From: Parabacteroides faecis
GTDB taxonomy: Bacteria > Bacteroidota > Bacteroidia > Bacteroidales > Tannerellaceae
DNA: 48,606 nucleotides
Assembly (NCBI RefSeq): GCF_014647375.1
Contig: NZ_BMPB01000024.1
Span: 1-48,606, forward strand
Reading direction: 5' to 3'
The notes under the pieces are model-generated. The model saw only the letters and a list, made by a program, of their open reading frames with translations, made no database searches and had not been told where the DNA came from. Both the position numbers and the translations under genes were made by a program. Below are positions 1-48,606 of this stretch, piece by piece. Within the stretch, counting starts at the first letter, position 1. Each line of letters begins with the position of its first letter.

Positions 1-583
1 GATCCCCGACCGATGAGCTTGAAAGAAAAACAGCGCATGACACAGTTTATTTTACGCCCCCCGGTTTCGATATTCTATTTTTCAAAAACATCTACCATAT
101 CTGCCATATATCTTTATATGACTTATAAATCAATTAATATATGAGTGGTGGTAGATGTAAAAACACCTATCACTTTTTACTTGTATCTACCATCTTTTTG
201 TGTTATTTTTGCTCCCATTCCTTAGGAAAGTCGTAGAAATGGGAAAAGTCTCTTCAGGAAGTGCCAGTTTTTCTGCCTGAAAAACTTTAGTTTTCCAAGT
301 AGGAAACAAAAGTTTCGTAGGCAGGAAACTATTGTTTTGTCCCTACGAAACTTTTTGTTCGTGTCGTTTAACGATTTTAGTTGACCACTTGGTGTCTTAT
401 GTATAATACAGGTAGACTCGGTTTGTACTTAATACTACTCCAGGTTGACCCTTTTTATTCTTATAGATGAATTGGGTAGACTTTATTATTCGACAAAAAT
501 AATCAAGCTCCCAATTATCTCTAAAAGAATTATGAAAAAAACACCGCTGAGGTTTGCCATGCTTCTTTCCTTCGGGCTTGGTT
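1..583. other. Intergenic stretch without a recognisable gene
   Basis: I see no credible coding region here; the one short open frame (445-654) overlaps the end of the transposase remnant and resembles nothing. The stretch is AT-rich. It holds a 10-base inverted repeat ACATCTACCA (88-97) / TGGTAGATGT (149-158), a further copy of the ATCTACCAT word at 185-193, and the larger inverted repeat at 303-360 listed separately. It may be the upstream region of a gene lying beyond the window edge. Confidence 0.5.
303..360. repeat. Imperfect 19-base inverted repeat
   Basis: The arms at 303-321 and 342-360 match at 17 of 19 positions when one is reverse-complemented, around a core reading AGTTTCGTAGG. 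A 20-base spacer separates them. The bases just before (about 283-300) add related AAAACTTTAGTTTTCC words. The arrangement resembles a REP-like dispersed intergenic repeat. It is not followed by a clean T-run, so a terminator role is less likely. Confidence 0.55.
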
Positions 584-900
584 TTATCCTGTCTGACTTA
601 TCGTATTCAGCTTTTTTATCGCCTTATCCCTGTAGCTCACCCATCTTTTATTGAGTTCCCCTTTGCGTCCGGCCGCTTGGTAAGGAGTCATACCACCGTC
701 CAAACTCCAATGGGGCGTTCATGGTTATAGAACTTTATGGCAGTTTTACGGCAAACTTTACCTCCGATATCTTAAATACCATACCTCTAAGAAGCGTTCT
801 TTATTGTATTGTTCACCCGTTCAGCAACGGCATTATCTTTCGGATTGCCGCCTTCTGTCATGCTGATAGATATCTTGCATTCTCCGTTGGCACATTGGTA
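584..900 (-). pseudogene. IS3-family transposase (OrfB), C-terminal remnant
   Basis: Read on the minus strand, the sequence gives ISMTEGGNPKDNAVAERVNN, the signature around the last acidic residue of the IS3-family DDE integrase core. After a frame change it continues with a YNHERP motif, an SLDGGMTPYQAAG-like segment and the terminal WVSYRDKAIKK helix before a stop at 584-586. The reading frame is broken at least three times, near 793, 744-748 and 711-714, each looking like a single-base change in a short homopolymer or run. The N-terminal part of the transposase and the first reading frame are missing, and I could not find terminal inverted repeats. It is a dead insertion-sequence fragment directly upstream of the Rpn-family gene, whose promoter starts just beyond it. 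Confidence 0.8.
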
Positions 901-936
901 TATTGGCAAATTATTAATAAGATTATCCCTTATTAT

Positions 937-968
937 TTCTCGTTGTACATGAATAATACGTATATTTG
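937..968 (+). promoter_or_regulatory. Promoter of the Rpn-family nuclease gene
   Basis: TATATTTG at 961-968 is a perfect match to the Bacteroidetes -7 element TAnnTTTG. A weak -33 element (TTTC) lies about 21 bases upstream. The predicted start of transcription near 974 leaves a leader of about 23 bases before the ATG at 997. This argues against the longer open frame that begins at 721. Confidence 0.5.
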
Positions 969-996
969 TAGAGCTATTAACATAAAACACTTAATT

Positions 997-1971
997 ATGA
1001 GAGAATTAGATCCTAAAGCTATGGCAGAGAATGAACGACAAGAGTTGCAAGACCGGTATATCCGCTTCGATTGGGCAGTGAAGCGCCTGTTGCGCCAGAA
1101 GGCCAACTTCGGTGTGCTCGAGGGTTTCCTTACCGTCATGCTGCGTGAAGAGGTCAAGATCCTTGAAATCCTCGAAAGCGAAGGCAACCGGGAGAGTGCC
1201 GATGACAAATTTAACCGTGTCGACATCAAGGCCAAGAACAGTAAAGGCGAGATCATCATCGTTGAAATACAGAACACCCGCGAAGTACATTATCTCGAAC
1301 GCATCCTCTACGGTGTAGCCAAAGCCATTACCGAACATATCTCGCTGGGCGAAGGCTATCAGAATGTAAAGAAAGTCTACTCCATCAGCATCCTCTATTT
1401 CGACCTGGGTGTGGGGACGGATTATATCTACCACGGGCAAAACCATTTCACGGGAGTACATACCGGCGACCGCCTGCGAATTAACACCCGCGACCGTGAT
1501 GCTGTGATCACCCGCCTGCCGGCGGAGATCTTCCCCGAATACATCTTGGTTCGCGTGAACGAGTTCGATAAAATAGCCATGACGCCGCTTGACGAATGGA
1601 TCGAATATCTGAAAGACGGTACGATCCGCCCGGATACGACAGCTCCGGGTCTTCGTGAAGCCCGCGAGAAATTGAAATACTACTCCATGTCTGCGGTTGA
1701 ACGACATGCCTACGATGAACATCTGAACGCGATCATGATCCAGAACGATGTGCTCGACACCGCCAAATGGGAAGGCCGGATCGAAGGGCTGGCCGAAGGG
1801 GAAGCTAAAGGAAAAACAGAAGGTCTTGCTGAGGGGAAAGCAGAAGGACTTGCTGAAGGGAAAGCGGAAGCTTTACGCCAAGCCGCAACCAATATGAAAC
1901 GTATGGGGATGGCAGTTGCCAACATTGCCGGCTGTACGGGATTGTCGGCAGAGGAAATAGAGAAGTTATAG
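997..1971 (+). CDS. Rpn family / PD-(D/E)XK nuclease family transposase
   Basis: This 324-residue protein belongs to the Rpn (recombination-promoting nuclease, YhgA-like) group, often annotated as a PD-(D/E)XK nuclease family transposase. The nuclease core is visible in the N-terminal half: the segment VDIKAKNSKGEIIIVEIQNT carries the D...ExQ arrangement of the active site. Family members are known as DNA endonucleases; the cellular role here is not known. From about residue 255 the protein turns into a charged, helical tail with tandem GLAEGKAE repeats, then a short TIAGxTGLSxEEIxxL-type ending (here ANIAGCTGLSAEEIEKL). The open frame extends upstream to 721, but that part overlaps the transposase remnant; the ATG at 997 sits just after a promoter and begins the conserved sequence. 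A second gene of the same type ends the window on the other strand. Confidence 0.85.
   Translation: MRELDPKAMAENERQELQDRYIRFDWAVKRLLRQKANFGVLEGFLTVMLREEVKILEILESEGNRESADDKFNRVDIKAKNSKGEIIIVEIQNTREVHYLERILYGVAKAITEHISLGEGYQNVKKVYSISILYFDLGVGTDYIYHGQNHFTGVHTGDRLRINTRDRDAVITRLPAEIFPEYILVRVNEFDKIAMTPLDEWIEYLKDGTIRPDTTAPGLREAREKLKYYSMSAVERHAYDEHLNAIMIQNDVLDTAKWEGRIEGLAEGEAKGKTEGLAEGKAEGLAEGKAEALRQAATNMKRMGMAVANIAGCTGLSAEEIEKL
1786..1869 (+). repeat. In-frame tandem repeat in the Rpn-family gene
   Basis: Two adjacent 24-base units at 1822-1845 and 1846-1869 match at 21 of 24 positions and each encode GLAEGKAE. A related, more diverged unit of 36 bases precedes them. The unit length is a multiple of three, so gain or loss of a copy would lengthen or shorten the tail without breaking the frame. 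Confidence 0.85.
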
Positions 1972-1991
1972 AAAAAGGTGAAACCTTTTTC
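1971..1991 (+). terminator. Hairpin at the end of the Rpn-family gene
   Basis: A perfect 9-base stem, GAAAAAGGT paired with ACCTTTTTC, closes a three-base loop and begins at the last base of the stop codon. The T-run lies inside the right arm, so its strength as an intrinsic terminator is uncertain. Confidence 0.5.
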
Positions 1992-2590
1992 AGTTGACAA
2001 GTGACAGTTGACAGGTAGGCTTCGCAGTCCAATAATGAGTCAATGTACCAATTTAGAAAAAAACCTTAGTTTTATGAAGGCGGTCCTCTTTCTGTCAGGA
2101 TATGATAAACAGGTAGTAAGCCTGCAAAGTGGCAGTTGTGACAGATAAAATAAATCTGCGGTCGCTAATAGCTTTTTGCTCACTTCGATGGATAAGTTCC
2201 AGGTCACAATATCCGACATTTCAGAGATGAGCGTCATTCACTGAGACCAAACCTGAAGACTTCCATCTTATAGCCTGTCGTGCGCCACATCGTGTTTATC
2301 CCCCAAACAGAGGCATTTGTTGCGTAAATAGTGTTGTTTTGTTTATAATCCTCTTATTTCGGAAAATTATGACTGTTTTTCTTGTTGATTCGGAAAACCT
2401 CTTTACCCTTGCAACGATTCCGTAGTGGGCAGCGGCTCGCAATGAACAGTTTCAATTACATATTGTAAGCATTTTACGAAGATTATTCCTAACATAAAAT
2501 CTAGCAAATTTTAAACACACCGGAGTAATGGACAGTAAATGCTTGCGCTGACTATGTATAAGTGTATCTACCATTTTATATGGGAGGATT
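1992..2590. other. Gap without a recognisable gene
   Basis: About 600 bases lie between the Rpn-family gene and the next coding-like stretch. Short open frames occur on the minus strand but none resembles a known protein. A 9-base direct repeat CAGTTGACA occurs at 1991-1999 and 2005-2013, and another TATCTACCAT word at 2565-2574 matches those near the left window edge. It could be decayed DNA, but nothing identifies its source. Confidence 0.4.
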
Positions 2591-2980
2591 ATGTTATATA
2601 GTATAAGCGCAGGCACAGATAGCGGAAAGGCTGAAGGAGAACTGGGTAAATATCTGGGTGCCGGTATTTCTGCAGCTGCTAGTGGTTTGAGTAATTTCGA
2701 ATTCCTTGCACAGGGTACAGCTGTAGTCAACCTGTCTACTCCTCAGTATCAGTTTGTTATTTCTGAAGTAAATACGGAAACAAACGAGATTACTTTCACA
2801 AACCGTGAAACAAAAGAAGGCTTTACATGCTTGTTGGATACAACAGCTACGGTCGGTGTATATAATGTAGTGAGTATAACAAAAACAGGAAATGCTGATC
2901 CTACAGCAGTTAAAGTGGCTAACCTGACTACTGTCGGTAAGTATGACTTTACTACTTCTATCAATATGACAGGTAAAAAC
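2591..2980 (+). pseudogene. Fragment of a probable secreted protein (DUF6383-like, uncertain)
   Basis: About 130 codons have a protein-like composition: a Gly/Ala/Ser-rich start, then an alternating hydrophobic and polar pattern typical of beta-strands (for example QYQFVISEVNTETNEITFTN). The style is like the middle of large Parabacteroides secreted proteins of the DUF6383 type, but I cannot confirm the family. There is no signal peptide. The open frame continues to 3106, yet from about 2981 it runs through a terminator hairpin and into the 3' end of the oppositely oriented GH2 gene, so that part is unlikely to be genuine coding sequence. The best reading is a piece of a larger gene that has lost both ends. 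The alternative is a small unknown gene starting at ATG 2591. Confidence 0.4.
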
Positions 2981-3011
2981 AAAGCCCCGGCGGAATTACT
3001 GCCGGGGCTTT
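2981..3011 (-). terminator. Intrinsic terminator of the GH2 gene
   Basis: A perfect 11-base GC-rich stem (AAAGCCCCGGC / GCCGGGGCTTT) closes a 9-base loop. On the minus strand it is followed by GTTTTT, and it lies about 40 bases past the GH2 stop codon. On the plus strand the tail is weaker, so it acts mainly for the GH2 gene. Confidence 0.85.
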
Positions 3012-3049
3012 CGCTATTAATATATAAAGGAAAGTATCGTTCTATTCTC

Positions 3050-6000
3050 TTATTCACTCAGGATCGTAAGTTCTGCCCCTGTGGCAAAATCTTGTCCGTT
3101 TTGTGAGCTTAATGCTGTGAAACGGATATAACGTCCTTTTACCGGTTTGTCAAAGAGGACTTTCTTTTCATCCCGGTTATTGGCGAATATGCCTTTGCTA
3201 ACAGGTTCCCCCCAGTTCTTGCCGTCCTGGCTTACCTGAATGGAATATTCTTTGATATTGCCATTGTTGCTGTCTTTGCGCGGCATATAGATAAAGCCTT
3301 TGAAAGCCTTCTCTTCACCGGCGTCCAGATCTACCCAGTGCGGATATTTGGCAACGGTAACAGAATACATACTGTGCCAGATCGTGTTCGGATCGCCGTC
3401 TACCAAATGCTTGGCATCCCCTTCACCCACTTCTTCACTGCTGGCATAAATCACTTCCGTCTGAATACTTTCCAGTTTGTTGAAAGTCTTCACCGACTTG
3501 ATCTCCGGGTTATTCTTCAGCCAGGCTGTGATCGTTCCGCCTTCCCGCATAGGAATTGCTTCGGTATATTCTTTTGCTTTCTTGTCCTTATTGATTGTGT
3601 AACAGAAAACAGCCTCTTTGTCGATAGACGACAATTCAACCAACCCTGTACGGCTGCGGGTAATGGAGAAAGGAATGTCGCCGGCAGCCGATACCTGTGC
3701 CGCAGCCGACAAATCCGGTGAAGCCGGACGGATGATGAAACCGATATTGTTTTGTCCGGCAAACACACGGTCATGGATCAGCGGGCCACCCTGACCGCAA
3801 CTGTTGCCTCCCAGACCTGTAACGGCCAGGTCGAGATGCAGATACGTATCACCGGCTTTCGGTAATTGATACGGATGTCCTGCCAATGTCAGGTCGAGTG
3901 CTGTGTATTGTAATGCCGAAGTAGAGAGACGGTCGGTTGCTACAAAGATGGCTCCCTTACCTGCCTTGTCGGTCAGTGCACACCAGCGTACATCTTCGTG
4001 ATTACCCATATCCTGGGGTTTCGGGAAGTTTACGAACTGATCGGCTACAGTCGAACGGTATGTTTCGATGAACTGTCCGGCTTTGCGGTCGGCGTAGTTT
4101 TCAACGGGACCTCGTCCGTAATAGGTGTAGTTTTCGTAACGTTGAGGAACTCTCATCACATACCCCAGACGTGGCAGAACCAGACTCGGGTTGTTGGAAG
4201 TAATGCTTGCCTGCAATTCGATGGAGCCGTCGCGGTAGATCGTCCATACCTGGTCGGTAGTGAATTTGAAGTCGTCTTCGCCGAATACTTTGTCGGTCAG
4301 TTCTTCTACTTTATTTTTACCGCTCGATGTTCCGCCTAATATCTTGGCTGCATTAGGAGCTTGCGACTCAACAGTATAGAACAATGCGACAGCACCGTCT
4401 TTCCTCTTGATCATTTTGAAGGAAGTCGCTTTATGTTTCAGATTGTGCAGTCCGGCTTCAAACCAGCTTCCGTAGAACCAGTTGTCGTTGTTGGTGAAGG
4501 CACGGAAAGCATCCAGTTTCGGACCGTTACCGTCGGTGATAATGGTTTCGCCTCCATAGTTCAGGCTGTAGATCGTTCCTGTTTCATTGTCGAATTTGGC
4601 GACGAAGTTATCTCCTTTGATTGTGAGGCGATGGTCGGCCTGTATCTCGATAACCGGTTCTCCGGCAGAGGCATTCGCCACTTCGCTGATCGCGGGTTTA
4701 CCTGTTGCTGCTTTTACCGGAAGTTGTTCTTCCGCCATTACGTAGCCTTTTGGAGCCCATGGTGTATTATCGTTCAACAGGAATTGGATTTTGACGAAAT
4801 ATTCGTTGTCGGCCTTCAATTTACTGTATGTATAAGGTACGGAAACCTGTACGCGGGTACGTGGTGCCACTTTGCCCGGATTCAGTGAACCGTTTTCCAC
4901 TTCTTTGCCGTTTTCATAAAGCGACCATTTGACATCGTAGCCGGATAAGTCGTTGAAATAGTATTTGTTGAATATCTCGAAAAGACCTTTTTCCGTATTG
5001 ACTTCCGATACACCGATATGCTGGTATACTTTCTTTACTTCATAATATTGCGGTTTCGGCTCCAGGTCGCCGAATACGATACCGTTCATTACGAACTGCC
5101 CGTCGTTCGGCGTATCGCCGAAGTCACCTCCGTAAGCCAGATAACGTTTGCCATCCGGAGTGTAGTTATAGAGAGACTGGTCTACCCAGTCCCAGATAGC
5201 GCCGCCGCAGAAGAAATTGGTCGATTCCATGGCATCCCAATAGTCGATCAGGTTACCGCAGGCATTTCCCATCGAATGGGCGTATTCAGAGATGTGGAAC
5301 GGATATTTGATATCATAATCGCCTTTCACGGCACCGCGTACCCATGAGATGGAAGGGTACTGATTGGAGCCCATGTCTACGATATCATTATTTCGTTCAT
5401 ATTGGACGGGACGTGACAGGTCTACTTTCTTCAGTGCGTTGTAAGCTTCTACAAAATTCGGTCCCGGACCGGCTTCATTTCCTAATGACCAGATCACAAT
5501 AGACGGGTTGTTGATATTGGCATGTACCATTTCCAATACACGGGCCACATGTGCATCCCTCCATTCTTTCGGATGAGACAGAGAGGCGGCACCATAATAG
5601 TATTCGTGCGATTCGATGTTTGCTTCATCTTCCAGGTAGAGCCCGTATTTATTACACAGATAATACCAGTACGGATCATCCGGATAATGGGAGTTGCGGA
5701 CATGGTTGATATTGGCACGTTTCATCAGCATGACTTCATCTTCCATCATTTTACGGGTGATGGCGTGGCCTACTGCCGGATTGCTTTCGTGACGGTTGAC
5801 ACCTTTCAGTTTAACCGTTTTGCCGTTTACATAGTAGTAACGTCCTGCCAATCCGAATTCGTCTTCCGAAGCAGGCGTGTCTTTGATCTCTACTTTGCGG
5901 AAGCCGACAATCGTAGAGAAGGTTTCTATCGTACGGCCTTTTTTGTCTTTCAGTTCTCCGACCAATGTATAGCGGTATGGCTGTTCTGCAGACCATTTAT

Positions 6001-7072
6001 TCGGGTTTTGTATTTTTAAAACAGCTTCGGTCCCGATTTCCTGTCCGGCTGCCAGTACAGGGACGGGAACGGATGCCGTTACATTTTCTACTTTTGTATT
6101 CTCATCGGAATATAGTTTGTTGGCGTATAGCGAGTAGGTCAGTGAATAATCTTTGGCTGCCTTTTTCCCCAGATTGCGGATATCGGCGCAGATGGTCAGC
6201 GAACCGTCTGTGTAAGTCGTATTCAGGTCGGGAGTAGCGACCAGGTCGCGGACATGCAGTTGAGGAACGGCAGTCAACGAAACATTGCGGTAAATACCCG
6301 GCAGGCGGAACATATCCTGTGCTTCCAGGAACGAACCGTCCGAACTGCGATAGACCTCGGCTGCCACTATATTCGTCCCTTTTACCAGGTGGGGAGTGAT
6401 ATTGAAGCTGGCCGTATTGCGTGAGTTTTTGGAGAAACCTACATAGTGGCCGTTTATCCAGAGATAGAAGAAAGAATCCACTCCGTCGAAGTTGATAAAG
6501 ACTTCTTTTCCTTCCCAGTCTTTGGGAATAGTGAACTCGCGGCGATAGGAACCTACTTCGTTACGATGTTTGAAAGTCGTCCAGTTTTCGGGCGGCGTAC
6601 GCATCACACCGCCGCGCCAGTCGTCGACTGCCACTTTATGCTGGAAGATAACGGGCTGGTTCACATAGATAGGTGTCCCGTATTTCTGTGTTCCGTCTTT
6701 CTGAAGACCGACGATATTCCAGCTCGACGGTACGGGGATATTATCCCAACCCGATACGTCGAAGTTCGTCTGGTAGAAATCTTTCGGACGTTCTTCGGGA
6801 GTCGGTACCCAGTTGAATTTCCAGTCTCCGTTCAGCGATTGCCAGTAAGTACTGTTTTCCGGTAGTACTTTCCGGGCGCTTTCCTGATCCTGGAAAGAGA
6901 AGAAATAGGCATGGGGTTGTTCTTTGTTCAGCGCAATGTTTTCGGGCGATTCCCATTCATTCCCTTTTGGCGCTTGTTCTGTGGCATACTGGTAGCCTTT
7001 CAATGGCTCTACTATCGCATGACTTTGTAGGGTAAAGCAGCATAGTAACAGGCATAATGTACTTTTTTGCAT
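3050..7072 (-). CDS. GH2 beta-galactosidase with C-terminal F5/8 type C domain
   Basis: This 1340-residue exported enzyme belongs to glycoside hydrolase family 2 and most likely removes terminal beta-galactose from glycans. In order it has a signal peptide (MQKSTLCLLLCCFTLQSHA), the jelly-roll sugar-binding domain, an Ig-like domain, the TIM barrel, a further Ig-like region, the large C-terminal beta-galactosidase domain, and from about residue 1200 an F5/8 type C (discoidin-like) carbohydrate-binding domain. The catalytic acid/base is E533 in WSLGNEAG and the nucleophile E596 in HISEYAHSMGN. The open frame extends upstream to 7189, but a TACTTTTG -7 element at 7113-7106 and the signal peptide both support the start at 7072. 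Ordinary LacZ is about 1020 residues, so the extra length is the discoidin-like module. Divergent from the patatin gene; not in an operon with PUL1. Substrate specificity within GH2 is an inference. Confidence 0.92.
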   Translation of the reverse strand: MQKSTLCLLLCCFTLQSHAIVEPLKGYQYATEQAPKGNEWESPENIALNKEQPHAYFFSFQDQESARKVLPENSTYWQSLNGDWKFNWVPTPEERPKDFYQTNFDVSGWDNIPVPSSWNIVGLQKDGTQKYGTPIYVNQPVIFQHKVAVDDWRGGVMRTPPENWTTFKHRNEVGSYRREFTIPKDWEGKEVFINFDGVDSFFYLWINGHYVGFSKNSRNTASFNITPHLVKGTNIVAAEVYRSSDGSFLEAQDMFRLPGIYRNVSLTAVPQLHVRDLVATPDLNTTYTDGSLTICADIRNLGKKAAKDYSLTYSLYANKLYSDENTKVENVTASVPVPVLAAGQEIGTEAVLKIQNPNKWSAEQPYRYTLVGELKDKKGRTIETFSTIVGFRKVEIKDTPASEDEFGLAGRYYYVNGKTVKLKGVNRHESNPAVGHAITRKMMEDEVMLMKRANINHVRNSHYPDDPYWYYLCNKYGLYLEDEANIESHEYYYGAASLSHPKEWRDAHVARVLEMVHANINNPSIVIWSLGNEAGPGPNFVEAYNALKKVDLSRPVQYERNNDIVDMGSNQYPSISWVRGAVKGDYDIKYPFHISEYAHSMGNACGNLIDYWDAMESTNFFCGGAIWDWVDQSLYNYTPDGKRYLAYGGDFGDTPNDGQFVMNGIVFGDLEPKPQYYEVKKVYQHIGVSEVNTEKGLFEIFNKYYFNDLSGYDVKWSLYENGKEVENGSLNPGKVAPRTRVQVSVPYTYSKLKADNEYFVKIQFLLNDNTPWAPKGYVMAEEQLPVKAATGKPAISEVANASAGEPVIEIQADHRLTIKGDNFVAKFDNETGTIYSLNYGGETIITDGNGPKLDAFRAFTNNDNWFYGSWFEAGLHNLKHKATSFKMIKRKDGAVALFYTVESQAPNAAKILGGTSSGKNKVEELTDKVFGEDDFKFTTDQVWTIYRDGSIELQASITSNNPSLVLPRLGYVMRVPQRYENYTYYGRGPVENYADRKAGQFIETYRSTVADQFVNFPKPQDMGNHEDVRWCALTDKAGKGAIFVATDRLSTSALQYTALDLTLAGHPYQLPKAGDTYLHLDLAVTGLGGNSCGQGGPLIHDRVFAGQNNIGFIIRPASPDLSAAAQVSAAGDIPFSITRSRTGLVELSSIDKEAVFCYTINKDKKAKEYTEAIPMREGGTITAWLKNNPEIKSVKTFNKLESIQTEVIYASSEEVGEGDAKHLVDGDPNTIWHSMYSVTVAKYPHWVDLDAGEEKAFKGFIYMPRKDSNNGNIKEYSIQVSQDGKNWGEPVSKGIFANNRDEKKVLFDKPVKGRYIRFTALSSQNGQDFATGAELTILSE

Positions 7073-7105
7073 ATTGAGTGTTTTTCTATAGTGAGAATAC
7101 TGGTT

Positions 7106-7113
7106 CAAAAGTA
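7106..7113 (-). promoter_or_regulatory. -7 element upstream of the GH2 gene
   Basis: On the minus strand this reads TACTTTTG, a match to TAnnTTTG. It lies about 34 bases before the chosen start codon at 7072. No good -33 element is visible, so the call rests on the -7 box and its position. Confidence 0.4.
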
Positions 7114-7182
7114 GTACATTTATCGGAGAGGATAATGGCTTATTTACTATTTTTATGTACTTATCGGCTTTGAAGTGATTTG

Positions 7183-7214
7183 TTTGCATCTTTGATATAA
7201 ACCGATTACATTTG
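7183..7214 (+). promoter_or_regulatory. Promoter of the patatin gene
   Basis: TTTG (7183-7186), a 20-base spacer and TACATTTG (7207-7214) form a full match to the Bacteroidetes -33/-7 promoter. Transcription would start near 7220, giving a very short leader before the ATG at 7232. Confidence 0.65.
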
Positions 7215-7231
7215 TCATAAATAGAGTGGAG

Positions 7232-9442
7232 ATGAAAAAGTTACTATGCTTTTTGCTGATGGTGCTGGCTGTTTTGCCATCTTTAGCGGCCCAACGGAAG
7301 AATGTTGGGGTTGTGCTTGGTGGCGGAGGAGCAAAAGGAGTAGCTCATATAGGCGTGTTGAAAGTGTTGGAGGAAGCTGGTATTCCGATCGATTACGTGG
7401 CGGGTACCAGTATGGGAGCTATTGTCGGAGGATTATATTCTATCGGATATACTCCGGCTGAAATAGATACAATGGTGTTGGAGCAGGATTGGACAATGCT
7501 GCTCAGCGACCGTATCAAACGGAATAGCCTGACTTTTCCGGAAAAAGAAAATTCCGAACGGTATATTCTATCCCTGCCTTTCGGAAAAGAAAAGAAAGAC
7601 CGTGTCATCCAGGGAATGATCAAAGGGCAAAACCTGATGAATCTGTTTTCCAATCTGACAATCGGTTATCATGATTCCGTCGATTTCCAGAAGTTCAATA
7701 TTCCTTTTGCCTGTGTCGCGGTGGATGCTGTCGACGGGAAGGATTATGTGTTTCGTAAAGGTAGCCTGCCGTTGGCAATGCGTGCCAGTATGGCGATACC
7801 GGCTGTGTTCGCTCCTGTCCGCCTGGATAGTATGGTCTTGATAGACGGCGGACTCAATGACAACTTTCCGGTTGATGTCGCCCGGCAGATGGGAGCCGAT
7901 ATCATTATCGGTGTGGATCTGGGAACCAGCGATTTGAAGAAGCTGGAAGCCCTGAATACGCCCGGTGATGTGGTAGGGCAGATCATCGCCCTGCATGGAT
8001 ATGAAAAATATGCGAAGAACAAGGAGCAGACAGATCTGTTACTCCGTCCGAATATGACATCTTATAATGCTGCCAGTTTCACTACGGTTGCGTTGGATAC
8101 CCTGATCAGGCGTGGAGAACAGGAGGCTTATGCCCATTGGGACGAGATCATCGCATTGAAAGAGAAGATCGGGATAGCAGAAGATTTCCGTCCGGAAGAA
8201 CACGGGCATTTCCGGAAGTCCTATCCGGCGTTGCCTACCGATAGCTTTTATATCCGTACTATCTCTTTTACCGGCACGGATCCGAGAGACGAGAAGTGGC
8301 TGATGAAGATCAGTGGCTTGCGTGAGAACAGCCGGATCACGTTGAAGGAACTTCACCATGCGATGTCTGTGCTGATCGGTTCCAATGCTTACTCCAATGT
8401 GAATTATATGTTGACGGGAGAGCAACAGCAGGATCTGGTACTGACGGCACAAAAGAAATCGGTTAGTTCCGTGAATCTTGGCCTGCGTTTCGATTCGGAA
8501 GAGATCATCGGTGTATTGGTGAATGCGACTTTCGATTACCGGGCACGTAACCATTCCAAGTTGGGATTTACCGGGCGTGTCGGGGGAAAAACCTCGTATG
8601 CCCGTCTGGATTATGCCATCGAAAGGAATCCGTTACGTAACCTGAACCTGGCTTACCAGTTCACTTATCAGGACCTGGATATTTACAGGAAAGGGCATAA
8701 AACGTTTAATACCAGTTACACCCATCATTTTGCCGAATTCGGCTATTCGGATATGAACTGGTTGAATTTCAAATTCAAACTGGGGTTACGTTATGAATAT
8801 TACGATTATAATTCTTTCCTGTATACGGGGGATAACAACCAATTTGAAGTAAAGCCGGAGGGATTTATCAGTTATTTTGCGATGGCTCATCTGGAGACAC
8901 TCGACCGGCGGTATTTTCCGACGAAAGGTGTTTCCCTGAAAGCCGATTATTCTGTATATACGGATAACTTTGTCAATTATAACGGACACGCTCCTTTCTC
9001 GGCTATCGGGTTGAATTTTACTTCCGTCATTCCTGTTACTGCTCATTTCAGCGTTCTCCCTTCTCTGTACGGACGTGTGCTGATCGGGGGAAATCTGGCG
9101 TATCCTTTTCTGAATGCGGTCGGCGGTGAGGCAGAGGGACGTTATGTTCCTCAGCAGTTGCCTTTTGCCGGGATCAACCGGATGGAGATATTCGATAATT
9201 CGGTTGTTGTAACCCGCTTGCATTTCCGGCAGCGGATTGCGGGGAATAACTATATTTCCCTGATCGGTAACTATGCGCTTCATCACAATGATTTTTTCCA
9301 TCTGCTGAAAGGGAAAAGTGTATGGGGTGGAAGCTTGGGGTATGCTTATAATAGTATAGCTGGTCCGCTAAGCGCGAATTTCAGCATGTCGAATCAGAAT
9401 ACAAGCCTTCAGTTTTATCTGAATCTGGGGTTCACTTTCTGA
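7232..9442 (+). CDS. Patatin-like phospholipase with C-terminal outer-membrane barrel
   Basis: This 736-residue protein joins a patatin lipase domain to a BamA/surface-antigen type beta-barrel, the design of the PlpD-like type Vd autotransporters. A signal peptide (residues 1-21) is followed by the oxyanion-hole motif GGGGAKG (30-36), the nucleophile elbow GTSMG with catalytic S60, and the second catalytic residue D205 in DGG. A POTRA-like segment (about 335-410) leads into the barrel, which ends with aromatic F at the C-terminus as expected for barrel insertion. The likely activity is phospholipid or lysophospholipid hydrolysis at the cell surface. An in-frame GTG lies two codons upstream at 7226; the ATG is preferred because it begins a normal signal peptide (MKKLLCF). 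Confidence 0.9.
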   Translation: MKKLLCFLLMVLAVLPSLAAQRKNVGVVLGGGGAKGVAHIGVLKVLEEAGIPIDYVAGTSMGAIVGGLYSIGYTPAEIDTMVLEQDWTMLLSDRIKRNSLTFPEKENSERYILSLPFGKEKKDRVIQGMIKGQNLMNLFSNLTIGYHDSVDFQKFNIPFACVAVDAVDGKDYVFRKGSLPLAMRASMAIPAVFAPVRLDSMVLIDGGLNDNFPVDVARQMGADIIIGVDLGTSDLKKLEALNTPGDVVGQIIALHGYEKYAKNKEQTDLLLRPNMTSYNAASFTTVALDTLIRRGEQEAYAHWDEIIALKEKIGIAEDFRPEEHGHFRKSYPALPTDSFYIRTISFTGTDPRDEKWLMKISGLRENSRITLKELHHAMSVLIGSNAYSNVNYMLTGEQQQDLVLTAQKKSVSSVNLGLRFDSEEIIGVLVNATFDYRARNHSKLGFTGRVGGKTSYARLDYAIERNPLRNLNLAYQFTYQDLDIYRKGHKTFNTSYTHHFAEFGYSDMNWLNFKFKLGLRYEYYDYNSFLYTGDNNQFEVKPEGFISYFAMAHLETLDRRYFPTKGVSLKADYSVYTDNFVNYNGHAPFSAIGLNFTSVIPVTAHFSVLPSLYGRVLIGGNLAYPFLNAVGGEAEGRYVPQQLPFAGINRMEIFDNSVVVTRLHFRQRIAGNNYISLIGNYALHHNDFFHLLKGKSVWGGSLGYAYNSIAGPLSANFSMSNQNTSLQFYLNLGFTF

Positions 9443-9451
9443 TTTTTGTTG

Positions 9452-9459
9452 TACATTTG
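9452..9459 (+). promoter_or_regulatory. -7 element upstream of the sialate O-acetylesterase gene
   Basis: TACATTTG matches TAnnTTTG and lies 34 bases before the ATG at 9494, suggesting that the esterase gene has its own start of transcription besides read-through from the patatin gene. No clear -33 box. Confidence 0.4.
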
Positions 9460-9493
9460 TTAATCCGTTAATCAATCAAATACAGAGAAATAC

Positions 9494-10903
9494 ATGAAAC
9501 TTACACGAATGATGGGAATGGCTGCCGCCCTTTCCTTATTGATGGCCGGTATGCAGGCTCAAATCAGTCTGCCGTCTGTTTTTGCCGACCATATGGTATT
9601 GCAGCAAAAGAGTGAAGTACCCGTATGGGGATGGGGAGATGCCAGTGCGACAGTGAAAGTGGTCGGTAGCTGGGCTCCGAAGGATACAGCGACGGCAACA
9701 GTCCGTTCGGACGGCAGTTGGGATACGACATTGAAGACGGCAGCAGCCGGAGGACCTTATACCCTGTCTGTTTTGGGAAATGGCAATTGTGAATTGAAAG
9801 ATGTAATGTTAGGGGAAGTCTGGCTTTGCAGCGGACAATCCAATATGGAGTGGACTCCGATGGCTAACATAGATAATCGCGACGAAGAGATAGCTGCTGC
9901 CGATTATCCGAATATCCGTTTCTTCCATATCCCCAAGCGTGGAGCCGCCACTCCGCAGAATAATTGCGAAGCGTCGTGGGCCACCTGTACACCCGATGTG
10001 ATGAAGAATACCAGTGCTGTGGCATACTTTTTCGGGCGCGATCTGCAAAAAGACCTGAATGTCCCCATCGGTTTGATCGTTTCGGCATGGGGAGGAACTC
10101 CGGCCGAAGTATGGACGCCGGAAGAACTGGTAATGGATAATCCCCGCTTACGTGATGCGATGCCGGATAAGACCTACCCGTGGTGGCCGGTCGAACCGGG
10201 TGTGTTATATAATCAGATGATCAATCCGGTTACTCCTTATGCCCTGGCCGGTGCTATCTGGTATCAGGGTGAGTCCAACCGCGACCATCCGGATTCTTAT
10301 GGAATCCTGATGAAAACAATGATCGAGAGCTGGCGGAAAAGTTTTAAGAAAGACTTCCCTTTCTATCTGGTACAGATCGCTCCTTTTACCTATAATGCCG
10401 GAGATAACGGTGCTGCTTTGGTTCGTGAACATCAGGAATGGGTAGCACGTACGGTTCCGGGTTGCGGAATGGTGGCTATCTCCGACTGTGTAGCTGATCT
10501 GAAGAATATTCATCCGACAGACAAACAGAGTGTCGGACTTCGTCTGGCTAATCTGGCCTTAGGGAAAACATACGGGCGGCTTGAGTCCGGTTTTGAATCT
10601 CCGGTGTTCGAAGGGATGACAGTCAATAAAAATAAAGCCGTTATTTCTTTCCTTCATGCCGATAACGGGTTAATGTGTAAGGAGAAACAAATCGTTGGCT
10701 TCCGGATAGCTGGTGAAGACGGCGTCTTCGAGCCGGCAAAAGCTCAGATCAAAGAGAATACGGTTGTCGTTTCTTCTCCCAAAGTGAAAAATCCGGTTAT
10801 GGTGCAATATTGTTTTGATGATGCAACTGTCGGCAACCTGTTCAATAAAGAGGGATTGCCGGTCGCACCTTTCCGGACGGACAGAAACTGGGATAATGAA
10901 TAA
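9494..10903 (+). CDS. Sialate O-acetylesterase (SGNH hydrolase family)
   Basis: This 469-residue secreted esterase probably removes O-acetyl groups from sialic acid or other acetylated sugars, exposing glycans to glycosidases. A signal peptide (about residues 1-22) precedes a small beta-sandwich and the SGNH hydrolase domain. The nucleophile block is CSGQSNMEW with S116; block III is YQGESN; the catalytic Asp/His pair is D335 and H340 in DLKNIHPTD. Length is normal for bacterial members of the family. It follows the patatin gene by 51 bases and is followed by a DUF2461 gene on the same strand. Its substrate is inferred from family membership; xylan or other acetyl-sugar esterase activity is also possible. 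Confidence 0.88.
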   Translation: MKLTRMMGMAAALSLLMAGMQAQISLPSVFADHMVLQQKSEVPVWGWGDASATVKVVGSWAPKDTATATVRSDGSWDTTLKTAAAGGPYTLSVLGNGNCELKDVMLGEVWLCSGQSNMEWTPMANIDNRDEEIAAADYPNIRFFHIPKRGAATPQNNCEASWATCTPDVMKNTSAVAYFFGRDLQKDLNVPIGLIVSAWGGTPAEVWTPEELVMDNPRLRDAMPDKTYPWWPVEPGVLYNQMINPVTPYALAGAIWYQGESNRDHPDSYGILMKTMIESWRKSFKKDFPFYLVQIAPFTYNAGDNGAALVREHQEWVARTVPGCGMVAISDCVADLKNIHPTDKQSVGLRLANLALGKTYGRLESGFESPVFEGMTVNKNKAVISFLHADNGLMCKEKQIVGFRIAGEDGVFEPAKAQIKENTVVVSSPKVKNPVMVQYCFDDATVGNLFNKEGLPVAPFRTDRNWDNE

Positions 10904-10913
10904 TATAATTCCT

Positions 10914-10921
10914 TATCTTTG
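10914..10921 (+). promoter_or_regulatory. -7 element upstream of the DUF2461 gene
   Basis: TATCTTTG matches TAnnTTTG and ends 22 bases before the ATG at 10944. No -33 element is evident. Confidence 0.4.
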
Positions 10922-10943
10922 CTGATAAAATAAACAGCTATTT

Positions 10944-11615
10944 ATGAATGCAGAAATTATACAATTCCTGAAGGAATTAAGTGTGAACAACAACCGTGAG
11001 TGGTTTCAGGCTAATAAAGACCGCTACGATGTGTTGCATAAAGCCTTTCTCGACGAGGTCCAGCAGGTGATTAACCGAATCGCTTTGTTCGACCCGCAGG
11101 TAGCAGGACTGGAAGCAAAGGATTGCCAGTTCCGTATTTACCGGGATTTGCGCTTCTCGCCGGACAAAACTCCTTATAAAGTCCATTTTGCAGCTTATAT
11201 GGCGCAAGGCGGACGTGCCAGTGAGCGGGGAGGATATTATATTCATCTCGAACCGGGTAACAGCATGTTGTCGGGTGGTGTCTGGTGCCCTCCTCCCAAA
11301 CTGTTGAAAATGCTTCGCCAGGATATATATGATCATATCGACGAATTTGTAAGTATTATCGAAAAGCCATCATTTAAGGAAGCATATCCGGTGATGGAAG
11401 GTGAAGTATTGAAGCGTATGCCGGCAGGTTATCCTGCTGATTTTAAATATGATGAAATTCTGCGGCATAAGGATTTTTGCTTTGCCGCTAATAAGCCGGA
11501 TGAATTCTTTATGCAGGATGACTGGATGGAGCAGACGATCGAGATTTTCCAGGAACTTCTCCCTTTCAACAATTTCCTGAATTATACGGTGGATGAGTTT
11601 TTAGGAAGAGCATAA
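10944..11615 (+). CDS. DUF2461 domain-containing protein
   Basis: This 223-residue cytoplasmic protein matches the DUF2461 (TIGR02453) family across its whole length. Visible landmarks are NNNREWFQANKDRYD near the N-terminus, FRIYRDLRFSPDKTPYK (about residues 67-83), YYIHLEPGNS (about 98-107) and a C-terminal helical part. The family is widespread in bacteria but has no established biochemical function that I can state. It has no signal peptide. It is the last gene of a three-gene plus-strand group and is closed by a strong terminator. Confidence 0.85.
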   Translation: MNAEIIQFLKELSVNNNREWFQANKDRYDVLHKAFLDEVQQVINRIALFDPQVAGLEAKDCQFRIYRDLRFSPDKTPYKVHFAAYMAQGGRASERGGYYIHLEPGNSMLSGGVWCPPPKLLKMLRQDIYDHIDEFVSIIEKPSFKEAYPVMEGEVLKRMPAGYPADFKYDEILRHKDFCFAANKPDEFFMQDDWMEQTIEIFQELLPFNNFLNYTVDEFLGRA

Positions 11616-11636
11616 TATCATTATCCTATATCGGAG

Positions 11637-11696
11637 GGTATCAAAAGATGTAGTCTGGAGCGGGATGCGGAGACTTTATCTTTTGATACCTTTTGA
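11637..11696 (+). terminator. Terminator after the DUF2461 gene
   Basis: A perfect 13-base stem, GGTATCAAAAGAT (11637-11649) with ATCTTTTGATACC (11678-11690), encloses a 28-base loop and is followed by TTTTGATT on the plus strand. It separates the convergent DUF2461 and GH29 genes. Confidence 0.7.
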
Positions 11697-11719
11697 TTAT
11701 CTGGTAGGTTAGTGTCTGT

Positions 11720-13315
11720 TTATTGTATAGCCCCCTGCACCTCGAAAACAACAGCATAAGGGGTAGGGCGTTTATCGGGTATATCGAACGTTAACCTCTC
11801 ATTATCCTGTCTGAAGTGGATCTTTTCATGGCTGCCTAGCATTTTGACTGAACGTATCTTGCCGGGATGTTCCTGCGATGTAAGTCCCAACGAAGGCAGA
11901 TCGATACTACCCGTGGCCGGGTTGAGCACGAAAATATACAAGTTCTTCCCGTGTGTAGTGAAGCGTACTTCATCATGTCCGTAAGGAGCGCTATTTGCTG
12001 TGCGTGCATTGAAATTTTCCTTTTGAGCCTCTTTCATAACGTTGTCCTTATCGGCATTCACTATATTCCTTTCTATTTCCCGTTTGCACGAATTGAGATT
12101 ATCACCGTAAATTACCCATGGTTTGCTGGCATAGATCGCCTTGTTGTTGATATTGATCCATTTGCCTACATCGTCCAGTATCTCTTTATGGTCGGGAGCA
12201 ATCGTTCCGTCACCTTTCAATTCGACATTCAGGAGCATGTTGCCGTTTTTGCTGATAATGTCGCTTGTCAGTTCTATAATGGAACGGGCATTATGCATCA
12301 GCGGATTATCTTCTTTGTAAAACCAGTGGGTGAAGGTAAATATTCCATCCCAGGGATAAGGCAGAATTTCTTCCGCCACACCTGCTTCTATATCCTTGAC
12401 CAACATTGGTTCTTTATCGACTTTTGCAATTCCGACGGCATCGATTTTACCATTACGTTTCAGGCTGTTATTGAATAGCGTACGGAATACTTCTTTTCCG
12501 TAATTGCCATATGGAAATCCGTAACCGTCTACCCATAACAGGTCGACATTATATTTTGTGACAAGTTCCTGCTGGCGGAGCATATAGTTCTTTTTTACTT
12601 CTGCTTCGTATTCCGGAGTTCTTTTTTCCGGAGGAAGGCCATACAGTTGGGCTGGGTCGTAACCATCCCACCATTTTCCTTTTCCATCATCTTTAGTCAT
12701 CCGGCCTTCGTAGGGAATGCCTTTATAAACACCCGATGTGTCAGCCCCGAATGCCGGTAACCACCAGCCCAGGAAACGGTCGTCGTGTGAACTGACTCCG
12801 AACGGTAGTTTATATTTGCGGGTCGACTTTTCGAAGAGACCTACAATGTCTTTGTGAGGCCCCATGTTTACTGAGTTCCAGGGATGGTAGGTAGACGCAA
12901 AGTTATCGAAATGATCGTGATGGTTGGCATGAACAACAATATATCTGGCACCGATCGATTTGAAATATCTGACAAGTTCATCGGTGTCCAGCCGTTCTGC
13001 TTTCCATTGATGGATAACTTCCGTGTATCCTTTCTGGGATTGTGGTCCGAAAGTTTTACGGTGATATTCGTATGCGTTTTTACCGAATTGCTGTGAACCC
13101 ACATCTTGCATGAACATATGCCGTGCATACCATCCTCCACCCAGTAAAGGAACGGATTGCGGTCCGATTGTTGCCCAAATACCGAACCGGGCATCAGTGT
13201 ACCATTGGGGGAATTGATATTGCTTTTGTAATTCTTCCCAGGATAAATCGTTGTTTTGTGCAGAGGCCTGCAATAAGCAAAAGATACAGGCCAGTAGATA
13301 GATCGTTCGTTTCAT
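11720..13315 (-). CDS. Alpha-L-fucosidase, GH29
   Basis: This 531-residue exported enzyme of glycoside hydrolase family 29 would release alpha-L-fucose from glycans. A signal peptide (about 1-19, ending ASA) is followed by the catalytic TIM barrel. The family motifs are clear: QFPQWYTDARFGIW at the start of the barrel, the substrate-binding VHANHHDHFDNF, and the nucleophile D263 in LLWVDGYG. The acid/base residue is not conserved in this family and cannot be picked by eye. A short beta-sandwich follows from about residue 430. It is the last gene of PUL1, 103 bases after the phosphoesterase gene, so it probably works on the glycan imported by the SusCD pair. No neighbouring fucose catabolism genes are visible. 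Confidence 0.9.
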   Translation of the reverse strand: MKRTIYLLACIFCLLQASAQNNDLSWEELQKQYQFPQWYTDARFGIWATIGPQSVPLLGGGWYARHMFMQDVGSQQFGKNAYEYHRKTFGPQSQKGYTEVIHQWKAERLDTDELVRYFKSIGARYIVVHANHHDHFDNFASTYHPWNSVNMGPHKDIVGLFEKSTRKYKLPFGVSSHDDRFLGWWLPAFGADTSGVYKGIPYEGRMTKDDGKGKWWDGYDPAQLYGLPPEKRTPEYEAEVKKNYMLRQQELVTKYNVDLLWVDGYGFPYGNYGKEVFRTLFNNSLKRNGKIDAVGIAKVDKEPMLVKDIEAGVAEEILPYPWDGIFTFTHWFYKEDNPLMHNARSIIELTSDIISKNGNMLLNVELKGDGTIAPDHKEILDDVGKWININNKAIYASKPWVIYGDNLNSCKREIERNIVNADKDNVMKEAQKENFNARTANSAPYGHDEVRFTTHGKNLYIFVLNPATGSIDLPSLGLTSQEHPGKIRSVKMLGSHEKIHFRQDNERLTFDIPDKRPTPYAVVFEVQGAIQ

Positions 13316-13418
13316 ACTTACATATAGATTGTTCTTTATTATAGTAAGAACATAATTGTTGATGTTTTTATTCTTATTTCTTCTAGTGACATTTTATTTT
13401 CATGGAGATGTAAAGGGC

Positions 13419-15920
13419 TTATTTTGAAATAAATCCGTATACATTACCTGCAAAGTCTGATACAAACAAAGCATTTCCGCTCACTGCCACCGTCGCCAAT
13501 ACGGGAGCACCCATTGCATGCTTCCACAACAACTGACCGTCTTTACGGTTCAGGGCATATAATGCACCATCAGATGCTCCCACGTAAACAATATCTCCGC
13601 TCAAAACCGGACTTGCTTCTACCGGTGAGGCCGGATCTCCTAAGGTAGGGACAGTATAGATCATGGCCCGTCCTGTCCGGAAACGCCATTTCACTTCCAG
13701 AGTATTGCGGTCAACTGCCACTACTCCGTTTTCTGCCGTACCGAAAATAATTTCATCATTCGTTACCAACGGAGTGGAAAGGTTCTTCAACTCGAAATCG
13801 TATGTTTTTTGTATTAACCGCTTGCCAGTCTTTGCATCGACAATAAATAACGAACGGTTCGAGATGGAATATATCAGTCCTCCATGCATGGCTGCCGAAC
13901 TACCGAATCCATAACCTCCTCTGCTCCACAGCTTCTGTCCCGAACGGGCATCGTTGGCATAGGCCGCTTCCCAGAAAGCCTGGCCGACCAGTATACCGTT
14001 ATTCACAGAAAATGTGGAGGAAGTACCATGTCCGGTATCCCAGTCTTTGTTCTGCCAAATCAACTCACCTGTTTTTGCCTGGAATGCACATAACGAACGA
14101 CCCGTTCCGGCATAGACTACGCCATCGGACGTTACCAGTCCATTATCCAGCGGTACTTGCTTGTCCATCTCCAGATCTTTTTCCCATACCAGTTTTCCGG
14201 TTGCTGCATCCACAGCATACAGCCATCCGTTTATATCTTGTGCGAAAATGCAACCATCTTCTGCAGCAATGCTGCTGCGAACTGAATGTCTCAAAGGATA
14301 CTGCCAGCGGATCTGTCCCGTTTGTGCATCCATACAAGTTACGGAAGCCTTACCAAGACCGTTGTCATCAAGTGAAGCTGCATATATGGCTCCTTTATAG
14401 ATGAGTGGTGATGAGAAATAGATGTTGGCACCTATATTTTGCACCCAGGCTAATTGTAAAGGCAATTGTAAAGTATCTTTTAATTCTGGGACATGTGCGG
14501 CGTTTTGGAGCAGGTTTGTCCAATCCTTATTCACTTTTACCTGTGTATTTGTAGCATTTCGATAACAGAAGGAAGCGCTTTCTTGGGACACCTCCCCATT
14601 GGCAAAGGTTGCAGTCACTTTCACGGTCACAATTTGATTATCCAGTGAAGATGGAAGTGCTATATTATCACTCCAGTTAAAGTCGGAGTTTTGTTTTAAC
14701 GGATGGTCTGATAAGTATTTTTTTCCCCGGCTAAAACAGCTATAAGAAACTTTCCGTACCGGAGATACTGATGAATAAGTATTGACAGACAAGGGAACCG
14801 TTCCGTCAGAGAGAGTTGCAGCCATTCCATTGTCAATAGAAGAAATGGTAACGGACTTGTCAATATACGGATAACGAATTTCAGAAGAGAGTTGTCCTTG
14901 CGGTCCTGTAGTCAACACACGGAATGAAGATGGAGAATGGTCGTAAGAACCACGTACATGTCCCGGTGAACAAATCATCAGTACGTCTGAACCGTCATAA
15001 TGGTACATCCGGTCATGATGCCAATGTCCATAGATCCATGCTTTCAAATTATATTCAGTTAAATCAATAAATCCGGTTTCATTACTACCGAACCTGAAAT
15101 GTCCGTCTCCGCTCATCACACTATGATTAAATGAAATTATCGGTTTGCCGGCCGGTACATACTTCAAATCGTTCTTCAACCACTGGCCGATACGTTCCTG
15201 CGTAAAATCAGGCTTACCGTCTCCCCCCGGCATTGGAGTGACAATGTAATGAATATTACCTACTTCAAACGAATAATATGCCGGTCCGAAATGATTCTCA
15301 AAAGATTCCTCGCCATACTTTCCACTGCCCAGGTCGTGATTTCCTATGCAATAAAAGACTTGTGACGCAGGCATATTTTCATTGTTCAAAAAGTACTTGT
15401 AAGAGGCAAATCCTTCACGTGCGACATCACCGGTATGAATAAGAAAGGCGATATCCTCATTTTCTACATAATCGCGCAAATCCTTAGAACTGGCAGCATA
15501 TCCGTCGAGGGCTGTAAGGTAAGAATCATACATATGGGTATCAGAAATATGGATAAAGCGGTGGGTTCCATCGGATTTTATACTTTTCGGATTGGCAGGC
15601 TGAAGCTCAAAATCGTAGCTGTTCATATCATCTGCGATACGTTGATAATAAGCATCCGTGCGATATCCAGCCGGCAATGTAATATAAACAAAACGAGCAT
15701 GGGCATGGCCGGACAACTCGAATTTCCCGTCTTTATCGGTCTGCACCACATTCAGTCCATCGGAGACAGATACGCCAGGAAGCACTTTCTCTCCCCGGTC
15801 ATAGCGATGGTTTCCATTATTATCGACAAAAACATGTCCGGTATATTGCGCAGCTACACTGTATATATTGCAAGTCATAACAATAGCAAAAACACAGATG
15901 TTTCTTAATTTTTCTTTCAT
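13419..15920 (-). CDS. Calcineurin-like phosphoesterase fused to a PQQ-type beta-propeller
   Basis: This 833-residue exported protein begins with a signal peptide (about 1-24) and a carboxypeptidase-regulatory/Metallophos_N type beta-sandwich (about 27-110). The metallophosphoesterase domain (about 120-360) has all metal ligands: D127 and H129 in SDTH, D165 in GDVA, N194 and H195 in GNHD, H266, and H299/H301 in GHWHH. After a linker region (about 370-470), the C-terminal third holds PQQ-like propeller repeats with AxDxxTGxxxW signatures such as VDAATGKLVW and LNRKDGQLLW. Quinone binding cannot be inferred; many such propellers are structural or bind other ligands. It lies 45 bases after the alkaline phosphatase in PUL1, so the two may remove phosphate from one substrate in turn (phosphodiester, then monoester). 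That pairing is an inference. Confidence 0.88.
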   Translation of the reverse strand: MKEKLRNICVFAIVMTCNIYSVAAQYTGHVFVDNNGNHRYDRGEKVLPGVSVSDGLNVVQTDKDGKFELSGHAHARFVYITLPAGYRTDAYYQRIADDMNSYDFELQPANPKSIKSDGTHRFIHISDTHMYDSYLTALDGYAASSKDLRDYVENEDIAFLIHTGDVAREGFASYKYFLNNENMPASQVFYCIGNHDLGSGKYGEESFENHFGPAYYSFEVGNIHYIVTPMPGGDGKPDFTQERIGQWLKNDLKYVPAGKPIISFNHSVMSGDGHFRFGSNETGFIDLTEYNLKAWIYGHWHHDRMYHYDGSDVLMICSPGHVRGSYDHSPSSFRVLTTGPQGQLSSEIRYPYIDKSVTISSIDNGMAATLSDGTVPLSVNTYSSVSPVRKVSYSCFSRGKKYLSDHPLKQNSDFNWSDNIALPSSLDNQIVTVKVTATFANGEVSQESASFCYRNATNTQVKVNKDWTNLLQNAAHVPELKDTLQLPLQLAWVQNIGANIYFSSPLIYKGAIYAASLDDNGLGKASVTCMDAQTGQIRWQYPLRHSVRSSIAAEDGCIFAQDINGWLYAVDAATGKLVWEKDLEMDKQVPLDNGLVTSDGVVYAGTGRSLCAFQAKTGELIWQNKDWDTGHGTSSTFSVNNGILVGQAFWEAAYANDARSGQKLWSRGGYGFGSSAAMHGGLIYSISNRSLFIVDAKTGKRLIQKTYDFELKNLSTPLVTNDEIIFGTAENGVVAVDRNTLEVKWRFRTGRAMIYTVPTLGDPASPVEASPVLSGDIVYVGASDGALYALNRKDGQLLWKHAMGAPVLATVAVSGNALFVSDFAGNVYGFISK

Positions 15921-15965
15921 GAGAATTTTATGTTTTATAACTGATGTCTGTCTGTTAAGAGAAAC

Positions 15966-17027
15966 TTAAAGTTTCAGAAGTTTTTTCATAATGTGAAATG
16001 AAGCAGTATTGTCTTTAAAACCCGAGAATAATTCAGCTCCCGATCCGTAAGAGAAAAATGGAACCGGAGAGGCGGAATGTCCTCCGGTATTATATTTTAC
16101 GGTGATTTCTTTTTTCTCATAATCACCGTTTGCAATTGTGACTCCTCCTGTTTCATGATCTGCTGTGATTAATACCAGGGTATCTCCATCCCGTTCTGCA
16201 AAGTCGAGAGCTATACCTACTGCATGATCGAAATCAAGCATTTCATTTACCATCCATTCTTTATCATTGTTATGCCCTGCCCAGTCTATCTGTGAACCTT
16301 CTACCATGAGGATAAATCCTTTTTTATTCTTACTCAGCAGATCGAGAGCCATTTGAGTCGCATCCGGAAGAAAATTGGCAGGACGTTCTTTTACCGGTTT
16401 TAAGCCGTCCTCAGCCATCAGTACTCCTAATTTACCATTTTCAACCGGTTGTACATCCTCCAGTGTATAGGCCATTTTATAACCTTTATCGGTGAGTTCC
16501 TTCGAGATGTTACGTCCGTCTTTTCTTTTCTCGAAGAATTTTAGCCCTCCTCCTATGAACAGGGAGATGTCACTATTCAGGAAGTCTTCTGCGATCTCCT
16601 CCTGCATCGACCGGACGGGCTGATGAGCCACGAATGAGGCGGGTGTCGCATCGGTTATGGAACTGGTGGAAATTACTCCGGTTGACATACCTTTTAAGGT
16701 TGCCAGTCTAATAATGGAGTTCATAGGGATACTGTCAGCCGACATACCTACCATTCCATTATTTGTTTTTTCGCCACAAGCGATAGCTGTTCCTCCTGCT
16801 GCGGAATCTGTAGTATATTTATTGGCTGAGTTTGTTTGCCTCAATCCGCTGAATGGACAGCGGTTAGTCATGTTCAGATATCCTCCGTTTTGAGTATAAG
16901 CGGCCTGTACCTGATTGATACCCATTCCATCTCCGATCAGGATGATAATATTTTTAGGTGAACGTGCAATCACCGCTGATGAAAAGAGCAGGAATAGAAT
17001 AAGAAATAAAGAAATTTTGTTTTTCAT
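15966..17027 (-). CDS. Alkaline phosphatase family protein
   Basis: This 353-residue exported phosphomonoesterase has a signal peptide (about 1-21) and the alkaline phosphatase fold. Metal- and substrate-binding motifs are visible: D33 in LIGDGMG, the nucleophile S75 in TDSAAGGTA, DWAGHNND in the middle, and TADHETGG near the C-terminus. It is shorter than E. coli PhoA (about 470 residues) but complete. An upstream in-frame ATG at 17054 would add nine residues; the ATG at 17027 starts directly with a signal peptide (MKNKISLFLI). It sits between susD and the phosphoesterase gene. A terminator-like hairpin lies between it and susD, so its expression may be lower than that of susCD. Confidence 0.9.
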   Translation of the reverse strand: MKNKISLFLILFLLFSSAVIARSPKNIIILIGDGMGINQVQAAYTQNGGYLNMTNRCPFSGLRQTNSANKYTTDSAAGGTAIACGEKTNNGMVGMSADSIPMNSIIRLATLKGMSTGVISTSSITDATPASFVAHQPVRSMQEEIAEDFLNSDISLFIGGGLKFFEKRKDGRNISKELTDKGYKMAYTLEDVQPVENGKLGVLMAEDGLKPVKERPANFLPDATQMALDLLSKNKKGFILMVEGSQIDWAGHNNDKEWMVNEMLDFDHAVGIALDFAERDGDTLVLITADHETGGVTIANGDYEKKEITVKYNTGGHSASPVPFFSYGSGAELFSGFKDNTASFHIMKKLLKL

Positions 17028-17069
17028 GTTTATCTGATTTTTATTACGCTTCAATGTACATTACAAAAA

Positions 17070-17124
17070 GAAGGAGGAAATACCCAGAGTGTATTGTATG
17101 TATGCCTTTGGGCATTCCTCCTTC
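17070..17124 (-). terminator. Hairpin between susD and the alkaline phosphatase gene (PUL1)
   Basis: The arms GAAGGAGGAA (17070-17079) and TTCCTCCTTC (17115-17124) pair perfectly and the stem extends inward through CCCA/TGGG. On the minus strand the hairpin is followed by TTTTTG. It has the form of an intrinsic terminator but lies inside the apparent operon, so it may partly stop transcription or stabilise the upstream susCD message. Confidence 0.65.
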
Positions 17125-17135
17125 AAGAGTGGATT

Positions 17136-18914
17136 TTAGTCCCAGCCCGGGTTTTGCTCCAGATTAGGATTGAGCGATAACTGTTCGGTCGGTAACGGTT
17201 TCAAATATAGTTTATCATCCCAACGATATCCTACGCCGTCTGTCATGGTTTGATACAATTTTACATAGCGTTTGCCATTATAAACGGCTGTGGCTACATT
17301 CCCTCCGTCTATATCGAACATATGAGGGGAAGCAGAAGAACCATATACTGCATCATATTGCTTTCTGACTTCCTCCGATACTGTTATTCCATAGATGGAA
17401 AGAGGCGTTTCACACAATTTTCCGGCACGCCAGCGACATATATCACTCCATCTGAATCCTTCAGCATATAGTTCAACAAGTCTTTCTCTGCGAATTTCAT
17501 ATAATAGATCTGACAGGCTGTAACCATAATCCATCTTATACTGAGCAGGCGTTGGAGTTATATTGTTCATATCGAGCGGAGCTACTCCGGCTCTGTTTCT
17601 GAGTTTGTTTATAGTGATATCTATGTCTTCCTGTGTAATTTTACCTAATTCGGCTTGCGCTTCGGCATAGATTAACAAAACTTCCGCATATCGATACAGG
17701 AACCATTGTACATGGGCATTGTAAGCCAGTGTGTATTGTTCCGGATCTGGACTATGAAATTTCATTATGTTGAATCCTGTCGGTAAATTAGATGCTATAA
17801 CAGGCGGGTTATTAGGAAGTGTAACGGTTCCGTCTGCATATTTATAAGGCAGGTATTCGCATTGTATCGTTTGATATAACCGACGGTCCCTATTCGCTAT
17901 TTCTTGTGTCAGCGTGTTGTCACCCTGATAACTGTCGGAAACTCCGATCGGTTTTCCGTCTGTACATAAATACTGGTTTATCATCATTTTACTCATGCCG
18001 GATTTCTGACTTTCTTCCATATCACGTGACAAGGAGTTGACAACCAGTCCGGGAGCGTAAACACGTGCCAGTACACATTCTTTACTTGCTGATATATCTT
18101 CTGTTTGTGAAAACAGAGCTGCATAATCCAACGGATGAGCTTCGTCTACTTGCGGTGCATAAAATTTCATGGAGACAATGTCATAGCCACCATTTTCTAT
18201 GATATATTTTGCAGCATCCGAGGCTTTTTGCAGAAGAGTAGTAGCCCGGCTATTCAAAGCCTTCTGATCACTTGTGTACTTTTCTAATGTACCTTCATGC
18301 AGGCATACTCTGGCCAGCTCCTGGTATGCAACATACTTATGTAGGCGTCCTGTTGCAACTTTGGAAGGTTCAGGAATGGTTTGACAAGCAAACTCAAGGT
18401 CGGCGATGATACTGTCTACAACCAGTGCACGTGGGTCGCGCTTTTTATAGATTAAAGATGTATCGCTCAATTGCATCTCTTTGTTGTACCATGGAACATC
18501 TCCAAAGCGTTTAACTTTACTGAAATAATCCAGTGCTCTGAAGAAACGTATCTCACCTACATATTGGTTGATAGTCGCCTCGTCTCCGGTTACTTTTTGA
18601 TAGTTTGCCAGAAAATGGTTGAGACCTCGTATATTTTCCCATTTCCACCCATCATCTTTCTGAGGAACTACTGAATTGCCTGCCAGATAATCACTGATGG
18701 AGACTGTCGCTCTTATGTCTGTATCTTCATCCAGATGAGAACCTACTCCTCCTAAGGTTTCATAGAAACCATTGGCATATAGTTCCAGGTTTTTTGTTGA
18801 ACTCCAAAAGTTTTCATCAGTAAAACTATCTGAGGGGTATTTATCTGTCACATCACAGGAGGGGAGGCTTGTTAACAGCACTGCGAAACCTGTTATTATA
18901 TGTTTTGTATTCAT
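17136..18914 (-). CDS. SusD/RagB family nutrient-binding lipoprotein (PUL1)
   Basis: This 592-residue surface lipoprotein captures the glycan and hands it to its SusC partner. The lipobox LTSLPSC places the lipid-bearing cysteine at residue 20. The SusD N-terminal region of paired helices (about 60-230) includes FRALDYF and the TPR-like stretch LHKYVAYQELARVCL. The C-terminal RagB domain shows the family signature near 430-510 (YAEVLLIYAEAQAELG, INKLRNRAG, LLYEIRRERLVELYAEGFRWSDICRW) and the usual ending LNPNLEQNPGWD. It follows susC by 27 bases and belongs to the same transcript. Confidence 0.95.
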   Translation of the reverse strand: MNTKHIITGFAVLLTSLPSCDVTDKYPSDSFTDENFWSSTKNLELYANGFYETLGGVGSHLDEDTDIRATVSISDYLAGNSVVPQKDDGWKWENIRGLNHFLANYQKVTGDEATINQYVGEIRFFRALDYFSKVKRFGDVPWYNKEMQLSDTSLIYKKRDPRALVVDSIIADLEFACQTIPEPSKVATGRLHKYVAYQELARVCLHEGTLEKYTSDQKALNSRATTLLQKASDAAKYIIENGGYDIVSMKFYAPQVDEAHPLDYAALFSQTEDISASKECVLARVYAPGLVVNSLSRDMEESQKSGMSKMMINQYLCTDGKPIGVSDSYQGDNTLTQEIANRDRRLYQTIQCEYLPYKYADGTVTLPNNPPVIASNLPTGFNIMKFHSPDPEQYTLAYNAHVQWFLYRYAEVLLIYAEAQAELGKITQEDIDITINKLRNRAGVAPLDMNNITPTPAQYKMDYGYSLSDLLYEIRRERLVELYAEGFRWSDICRWRAGKLCETPLSIYGITVSEEVRKQYDAVYGSSASPHMFDIDGGNVATAVYNGKRYVKLYQTMTDGVGYRWDDKLYLKPLPTEQLSLNPNLEQNPGWD

Positions 18915-18941
18915 ATTCTTATTTTAATTAGGATACTGTGG

Positions 18942-21900
18942 TTAGAATTTAATATCGAGCCCTACGGAAAATGTCCGTTGTACCGGATATTTGTTATAGT
19001 CTAGTGTCTCCGGATCATATATCGGAGGGAGAGAGGTGATACAGAACAAATTCTGACCGCTGAAATATATTCTGGCTCTACTGATATAGGCTTTTTGTGT
19101 AAGCGCTTTGGGGATAGTATATCCCAGGGTCAGGTTTTTCAACCGTAAATATCCCGCGTTTACTTTATATCCGGTTTGAGTTTGCTGATTATAGCTGTTT
19201 CCCATACTTGGACGTGGTAAATAGGCACCGGGGTTTTCTGCAGTCCAGCTGTTTTCAACCGCCCAGTCTGTCGGTATTTGATAATTTTTGACCGACCCCC
19301 AGAAACCGTTACCGCCCGGGAAGAAGTCTTTGCGCCCTATTCCCTGGAAGAATAAATCCAGGTCGAAACCTTTATAGTCACCACCTAAAGTGATGCCATA
19401 ATTAAAACGCGGTTCAGTGTTTCCGATAACAGACAAGTCTCCGTGATCTGATAGGGTTTTCTTGCCGTATGTAATTTGATTATCTCCATCCAGGTCTTTG
19501 AATTTTACATCGCCCGGCATCCATTGCCCACCATATATCTTAGACTGATCTATCCAGCCTGCCACATCTTCGGGTGATTCGAATAAACCAACAGTGGTAT
19601 ATCCCCATTTATCCCCGATCTTTTTTCCTTTGTACCAGGAATCTATATTGCCGGTCGGATTATAATATTTTGTGATTTCTGCCTGATAATCGGAGAGTAC
19701 GAATCCAACCCGATAACTAAATCCGGAAGAGGTGCGGTCCTGCCAGTTTAAAGACAACTCCCAGCCCAGTGTTTTCATATCAGCGCTATTTACTTTGGGA
19801 GCGGATGTCCCTAAAGTAGCAGGGTAAGGTTGAGAGGGGGCTAACATGTCCAGTGTCATTCGGTTGTACCAGTCGAATGAACCGTTTAATCTGCTGTTCA
19901 AGAGAGAAAAATCGAACCCTATATCAAATTGATTGATAGTCTCCCATGTGTAGCTGTTACTAACTAGCCCTGGTACGGAAACTTTTGAAATTTTGGCTCC
20001 ATTCATTAAATAGCCAAAGTTTGTATTAACCCCCATTCCCGGATAATACGAGAAGTTTCCGACACCGGATTGATTACCCAGTGAGCCGTACGATAGACGG
20101 ATTTTCAGGTCGTCGAGAATGCTATGCGTTGATTCCATAAATTTCTCGCCGGATATTCTCCAGGCTGCAGAGACAGAAGGGAAGAAGGCATAACGGTGTC
20201 CGGAGGGAAACTTGGATGTCCCGTCGTATCGACCATTGAATGACAAATAATATTTATTATCGTAATTATAGTTGATTCGCGTGAATGCACCCTCTATTCC
20301 CCAACCTGTAGAGGCGTCATTTCGCGTGTAGGTCTCTCCGGAAGCCAAGCCGATATAAGGAACATCATTACTGATCAGTTTTTGTCTTTCTACTCCGAAG
20401 CCGCGGTTGGACTTTGTTTCGTTATTGTATCCGACCATAATGCTGAAATTATTTTTGGCTATGCTTTTGTCATATTGGGCATAGATATTGAATGCACCAT
20501 AGTAATCGTTTTTCTGCGTGTTTTTTACACTGTTAGGAGTTGTCCATGGATACAATGCTTCCGTTCCCGGCAACCTTCGGTATTCATAGAATTCACGAAC
20601 GAAGATGTCTTCGTCTTTGCTATAGTAATTGAAGGTATAATCTGCATTGATCGTCAATCCTTCGAAAGGTGTGATCTTAACGGCGCCGGTTAACCAGGCA
20701 TCATTGATCTTTGTACGTCCGTGACCTCCTTGTTCTTGTATTGCTGCCGGATTTGTATCAGCCCCTTGTCCAGAGAAGTTTCCATCCGGATGTTTGATCG
20801 GCATGAATGGAGAGAGGTAATTCATGAATAGGTTACTCCATCCGCCCCAGATGCCGGGAGTCGGTAGATCCTGATCAGAATAGTTATACATTACTTTACC
20901 TGTAAGTTCCAGCCATTTAGTGATTTGTGAGCTGACTTTTACATTCGTATTCCACCGTTGATATGTGTCATTATAATATTTCATTAACCCACCGTTATTG
21001 TTGTAACTTTGCGATACATAATATTTTGTATTGTTCGTACCTCCCTGCATGGAAATATTGTAACGCTGATCGAAAGCCAGTGAATGAATGGTCTCTCCAT
21101 ACCAGTCGGTATTTCCACAGTAGGACCAGGCGGTAGGATCATTTAAGTGCTTGGGATCATTAGCTGCCGGGTCATAAAAGACTGCCGGGTTATTTTGAGG
21201 ATCATTGTAGTAAGCTTTCACATAAGACATGTAAGTGTCGTTGTAAACCGGCTGTTGTCCTGCGTTCGCTGCTACCTGATTGATGTAGTTCGCCCAGTTC
21301 AGTGAGTTGGGTGTTCTTGCTACGGAAGTTGGCTGATGCACTCCCCAGTTTGCAGAGACGGAAATTGTTGCTTTATCGTTTTGATTTCCGTTTTTAGTGG
21401 TGATAAGGATTACGCCATATCCTCCGCGTGCTCCGTAAATAGCAGCCGAAGCAGCATCTTTCAATACGGATACGCTTTCCACATCCAGGGGACTGATCAG
21501 GTTGGGATCCATTTGTACACCATCGATGAGAATAAGAGGTCCTCTTCCATCTTCAATGGAAGTGCTTCCGCGAACATTGTAGCTGGATCCTTCTCCTGGC
21601 AGACCGGAGCCGGTCTTTACATTCAGGTTAGGGATAATACCTTGTAAACCTTGGCCCAGATTGGAGATAGGACGGCTGTTCAAAACATCTCCGCTTACCT
21701 GTGAGATCGCTCCGGTCAGGTTGGCTTTTTTCTGGGTACCATATCCGACTACTACTATTTCATTCAGATTCTGCGTATCTTCTGTCATCTTGATTTGATA
21801 AACAGATTGATTGTTAATGGTGATCTCTTTGCTGGTGTATCCGATATAAGATACCAGTAAAGTCATTCCCGGAGCAGCTTCTATACTAAAATTACCATCG

Positions 21901-22370
21901 ATATCGGTAATTGTTCCGGTAGTCGTCCCTTTGATGGAAATATTGGCTCCGATGATCGGATCACCGTTTTGATCTTTGATTTGTCCAGTTCTGATTTTAC
22001 TCTCTCCTGTCTTTTTCTGTGCAGGGGTGATCATAACTCTGTTTGAAGATATCGAGTATTGCAAATTTTTGGCGGGGAGAATCTTTTCCAATACTGTATC
22101 GATACTTCCGTCAGTTATTTTAATATTGACATTCGCGCGATTGTCAATATCGGCTTCACGATAAGAGAAGCGGTAAGGGGTTTGTTTCTCTATTTGTGAG
22201 AATACTGTTTTTAATGTTGCATTTTGTACTGATAAGGAGATTTGCTTGTTTTGCGCAAATGTCGGAACAGAAATAGCGAAAATAAATAATAACGCTATTA
22301 TAAGTCGGTAATAATTAAAAGTATTACCTTTGTTCTTGAGGTTGTTTTCAAAATTTGATTTGTGAATCAT
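18942..22370 (-). CDS. SusC/RagA family TonB-dependent transporter with STN domain (PUL1)
   Basis: This 1142-residue outer-membrane transporter imports oligosaccharides with its SusD partner, powered by TonB. After a signal peptide (about 20-40) comes an STN (secretin and TonB N-terminal) domain, about 45-120, which in FecA-type receptors passes the substrate signal to an anti-sigma factor. A carboxypeptidase-regulatory-like domain follows (about 128-210, with GANISIKGTTTGTITDIDGN), then the plug with VVVGYGTQKKANLTGAI and VLKDAASAAIYGARGGYGVILI, and the 22-strand barrel ending in YPVQRTFSVGLDIKF. The terminal F is the usual barrel signal. The STN domain and the adjacent FecR gene predict trans-envelope signalling. 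Its 5' leader carries a likely antisense RNA and a palindrome. Confidence 0.95.
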   Translation of the reverse strand: MIHKSNFENNLKNKGNTFNYYRLIIALLFIFAISVPTFAQNKQISLSVQNATLKTVFSQIEKQTPYRFSYREADIDNRANVNIKITDGSIDTVLEKILPAKNLQYSISSNRVMITPAQKKTGESKIRTGQIKDQNGDPIIGANISIKGTTTGTITDIDGNFSIEAAPGMTLLVSYIGYTSKEITINNQSVYQIKMTEDTQNLNEIVVVGYGTQKKANLTGAISQVSGDVLNSRPISNLGQGLQGIIPNLNVKTGSGLPGEGSSYNVRGSTSIEDGRGPLILIDGVQMDPNLISPLDVESVSVLKDAASAAIYGARGGYGVILITTKNGNQNDKATISVSANWGVHQPTSVARTPNSLNWANYINQVAANAGQQPVYNDTYMSYVKAYYNDPQNNPAVFYDPAANDPKHLNDPTAWSYCGNTDWYGETIHSLAFDQRYNISMQGGTNNTKYYVSQSYNNNGGLMKYYNDTYQRWNTNVKVSSQITKWLELTGKVMYNYSDQDLPTPGIWGGWSNLFMNYLSPFMPIKHPDGNFSGQGADTNPAAIQEQGGHGRTKINDAWLTGAVKITPFEGLTINADYTFNYYSKDEDIFVREFYEYRRLPGTEALYPWTTPNSVKNTQKNDYYGAFNIYAQYDKSIAKNNFSIMVGYNNETKSNRGFGVERQKLISNDVPYIGLASGETYTRNDASTGWGIEGAFTRINYNYDNKYYLSFNGRYDGTSKFPSGHRYAFFPSVSAAWRISGEKFMESTHSILDDLKIRLSYGSLGNQSGVGNFSYYPGMGVNTNFGYLMNGAKISKVSVPGLVSNSYTWETINQFDIGFDFSLLNSRLNGSFDWYNRMTLDMLAPSQPYPATLGTSAPKVNSADMKTLGWELSLNWQDRTSSGFSYRVGFVLSDYQAEITKYYNPTGNIDSWYKGKKIGDKWGYTTVGLFESPEDVAGWIDQSKIYGGQWMPGDVKFKDLDGDNQITYGKKTLSDHGDLSVIGNTEPRFNYGITLGGDYKGFDLDLFFQGIGRKDFFPGGNGFWGSVKNYQIPTDWAVENSWTAENPGAYLPRPSMGNSYNQQTQTGYKVNAGYLRLKNLTLGYTIPKALTQKAYISRARIYFSGQNLFCITSLPPIYDPETLDYNKYPVQRTFSVGLDIKF

Positions 22371-22396
22371 AGATTTAATAAAATTTGTTGATACTT

Positions 22397-22404
22397 TACT
22401 TTTG
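22397..22404 (+). promoter_or_regulatory. Antisense -7 element in the susC leader (PUL1)
   Basis: TACTTTTG on the strand opposite susC matches TAnnTTTG. Its first base lies 27 bases upstream of the susC start codon, almost the same as in PUL2. It would start an RNA near 22410 running toward the anti-sigma gene. No convincing -33 box at 19-21 bases. Confidence 0.45.
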
Positions 22405-22409
22405 GGTAT

Positions 22410-22426
22410 TTGTGACTAAGTCACAA
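22410..22426. promoter_or_regulatory. Perfect 17-base palindrome in the susC leader (PUL1)
   Basis: TTGTGACT and AGTCACAA form 8-base arms around a single central A. It lies 40-56 bases upstream of the susC ATG. It could be a protein-binding operator or, in RNA, a 7-base stem at the 5' end of the proposed antisense transcript. PUL2 has no counterpart. Confidence 0.5.
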
Positions 22427-22480
22427 GTATTGACAATTAATAGGTCGGGGAAGGTGAGAGTTCTCCGGCCTTTGTTTTGT
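22410..22480 (+). ncRNA. Candidate antisense small RNA opposite the susC leader (PUL1)
   Basis: A -7 element (22397-22404) is followed after 37 bases by a hairpin with 11-base arms (22442-22452 and 22461-22471, two G-U pairs) and the T-rich tail TTTGTTTTGT. Together they define a plus-strand RNA of about 70 bases lying entirely in the 5' leader of the minus-strand susC gene. The arrangement mirrors PUL2. In Bacteroides, short cis-antisense RNAs such as DonS repress susCD operons controlled by ECF sigma/anti-sigma pairs; this candidate has the same place and form. Its existence is an inference from the DNA. Confidence 0.55.
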
Positions 22481-22556
22481 CACTACATTTCTGATAAATT
22501 TTAGTGTTTTTCAGGTTTTCTTCATAAGCATTCTTTTTTGTTAGACATATTCTTTC

Positions 22557-23540
22557 TTATTTAATAGAGATAGTATCTCCTTTTATTTTATAGGTGAATT
22601 GAAAATGTGCATGTAATACTTTCATGACTTCTGTCAGATCCTCTTTCTCGAATACACCGGTATAAAATTCGGAGAAGAGTTGTTCGTTTTCAATGTTGAT
22701 AATCACTCCATATTTTCGTTCTATTTTGGCCAATACTACTGTTAATGGCTCGGTACGGAATGCCAGTTCAGTGGCACGCCAGGCTGTTTCGAATGTAGTA
22801 TTGGTTTGTTCCACATTCAGTCTGCCTGTATTTTTATTGTAAATCGCTTTGTTGTTTGGTTCAAGAATAGTGGTCTGCCTGGGGGAAGTATTGGTATATA
22901 GGAATACTTTGCCTTCCACCAGTGTGACTTCAACTATGTCTTTTGATTCGTAAGCGAAGAAATTGAAAGATGTACCCAGTACCTCGACATCCATATATTG
23001 AGTGTTGACAATGAATTTTTTATCAGGATTTTTGGTTACCTGGAAGAAGCCTTCGCCATTGAATTTTACTTCTCTGTTTTGTATTCCGAAGTCTTGCCGG
23101 TAACTTAAAGTAGATTCGGAATTAAGTTGTACGGTCGTTCCATCCGGCAAAGTGATATTTGCCCGTTGGCCTTTATCGACCTGAGTTATAATTTCTCGTT
23201 CTCCTAATGTCTGCATTTGTTTATCATCTATCATTAAGAATACAGATAATCCGGTTGTAACTATAAGTAATATGGATACGGCGATTCTTGTCCATATATT
23301 AATGATATATTTTTTACGTGTTGCATGTATGCTCTTATGGATTTTATTCGAGATATCTCGAATCTCCGGAAAATTCATTTCCGGAGATAGCTGGTATTTA
23401 TCCCATTGTTTTCTAAAAGCTTCTTTAAGTTCATTATTCTTGCAAAGATTAGATAACTCTTGTAAGTCTTCAGCCTCTTCTCTGGATATTGTCCCTTTCA
23501 GATACTTGTTTAGTAATATATCTATTTTGTTCTTGTTCAT
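22557..23540 (-). CDS. FecR-family anti-sigma factor (PUL1)
   Basis: This 327-residue inner-membrane protein holds the neighbouring ECF sigma factor in check until the SusC receptor signals. An N-terminal cytoplasmic part of about 78 residues is followed by one membrane segment (about 79-104). The periplasmic FecR domain (about 115-215) shows the usual GQRANITLPDGTTVQLNSES and VEVLGTSFNF motifs. A C-terminal DUF4974 domain (about 255-327), which resembles the STN fold and is expected to contact the STN domain of SusC, ends with YKIKGDTISIK. It is 89 bases downstream of the sigma gene and 186 bases upstream of susC. Confidence 0.93.
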   Translation of the reverse strand: MNKNKIDILLNKYLKGTISREEAEDLQELSNLCKNNELKEAFRKQWDKYQLSPEMNFPEIRDISNKIHKSIHATRKKYIINIWTRIAVSILLIVTTGLSVFLMIDDKQMQTLGEREIITQVDKGQRANITLPDGTTVQLNSESTLSYRQDFGIQNREVKFNGEGFFQVTKNPDKKFIVNTQYMDVEVLGTSFNFFAYESKDIVEVTLVEGKVFLYTNTSPRQTTILEPNNKAIYNKNTGRLNVEQTNTTFETAWRATELAFRTEPLTVVLAKIERKYGVIINIENEQLFSEFYTGVFEKEDLTEVMKVLHAHFQFTYKIKGDTISIK

Positions 23541-23629
23541 TGTACAATATTTATAAGTAATACGTGTGAGTATAGGTTTTGTAATATAACCTGTTTTATG
23601 TTTTATAACATAGACGTGTGAGCTGTCTG

Positions 23630-24211
23630 TTAATTGGAAAAGAAAAGTAGAAAGAGGATCAGAGAATCATTCAATGCTTTTTTTAATGTTTTCAAAGAAA
23701 CCGACAACTGATTTCTTACCACCTGTTCGCTGATTCCTAATTGCTCGGCTACCTGGGTAGATGTCATCCCATGTTCTTTTATTAGTTCAAAGATTTCTTT
23801 TTGGCGTGGTGGCAGTTGTTGCTTGGCCTTTTCCAGGCGGGAGATAAATTCGTCAAGGTCTATCTTATGCTGTGTGGAGTCGTCAATAAGGTTCGAATTA
23901 TTGGTAAATTCGATATAGTCAATTAACTCCGGTCTGTTTATTTGTTTCCTGTATTCACTGATCACTAAATTATGGGCTATCGTAAAAATGAATGATTTAA
24001 ATGATAACTCCGGGTTGATCATTGTACGGTTTTCCCAAATACGGATAAATGTTTCTTGTGTGATGTCTGCGGTTTGGGCATGAGATTTGAGTGCCTCAAA
24101 AATGAATCCATATAGGTGAGGCAGATAGCTATTATAAAGCCGTGTGAAGGCTTTATAGGAATTATGCTTTAACTCTTCTACTAATTTTCTTTCTTCTGTG
24201 CTGCTAATCAT
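23630..24211 (-). CDS. ECF-type RNA polymerase sigma-70 factor (PUL1)
   Basis: This 193-residue sigma factor directs transcription of the susCD operon when released from its FecR partner. Region 2 (about 20-90) contains the DITQETFIRIWENR core-binding motif and FIFTIAHNLVISEYRK for promoter melting. Region 4 (about 125-180) has the LPPRQKEIFELIKEHGMTST helix-turn-helix. The size is normal for the Bacteroidetes ECF group. A TACTTTTG -7 element on its strand (24277-24270) lies about 59 bases upstream of the start codon. The hydrophobic C-terminal tail (SLILFLLFFSN) is common in these proteins. Confidence 0.94.
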   Translation of the reverse strand: MISSTEERKLVEELKHNSYKAFTRLYNSYLPHLYGFIFEALKSHAQTADITQETFIRIWENRTMINPELSFKSFIFTIAHNLVISEYRKQINRPELIDYIEFTNNSNLIDDSTQHKIDLDEFISRLEKAKQQLPPRQKEIFELIKEHGMTSTQVAEQLGISEQVVRNQLSVSLKTLKKALNDSLILFLLFFSN

Positions 24212-24269
24212 CCCTTTCCCCTTGTAGTTTTTTCAGGTATTCTTTTAAATATTTATGACTGGTACGCAA

Positions 24270-24277
24270 CAAAAGTA
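24270..24277 (-). promoter_or_regulatory. -7 element upstream of the PUL1 sigma gene
   Basis: On the minus strand this reads TACTTTTG, a match to TAnnTTTG, about 59 bases before the start codon. This housekeeping-type element would supply basal sigma factor. No clear -33 box is seen. Confidence 0.4.
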
Positions 24278-24334
24278 GCATTTCTAATGAGAATAGCGAA
24301 TAAATTTGAATTAATAGTTTTTTAGGAGCAATAA

Positions 24335-24370
24335 ACCGGGCTTGCCAAAAACTAAATGGGCAAACCCGGG
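24335..24370 (-). terminator. Terminator of the hexokinase gene
   Basis: CCCGGGTTTGCC pairs with GGCAAGCCCGGT (minus-strand reading, one wobble pair) around a loop of about 11 bases, just past the hexokinase stop codon. The tail is only moderately T-rich. Confidence 0.6.
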
Positions 24371-24377
24371 CCTTCTT

Positions 24378-25586
24378 TTAAGATAATGCTGCAATAGCGG
24401 TACCTATTAGATTGGCATTGTTCATTTTATTAACGTGAACTTTTACATCACCTATACCAAGTTCGTTCAGTAGAATATCCAATTCTTCCATTACGAGCAC
24501 ATTATAATTCTTATCATTTCTGTTGAGGCTCCAGAACATACTGCCTTCAGCCACCAGGCAAACCTTTTTGATATCCTTGTTATATGAAACCAGTAAAGAG
24601 ATCAGACCGGCCAGAGAGGAAGCTACCAGTTGCGCAGAACGGTTATAGATCCAATGGGCGACCTGTACATATTTCTCTTTGTGGATATCCGGGTAATTCA
24701 TGATGGTAGTCAGTTTCTGGGCATCGAATTTTTCTTCGAACTCATCGAGCGGAAAAGTCGATTTCAGTATTTCTCCCAGATACATGCCGGAAACAGCCTT
24801 TTCGAATCGTTGCATACCACGGCTGTCAGAGCAGGCATCGACCATTTCGTCGACCGTCGTCAGGAAAGGCGGATGGAAATTACCTGATTCCAGATTGACA
24901 GGGATCAATCCGTCTGCCTGTATGGAAGCAGGAAGTTTGGTGATCTTATCTGCAGGAATGAAAGTTGCCATGTTGGTTCCGGTTCCGACTATCAGTCCGA
25001 TATAAGCATCATAGTTACTATCCGTAAGCCCGGCAAACAAACTGGCAACCGTATCGTTCAATACTTTTATGCTTGTGAATTTAGGTTCGTTCCGTTCATT
25101 GAGGTATTCGAGCAATGGTTTCCCTACCGGCTGTCCCAGCATTTCTTTGATGTGAACCCCTTTCGTCCAATGCAATAATTTGGCATCGCCGTCCGGAAGT
25201 GATTCAGCCGCATATGAAAAACAGTAACCTATTGGCATTTCTACGTCCCGTTTGATCTCTCCGATCGGATCAGCTAACTCTTTAAATAATTCCTCTCGGG
25301 TGAAACCTGGAGTTTTCATGACCGATAAATCCTTTTTCCATCCGTTCTCAGGATGAATCGTCGCTTTATCGTTTGCGAAGTTAACGGTAGCGACACGGTA
25401 GTTGGTTCCTCCCAGGTCAAGAACCAATGCCTTACCGTTTATATTATTACTTTTTGGGGTAATGAATGTCGGGAGGCATTGTATTTCAGCATTGTCTTTT
25501 GCTAACCCCTCTTCTACTTTCTGTCGTAATGAAAGAGCGATCTCTTTCAATTGCTCTTTTTCCAGTTTAAAAATATTCCTCTCCAT
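24378..25586 (-). CDS. Hexokinase
   Basis: This 402-residue cytoplasmic enzyme phosphorylates glucose and other hexoses with ATP and belongs to the eukaryote-like hexokinase family found in Bacteroides. Motifs: the phosphate-binding LDLGGTNYR (residues 56-64), the catalytic D178 in VLNDTVAS, the second phosphate motif VGTGTNMATF, and the C-terminal adenosine-binding region ending NLIGTAIAALS. An upstream in-frame ATG (25604) adds six residues not typical of the family; the ATG at 25586 gives the usual length and N-terminus MERNIFKL. It stands alone, between the PUL1 sigma gene and a DUF3836 gene. A TATATTTG box on its strand (25753-25746) may be its promoter, about 160 bases upstream. Confidence 0.92.
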   Translation of the reverse strand: MERNIFKLEKEQLKEIALSLRQKVEEGLAKDNAEIQCLPTFITPKSNNINGKALVLDLGGTNYRVATVNFANDKATIHPENGWKKDLSVMKTPGFTREELFKELADPIGEIKRDVEMPIGYCFSYAAESLPDGDAKLLHWTKGVHIKEMLGQPVGKPLLEYLNERNEPKFTSIKVLNDTVASLFAGLTDSNYDAYIGLIVGTGTNMATFIPADKITKLPASIQADGLIPVNLESGNFHPPFLTTVDEMVDACSDSRGMQRFEKAVSGMYLGEILKSTFPLDEFEEKFDAQKLTTIMNYPDIHKEKYVQVAHWIYNRSAQLVASSLAGLISLLVSYNKDIKKVCLVAEGSMFWSLNRNDKNYNVLVMEELDILLNELGIGDVKVHVNKMNNANLIGTAIAALS

Positions 25587-25953
25587 GATATATTGATTTA
25601 ACAAGGTACTAATATCCTTCCTTTATTTGTAAATAACAAATGGAAGTAGATATTTAGTTCTAAAGAATGTGTAGGATGTTCAAAAAAACTCTTAATGTCA
25701 ATTTGTAAGTTGTTGGTGATATTCTATTCGGTTATTAAGAAATATCAAATATAAAATAGCTTTATTCTGATGTTTTGAGTACTCTTTCTTATAAATTGTA
25801 AGTTTGCTTTGTGATTTGTGTAAGTTTGATGTAGTTTAAAATAGTTAAATAGCTTATTTTTACTATCAAAATGTCAGAAAATATTTGGTTTGTACCAGAA
25901 AAATATGTTCATTTGCACGCAATTTGAAAGTAATCTTATAAGTAATATATTTT
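25587..25953. other. Divergent intergenic region, hexokinase / DUF3836
   Basis: The 367 bases between the two divergent genes are very AT-rich. They contain a minus-strand TATATTTG box (25746-25753) that may serve hexokinase and a plus-strand promoter-like pair (25884-25915) for the DUF3836 gene. Nothing else is recognised. Confidence 0.45.
25884..25915 (+). promoter_or_regulatory. Possible promoter of the DUF3836 gene
   Basis: TTTG (25884-25887), a 20-base spacer and TTCATTTG (25908-25915) fit the -33/-7 layout with one mismatch in the -7 box. The end lies 38 bases before the ATG. Confidence 0.4.
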
Positions 25954-26361
25954 ATGAAAGCTTCAATTTTAAGAAAAGAAATTTTGTCACTTGTTGTTTT
26001 GTTCGTTTGTAGTCTGGCAATGAGTGCTGCGTCTCCCAGAAACTATCTTTATGATACGAAAGAGGAGAACGGAAAGATTGTTTCAAAAGTAGTATTCTTG
26101 CAGGAAGAAGGGCTTTTGAATAAACAGGTGAAATACGAATTCACCTATAATGATAACGGCAGAGTCGCTGAAAAGAAAGCGTATCGCTGGAATAAGACAA
26201 AAGAAATATGGGATCCTTATTATCTGATTTCTTATCAGTATAATGAAGATGGAAATATAACTTCCGAATACGGAATGTGGGACAAAAAGAAAAAAGATTA
26301 TAGCCTGAACCAGCAAAAAATGATTGTTCCGGCTACAAGCTACGAAGAGATTTTCTCGTAA
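25954..26361 (+). CDS. DUF3836 domain-containing secreted protein
   Basis: This 135-residue protein has a signal peptide (about 1-26, ending AMSAA) and a small beta-rich domain with repeated YxYNDNGRVAEKKAYRWNKTKEIWDPYYLISYQYNEDGN-like strands. That pattern fits the Bacteroidales DUF3836 family, whose function is unknown. The charged, aromatic-rich repeats resemble YD-type strand repeats. It is a single-gene transcript with its own promoter-like sequence and a strong terminator. Confidence 0.75.
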   Translation: MKASILRKEILSLVVLFVCSLAMSAASPRNYLYDTKEENGKIVSKVVFLQEEGLLNKQVKYEFTYNDNGRVAEKKAYRWNKTKEIWDPYYLISYQYNEDGNITSEYGMWDKKKKDYSLNQQKMIVPATSYEEIFS

Positions 26362-26397
26362 GAACCTATTTTAAAAACATTCATAGACACACACACG

Positions 26398-26456
26398 AAA
26401 GTGGCGCGAATAACAAAAGACGTGAGTCCCTGTTATTAGCGCCACTTTTATTTTGT
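26398..26456 (+). terminator. Terminator between DUF3836 and trpB2
   Basis: AAAGTGGCGC and GCGCCACTTT pair, with further pairing inside through ATAACA/TGTTAT, and TTATTTTG follows on the plus strand. It lies between convergent genes and probably serves both, more strongly the DUF3836 gene. Confidence 0.75.
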
Positions 26457-26470
26457 AAAAGATTATCGTT

Positions 26471-27835
26471 TTATCCGATAATCTTTTCTAATTCTTCCAG
26501 ATTCTTGGCAACATCTTCGTCTGTCACTTCATAATTGGTCAGGTCGCCTGCCAGATACTGGTCGTAAGCAGCCATATCGATCAAACCGTGACCGGAGAGA
26601 TTGAACAGGATTGTGCGGGCTTTTCCTTCTTTCTTTGCTTCTTCTGCTTCACGGATAGCAACGGCTATTGCATGCGAAGATTCCGGAGCCGGGATAATGC
26701 CTTCGGCCTGTGCAAACATCGTTGCGGCTTTGAATGTATCCAATTGTTTTACGTCGGCAGCATTCATCAGCCCGTCTTTCATCAACTGGCTAACGATCGA
26801 ACCGGCACCGTGATAACGCAACCCCCCTGCATGGATATTGGCAGGAGCGAAGTTGTGTCCTAATGTAAACATCGGAATCAGCGGAGTGTATCCGGCTTCG
26901 TCACCGAAGTCATACTGGAACTGTCCGCGTGTCAGTTTCGGGCAGGAAGCCGGTTCTGCAGCGATCACACGAATATCTTTACCTTCTGTCAGTTTATGAC
27001 GCAGGAAGGGGAAGGTGATACCTGAGAAGTTCGAACCGCCACCGAAGCAACCGATTACCACATCCGGATATTCTCCGGCCATTTCCATCTGTTTTTCAGC
27101 TTCAAGACCGATCACGGTCTGGTGCAGCATCACGTGATTCAATACGCTACCCAATGTATATTTACAGTTAGGTACCTGCATAGCCAGTTCTACGGCTTCC
27201 GAGATGGCAGTACCCAGACTTCCCTGGTAGTTCGGATGGTCGGTCAGGATTTTACGTCCGGCTTTTGTACTCATACTCGGTGAAGCGATGACCTGTGCGC
27301 CGAAGGTCTGCATGATCGAACGGCGGTATGGTTTCTGGTGATAGCTGACCTTTACCATATAAACAGCCAGTTCCAGGCCGAAAGCCTTGGCTGCATAGGA
27401 AAGAGCGGCACCCCATTGTCCGGCACCTGTTTCAGTGGTGATATTGGTAACGCCCTCCTGCTTACAATAGTAAGCCTGAGCGATGGCAGAGTTCAGTTTG
27501 TGTGAACCGATCGGGCTGACACTTTCGTTCTTAAAGTAAATATGTGCAGGAGTATCCAGCATCTTCTCCAGTCCGTAGGCACGAACCAGCGGAGTGGGAC
27601 GCCATACCTTGTATAATTCGCGAACTTCTTCCGGTATTTCAATCCAGGCATCGGTCGTGTTCATTTCCTGATGCGAAGCCGCTTTGGAAAACAGAGGATA
27701 GAGATCCTCTTCTTTCATCGGTTGCTTGGTCTGCGGATTTAAAATAGGAAGTGGTTTGTTCTTCATATCAGCCACAATATTATACCAGGCTGTGGGTATG
27801 TCTTTCTCCTCCAATAAAAACTTTTTAGTACTCAT
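26471..27835 (-). CDS. trpB: Tryptophan synthase beta-like protein, TrpB2 type
   Basis: This 454-residue PLP enzyme joins indole and serine to make tryptophan. The PLP lysine is K113 in SHKLNSA. ETGAGQWG follows as the substrate-carboxylate loop, and CFGGGSNFSG binds the cofactor phosphate. The length and the N-terminal extension (about 60 residues before the usual start of the fold) mark it as TrpB2 rather than the TrpB1 of about 395 residues that pairs with TrpA. It stands alone, with no trpA or other trp genes nearby, which fits TrpB2. TrpB2 enzymes are thought to salvage indole or work without a tightly bound alpha subunit. Divergent from the outer-membrane barrel genes. Confidence 0.9.
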   Translation of the reverse strand: MSTKKFLLEEKDIPTAWYNIVADMKNKPLPILNPQTKQPMKEEDLYPLFSKAASHQEMNTTDAWIEIPEEVRELYKVWRPTPLVRAYGLEKMLDTPAHIYFKNESVSPIGSHKLNSAIAQAYYCKQEGVTNITTETGAGQWGAALSYAAKAFGLELAVYMVKVSYHQKPYRRSIMQTFGAQVIASPSMSTKAGRKILTDHPNYQGSLGTAISEAVELAMQVPNCKYTLGSVLNHVMLHQTVIGLEAEKQMEMAGEYPDVVIGCFGGGSNFSGITFPFLRHKLTEGKDIRVIAAEPASCPKLTRGQFQYDFGDEAGYTPLIPMFTLGHNFAPANIHAGGLRYHGAGSIVSQLMKDGLMNAADVKQLDTFKAATMFAQAEGIIPAPESSHAIAVAIREAEEAKKEGKARTILFNLSGHGLIDMAAYDQYLAGDLTNYEVTDEDVAKNLEELEKIIG

Positions 27836-27945
27836 AATTCTTTATGTAGTTTACATTATTAATCGATTTGGCCTTTAAGGCTTACAACTTGGAAGCAAAG
27901 TAACAAATAATATTTCATTCTTCAAATTGAATAAACAAAAATATA

Positions 27946-27953
27946 TACCTTTG
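27946..27953 (+). promoter_or_regulatory. -7 element of the tandem barrel operon
   Basis: TACCTTTG matches TAnnTTTG and ends 38 bases before the ATG at 27992. The -33 region is weak (TTGA). A minus-strand TATTTTTG box overlaps it at 27936-27943 and could serve trpB2. Confidence 0.45.
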
Positions 27954-27991
27954 TGCCTTCAAATTAGACAAATAGATAACAAACAACAACA

Positions 27992-29218
27992 ATGAAAAAG
28001 CTAGCTCTGCTACTGGTAAGTGCACTGACTTTGTTTTCCGCAACTGCCCAGAAGAAAAACTTCACTTACAAGTTTTATGGTTTTGTGCGTGGTGACTTGT
28101 TTTACAACACGCGTGCGAATATGGCTCCGGTAGACGGAAACTTCTACCTTTTCCCTTTGGATGAAAAACCTGATGCTGACGGGAAAGACCTGAATGCGAC
28201 TTCAAATGGCAGTTTCTATACGTTTACATCCCGGTTGGGAATCAGTGTGACCGGTCCGAATGTCGGCTCGGCACGTACTTCCGCTTGTCTTGAGACGGAT
28301 TTCGGTGGCTTTTCGTCGAGTACAACGATGTTACGTATCCGTCAGGCATGGGTTGCACTGGATTGGGATAAAAGCAATGTCTTGATCGGTCACACCTGGC
28401 ATCCGCTGTTCGGCTCCGTTTTCCCGGATATGTTGAATCTCTCTACGGGAGCACCTTTTCAGCCGTTCAACCGCAGTCCGCAAATCCGCTATCAGTATAA
28501 AGCTGGTAAGGTGAAGCTCACAGCCTCTGCCATCTGGCAGCTGCAATATACGTCGAGCGGTCCGAAAGGGATGAGTGAGGATTATATAAAGAACAGTTGC
28601 GTGCCGGAATTTTATGTCGGAGCGGACTATACTTCCGATAACGGCTGGTTGGCAGGAGCAGGTGTCCACCTGATTTCCCTGAAACCACGTACGGTATCGG
28701 AGATAAATGACAAAGTTTATAAAGTAAATGAGCGGATGACGACATATTCCTATGAAGCTCACTTGAAATATACCGGACGTAATTATACCTTTGCAGCCAA
28801 AAGCCTGATGGCTTCCTGTCTGGACCAGACGGCTCTGATCGGTGGTTATGGTATCAGCTCTGTCGACCCGAAGACCGGTGAACAGGAATATACTCCTTTC
28901 CGCCATTCGACAACCTGGGCGAATTTCACCTATGGGACGAAATGGAAATCGGGACTTTTCGTGGGATATACCAAAAATCTCGGTACGGACGATGAGTTGA
29001 CTGCGTCGAAAACCGTCTACGGTATGGGATTGGATATCGACCAGTTATTTACTGTAAATGTGAATTTATCATATAATTTACCTCACTGGCAGATCGGTCT
29101 GGAATATTCTCCGGCAACAGCCTGGTATGGTACGATCGACCAGAAGAATGGTAAAGTGGGAAACACCCACGCCGTAACCAACCACCGCATATTGGGATTG
29201 GTTATGTATTATTTCTAA
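27992..29218 (+). CDS. Putative outer-membrane beta-barrel (porin-like), copy 1
   Basis: This 408-residue protein has a signal peptide (about 1-19, ending ATA) and a mature part made of alternating short strands rich in aromatic residues, ending in VMYYF, a normal barrel insertion signal. Motifs shared with the next gene include KKNFTYKFYG at the mature N-terminus, GHTWHPLFG, NLSTGAPFQPF and TNHRILG near the end. The conserved G-Q/H-T-W-x-P-LFG stretch recalls the DcaP-type porins, so a porin role is likely, but the substrate is unknown. It is 15 bases upstream of its paralogue and first in a likely four-gene operon. Confidence 0.7.
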   Translation: MKKLALLLVSALTLFSATAQKKNFTYKFYGFVRGDLFYNTRANMAPVDGNFYLFPLDEKPDADGKDLNATSNGSFYTFTSRLGISVTGPNVGSARTSACLETDFGGFSSSTTMLRIRQAWVALDWDKSNVLIGHTWHPLFGSVFPDMLNLSTGAPFQPFNRSPQIRYQYKAGKVKLTASAIWQLQYTSSGPKGMSEDYIKNSCVPEFYVGADYTSDNGWLAGAGVHLISLKPRTVSEINDKVYKVNERMTTYSYEAHLKYTGRNYTFAAKSLMASCLDQTALIGGYGISSVDPKTGEQEYTPFRHSTTWANFTYGTKWKSGLFVGYTKNLGTDDELTASKTVYGMGLDIDQLFTVNVNLSYNLPHWQIGLEYSPATAWYGTIDQKNGKVGNTHAVTNHRILGLVMYYF

Positions 29219-29233
29219 TTTGAACGCTTTTAA

Positions 29234-30463
29234 ATGAGAACGAAGCTAGGTATGTTTTTATTGGCCGGATTATTGATGGCAACGTCCGGTTATGCACAGA
29301 AAAAGAATTTTTCGTACAAATTTTACGGACAGGTACGTGGCGACCTGTTTTACAACTCACGTGCCAATTCGGAAATAGTGGACGGCTTGTTCCATCTGTA
29401 TCCGAAAGATGTCGATCCGGATGCTGACGGTAATGATTTGAATGCAACGGCCAATGGCAGTTTCTATCTGCTTTATTCCCGTTTGGGAATAGATGTTGCC
29501 GGTCCGAGTGTCGGTAAAGCGAAGACGACAGCCAAACTGGAGGTCGATTTTCGTGGTTCCGGGAGTAACTTTGCTATGATCCGTGTACGGCATGCCTATG
29601 TGAATCTCGATTGGGGTAAATCGGCTGTCTTGATCGGTCAGACCTGGCATCCGTTGTTCGGGGATATTTTCCCACAAATGCTGAATCTCTCTACGGGAGC
29701 ACCATTCCAGCCTTTCAGCCGTAATCCGATGTTACGTTACCGGTATACGGATCAGGGCTGGAGCCTGACCGGAGCAGCGATCTGGCAGTTGCAGTATTTA
29801 TCTACCGGTCCGAACGGAAAAAGCGAAGAATATATAAAGAACGGTTGCGTACCGGAATTTTATTTTGGAGCGGATTACAAAAAAGATAACTGGATGGCTG
29901 GGGTAGGAGCCGATATCCTGTCCATCGCACCGCGTGTCAAATCGACAGTGGGAGATAATGTATATAAGGTAAAGGAACGGGTTACTTCCGTCTCTTTTGA
30001 AGCCCATGCCCGCTATACGGATGAGAACTGGAAGATTTCGGCAAAGACGTTGCTGGGTTCCAATCTGGCTCACCTTTGTATGTTGGGTGGGTATGGCGTC
30101 AGCAGCATCGACAAGCGTACCGGCGAACAGGAATATACGCCTTACCGTCATTCGATGACCTGGCTGAATGTAGTGTACGGAAAGAAATGGCAACCGGGTC
30201 TGTTTGTCGGTTATCTGAAAAATTTGGGTGCGGGCAAGGACATTGTCGGACCGACTTATGGTGTCGGCCTGGAAGTCGACCAGGTCTTTACCACTAATTT
30301 GCAGATGTCGTATGTCCTGCCTCATTGGAAGTTGGGAGTGGAGTACAGTCCGTCCCTGGCCTGGTATGGCGACAAGGATAAAATGCAGGCCGACGGACGT
30401 ATCCATAGCACGCATTCAGTAACGAACCACCGTGTGTTAGGTGTATTAATATATTCATTCTGA
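29234..30463 (+). CDS. Putative outer-membrane beta-barrel (porin-like), copy 2
   Basis: This 409-residue paralogue of the preceding gene matches it along the full length, with the same signal-peptide type, the same QKKNFSYKFYGQVRGDLFYN opening, the GQTWHPLFG motif and the ending VLIYSF. By eye more than half the residues are identical, with differences concentrated in what are probably extracellular loops. The pair is a tandem gene duplication. Its stop codon overlaps the start of the next gene (TGATG), so translation of the two is probably coupled. Confidence 0.7.
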   Translation: MRTKLGMFLLAGLLMATSGYAQKKNFSYKFYGQVRGDLFYNSRANSEIVDGLFHLYPKDVDPDADGNDLNATANGSFYLLYSRLGIDVAGPSVGKAKTTAKLEVDFRGSGSNFAMIRVRHAYVNLDWGKSAVLIGQTWHPLFGDIFPQMLNLSTGAPFQPFSRNPMLRYRYTDQGWSLTGAAIWQLQYLSTGPNGKSEEYIKNGCVPEFYFGADYKKDNWMAGVGADILSIAPRVKSTVGDNVYKVKERVTSVSFEAHARYTDENWKISAKTLLGSNLAHLCMLGGYGVSSIDKRTGEQEYTPYRHSMTWLNVVYGKKWQPGLFVGYLKNLGAGKDIVGPTYGVGLEVDQVFTTNLQMSYVLPHWKLGVEYSPSLAWYGDKDKMQADGRIHSTHSVTNHRVLGVLIYSF

Positions 30464-31347
30464 TGAAAACACTTATAATTGGAGCGAACGGTTTTACTGG
30501 AAGACGGATCTTACAATCTCTGTCCCGCCAGGAAATCTATGAACTGACCGGCTGTTCCCTGCATGAGGATATTTTGCCTGGAAATAACTACCGGTTCGTT
30601 CAGGCAGATATGAATAATCATCCGGCAATTGACCGGTTGATCGCTGAAATCCGTCCGGATGTCGTGATAAACGGTTCCGCCTTATCTGTTCCTGATTATT
30701 GTGAGTCGCATCATGAGGAAGCGTACGCAGCAAATGTTTTGGCAGTAGAGAATATAGCCCGTTGCTGTGAAAGAGCGGGCAGCCGTTTTATCCATTTGTC
30801 GACCGATTTTGTATTTGATGGTAAGAAAGCGGAATTATATACTGAAACGGATACCCCGGCCCCTGTAAATTACTACGGTATATCTAAATATCAGGGAGAA
30901 CAGGCTGTTGCGGCTAATTGCAGTAATTATGCAAATGTCCGCGTTGTTGTTGTTTACGGAAAAGCATTACCCGGGCAACATGGCAATATCCTGCAACTGG
31001 TAAAGAATCGTCTGCAAGCCGGTCAGGAGATACGTGTCGTTTCCGATCAGTACCGTACACCTACCTGGGTACAGGATATTGCTGACGGAGTTGAGAAACT
31101 TATGCACATATCTCAAAATGGAATCTGGCATATTTGCGGAGACGAATGTCTTTCGATAGCCGATATAGCCTATCGTGTAGCTGATTATTTCAAACTGGAC
31201 CGTTCGTTGATTGTTCCGGTCACTACGGAAGAGATGAACGAAGCTACCCCGCGTCCCCGTTTCAGCGGATTAAGTATCGAAAAGGCAAAACGTATATTGG
31301 GATACGCCCCTCATTCCCTGGAGGAAGGAATGGCAGAGATGAAATAG
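30463..31347 (+). CDS. rfbD: RfbD-like dTDP-4-dehydrorhamnose reductase / SDR family sugar nucleotide protein
   Basis: This 294-residue short-chain dehydrogenase of the extended type resembles RfbD, which reduces dTDP-4-dehydrorhamnose in dTDP-rhamnose synthesis. The NAD(P) motif GANGFTGR (residues 8-15) is near the N-terminus, STDFVFDG lies mid-protein and the catalytic YYGISKYQGE carries the Tyr-x-x-x-Lys pair. The start overlaps the stop of the preceding barrel gene by one base. No other rhamnose-pathway gene (rfbA, B, C) is present here, so it could act on another sugar nucleotide or as a MAT2B-like protein. Its link to outer-membrane barrels and a purine enzyme is unexplained. Confidence 0.75.
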   Translation: MKTLIIGANGFTGRRILQSLSRQEIYELTGCSLHEDILPGNNYRFVQADMNNHPAIDRLIAEIRPDVVINGSALSVPDYCESHHEEAYAANVLAVENIARCCERAGSRFIHLSTDFVFDGKKAELYTETDTPAPVNYYGISKYQGEQAVAANCSNYANVRVVVVYGKALPGQHGNILQLVKNRLQAGQEIRVVSDQYRTPTWVQDIADGVEKLMHISQNGIWHICGDECLSIADIAYRVADYFKLDRSLIVPVTTEEMNEATPRPRFSGLSIEKAKRILGYAPHSLEEGMAEMK

Positions 31348-31367
31348 AATCATATATAACAAGCAAT

Positions 31368-32555
31368 ATGAGCACAGAAAACAAAAACTCTTTAGAACTG
31401 AAGTACGGCTGTAACCCTAACCAGAAGCCGTCGCGCATTTTTATGCAGCAGGGTGAATTGCCTATTGAGGTATTGAACGGCCGTCCCGGATACATCAATT
31501 TCATGGATGCCTTTAATAGTTGGCAGTTGGTAAAAGAACTGAAAGAGGCTACCGGACTGCCTGCAGCCGCATCTTTCAAGCATGTCAGTCCGGCCGGTGC
31601 AGCCGTAGGGATCGAGATGAGCGATACGTTGAAGAAAATCTATTTTGTAGACGATCTTCCGCTTACTCCTCTGGCAACTGCTTATGCCCGTGCCCGTGGT
31701 GCGGATCGTATGTCTTCTTACGGCGACTTTATCGCTTTGAGCGATACCTGCGACGAAGCGACGGCCCGTCTGATCAACCGCGAAGTATCGGATGGCGTCA
31801 TTGCCCCCGACTATACTCCTGAAGCATTGGAGATTCTGAAAAATAAACGGAAAGGTACTTATAATGTCATCAAGATCGATCCGGCTTATAAACCGGCTCC
31901 GGTAGAACATAAGGATGTTTTCGGTATCACTTTCGAACAGGGACGTAACGAGATCAAGCTGGACGAAAGCCTGCTGACCAATATCCCGACCCAAAATAAA
32001 GATTTCCCGGAAGAGGCCAAACGTGACCTGATCATAGCCCTTATCACCCTGAAGTATACGCAGAGTAATTCTGTTTGCTATACAAAGGACGGACAGGCTA
32101 TCGGTATCGGTGCCGGCCAGCAAAGTCGTATCCACTGTACCCGCCTGGCTGGAAACAAGGCTGATATTTGGTATCTGCGCCAGCATCCGAAAGTAATGAA
32201 CCTGCCCTGGGTTGAAAAGATCCGCCGTGCGGACCGCGATAATACCATCGACGTATATATCAGCGACGACCATGAAGATGTATTGGCAGACGGTATCTGG
32301 GAACAGTTCTTTACTGAAAAGCCGGAAGTACTGACTCGCGAAGAAAAACGTGCCTGGTTGGATACTATGAACGGTGTATCTTTAGGTTCGGATGCTTTCT
32401 TCCCGTTCGGTGACAATATCGAACGTGCTCATAAGAGTGGCGTGGAATATATCGCACAGGCAGGCGGCTCGGTCCGTGACGACCATGTGATCGATACATG
32501 TGATAAATATGGTATAACCATGGCGTTTACAGGCGTACGGTTGTTCCATCATTGA
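31368..32555 (+). CDS. Stand-alone AICAR formyltransferase (PurH C-terminal type)
   Basis: This 395-residue enzyme matches the AICAR transformylase half of PurH, which adds a formyl group to AICAR in the ninth step of purine synthesis. The catalytic K71 and H72 are present in SFKHVSPAG, and the folate-binding part continues through QSNSVCYTKDGQAIGIGAGQ and the C-terminal ITMAFTGVRLFHH. The N-terminal IMP cyclohydrolase (MGS-like) domain of bifunctional PurH (about 510 residues in all) is absent, and the protein begins cleanly with its own ATG, so it is not a truncation within the window. It follows the RfbD-like gene by 20 bases. Bacteroidales often also carry a full purH elsewhere; whether this strain does cannot be seen. 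Confidence 0.88.
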   Translation: MSTENKNSLELKYGCNPNQKPSRIFMQQGELPIEVLNGRPGYINFMDAFNSWQLVKELKEATGLPAAASFKHVSPAGAAVGIEMSDTLKKIYFVDDLPLTPLATAYARARGADRMSSYGDFIALSDTCDEATARLINREVSDGVIAPDYTPEALEILKNKRKGTYNVIKIDPAYKPAPVEHKDVFGITFEQGRNEIKLDESLLTNIPTQNKDFPEEAKRDLIIALITLKYTQSNSVCYTKDGQAIGIGAGQQSRIHCTRLAGNKADIWYLRQHPKVMNLPWVEKIRRADRDNTIDVYISDDHEDVLADGIWEQFFTEKPEVLTREEKRAWLDTMNGVSLGSDAFFPFGDNIERAHKSGVEYIAQAGGSVRDDHVIDTCDKYGITMAFTGVRLFHH

Positions 32556-32579
32556 TTGTTGCTTTTTCAGGAATAGATA

Positions 32580-32630
32580 AAGAAACCAGTGGCAGTAAAT
32601 ATATTGCTGTCACTGGTTTCTTCATTTTTA
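32580..32630 (+). terminator. Terminator after the AICAR formyltransferase gene
   Basis: AAGAAACCAGTGGCAG (32580-32595) pairs with CTGTCACTGGTTTCTT (32607-32622) with one mismatch, around an 11-base AT-rich loop. CATTTTTA follows. A strong end to the barrel/rfbD/AICAR transcript. Confidence 0.85.
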
Positions 32631-32687
32631 TACTATATAGGTTGTAAATGATTCGTATAAAATTACTCCGTGTAATTGTATTTGTAT

Positions 32688-32695
32688 TATATTTG
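32688..32695 (+). promoter_or_regulatory. -7 element of the PUL2 sigma gene
   Basis: TATATTTG matches TAnnTTTG and ends 15 bases before the ATG at 32711. Its position downstream of the alternative ATG at 32648 supports the shorter protein. Confidence 0.45.
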
Positions 32696-32710
32696 TGTAG
32701 GAGATACTTT

Positions 32711-33253
32711 ATGGAAAAAGATGTATTATATATAAAAGAACTTGCCCTGGGAAGTCATGACGCCTTTAAAAGGCTGTTTATGAACTATTTTCCCAAAGTC
32801 AAATATTTTATAGAGCATCTTGTTAAATCGGAGATAATAGCAGAGGAATTGGCCCAGGATGTATTTATGAAAATCTGGGAACGCCGGGAGCGGCTTGTCA
32901 CTTTAGAATCATTTAATTCGTATGTTTACCGGATGGCCAAGAATGCCGCACTGAACCACTTGCGGCATAAATATATAGAAGAGAGTTATCTGGAAGATTA
33001 TGAGGGGGAAACCGAACAGACTATTGAAGGTGATTTGTATGCCCGTGAAATGGAATTGCTGGAAAAACTAACTGTAGGTCGTATGCCGAAGAAGCGTAAG
33101 GCTATCTATGAAATGAGTAGAAGGGAAGGTTTATCGAACGACGAAATAGCAATACGGATGGGTATATCCAAGAAGACAGTAGAGAACCACTTGAATCTGG
33201 CATTGAAAGAAATCAGAAAGACCTTGCTTTTGTTTGCTTCTTTTTTCATCTGA
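32711..33253 (+). CDS. ECF-type RNA polymerase sigma-70 factor (PUL2)
   Basis: This 180-residue sigma factor should activate the adjacent susCD operon. Region 2 contains AEELAQDVFMKIWERRERL and the YRMAKNAALNHLRHKY melting segment. Region 4 (about 115-170) contains MPKKRKAIYEMSRREGLSND and the recognition helix KKTVENHLNLALKEIR. The open frame could start at 32648, but that adds 21 hydrophobic residues, and a -7 element lies inside the extension, so the ATG at 32711 is chosen. The anti-sigma gene follows 74 bases later. Confidence 0.93.
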   Translation: MEKDVLYIKELALGSHDAFKRLFMNYFPKVKYFIEHLVKSEIIAEELAQDVFMKIWERRERLVTLESFNSYVYRMAKNAALNHLRHKYIEESYLEDYEGETEQTIEGDLYAREMELLEKLTVGRMPKKRKAIYEMSRREGLSNDEIAIRMGISKKTVENHLNLALKEIRKTLLLFASFFI

Positions 33254-33327
33254 AAATCTATTAAATAATTTTTTGGGTGCAGGACCGTTTTCGTGTGTCT
33301 TAATTTATAGATAACGGAAATTGTACC

Positions 33328-34305
33328 ATGTCAAGAGTAGATCAGATTATAGAAAATTTCTTCAGGAAAGATCAGCCGGAAGATATCCGGAAACATTTCG
33401 TTCGTTGGTTTTTCCATCCTTCTTCATCGAAAGATAAAGAGGAAACCCTGCACGTACTTTGGGATACTCTCCAGGTAAAAGCAGATTCATCGACCGAGCG
33501 TTCATATGAAACTGTCGAAAGACGGTTGGGATTCTCCAAACGGAAGGGAATACATAGTTCTTTCCGGAAATGGGGGCAGGTGGCTGCATTTCTGCTTCTT
33601 CCCTTATTGGGTGCGTGGGTATCCTGGTTATATCTACAGGATCGTCCTGTAGAGGAACTGGCTCTGGTGGAATGTTTTGTCCCGAAAGGAGAAATCCGGA
33701 ATATCGTATTACCGGACCATTCGGTTGTCATCATCAATTCCGGGAGTACGCTTTTTTACCCGAGTGAATTTAAAGGTAAGAACCGTGATATCTATCTGAG
33801 CGGAGAAGCCAAATTTATGGTTACTCCTGATAAGAAGAAACCTTTTATCGTTAAGACCAACGATCTCTCGGTCGAGGCATTGGGTACTGTATTCAATATA
33901 TCCTCTTATCCGGACAGGGAGAAGGTGACAGCTTCGCTTGCGGAAGGGAAGATAAAAGTTGATATAAGGTCCAGTCATGAAACATTTATTCTTGACCCTG
34001 ATGAACAAGTTGTATTTGACAAGAACACAGGGGTAAGCGAACGGAAGCGTGCCCGGATGGATTACGTCCTTGCCTGGGAAAAAGGACAGATGATTTTCCA
34101 GAGTGCCTCTTTGTATTCCGTTATAAAAGAGATTGAACGACATTATGGTGTACAGGTTTATCTGAATGCCAGGGATTTGAATGATGAAAAGCTAACGGTT
34201 AAATTCCTGCATAATGAGACATTGGAGGAAGTTCTCTATACGTTGAAGCAAATTGTGGCAGGATTCAAATATAAAATAGAGGGAGACAAGGTATACATTT
34301 ATTAA
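33328..34305 (+). CDS. FecR-family anti-sigma factor (PUL2)
   Basis: This 325-residue inner-membrane anti-sigma factor has a cytoplasmic N-terminal part (about 1-80), one membrane segment (about 83-103, AAFLLLPLLGAWVSWLYL), a periplasmic FecR domain (about 115-215, with GEIRNIVLPDHSVVIINSGS and VEALGTVFNI), and a C-terminal DUF4974 domain (about 250-325) ending YKIEGDKVYIY. It is diverged from the PUL1 copy in the cytoplasmic part, as expected if each pair recognises its own sigma factor. The 136 bases to susC hold the second antisense RNA candidate. Confidence 0.93.
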   Translation: MSRVDQIIENFFRKDQPEDIRKHFVRWFFHPSSSKDKEETLHVLWDTLQVKADSSTERSYETVERRLGFSKRKGIHSSFRKWGQVAAFLLLPLLGAWVSWLYLQDRPVEELALVECFVPKGEIRNIVLPDHSVVIINSGSTLFYPSEFKGKNRDIYLSGEAKFMVTPDKKKPFIVKTNDLSVEALGTVFNISSYPDREKVTASLAEGKIKVDIRSSHETFILDPDEQVVFDKNTGVSERKRARMDYVLAWEKGQMIFQSASLYSVIKEIERHYGVQVYLNARDLNDEKLTVKFLHNETLEEVLYTLKQIVAGFKYKIEGDKVYIY

Positions 34306-34328
34306 TTATTAAAACAGAGAGAACCATG

Positions 34329-34400
34329 AAAAAAAGGACCGGAGAGTCTTGTTTGCAGCTCAACTCCCCGGTTTGAAATCAGAACACTTTTTATAGGCTT
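34329..34400 (-). ncRNA. Candidate antisense small RNA opposite the susC leader (PUL2)
   Basis: On the minus strand a TATTTTTG -7 element (34413-34406) is followed 33 bases later by a hairpin with arms ACCGGGGAGT (34372-34363) and ACTCTCCGGT (34347-34338), 10 pairs with one G-U, and then CCTTTTTTT. That is a textbook intrinsic terminator, pointing away from susC. The predicted RNA is about 72 bases and lies entirely within the 5' leader of the plus-strand susC gene. The layout repeats that of PUL1 and fits the DonS-type cis-antisense repressors described in Bacteroides. The RNA itself is inferred. Confidence 0.6.
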
Positions 34401-34405
34401 AATTA

Positions 34406-34413
34406 CAAAAATA
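34406..34413 (-). promoter_or_regulatory. Antisense -7 element in the susC leader (PUL2)
   Basis: Read on the minus strand this is TATTTTTG, a match to TAnnTTTG. Its first base is 28-29 bases upstream of the susC ATG, matching PUL1. No good -33 box is evident at the usual spacing. Confidence 0.45.
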
Positions 34414-34441
34414 GTATTCAACAACAAAATTAATATTATTC

Positions 34442-37400
34442 ATGAAAACGAATAACCTTTTATCTTGTAAATATTTATGCAAAATATTTATATATCTGTT
34501 TCTACTTTTCATAACCACTCATATATATGCACAAACGGTGAATATAACCGGACAAGATATCACATTGGCAAAGGTGTTTGAAGAGATTGAGAATCAAACA
34601 AAGTTGTCGGTGGCTTACAGCGAATCGACTATTGATAAGCATCATCGGGTATCTGTCGATATCAGGAATAAACCGGTGGATCAGGCTATGGATGTCATAC
34701 TGAGCGGTACTGGGACTACTTTTTCTATTGAGGGAAAAAAGATCCTTATCAAACCGGTTCCGGTCATTCAGCAAGAGACGAAGAAGGTTGTAACCGGAAC
34801 TGTTACGGATGAATTTGGAGAACCTGTTATCGGAGCCAATGTCGTGGAAAAAGGTACGAGCAATGGGACCGTTACCGATATCGACGGTAACTTTACTCTG
34901 CAGATTTCCGGTAATTCCGTATTGCAGGTCTCTTATATCGGATATATGCCGAGTGAAATTTCAACGAAGAACCGGGAACAGGTGAAAGTAAACCTGAAAG
35001 AAGATTCTCAAACGTTGGATGAAGTTGTCGTTGTCGGTTTCGGAACACAGAAGAAAGCAAACCTGACAGGGGCAGTCGGTTCTGTGAATATGGATAAGGT
35101 CTTGGGTGATAGGCCCGTTACCGGACTGGGGTCGGCTTTGCAGGGTGCGATACCCGGATTTACGGCCTCTACTTCAGCAGCTCCGGGAGGAGAAAACAAG
35201 TGGAATATCCGTGGGTTGGAATCTATTACCGGAGGTGCTCCGCTTATTTTGGTTGATAATGTGGTGTTTAATGATCTCTATTTGCTTAATCCGGCAGATA
35301 TTGAAAGTGTATCTGTCTTGAAAGATGCCTCTTCCGCAGCCATTTACGGTGCGCGTGCCTCTTTCGGTGTTATTCTGATCACCACCAAAAAGGCAAAGAA
35401 GAACGAAACGCTGACGATCAATTATAACAACAATTTTGCTGTCTCTAAAGTCATGAATATACTGGAACCGGCATCTCCAGCCGATTTTATCAGGACATTA
35501 CAGGAAGGTGGTTACACATCTATCTGGTCGGGGCAAAACCTGGAGACGTATATGGGGTTACTATCTGAATATAACGGGAATCCTTCTGCTTATCCGGCAG
35601 GATGGACAGAAGTGAACGGTACGAAGTATTTCCTGCGGGAAAACTCCGTCATGAAAGACATGTTTGAACCAGCTTGGAAACAAACACATAATATTTCGGC
35701 CCAGGGAGGAAGCGAAAGAATCAAGTACCGTTTGTCTTTGGGATATACCGATGAAAATGGGATTCTGGTAACTAATAAGGATGCGTTTACGCGAACGAAT
35801 GTGACCGGTTATGTGAGTGGTGATATAACTTCATGGCTGACTACCTCTTTGGATATCAGTTATAATAATGGAAATAAGACATATCCGTTCATGGATGGTT
35901 CAAGTGAGTTGGGGAATTTATGGAAAACAAATCTTCCATCTTATCATCCGACAGGATCATTGCCTTACGGTACGGATGGGGAAGAGTATCTGGTTATGAC
36001 TCCGGCGAATGTAATCAGGCAAACAGATAAAAAGCGGACAGTAACGGATAACACCCGCATCCTTTCCCGTTCGGTGTTGAAACCGTTCGATGGATTTGAA
36101 GCTGTGCTCGAGTATTCATATCAGGCAAGTTTTCAGGATATTGAATCGTATGCGAATTATTTCGAAATGCATCAGGGATTGGCAGAAAGTATCAAACCTT
36201 CCACCTCCACAACTCCTTTTACCCAGGAAAGAAAGACAACGAAATATACGACGATAAATGCTTTTGCCACTTATAATAAGACATTTATCAATACCCACAA
36301 CATTTCCGCTCTTGCCGGGTTTAACCAGGAAAAGTCAGATTACAGATATTTGTATTCACAGGCTTATAACATGATCAGCAATGAATTGCCTTCGCTCAGT
36401 GGTTCGGATGGCGTGACGCCTCCGAAGACAAAGGACGATTATACGGAATATGCATTGCGAAGCGGATTCTTCCGGGCAAGTTATAATTACATGCAACGTT
36501 ATTTTGTGGAAGTGAACGGGCGTTACGACCTTTCTTCTAAATTCCCGAAGGATTACCGGGGAGGATTTTTCCCTTCTGTCTCTGCAGGCTGGAGTATCGT
36601 GAATGAGCCTTTTATGGAGAAAGCGTCGTCCTTCTTATCTGCCTTGAAATTAAGAGGTTCTTACGGGACGTTAGGTAACCAGAACATCAGTGCCTACAGT
36701 TATTATCCTACAATGAGCGTGTCGAATGCTCCCTGGATATACGGCAATAATGTACCGAAGACACTGGAGGCTCCGGGTATGGTCCGTGCTAATTTTACCT
36801 GGGAGAAAGTGGAGTCGGTTAATGGTGGGCTTGATTTCGGTTTCCTGAATAACCGGTTGACCGGATCGTTCGATATCTACCGCCGCAATACGATCGGTAT
36901 GTTAGGCCCTTCGGAAGAATTTCCTTCTGTGGCAGGTGCAAAAGCCCCTTTGCAGAATGCGGCTGACCTTAAATCGAAAGGATGGGAGTTGTCTTTATCC
37001 TGGAGAGACCGGATCGGTAAGGTGGATTACGGTGTAGCTTTCAATCTTTATGATTCCCGTTCTTATATCACTCGTTATAAAAACGATACGGGATTGTTTT
37101 ATGACCGTAACGAAGCACAGGACGGTAAACGTTACCGGATCGGTATGGAGATAGGAGAAATCTGGGGATATGTGACGGACGGATTCTATACCGCTGATGA
37201 TTTTATGGATAACGGGGCCTTGAAAGAAGGTGTGGTCCGGATCAACGGAGTCACTTCCCATGTCGGCGATATCAAATATAAGAATTTGCGGGATGACGAG
37301 AATAGTGTTAATGTGATCGATACAGGCGACAATACGGCAGATAATCCGGGTGACCGGAAGATTATCGGGAATAGCCAGGCACGTCTCCAGTATGGCCTGA

Positions 37401-37858
37401 ACGGGTATGCGAACTGGAAAGGTTTCGGCCTTTCGTTTATTCTCCAGGGAGTAGGGAAGAGGGATGCCTGGATTGGCGGCGAGATCACTTTCCCGATGTC
37501 TAATCAGTACGGTACGGTTTATAAGCATCAGGTAGGCCAGATCTGGACAGAAGATAATCCGAATGCTTTTTACGGGCGTATCTATGAAAATGCCGGTAGT
37601 TCACAGGGGGCGAATCAACGTATCAGTGATAAATTCTTATACAATGCAGCTTATCTGCGGGTGAAGAATATTACGTTCAGCTATACCGTGCCGGATAAAT
37701 ATCTGCATGCGATCCGCCTGAAGAACCTGAAAGCTTTTGTGAGTGGCGAGAACCTGTTTACATTCGATCATTTACCGACAGGTATCGATCCGGAGAATTT
37801 GAGTTGGAATTATCCATATTCGAGAACGATTTCATTTGGTATCAACTTTAATCTATAA
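34442..37858 (+). CDS. SusC/RagA family TonB-dependent transporter with STN domain (PUL2)
   Basis: This 1138-residue outer-membrane transporter has a signal peptide (about 8-30, ending IYA), an STN domain (about 35-105), a carboxypeptidase-regulatory-like domain (about 118-200, VTGTVTDEFGEPVIGANVVE), the plug with VVVGFGTQKKANLTGAVG and VLKDASSAAIYGARASFGVILI, and a long barrel ending in YSRTISFGINFNL. It works with the adjacent SusD. The STN domain links it to the FecR/ECF pair upstream. The protein is clearly related to the PUL1 SusC but diverged over the barrel, so the two should take different substrates; the sulfatase downstream suggests a sulfated glycan here. Confidence 0.95.
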   Translation: MKTNNLLSCKYLCKIFIYLFLLFITTHIYAQTVNITGQDITLAKVFEEIENQTKLSVAYSESTIDKHHRVSVDIRNKPVDQAMDVILSGTGTTFSIEGKKILIKPVPVIQQETKKVVTGTVTDEFGEPVIGANVVEKGTSNGTVTDIDGNFTLQISGNSVLQVSYIGYMPSEISTKNREQVKVNLKEDSQTLDEVVVVGFGTQKKANLTGAVGSVNMDKVLGDRPVTGLGSALQGAIPGFTASTSAAPGGENKWNIRGLESITGGAPLILVDNVVFNDLYLLNPADIESVSVLKDASSAAIYGARASFGVILITTKKAKKNETLTINYNNNFAVSKVMNILEPASPADFIRTLQEGGYTSIWSGQNLETYMGLLSEYNGNPSAYPAGWTEVNGTKYFLRENSVMKDMFEPAWKQTHNISAQGGSERIKYRLSLGYTDENGILVTNKDAFTRTNVTGYVSGDITSWLTTSLDISYNNGNKTYPFMDGSSELGNLWKTNLPSYHPTGSLPYGTDGEEYLVMTPANVIRQTDKKRTVTDNTRILSRSVLKPFDGFEAVLEYSYQASFQDIESYANYFEMHQGLAESIKPSTSTTPFTQERKTTKYTTINAFATYNKTFINTHNISALAGFNQEKSDYRYLYSQAYNMISNELPSLSGSDGVTPPKTKDDYTEYALRSGFFRASYNYMQRYFVEVNGRYDLSSKFPKDYRGGFFPSVSAGWSIVNEPFMEKASSFLSALKLRGSYGTLGNQNISAYSYYPTMSVSNAPWIYGNNVPKTLEAPGMVRANFTWEKVESVNGGLDFGFLNNRLTGSFDIYRRNTIGMLGPSEEFPSVAGAKAPLQNAADLKSKGWELSLSWRDRIGKVDYGVAFNLYDSRSYITRYKNDTGLFYDRNEAQDGKRYRIGMEIGEIWGYVTDGFYTADDFMDNGALKEGVVRINGVTSHVGDIKYKNLRDDENSVNVIDTGDNTADNPGDRKIIGNSQARLQYGLNGYANWKGFGLSFILQGVGKRDAWIGGEITFPMSNQYGTVYKHQVGQIWTEDNPNAFYGRIYENAGSSQGANQRISDKFLYNAAYLRVKNITFSYTVPDKYLHAIRLKNLKAFVSGENLFTFDHLPTGIDPENLSWNYPYSRTISFGINFNL

Positions 37859-37864
37859 AGAGTT

Positions 37865-39784
37865 ATGAAAAAGAATATTATATATCTGGCTTCTGCCTTT
37901 CTGCTTTCTTTTACCGGGTGTAATAATGACTATCTGGAATATTTCCCTAAAACCGAGTTGACGGAAGAGACGGCTTTTGTCACTTATGAGAACTTCAAAA
38001 CATATACGTGGGGTTTGTATAGTATATTCCAGAATTCAGTGATGCGGCAATATCTGCAGCCGGACGCTGCGGTAAATACGGTTGTGGAAGGTGATGTGTA
38101 TGCCAATTATCTGTATAACAGTAACAGTACGAATACACAGCATAACAACTGGCAATGGGATAATATCACGTCTACGATGAATATGGACGACAGTTGGAAT
38201 TTCGATTATATCCGTCGGGTGAATATTATGTTGCGAAATATCGATAAGTCGGAAATGAATGAGACCGATAAAGAACATTGGCGTTCGGTAGGGCTTTTCT
38301 TCCGGGCATATCGTTATTACGATCTGCTGGCTCGTTATGGAGGTGTGCCCTGGCTGGAAGATGTGGTTGGCGACGAAGACGAAGATATATTATATGGTAA
38401 ACGTTCATCCCGGGATGAAGTGGCTGGGAATATCCTTCGCGACCTGCAATATGCCGAGGGGCATATTAAAGAGAATGGGGAAGGAGTGAATACAAATACG
38501 ATCAACCGTGATTGTGTAAGGGCTTTATTATCCCGTTTCTGCTTATTCGAAGGAACCTGGCGCAAATACCATGCTTTGGGTGGCAGTGAAACCTATTTGT
38601 CCGAATGTGAACGGGTTTCGAAATCGTTGCTCGATGCTTATCCTTCGATTGCCGCAAATTATGTTGATTTGTGGTCTTCGGATAATCTTTCCGGTTTTCC
38701 GGGAGTCATCTTGTACAAACAGTTTGAAAACGACCTGATCATGACTACGTTCCCGAGAGCGGAGCGAGGTGGTTCGCAGAAGTATGGGATGCATGCCCGT
38801 ACGGTCGGAAGATATCTTTGCCAGGATGGCAAACCGATCTCGACCAGTAGTTTATATAAAGGAAAAGGTGCGGATGCAACTGTAAATGATGAGTTTTATA
38901 ATCGTGATCATCGTTTATACTGGCGTTGTATTCCGCCTTACAGAACCAACAAGACAAATGGAAATCCGGTGACGGAGGATAATAAGAACTCCTGGTGGAC
39001 AGAAGGTATGGATGAAAAGGACCGTTATTTTATTGATTATATGAATAAGATCAATGATGCCGACCATCAGTTCCCGTTGTACACCTGGCAACCTCAGTTT
39101 CTGTCTCGTGTTCCGATGATACAAACATCTCCCAACTCCTGGGGACCGATGCGTAATTATGGTGGTTATTATTTTTACATGTTCTATACTACCTACAATG
39201 AAGCGGCTATCCAGGCCGGCGGACAAAAAGCGGTTACCGATATGCCGATCTTCCATATTGAAGAGATCATGTTGAATTATGCCGAGGTCATGTATGAGCA
39301 GAATAAGTTCAGTCAGGCAATAGCCGATCTGACGATCAATAAATTGCGTACCCGTGCCAATGTTGCCCCGATGGTTGTTTCTGCTATCAATGCGTCATTC
39401 GATCCGGACAGGGATCCGCAGGTGGAACCGCTTGTCTGGGAAATCCGTCGTGAACGTATGGCCGAGCTGATGGGTGAAGGCTTTGGTTTCTATGATATCC
39501 GCCGTTGGAAGCGGGCTGATTATTTTATTAACCAGCGTCCTCTGGGTGTCAGGGTTGCTGCTGATGAGGTAGGTGAGTATTTTGGTGCCGGTTCTGTTTT
39601 TGTACAGGCTTCGGATGTGAATGCGGCAGCATCTGTTACTTCCGATGATATAGGCCGTGTAGTTTGTGTCGGAGATTATGTTTCACAAGGAAAAGGGTGG
39701 AAAGATTATTTCTATCTGAATCCGATACCTAAAACACAGTTGATCCTGAACACGAACCTGGAACAGAATCCGGGATGGAACTGA
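37865..39784 (+). CDS. SusD/RagB family nutrient-binding lipoprotein (PUL2)
   Basis: This 639-residue surface lipoprotein partners the SusC six bases upstream. The lipobox LLSFTGC gives the lipid-bearing cysteine at residue 19. N-terminal helices include FFRAYRYYDLLARYGGVPWL. The C-terminal RagB domain has IEEIMLNYAEVMYEQNKFSQ, INKLRTRANV and EIRRERMAELMGEGFGFYDIRRW, with the family ending LNTNLEQNPGWN. It is somewhat longer than the PUL1 SusD, with insertions in the ligand-binding middle (about 330-450). Confidence 0.95.
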   Translation: MKKNIIYLASAFLLSFTGCNNDYLEYFPKTELTEETAFVTYENFKTYTWGLYSIFQNSVMRQYLQPDAAVNTVVEGDVYANYLYNSNSTNTQHNNWQWDNITSTMNMDDSWNFDYIRRVNIMLRNIDKSEMNETDKEHWRSVGLFFRAYRYYDLLARYGGVPWLEDVVGDEDEDILYGKRSSRDEVAGNILRDLQYAEGHIKENGEGVNTNTINRDCVRALLSRFCLFEGTWRKYHALGGSETYLSECERVSKSLLDAYPSIAANYVDLWSSDNLSGFPGVILYKQFENDLIMTTFPRAERGGSQKYGMHARTVGRYLCQDGKPISTSSLYKGKGADATVNDEFYNRDHRLYWRCIPPYRTNKTNGNPVTEDNKNSWWTEGMDEKDRYFIDYMNKINDADHQFPLYTWQPQFLSRVPMIQTSPNSWGPMRNYGGYYFYMFYTTYNEAAIQAGGQKAVTDMPIFHIEEIMLNYAEVMYEQNKFSQAIADLTINKLRTRANVAPMVVSAINASFDPDRDPQVEPLVWEIRRERMAELMGEGFGFYDIRRWKRADYFINQRPLGVRVAADEVGEYFGAGSVFVQASDVNAAASVTSDDIGRVVCVGDYVSQGKGWKDYFYLNPIPKTQLILNTNLEQNPGWN

Positions 39785-39835
39785 TCGGTGTAAGGAAAAC
39801 CTTAGATTAAATTATATAGATTAGACATGTACCCT

Positions 39836-39884
39836 GAGGTTGTATCGAAAGTTGGGACATTCCACAAACTTTTGGTACAACCTC
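39836..39884 (+). terminator. Hairpin between susD and the sulfatase gene (PUL2)
   Basis: The 18-base arms at 39836-39853 and 39867-39884 pair over their whole length in RNA (16 Watson-Crick and two G-U pairs) around a 13-base loop. The run TTTTTTA about 12 bases later is a weak terminator tail. Like the PUL1 hairpin in the same place, it may partly end transcription after susD or protect the susCD message. Confidence 0.6.
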
Positions 39885-39952
39885 GGTTTGTATGTGTTTT
39901 TTATCTGATATATTTGTATTTCATAGAGTGGGAGATATTTAATAAATGTAGT

Positions 39953-41503
39953 ATGAATAGAAAGTTATCATTATCAAATATAGCATTATTGTCTGTTGGC
40001 ATTTCATCTATGACGTGTCAGGCCCAAGCTCCGGCAAAGCCGAATGTGATTTATATCTATGCCGACGATATGGGGAAAGGAATGTTGTCCGCCTACGGTC
40101 AACGTCATTTTACGACCCCCAATATTGACCGAATGGTTACTAAAGGAACCTCTTTCGACAATGCCTATGGTTGTATGTTGTCGGCTCCGGCAAGAGCCTC
40201 ATTGCTGACAGGCTACCATGATTGTCATCCGGATAAGTGGGTGATATCGAGGGGAGGTAAGTTCATTCCGGCAACGGATGATTTGTCATCGATACCTGCT
40301 GTGGAAAAGGAGATAAACGCTGAGGATATCCTGTTGGGTAAAGGTGATTATTATCTTCCCCAGGTGTTTAAACAGGCTGGTTATGTAACTGCCGAGATCG
40401 GTAAGCTGGAATGGGGGTTTACGGCTACCCGTAAACAGATGAAGGAGCATGGTTGGGATTATTATTATGGTTATCTGGATCATGTCCGCTGTCACGGATT
40501 CTATCCACCGTTCCTGTTCGACAACGGAGAGATTGTCACGATCGAAGGAAATACCCATAAGAATTGTGGAAAGAGTATAGAGAATGAAACGGAAACCGCT
40601 TACCTGGAGCGATGGAACAGGAACGGGAAAGCGGTTTATTCGCAGGATCTCTTTTTAGATAAGATACTGTCTTTTATCCGTGCGAATAAGGATAAACCTT
40701 TTTTCCTGTTTCACCCGACACAGTTGCCGCACGGACCGGTCGCTATCCCTGCGGTGCATCCGGAACTGGCGAATAATCCGGAACTGACACCGATAGAGAA
40801 AGAATATGCTTCCATGGTCAAATTGCTGGATGATAATGTGGGAGCGATCATGAATGAACTCCGCCGATTGGGACTGGATAAGAATACGATCCTTGTTTTT
40901 GCTGCCGATAATGGCCATGAAACGTATTATTCGCAGAAAGGACGGTGTGAGAAACCATACAGGAATATGCAAACAGGAACGCTGTTCGACGACTATACGG
41001 ATAAATATTACAGCGACCTGGCAGGAGATATCTTTAACGGTAATGCCGGTATGGCAGGTCTGAAACGGAGTAATCTGGATGGCGGCGTACATATTCCGCT
41101 GATCTTTTATGGGGAAGGGATAATCCCTGCCGGGATAAAGAGTCAGGAACTGGTTTCCAATTATGATTTTTTGCCGACAATGGCAGAGATGCTTCAGGTA
41201 TCGCTTCCGGTAAAGAAGGATGGCATTTCTTTCCTCCCTACTCTGGTAAAAGGAGAAAAAATACCGGCCGGGCGATATGTGGTATTCGGTTCCAACTACG
41301 GTCCGGGCATTCTGACCGGCGAAGGCTGGAAGCTGCGTTATTACCGGGCAAAAGATGTCTTTGAATTGTACAACCTGAAAGACGATCCGCAGGAGCGTCA
41401 TGACTTGTCAGGGCAATATCCTGAAAAGGTAGAAAAACTAAAGAAGATACTACTGAAGGAATGCGATGAAAACATTGACAATGGAATCAACAAAGCCGGA
41501 TAG
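39953..41503 (+). CDS. Sulfatase, S-type (type I)
   Basis: This 516-residue exported sulfatase would remove sulfate esters from a glycan. A signal peptide (about 1-24) precedes the alkaline-phosphatase-like fold. Metal ligands D38 and D39 are in IYADDMG. The formylglycine motif is SAPARASLLTG with serine, S77, at the modified position, so it is an S-type enzyme and needs an anaerobic sulfatase-maturating enzyme (anSME), which is not in the window. Other landmarks are HPTQLPHGP and VFAADNGHE. The open frame reaches back to 39827, but that extension overlaps the hairpin after susD and delays the signal peptide; the ATG at 39953 is chosen. It is the only enzyme gene of PUL2. The substrate class (mucin, chondroitin, algal) cannot be told from sequence alone. 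Confidence 0.92.
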   Translation: MNRKLSLSNIALLSVGISSMTCQAQAPAKPNVIYIYADDMGKGMLSAYGQRHFTTPNIDRMVTKGTSFDNAYGCMLSAPARASLLTGYHDCHPDKWVISRGGKFIPATDDLSSIPAVEKEINAEDILLGKGDYYLPQVFKQAGYVTAEIGKLEWGFTATRKQMKEHGWDYYYGYLDHVRCHGFYPPFLFDNGEIVTIEGNTHKNCGKSIENETETAYLERWNRNGKAVYSQDLFLDKILSFIRANKDKPFFLFHPTQLPHGPVAIPAVHPELANNPELTPIEKEYASMVKLLDDNVGAIMNELRRLGLDKNTILVFAADNGHETYYSQKGRCEKPYRNMQTGTLFDDYTDKYYSDLAGDIFNGNAGMAGLKRSNLDGGVHIPLIFYGEGIIPAGIKSQELVSNYDFLPTMAEMLQVSLPVKKDGISFLPTLVKGEKIPAGRYVVFGSNYGPGILTGEGWKLRYYRAKDVFELYNLKDDPQERHDLSGQYPEKVEKLKKILLKECDENIDNGINKAG

Positions 41504-41512
41504 AAATGAAAA

Positions 41513-41540
41513 GGGACGGTCTCCGACAGACCGTCCTATT
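41513..41540 (+). terminator. Terminator after the sulfatase gene
   Basis: GGACGGTCT (41514-41522) pairs perfectly with AGACCGTCC (41528-41536) around a five-base loop, 10 bases after the sulfatase stop. The T-tail is weak. The stem is nearly identical to the terminator of asd at 42087-42117. Confidence 0.7.
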
Positions 41541-41974
41541 CAAGTAACCATTTCCAGATGGGGATAACGGTGATCTTTTTTCCATCTTCCATAATCGTTT
41601 CTTCTTCGTCTCGAGTGATAATGAATAATTTATCTACGTACATGACTTTGGCTATTTTTAATAAAGCAGTCACTTCCCGTTTGCGTGTTGTTTCATCTTT
41701 CAGACTGTATGATACCTGCACAGCCAATTTTTGTGTTGGTATATAAAAGTCGACTTCAATATTCTGATGATAAAAGTAAAGTTCATCTTCATATTTCTTC
41801 TTTCAGTAAATGTTGTATTTGTTGATACATCAGATAAGATTTACCGGCGCGGCGAAGACCAACAAATACGTAATTTAGCTGATCTGATAAATGAATATCT
41901 CGTTCAGTCAATGTTATCTTCTCGGTGAATTGCTGATATTCAATGATTAGAGATTTAATTACATTCTTTTCCAT
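41536..41974 (-). pseudogene. AAA ATPase / DUF4143 protein with a large internal deletion
   Basis: The minus strand first encodes about 61 residues typical of the N-terminus of Bacteroidales AAA-type ATPases of the DUF4143 group, including a Walker A-like GLRRAGKSYLM, and stops at 41789. A shifted frame then resumes at once with YFYHQNIEVDFYIP and the usual C-terminal segment AVQVSYSLKDETTRKREVTA to IPIWKWLLE, ending at 41536-41538. A whole protein of this family is about 370-400 residues; here about 140 remain, so roughly 250 codons are missing between the halves. Both ends are well preserved, which suggests a recent single deletion rather than slow decay. It lies between the sulfatase and asd genes. 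Confidence 0.85.
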
Positions 41975-42011
41975 ACTGCTGTATCTTTGATATAAGACAA
42001 ATATAGTGCAA

Positions 42012-42065
42012 TTTTATCGATTATAGAAGATAGAAAGGCTCCTGTTTTATCGATTATAAAAGATA
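42012..42065. repeat. 21-base direct repeat upstream of the ATPase pseudogene
   Basis: TTTTATCGATTATAGAAGATA (42012-42032) and a copy at 42045-42065 differ at one position and are 33 bases apart, about three helical turns. They lie 38-91 bases upstream of the pseudogene start codon, on the side where its promoter would be. A regulatory binding-site pair is likely. Confidence 0.6.
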
Positions 42066-42086
42066 CTTTTGTTTTATATTAAACAA

Positions 42087-42117
42087 AAAGGGACGATCTG
42101 TTGAAGACCGTCCCTTT
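42087..42117 (-). terminator. Terminator of asd
   Basis: AAAGGGACGGTCT and AGATCGTCCCTTT (minus-strand reading) pair over 13 positions with one G-U pair and a short loop, followed by TTGTTTAAT. It lies about 27 bases past the asd stop codon. Confidence 0.8.
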
Positions 42118-42143
42118 CCATATATAGAAAGATTATAAAGTTG

Positions 42144-43154
42144 TTATCCTATGTTTTTTACCTTGATCAGGTATTCAGCGATCTGAACAGCGTTCAGGGC
42201 AGCACCTTTCTTGATCTGGTCGCTCACAGTCCAGAATGTCAGACCGTTCGGGTTGCTGATATCCTTACGGATACGGCCTACGTAAACCGGTTCTTTGTCG
42301 GCTACGAACAAAGGCATCGGATAGTCTTTGTTTGCCGGATCATCCTGCAGGATGATACCTTCGCCTTCAGCGAAAGCCTTGCGGGCTTCTTCCACGCTGA
42401 TCGGACGCTCTGTCTCGATCCAGGTTGCTTCGCTATGAGCACGCATAACCGGAACACGTACACAGGTTGCGCTCACTTCGATATCTGAGTGCATGATCTT
42501 GCGTGTTTCGTTATACATCTTCATTTCTTCTTTCGTATAACCGTTATCAGTGAATACATCTACGTGAGGGATCACGTTGTATGCCAGTTGATAAGCGAAT
42601 TTTTCTACTGTAGGTTCTTCGCCCTTCAAGAGTTGTTCGTACTGTTTGATCAGTTCTGCCATAGCTGTTGCGCCTGCACCGCTGGCTGCCTGATAAGTGG
42701 ATACATGTACACGCTTGATATGCGATACCTTTTCGATTGCCTTCAATGCAACGACCATCTGGATGGTAGTACAGTTCGGATTGGCAATGATACCGCGAGG
42801 ACGATTCAGTGCATCTTCCGGGTTCACTTCAGGAACTACCAAAGGTACATCGTTATCCATACGGAATGCGCTGGAGTTGTCGATCATCACAGTACCATGT
42901 TTTGTAATGGTTTCTGCAAATTCGACAGATGTACTGCCACCGGCCGAAACAAAAGCAACATCGATTCCCTTAAAGTCGTCGTTATGCTTAAGCTCCTTAA
43001 CGGTGTACTGTTTACCACGGAAGGTATAAACACGTCCGGCACTGCGAGATGAGCCAAAAAGCACAAGCTCATCCATTGGGAAGTTTCTTTCGTCGAGTAC
43101 GCGCAGGAATTCTTGTCCTACAGCTCCACTCACACCAACAATTGCTACTTTCAT
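42144..43154 (-). CDS. asd: Aspartate-semialdehyde dehydrogenase
   Basis: This 336-residue cytoplasmic enzyme makes aspartate semialdehyde from aspartyl phosphate with NADPH, for lysine, diaminopimelate, threonine and methionine. The cofactor motif is [11 protein letters not shown] near the N-terminus, the active-site cysteine is C128 in IIANPNCTT, and the substrate-binding [11 protein letters not shown] and VMRAHSEA follow. An ATG three codons upstream (43163) is possible, but the ATG at 43154 begins with MKVAIVG, the usual start. A TATCTTTG box on its strand (43256-43249) lies about 95 bases upstream. It is transcribed alone, with its own terminator. Confidence 0.94.
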
Positions 43155-43248
43155 TTTGAGCACTAATTAAAATTGTATTTAAAAAAAATGTTATAACTTT
43201 ACAGCATCCAAAATCAAGACACGTGGATAGTTGTAAACTATTAGCGTG

Positions 43249-43256
43249 CAAAGATA
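43249..43256 (-). promoter_or_regulatory. -7 element of asd
   Basis: On the minus strand this reads TATCTTTG, matching TAnnTTTG. It would give a leader of about 90 bases. No -33 box at standard spacing. Confidence 0.4.
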
Positions 43257-43284
43257 GATAATTTTATAACAAAACTATATAGCT

Positions 43285-45624
43285 ATGAAACAATTTATTC
43301 TATTTATCCTTGTATTACTTCCTGTTTGTGCATTTGCACAGTTTACAGAAACATTTGATGGGCCTATTCTTAATGCAGGTTGGATAGGTGGTCGTGATTC
43401 TTTCCTTATAGAAGGCGGACAGTTAAAATTAAATGCTCCTGGAGGGAAAAGTGGCATTGCTTCATTGAAGCATATCATCCCTTATGCCTCAAATATGCAA
43501 TGGGAGTTTGAGGCGCAGATAAATACAAATCCTAGTGATAATAATAATGTACGTATCGCTCTTTATGATGAAGGAGGTATTTACTATTATGTACAAATAG
43601 GTTTTGCAGGAAAAAATAAAATCGGTTTCCGTAGGAGTAAACAGAAAGATATGTTTGAAAGGCAAGAAAATAATTTGGGTAATAAAACACATCTTGCCAT
43701 TAAAGTAACGTTGGAAGATAATAAGTACTGGACAATGTACTCTCGTCAAATAAATGAAACTTATTATAAACTAGAAGGTTCCTGTACTTATCCAATAATA
43801 GCGGCTAAAGATTCTGGTTATTTCCTTATTAATATTATTTATACGGGAGGTAGAAACAAACATTTTCTGTTGGATAATATCTATGTTTCAGATAAAATAA
43901 CCCCAACAGTTACAGAACCGAGTGAAGATCCGGAAGAACCTGATGATCCTTCAGAACCCGATATCACATTGCCTAAACTGTTGTCAATAGAACCTTTGAC
44001 TCTCTCTGATCTGCAATTTGTGTTTGATCTTCCGGTTAAAACGGAACAGGCTACATTTTCTGTTTCCAACATAGGGAATGCTGACCGTATTACATATGCT
44101 GATGAAAGTCGGAAGATTGTAAATACTCATTATCCGGAAGAAATGAAGACAGGAGAGGTTTATACAATTTCCTATTCTGGCGTAATGGATGAGAAAGGAA
44201 GTACACTTGACGGCTATTCAGAGAAAGTAACAGTGGAGGAAGAAGGGGAAGGAGATGAGGAGCCTTCTGATTCAAAAGCAATTGTCATTAATGAAATTAT
44301 GGCTAAACCTGGCGACGGTTCCTTCTTCGAATATGTAGAGCTATATAATCCGACAGATCGTATATTTTCATTAAATGAATTAGAACTTTGGAATGGGAAT
44401 AAACGTAAGGTATTACCTGATGTTGTATTACCACCTCATGAATATGCGTTGTTATATAATAGTAATATAGATTATAGTGGTGATGGTGTCGTTATACCAA
44501 TAGAAAAATTTTATGCTTTAAATGATGCCGGGCAACATTTAGCATTGAAAACTCCATCCGGTGTTATCATCGATGAAGTAACCTATGAAAAAGCTACCCC
44601 TGCCAAATCCTGGGAGCGTTCTTCTTCCGGCTGGCATCTCTCTTCCGATCTGCGTGGGGGTACTCCTGGCTCTGCTAATTCATCAGGCGAGGGAGAGGAA
44701 AAGCCAAATGAACCTGTTACACCTGACGAACCCGATGAACCGGATACTCCGGATGAGCCGTCTCTCCCTGATATAACTGTCGAGCCGGGGGAGTTTGTTA
44801 TCAACGAACTTCTTCCCAATCCTTTTACCGGTGGTAGTGAATATATCGAACTGTATAACCGTTCGGGACATGCTTTGCCGGTATCCGGTTTATCGATTGC
44901 TGTCCGTAAGGCTGATGGAACGTTGAATACCCGTTATCCGCTATCTTCTGTTGCCTCGATGATTGAACCTGACGGTTATGTACTACTGACAAAGAACCTG
45001 TCGGGTGTCACCGATTTTTATACAATCTTGTCCCCCTCTTCTCTGTTTGAGGTACCCAAACTCCCCATACTGGCAAATACTTCTTCTACACTCGTGTTAT
45101 TTCGGACGAAAGATGAAGTTGTGATCGATGAGGTTTCTTATTCTTCCAAATGGCATGCTTCCTCTGTGAAAGACCAGAAAGGCGTAGCTCTTGAACGGAT
45201 CGACCCTGAGGCAGAAACACAATCGGCTGCAAACTGGACTTCTGCTTCGGCCACAGCCGGTTATGGAACACCCGGTTATCAAAATTCTCAATCGGATATT
45301 TCTTCTCCGGATGATCCTGATAGTCCGGATGAACCTACCGGTATTGAGGTTCCACAGTGGGATGAGAGTTCCGGTCATTATACCATATCTTATTATCTCG
45401 ACCAGCCGGGATATAGCTGCCGTGTCTTTATCTTCAATCTGGCCGGTATCCGTGTTGCCGAAATCGCCAACCACGAACTGTTAGGCATGAAAGGACAGTT
45501 GACCTGGGACGGCTATGCCTTATCCGGGAAGCAACTGCAAACAGGCATTTATATTTTCTATGCCGAGTTATATCATACTACCGGCACAGTGAAAAGATAT
45601 AAACATATATTTCCGACCCGGTAA
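43285..45624 (+). CDS. Secreted multidomain protein with two lamin-tail domains
   Basis: This 779-residue exported protein has a signal peptide (about 1-18, ending AFA), an N-terminal beta-sandwich resembling concanavalin/laminin-G-like folds (about 20-205), an Ig-like domain of the SbsA type (about 230-325), two lamin-tail domains (LTD, about 335-455 and 505-640), and a C-terminal FlgD/gliding-type Ig domain (about 680-779) ending in a GIYIFYAELY strand. Three linkers rich in Pro, Asp and Glu (about 206-228, 460-495 and 650-672), built from short PDEP-like units, separate the domains. The LTD pairs seen in surface and nuclease-like proteins of this phylum suggest binding roles; no catalytic site is visible. 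Function unknown. The linkers may act as spacers or calcium-binding stretches. Confidence 0.8.
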   Translation: MKQFILFILVLLPVCAFAQFTETFDGPILNAGWIGGRDSFLIEGGQLKLNAPGGKSGIASLKHIIPYASNMQWEFEAQINTNPSDNNNVRIALYDEGGIYYYVQIGFAGKNKIGFRRSKQKDMFERQENNLGNKTHLAIKVTLEDNKYWTMYSRQINETYYKLEGSCTYPIIAAKDSGYFLINIIYTGGRNKHFLLDNIYVSDKITPTVTEPSEDPEEPDDPSEPDITLPKLLSIEPLTLSDLQFVFDLPVKTEQATFSVSNIGNADRITYADESRKIVNTHYPEEMKTGEVYTISYSGVMDEKGSTLDGYSEKVTVEEEGEGDEEPSDSKAIVINEIMAKPGDGSFFEYVELYNPTDRIFSLNELELWNGNKRKVLPDVVLPPHEYALLYNSNIDYSGDGVVIPIEKFYALNDAGQHLALKTPSGVIIDEVTYEKATPAKSWERSSSGWHLSSDLRGGTPGSANSSGEGEEKPNEPVTPDEPDEPDTPDEPSLPDITVEPGEFVINELLPNPFTGGSEYIELYNRSGHALPVSGLSIAVRKADGTLNTRYPLSSVASMIEPDGYVLLTKNLSGVTDFYTILSPSSLFEVPKLPILANTSSTLVLFRTKDEVVIDEVSYSSKWHASSVKDQKGVALERIDPEAETQSAANWTSASATAGYGTPGYQNSQSDISSPDDPDSPDEPTGIEVPQWDESSGHYTISYYLDQPGYSCRVFIFNLAGIRVAEIANHELLGMKGQLTWDGYALSGKQLQTGIYIFYAELYHTTGTVKRYKHIFPTR

Positions 45625-45806
45625 AAAGTGTGGATAAGTCGTTCATTAATATATCACTTTATGTTTGTTGGAGATATTTGGAAGCTTTACATTTGTATGT
45701 CTCCGATGGGCATAGAGCCTTAATCGAAATAATTGTAATGCCTATGAATGAAGATGAATTTAAAACAAAAAGATAAATAATATTGCAAGTTTGTAAATAG
45801 GATAAA

Positions 45807-45856
45807 AGTCGCTATGAAAGACTATAACTAAAAGTCTCGTCATAGCGGCTTCTGTT
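45807..45856 (+). terminator. Terminator between the lamin-tail gene and the C11 peptidase gene
   Basis: AGTCGCTATG (45807-45816) pairs with CATAGCGGCT (45841-45850), with an inner AGACT/AGTCT stem, and is followed by TCTGTTTTTT. It serves the plus-strand gene; as the neighbour is convergent it may also stop the minus strand, where TTTTATC follows. It lies 180 bases past the lamin-tail stop codon. Confidence 0.75.
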
Positions 45857-45861
45857 TTTTA

Positions 45862-46989
45862 TTAATAAACCGCCTTATACCATGCAAGCCGCTTGTACCA
45901 ATCAAACAATCTGGTCAGAGAAGGTTGAGGTACGAAGACCGAAAGGCCGGAATAGTGATCGATTTTTTTAGCTGAATATATAGCTGCATAAAACGAATAT
46001 GGAGTAGCATATTTACTGACAATAACTTTTTCCATACTGGTGGTGAAACGTTCGTACTGTTCATTGCTTGCCAAATGCCGGATGAAATCATCGAAATCGT
46101 AAAGCATATGCGGCTTGCTTGTAGTCAGATATTCCAGAATCTGCATATCAGACAAAGGCAAAGCATAGATATCCTCTTCTGTTTTGTCTTTTAATATTTC
46201 ATTGACTATCAGGGCTAATTCGTCCAATTCGCTTGTCTTTATCAGTGACACGGTTCCGTATGGAGAACTATTGTTACTATAGTAGTCATAAAAACTTTTG
46301 GTAACTTGTTCCAGATCTGCTTTTTCTTTGAACAGAGCTGGTAAGAAGTCTTCGTAAGGAAATCCGCGTGCGAGTACTTCTGTTGGTGATCCCAGAAGGT
46401 AATCAGTCTTGTCTTTCAATTCGTAAGCACATTCAATACCGCTCATATAGCAGGCATCGAAAAGCATAAAGTCGAAATGGAAACCTTCCAGAGCCTCATT
46501 CAGTTCGGTTATTTCCATATATTTGTAATTCTCCGCCCCGAAAGAGCGTAGAGAAGAAAAATTTCCCGGCAACCAGGAGGTTGCATGACTGGATAAGATC
46601 AATCCATAACTTTTTGCAGGAAACAATTCGATCGTTTCCTTTATCACGTTATGCATAGTCTCTGGTAGGATCGCACTCTGATTCTCATAGAAACGGAGAG
46701 TATCTGTTACTACATTCCCGTTTTTATCTTCTTTTATCTGGAACAGATAAGATCTGCTTTTGCTTTCTGAATAATATATGACCAGATTCCCCCAATTCCG
46801 TTCTTTATCGGATGCTACTGTCATCATTTGAGAGATGTTAGCACGTATGTCGCTTCCGAGATTGCTGGCAATCATATAGGCTAGAATTGTACGCTGTGGC
46901 GTTCCTGTCGGTCTCTTGATCTCTTCTTTGTCACAACTACCCAGTAATAGAGTAAAGAGGAAACTATAAATGATAAATTTGATTTTCAT
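45862..46989 (-). CDS. Clostripain-family (C11) cysteine peptidase lipoprotein
   Basis: This 375-residue lipoprotein has the lipobox LLLGSC (Cys19) and a caspase-like C11 peptidase domain. The catalytic histidine is H135 in LILSSHATSW and the catalytic cysteine is C180 in LFDACYMSGIE. The opening ILAYMIASNLGSDIRANISQM is the usual first strand of the clostripain fold. The family cleaves after basic residues in known members (clostripain, PmC11); specificity here is unknown. It stands alone on the minus strand, divergent from the DUF3575 gene. A TAACTTTG box on its strand (47016-47009) lies about 20 bases upstream of the start codon and is a likely promoter. Confidence 0.87.
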   Translation of the reverse strand: MKIKFIIYSFLFTLLLGSCDKEEIKRPTGTPQRTILAYMIASNLGSDIRANISQMMTVASDKERNWGNLVIYYSESKSRSYLFQIKEDKNGNVVTDTLRFYENQSAILPETMHNVIKETIELFPAKSYGLILSSHATSWLPGNFSSLRSFGAENYKYMEITELNEALEGFHFDFMLFDACYMSGIECAYELKDKTDYLLGSPTEVLARGFPYEDFLPALFKEKADLEQVTKSFYDYYSNNSSPYGTVSLIKTSELDELALIVNEILKDKTEEDIYALPLSDMQILEYLTTSKPHMLYDFDDFIRHLASNEQYERFTTSMEKVIVSKYATPYSFYAAIYSAKKIDHYSGLSVFVPQPSLTRLFDWYKRLAWYKAVY

Positions 46990-47008
46990 GCCTTGTTTTT
47001 TATCGTAA

Positions 47009-47016
47009 CAAAGTTA
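47009..47016 (-). promoter_or_regulatory. -7 element of the C11 peptidase gene
   Basis: On the minus strand this reads TAACTTTG, matching TAnnTTTG, about 20 bases before the start codon at 46989. No clear -33 box. Confidence 0.4.
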
Positions 47017-47058
47017 CGCATAATTTGTTTGCATCTAATTATTTATATTTCTTTTTTC

Positions 47059-47066
47059 TATCTTTG
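47059..47066 (+). promoter_or_regulatory. -7 element of the DUF3575 gene
   Basis: TATCTTTG matches TAnnTTTG and lies 43 bases before the ATG at 47110. Since it is downstream of the alternative ATG at 46993, it supports the shorter protein. Confidence 0.5.
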
Positions 47067-47109
47067 TGTGCTAATTGATTTTAAAGCATGTAGAGAAAAA
47101 GAAATTAAT

Positions 47110-47670
47110 ATGAAAAAAATACTATTTATCGCATTGCTTTTGTGTTGTCTGGGCTGGGAGGGAAAGGCGCAGACTGTAGCTGTCAAGTCCAATATCCTGT
47201 ACGATGCAACCGCAACGGTGAATCTGGGCGTAGAAGTGGGATTCAATCAACACTGGTCGCTGGATATTTCCGGGAACTATAACGGATGGGATATCGTGAG
47301 CGACAAGTCGTGGAAGCATTGGATGGTACAACCCGAAGCCCGCTACTGGCTGCACGAAAAGTTTAACGGTCATTACTTTGGGGTTCATGGTATTTATATC
47401 GATTACGACATTGCCAATTCGAACTTCATGTCGGTGATGAAAAAGAAATTTGCCTACGACGGTAACGGATATGGCGGTGGTCTCTCTTACGGATATCAGT
47501 TGTATCTTTCTCCGCATTGGAACATCGAATTTTCAGCAGGAGTCGGTTTTGTTCATTTTGAATACGATAAATCGGCTTACCCTGCAGACGGCGAATCTGC
47601 TTATAAGTACCGTAATAACTACTTCGGACCGACCAAGCTCGGTGTTAGTATTGTATATATAGTTAAATAA
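47110..47670 (+). CDS. DUF3575 domain-containing protein
   Basis: This 186-residue exported protein has a signal peptide (about 1-20, ending GKA) and the DUF3575 small beta-barrel pattern: VAVKSNILYDATATVNLGVE, HWSLDISGNYNGWDI, MVQPEARYWLHEKFNGHYFG and a C-terminal FGPTKLGVSIVYIVK. In Bacteroidales, DUF3575 genes usually stand next to DUF3868 and fimbrillin genes in fimbria-type surface loci. The open frame reaches back to 46993, but the promoter element at 47059-47066 and the signal peptide show that translation begins at 47110. A DUF3868-like gene follows after 7 bases. Confidence 0.82.
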   Translation: MKKILFIALLLCCLGWEGKAQTVAVKSNILYDATATVNLGVEVGFNQHWSLDISGNYNGWDIVSDKSWKHWMVQPEARYWLHEKFNGHYFGVHGIYIDYDIANSNFMSVMKKKFAYDGNGYGGGLSYGYQLYLSPHWNIEFSAGVGFVHFEYDKSAYPADGESAYKYRNNYFGPTKLGVSIVYIVK

Positions 47671-47677
47671 GTGAACG

Positions 47678-48208
47678 ATGAAAACTCCGGTCTATATATT
47701 CCTTTTTCTGTTGATTATGCAGTTGTGCCCTATGCAGTTGCAGTCGCAGACACAAGCGCAGGCTACAGTTTACAATGGCCTGGTTAATATCAAACAAAAC
47801 AAGGCTGAAGTAGAGCACGGCCGTTTGAAGTTGGATATGGATCTTTTACTGAGTGGCGTGTCCGTCGGACGTTATCAGACATTGTTGCTGACTCCGGTAT
47901 TGCGTCAGGGGAACAATTCGTTTCGTTTGGCTCCTATCCGTATCAATGGGGCGAATAAGCAAAAAATGTATGAACGCATGGTTGCTTTTGAAGGAAAGCA
48001 GGTAGCGGACGGAGATGCTTATGTTGTCTTGAAAAGCAATCCGACCTTATTGCAGGAGGTCAGTTATAAAAAAGAATTTTCTTTCCAGCCATGGATGGAA
48101 GAGGCTGAGTTGATCCTTGTCGGCGAGCTGAATAATTACGATGGTATTCCGGTTCAGACTTATACGAATGTTCTGACCGATCATTTGTATATTCAGAAAG
48201 CTGAATAA
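47678..48208 (+). CDS. DUF3868-like protein, short form
   Basis: This 176-residue protein has a signal peptide (about 1-24) and one domain like the N-terminal DUF3868 domain of Bacteroidales fimbria-associated proteins: RLKLDMDLLLSGVSVGRYQT, LLLTPVLRQGNNSFRLAPIR, and FSFQPWMEEAELILVGEL near the end. Longer relatives in fimbrial loci usually carry a C-terminal OmpA-like or TPR part, which is absent; the reading frame ends with a normal stop and nothing similar follows. The family match is good for the domain but the whole architecture is reduced. It is probably co-transcribed with the DUF3575 gene and closed by the long hairpin at 48376-48433. No fimbrillin gene follows within the window. Confidence 0.65.
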   Translation: MKTPVYIFLFLLIMQLCPMQLQSQTQAQATVYNGLVNIKQNKAEVEHGRLKLDMDLLLSGVSVGRYQTLLLTPVLRQGNNSFRLAPIRINGANKQKMYERMVAFEGKQVADGDAYVVLKSNPTLLQEVSYKKEFSFQPWMEEAELILVGELNNYDGIPVQTYTNVLTDHLYIQKAE

Positions 48209-48375
48209 ACCTACTAAATGAATCCGTAGCATACCTGTGTTGCTCGTAACAGCATGCTAGTGCTGACTGTGATAGGACTGTAGTACTGGGATTATGGGGT
48301 TATACTGCTGTCGGCTCTTCAGTTAAGGGGAATGACTGTTGCTCTTTTTGATTAGAATATGGAAAAAATAGAACT

Positions 48376-48433
48376 AATATGTAACGAAAACAAGGTAGTC
48401 TCGAATGAAGCCACCTTGTTTTCGTTACATATT
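48376..48433. terminator. 21-base perfect hairpin between convergent genes
   Basis: The arms at 48376-48396 and 48413-48433 are perfect inverted copies of 21 bases with a core GTAACGAAAACAAGGT, around a 16-base loop. The stem carries T-rich stretches in either direction, so it can end transcription from the DUF3868-like gene and from the Rpn-family gene on the other strand. Confidence 0.75.
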
Positions 48434-48443
48434 TATTATGAAA

Positions 48444-48606
48444 TTATAATGTCTCTATCTCCGTCTTGCTGAGGCCGGTTACCTCTGCAATTGTCAGGAG
48501 AGGAAGACCTTTCTCTTTCATGGCTTTTGCTACGGAGTAGATGCCTTCTTTCCGTCCTTTTTCCACCCCTCTTTCTTCGGCATAGTCAATCGTATTCTTA
48601 TAGTCG
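48444..48606 (-). CDS. Rpn family nuclease, C-terminal end (partial)
   Basis: The last 53 codons of a gene on the minus strand, cut by the window edge. The segment has the charged tail of Rpn/PD-(D/E)XK family transposases: YAEERGVEKGRKEGIYSVAK, then KEKGLPLLTIAEVTGLSKTE and the ending IETL. The last part matches the end of the Rpn-family gene at the left edge (xNIAGCTGLSAEEIEKL). The nuclease domain lies outside the window. Confidence 0.8.
   Translation of the reverse strand, partial: DYKNTIDYAEERGVEKGRKEGIYSVAKAMKEKGLPLLTIAEVTGLSKTEIETL

Follow-up and report, generated by a model that had tools for sequence, protein, structure and literature searches.

According to the sections of the literature considered here, antisense RNAs associated with PULs are known from B. 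fragilis and B. theta (PMC7366714, PMC10994844, PMC11697453), and such units are described as divergently encoded. In B. theta, both negative and positive correlations of these RNAs with their PUL have been reported (PMC10994844). The mechanism of DonS was still called unknown in a paper of 2025 (PMC11697453), and the functional characterisation of PUL antisense RNAs was requested in one of 2024 (PMC10994844). So far, these RNAs are known by their position and one repression experiment. As judged from its sequence, the feature opposite the susC leader of PUL2 in Parabacteroides faecis is likely an antisense RNA gene of this published PUL-associated (DonS) kind; it lies opposite a susC homologue, possesses its own promoter and terminator as sequence, and has sigma and anti-sigma genes adjacent to it.

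The window analysed, a stretch of 48,606 nucleotides, is contig 24 of a genome of 6.66 Mb in 33 contigs. On its plus strand, PUL2 contains adjacent genes for an ECF sigma factor (32648-33253; Pfam Sigma70_r2 and Sigma70_r4_2) and an anti-sigma factor with FecR and FecR_C domains (33328-34305; PF04773 and PF16344), followed by genes for a susC-like receptor opposite the antisense unit (34442-37858; STN, CarbopepD_reg_2 and Plug), a susD-like protein (37865-39784) and a sulfatase (39827-41503), the last two likewise assigned by Pfam. Ahead of the sigma gene, a 19-pair hairpin at 32580-32638 is most likely a terminator; the Rfam model FuFi-1 matched it below threshold (21.7 bits, cut-off 59.6). 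An Rfam search of positions 32500-36000 returned no family at the antisense locus itself at E values up to 1.

The 136-nt gap between the anti-sigma gene and susC (34306-34441) carries on its minus strand the box TATTTTTG (34413-34406), followed after 33 bases by a hairpin (34338-34372) and seven T residues (34329-34335), exactly as the preliminary description had stated for the interval 34413-34329. The stem pairs 34372-34363 with 34347-34338 (10 pairs, including six G-C and one G-U), encloses the 15-nt loop TGAGCTGCAAACAAG (34348-34362), is flanked on its 5' side by GATTTC (34375-34380) and is separated from the T-run by CC (34337-34336). A second box, TAATTTTG, is present at 34432-34425, and on the plus strand a leader mini-ORF read from the sequence, MKKRTGESCLQLNSPV (34326-34376), extends across the hairpin, its A-run coinciding with the T7 tail. 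The ORF list, together with the Pfam assignment of the neighbouring genes to the plus strand, agrees with the earlier statement that the terminator has no minus-strand gene to end. Among 1000 dinucleotide shuffles of the gap, the stem was equalled in four and the stem plus T-run in one, compared with 95 containing TAnnTTTG by itself, an element which occurs 49 times in the whole window at an expectation of 39.3. The terminator exceeds chance; the box alone does not.

Anti-sigma genes of the entire genome were collected by a FecR_C search, in which 150 of 182 candidates were scored (32 unscored) and 112 matched; 82 anti-sigma-sized genes were kept, and 30 matches in susC-sized frames were dropped. 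The gaps following these 82 genes comprise 81 genome loci plus PUL1 of the window, the gene following each anti-sigma gene being chosen by size and start rather than individually confirmed as susC. An antisense terminator is found in 62 of the 82 gaps and a sense terminator in five, at shuffle expectations of 0.35 and 0.1, respectively (20 rounds), leaving 20 gaps devoid of an antisense terminator; note that the loci are related, and the family counts are not independent. Because the first terminator finder accepts G-U on the scanned strand, the stem test was redone with a strand-symmetric score, which revealed a strong stem in 66 of 78 gaps, four loci lacking a usable 60-nt gap having been dropped. 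Read on the antisense strand, these stems contain 76 G-U (G-T) mismatches and nine A-C mismatches, which correspond to sense wobble pairs (51 loci versus four), and a T-tail of at least six T within the ten bases past the stem occurs in 53 of the 66 on the antisense strand and in one on the sense strand. The mostly antisense orientation of wobble pairs and T-tails indicates that the hairpin is shaped for antisense folding and termination. PUL1 of the same window has this unit as well (22397-22471), consisting of the plus-strand box TACTTTTG (22397-22404) and a hairpin (22442-22471) with T-rich tail, and its leader contains a minus-strand mini-ORF of four codons, MKKT (22511-22525). PUL2 is not an isolated case, and about 60 such antisense units are predicted in this genome.

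At the start of the gene following the anti-sigma gene, CAAANNT-ATG, which equals an antisense TAnnTTTG over the start codon, is found in 49 of 78 gaps. The same arrangement occurs in one of 602 ORFs of at least 120 amino acids, drawn from the window and a further 800 kb of DNA, and in none of nine susC genes without an anti-sigma leader; these belong to a set of 30 susC loci taken from 56 listed, and the other 21 of the 30 have such a leader. The start-codon box accompanies the terminator, being present in 47 of 62 loci with and two of 16 without it. In this genome and its relatives, 20 of 76 loci have TTG 17-20 bases ahead of the box, as compared to 0-4 loci at other spacings (mean below 1), while the full TTTG of the -33 region is unenriched at a spacing of 17-20 bases (two of 76 loci). 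The housekeeping promoter is described as TAnnTTTG plus TTTG near -33, the -33 part being missing in another member of the Bacteroidetes (PMC7366714, in the part considered). Upstream of the box, a sense motif GTATTAAC beat three letter-shuffled motif runs; it takes the form (A)GTATTAAC or AGTATTCAA and often lies 6-13 nt ahead of the box, for example at 34413-34421. A box directly over the start codon would also suit the rather unlikely view that transcription itself acts, the antisense promoter and its polymerase hindering or insulating the operon at the susC start and the RNA being a by-product. The divergent encoding described in the available literature and the rarity of sense intrinsic terminators after the anti-sigma gene are consistent with this explanation, which is opposed by the properties of the hairpin loops treated below.

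Relatives were compared at two levels. In another species of the genus (G022), from which the best 30 anti-sigma loci were taken, the stem is found in 23 loci, with a T-tail on the antisense strand in 21 and on the sense strand in one, and the antisense box is present in 20 of the 23. Of 30 loci taken from 12 genomes that belong to other families of the order, 28 could be read (L193 and L215 were left out); 19 of these contain the stem, ten with an antisense and two with a sense T-tail, and seven of the 19 have the box. Stemless loci (seven of 30 and nine of 28, respectively) were left out of the box, loop and mini-ORF counts. Comparing 15 pairs of stems between G022 and G000 over 177 positions, 44 had changed on both sides without loss of pairing, ten had changed on one side and none was broken; these stems were preselected as best, and orthology is unclear for several of the pairs. 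The nearest SusC relatives of PUL2 itself are 44-50% identical and not clear orthologues either; among the eight listed, seven had a readable leader (L137, whose start was misread, was left out), and these show a hairpin with T-tail in two cases, a hairpin with weak tail in one and none in four.

A subtype pattern derived from PUL2, consisting of GATTTC, a CCGG-stem and a long loop, yields 12 matches in ten of 39 genomes of the genus, and its reversed form none in the same 39 genomes. As judged by eye from the translations, 11 of the 12 are flanked by a FecR-like end on one side and by a SusC-like start on the other, and L250 was excluded as spurious; three of the 11 loci belong to this genome and one to each of eight other species. 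Their common antisense letters are mainly TTGAATACT (34413-34421 on the minus strand in PUL2), GATTTC, the stem and the T-run, and the alignment shows weak covariation (RNAalifold, term -0.46). A box CAAANNTATG at the susC start is present in nine of the 11 loci, PUL2 being among the two without it. Conservation of the hairpin together with the -7 box in relatives had been suggested as a check, which came out divided: the PUL2 subtype recurs in eight further species of the genus, and the box at 34413-34406 proposed as -7 element is not among the letters shared in its alignment. By its place relative to the CAAANNTATG boxes, TAATTTTG rather than TATTTTTG matches the position of the susC-start box in related loci and is more likely the -7 box of PUL2. 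The predicted RNA would then extend from a 5' end near 34420 to 34329 on the minus strand (about 91 nt), instead of starting near 34400 and measuring about 72 nt as initially proposed; since the box underlying the shorter version is unconserved in the subtype, a length of about 90 nt is more likely. The range given in the part of the literature considered is 78-128 nt (PMC7366714).

PUL2 is atypical for its family, with a 15-nt loop lacking the short-loop signature and no antisense box over its own susC start codon. This, together with the CC between stem and T-run and a standard fold test in which the isolated 78-nt stretch is unremarkable (z -1.39, with 16 of 200 shuffles equally good), would fit a decayed or chance copy that makes no RNA within an otherwise real family. 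We regard such decay as improbable in view of the single equal among 1000 shuffles for stem plus T-run and of the presence in PUL2 of the subtype features GATTTC, stem, T7 and TTGAATACT. A general hairpin scan, limited to loops of 3-8 nt, omits the PUL2 hairpin.

The loops of the family hairpins differ from those of ordinary terminators. They were compared for 57 of the 66 stems (nine were dropped by T-tail and A-C filters) with 99 ordinary gene-end terminators, to which the T-tail filter was applied but the A-C filter was not. Loops of 6-7 nt make up 42 of 57 in the family versus 15 of 99 ordinary ones, and the forms TT(N3-4)G or C(N3-4)AA, which are reverse complements of each other and place a UU-motif on the antisense hairpin in one case and on the sense hairpin in the other, 24 of 57 (17 of them distinct) versus one of 99. 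These forms were defined after inspection of the family loops and then tried in relatives, where they recur in nine of the 21 G022 hairpins that have a tail and in six of ten such hairpins from other families; eight of the 21 G022 loops are identical letter for letter to loops of this genome. TTGGCG or CGCCAA is present in the loop of eight of 57 family hairpins and none of 99 ordinary terminators, a number reached in none of 2000 within-loop shuffles. The YUNR loop motif as such is unenriched (31 of 57 versus 13 of 24 in a first control) and was discarded. Seven of the 11 PUL2-subtype loci keep a GATTGGCGTC loop containing UUGGCG or its complement, and PUL2's own loop TGAGCTGCAAACAAG contains neither. 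The letters of the subtype loop stay while the sense frame shifts between species, which indicates that the loop is kept as RNA. Both this persistence and the distance in loop size and letters from ordinary terminators, repeated in relatives, argue against the antisense RNA being a mere by-product of transcription. As a separate observation by eye, the leaders of L074, L087 and L092 contain a second hairpin nearer to susC repeating the letters of the terminator loop (sense TTTGGCGA), so that one antisense RNA would show CGCCAA twice. Furthermore, the antisense loops of L038, L074, L077, L087 and L092 (CGCCAA) are complementary to those of L057 and L091 (TTGGCG), which makes RNA contact across different PULs conceivable.

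A search for sense motifs between the anti-sigma gene and the hairpin returned TGCCTATGAA, a mini-ORF motif carried by 40 of the 82 loci in this genome and by 20 of the 42 loci from relatives that have the stem. The first in-frame stop is no more than 18 nt from its ATG in 37 of 39 loci of this genome (one of the 40 was dropped from this count) and 19 of 20 in relatives, as compared to eight and nine early stops in the other two frames here and five and eight in relatives. The bases -14 to -12 from the ATG are A in 50-52 of 60 loci, and the same positions are rich in A (0.54-0.59) across 490 ordinary ORF starts from this genome. In 55 of 59 loci (L107 was dropped), the frame is made up of AUG and zero to four additional codons. 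Its ATG lies about 27 nt ahead of the hairpin (median of 31 loci). It is probable that the TGCCTATGAA frame is translated, mostly into 1-5 codons. Reading TGCCTATG as the ECF -10 box of susC was ranked second to this, because an enrichment of early stops is confined to the frame of the ATG and the A-tract is spaced as in ordinary translation starts; AACCTT, farther upstream, is unaccounted for by translation. In the PUL2 subtype, the frame starts with ATGAAAAAAAG(A/G) in ten of 11 loci and with ATGAGAAAAAG in the remaining one, is preceded by an AGGAGG-like site in nine of 11 and mostly extends over the hairpin. The PUL2 frame MKKRTGESCLQLNSPV lacks the main consensus and has only a weak AGGAGG-like site. 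A conserved leader peptide was ruled out, as the frame shifts between species though the loop letters stay.

For B. theta PUL24, mapping placed a 5' end of susC mRNA 291 nt upstream, within the anti-sigma gene (PMC11501099, in the part considered), showing that leaders may reach across a region of this kind; if general, a start of this type would make both mini-ORF and hairpin part of the susC mRNA. Alternatively, the hairpin might belong to the sense mRNA as leader structure or attenuator and resemble an antisense terminator in looks only, a proposal to which the UU-motif on the sense side of some loops and the probably translated mini-ORF ahead of the hairpin would lend themselves. With T-tails favouring the antisense strand by 53 to one, wobble pairs by 76 to nine, and antisense promoter boxes over the start codons, this explanation appears very improbable.

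We consider it probable that the PUL2 feature is the gene of a cis-antisense RNA of about 70-90 nt, which faces the leader of susC in a PUL with ECF sigma and anti-sigma genes, is made from a promoter of the housekeeping type close to where susC begins and ends at a terminator of its own; its action is envisaged as follows. The stretch of leader spanned by the RNA would begin close to the start of susC and finish immediately ahead of the hairpin, in PUL2 with the tail of the RNA meeting the start of the mini-ORF. The RNA would pair with the leader of the susC mRNA, the mirrored hairpin loops presumably touching first (kissing). Pairing would cover the mini-ORF as well as the leader almost as far as the start of susC, and would lower susC expression from leaky or fading transcription, whereas strong ECF-driven transcription would outrun it. 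What the DNA itself contributes to this reading is a promoter-like box, a terminator, strand polarity, a predicted family of about 60 members and a subtype in other species; transcription of the antisense RNA is inferred from these features, and repression of PUL2 is suggested by analogy with the literature, where correlations go both ways.

In R1 (CopA) and ColIb-P9 (Inc RNA), an antisense hairpin is mirrored in a leader with a short ORF before the regulated gene. More tentatively, the PUL units may form a multi-copy module of this type in dozens of PULs per genome, composed of a tiny translated frame, a kissing hairpin loop of 6-7 nt and an antisense promoter that overlies the start codon of susC. 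Translation of the leader, and with it that of susC, would be stopped by the antisense RNA. The loop would present UUNNNG on one strand and CNNNAA on the other, sometimes as UUGGCG, and the PUL2 subtype would represent a version with a longer frame running across the hairpin. The in-frame stops, the A-tract distance and the loop kept across the frame shift suggest such a plasmid-like switch; the presence of the mini-ORF motif in only 40 of 82 loci and of the whole set of terminator, box and mini-ORF in 30 weighs against it, and we hold it to be possible, albeit somewhat doubtful. In any case, the loop signature, the mini-ORF and the promoter on the susC start codon make the mechanism testable by a few point mutations, and the anatomy of the module allows such units to be looked for from DNA alone across the order. 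New here are the loop signature and the leader mini-ORF that precedes the hairpin at roughly half the loci; the available parts of the PUL antisense literature searched, with the founding Cao 2016 outside their scope, contained no mention of either, which does not imply absence in print.

Compared with known systems, the family hairpins share with ordinary intrinsic terminators of the same genome a stem followed by a T-run, but end no gene and differ in loop size and letters. The likeness to R1 and ColIb-P9 consists of the mirrored hairpin, the leader ORF and, in part of the PUL family, a UUGGCG loop, a motif also present in the loop of the antisense target in ColIb-P9 (title of a work cited in PMC10724649). 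Unlike those systems, the PUL units are multi-copy, lack a replication gene, have susC as downstream gene and possess a leader ORF of mostly 1-5 codons; PUL2's own loop is without UUGGCG, and kissing and coupling are predicted for the PUL units by comparison. Closest by description are DonS and the other PUL antisense RNAs, which are short, occupy the same site opposite or divergent to susC and have their own promoter and terminator. The initial assignment to this kind is strongly supported by position, the 62 of 82 gaps, strand polarity and the subtype in eight species; the named box is unconserved in the subtype, and about 90 nt is a more likely length than 72. The number of units is likewise in the tens per genome, with 32 annotated in B. 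theta (PMC10994844, in the part considered) and 62 terminators predicted here.
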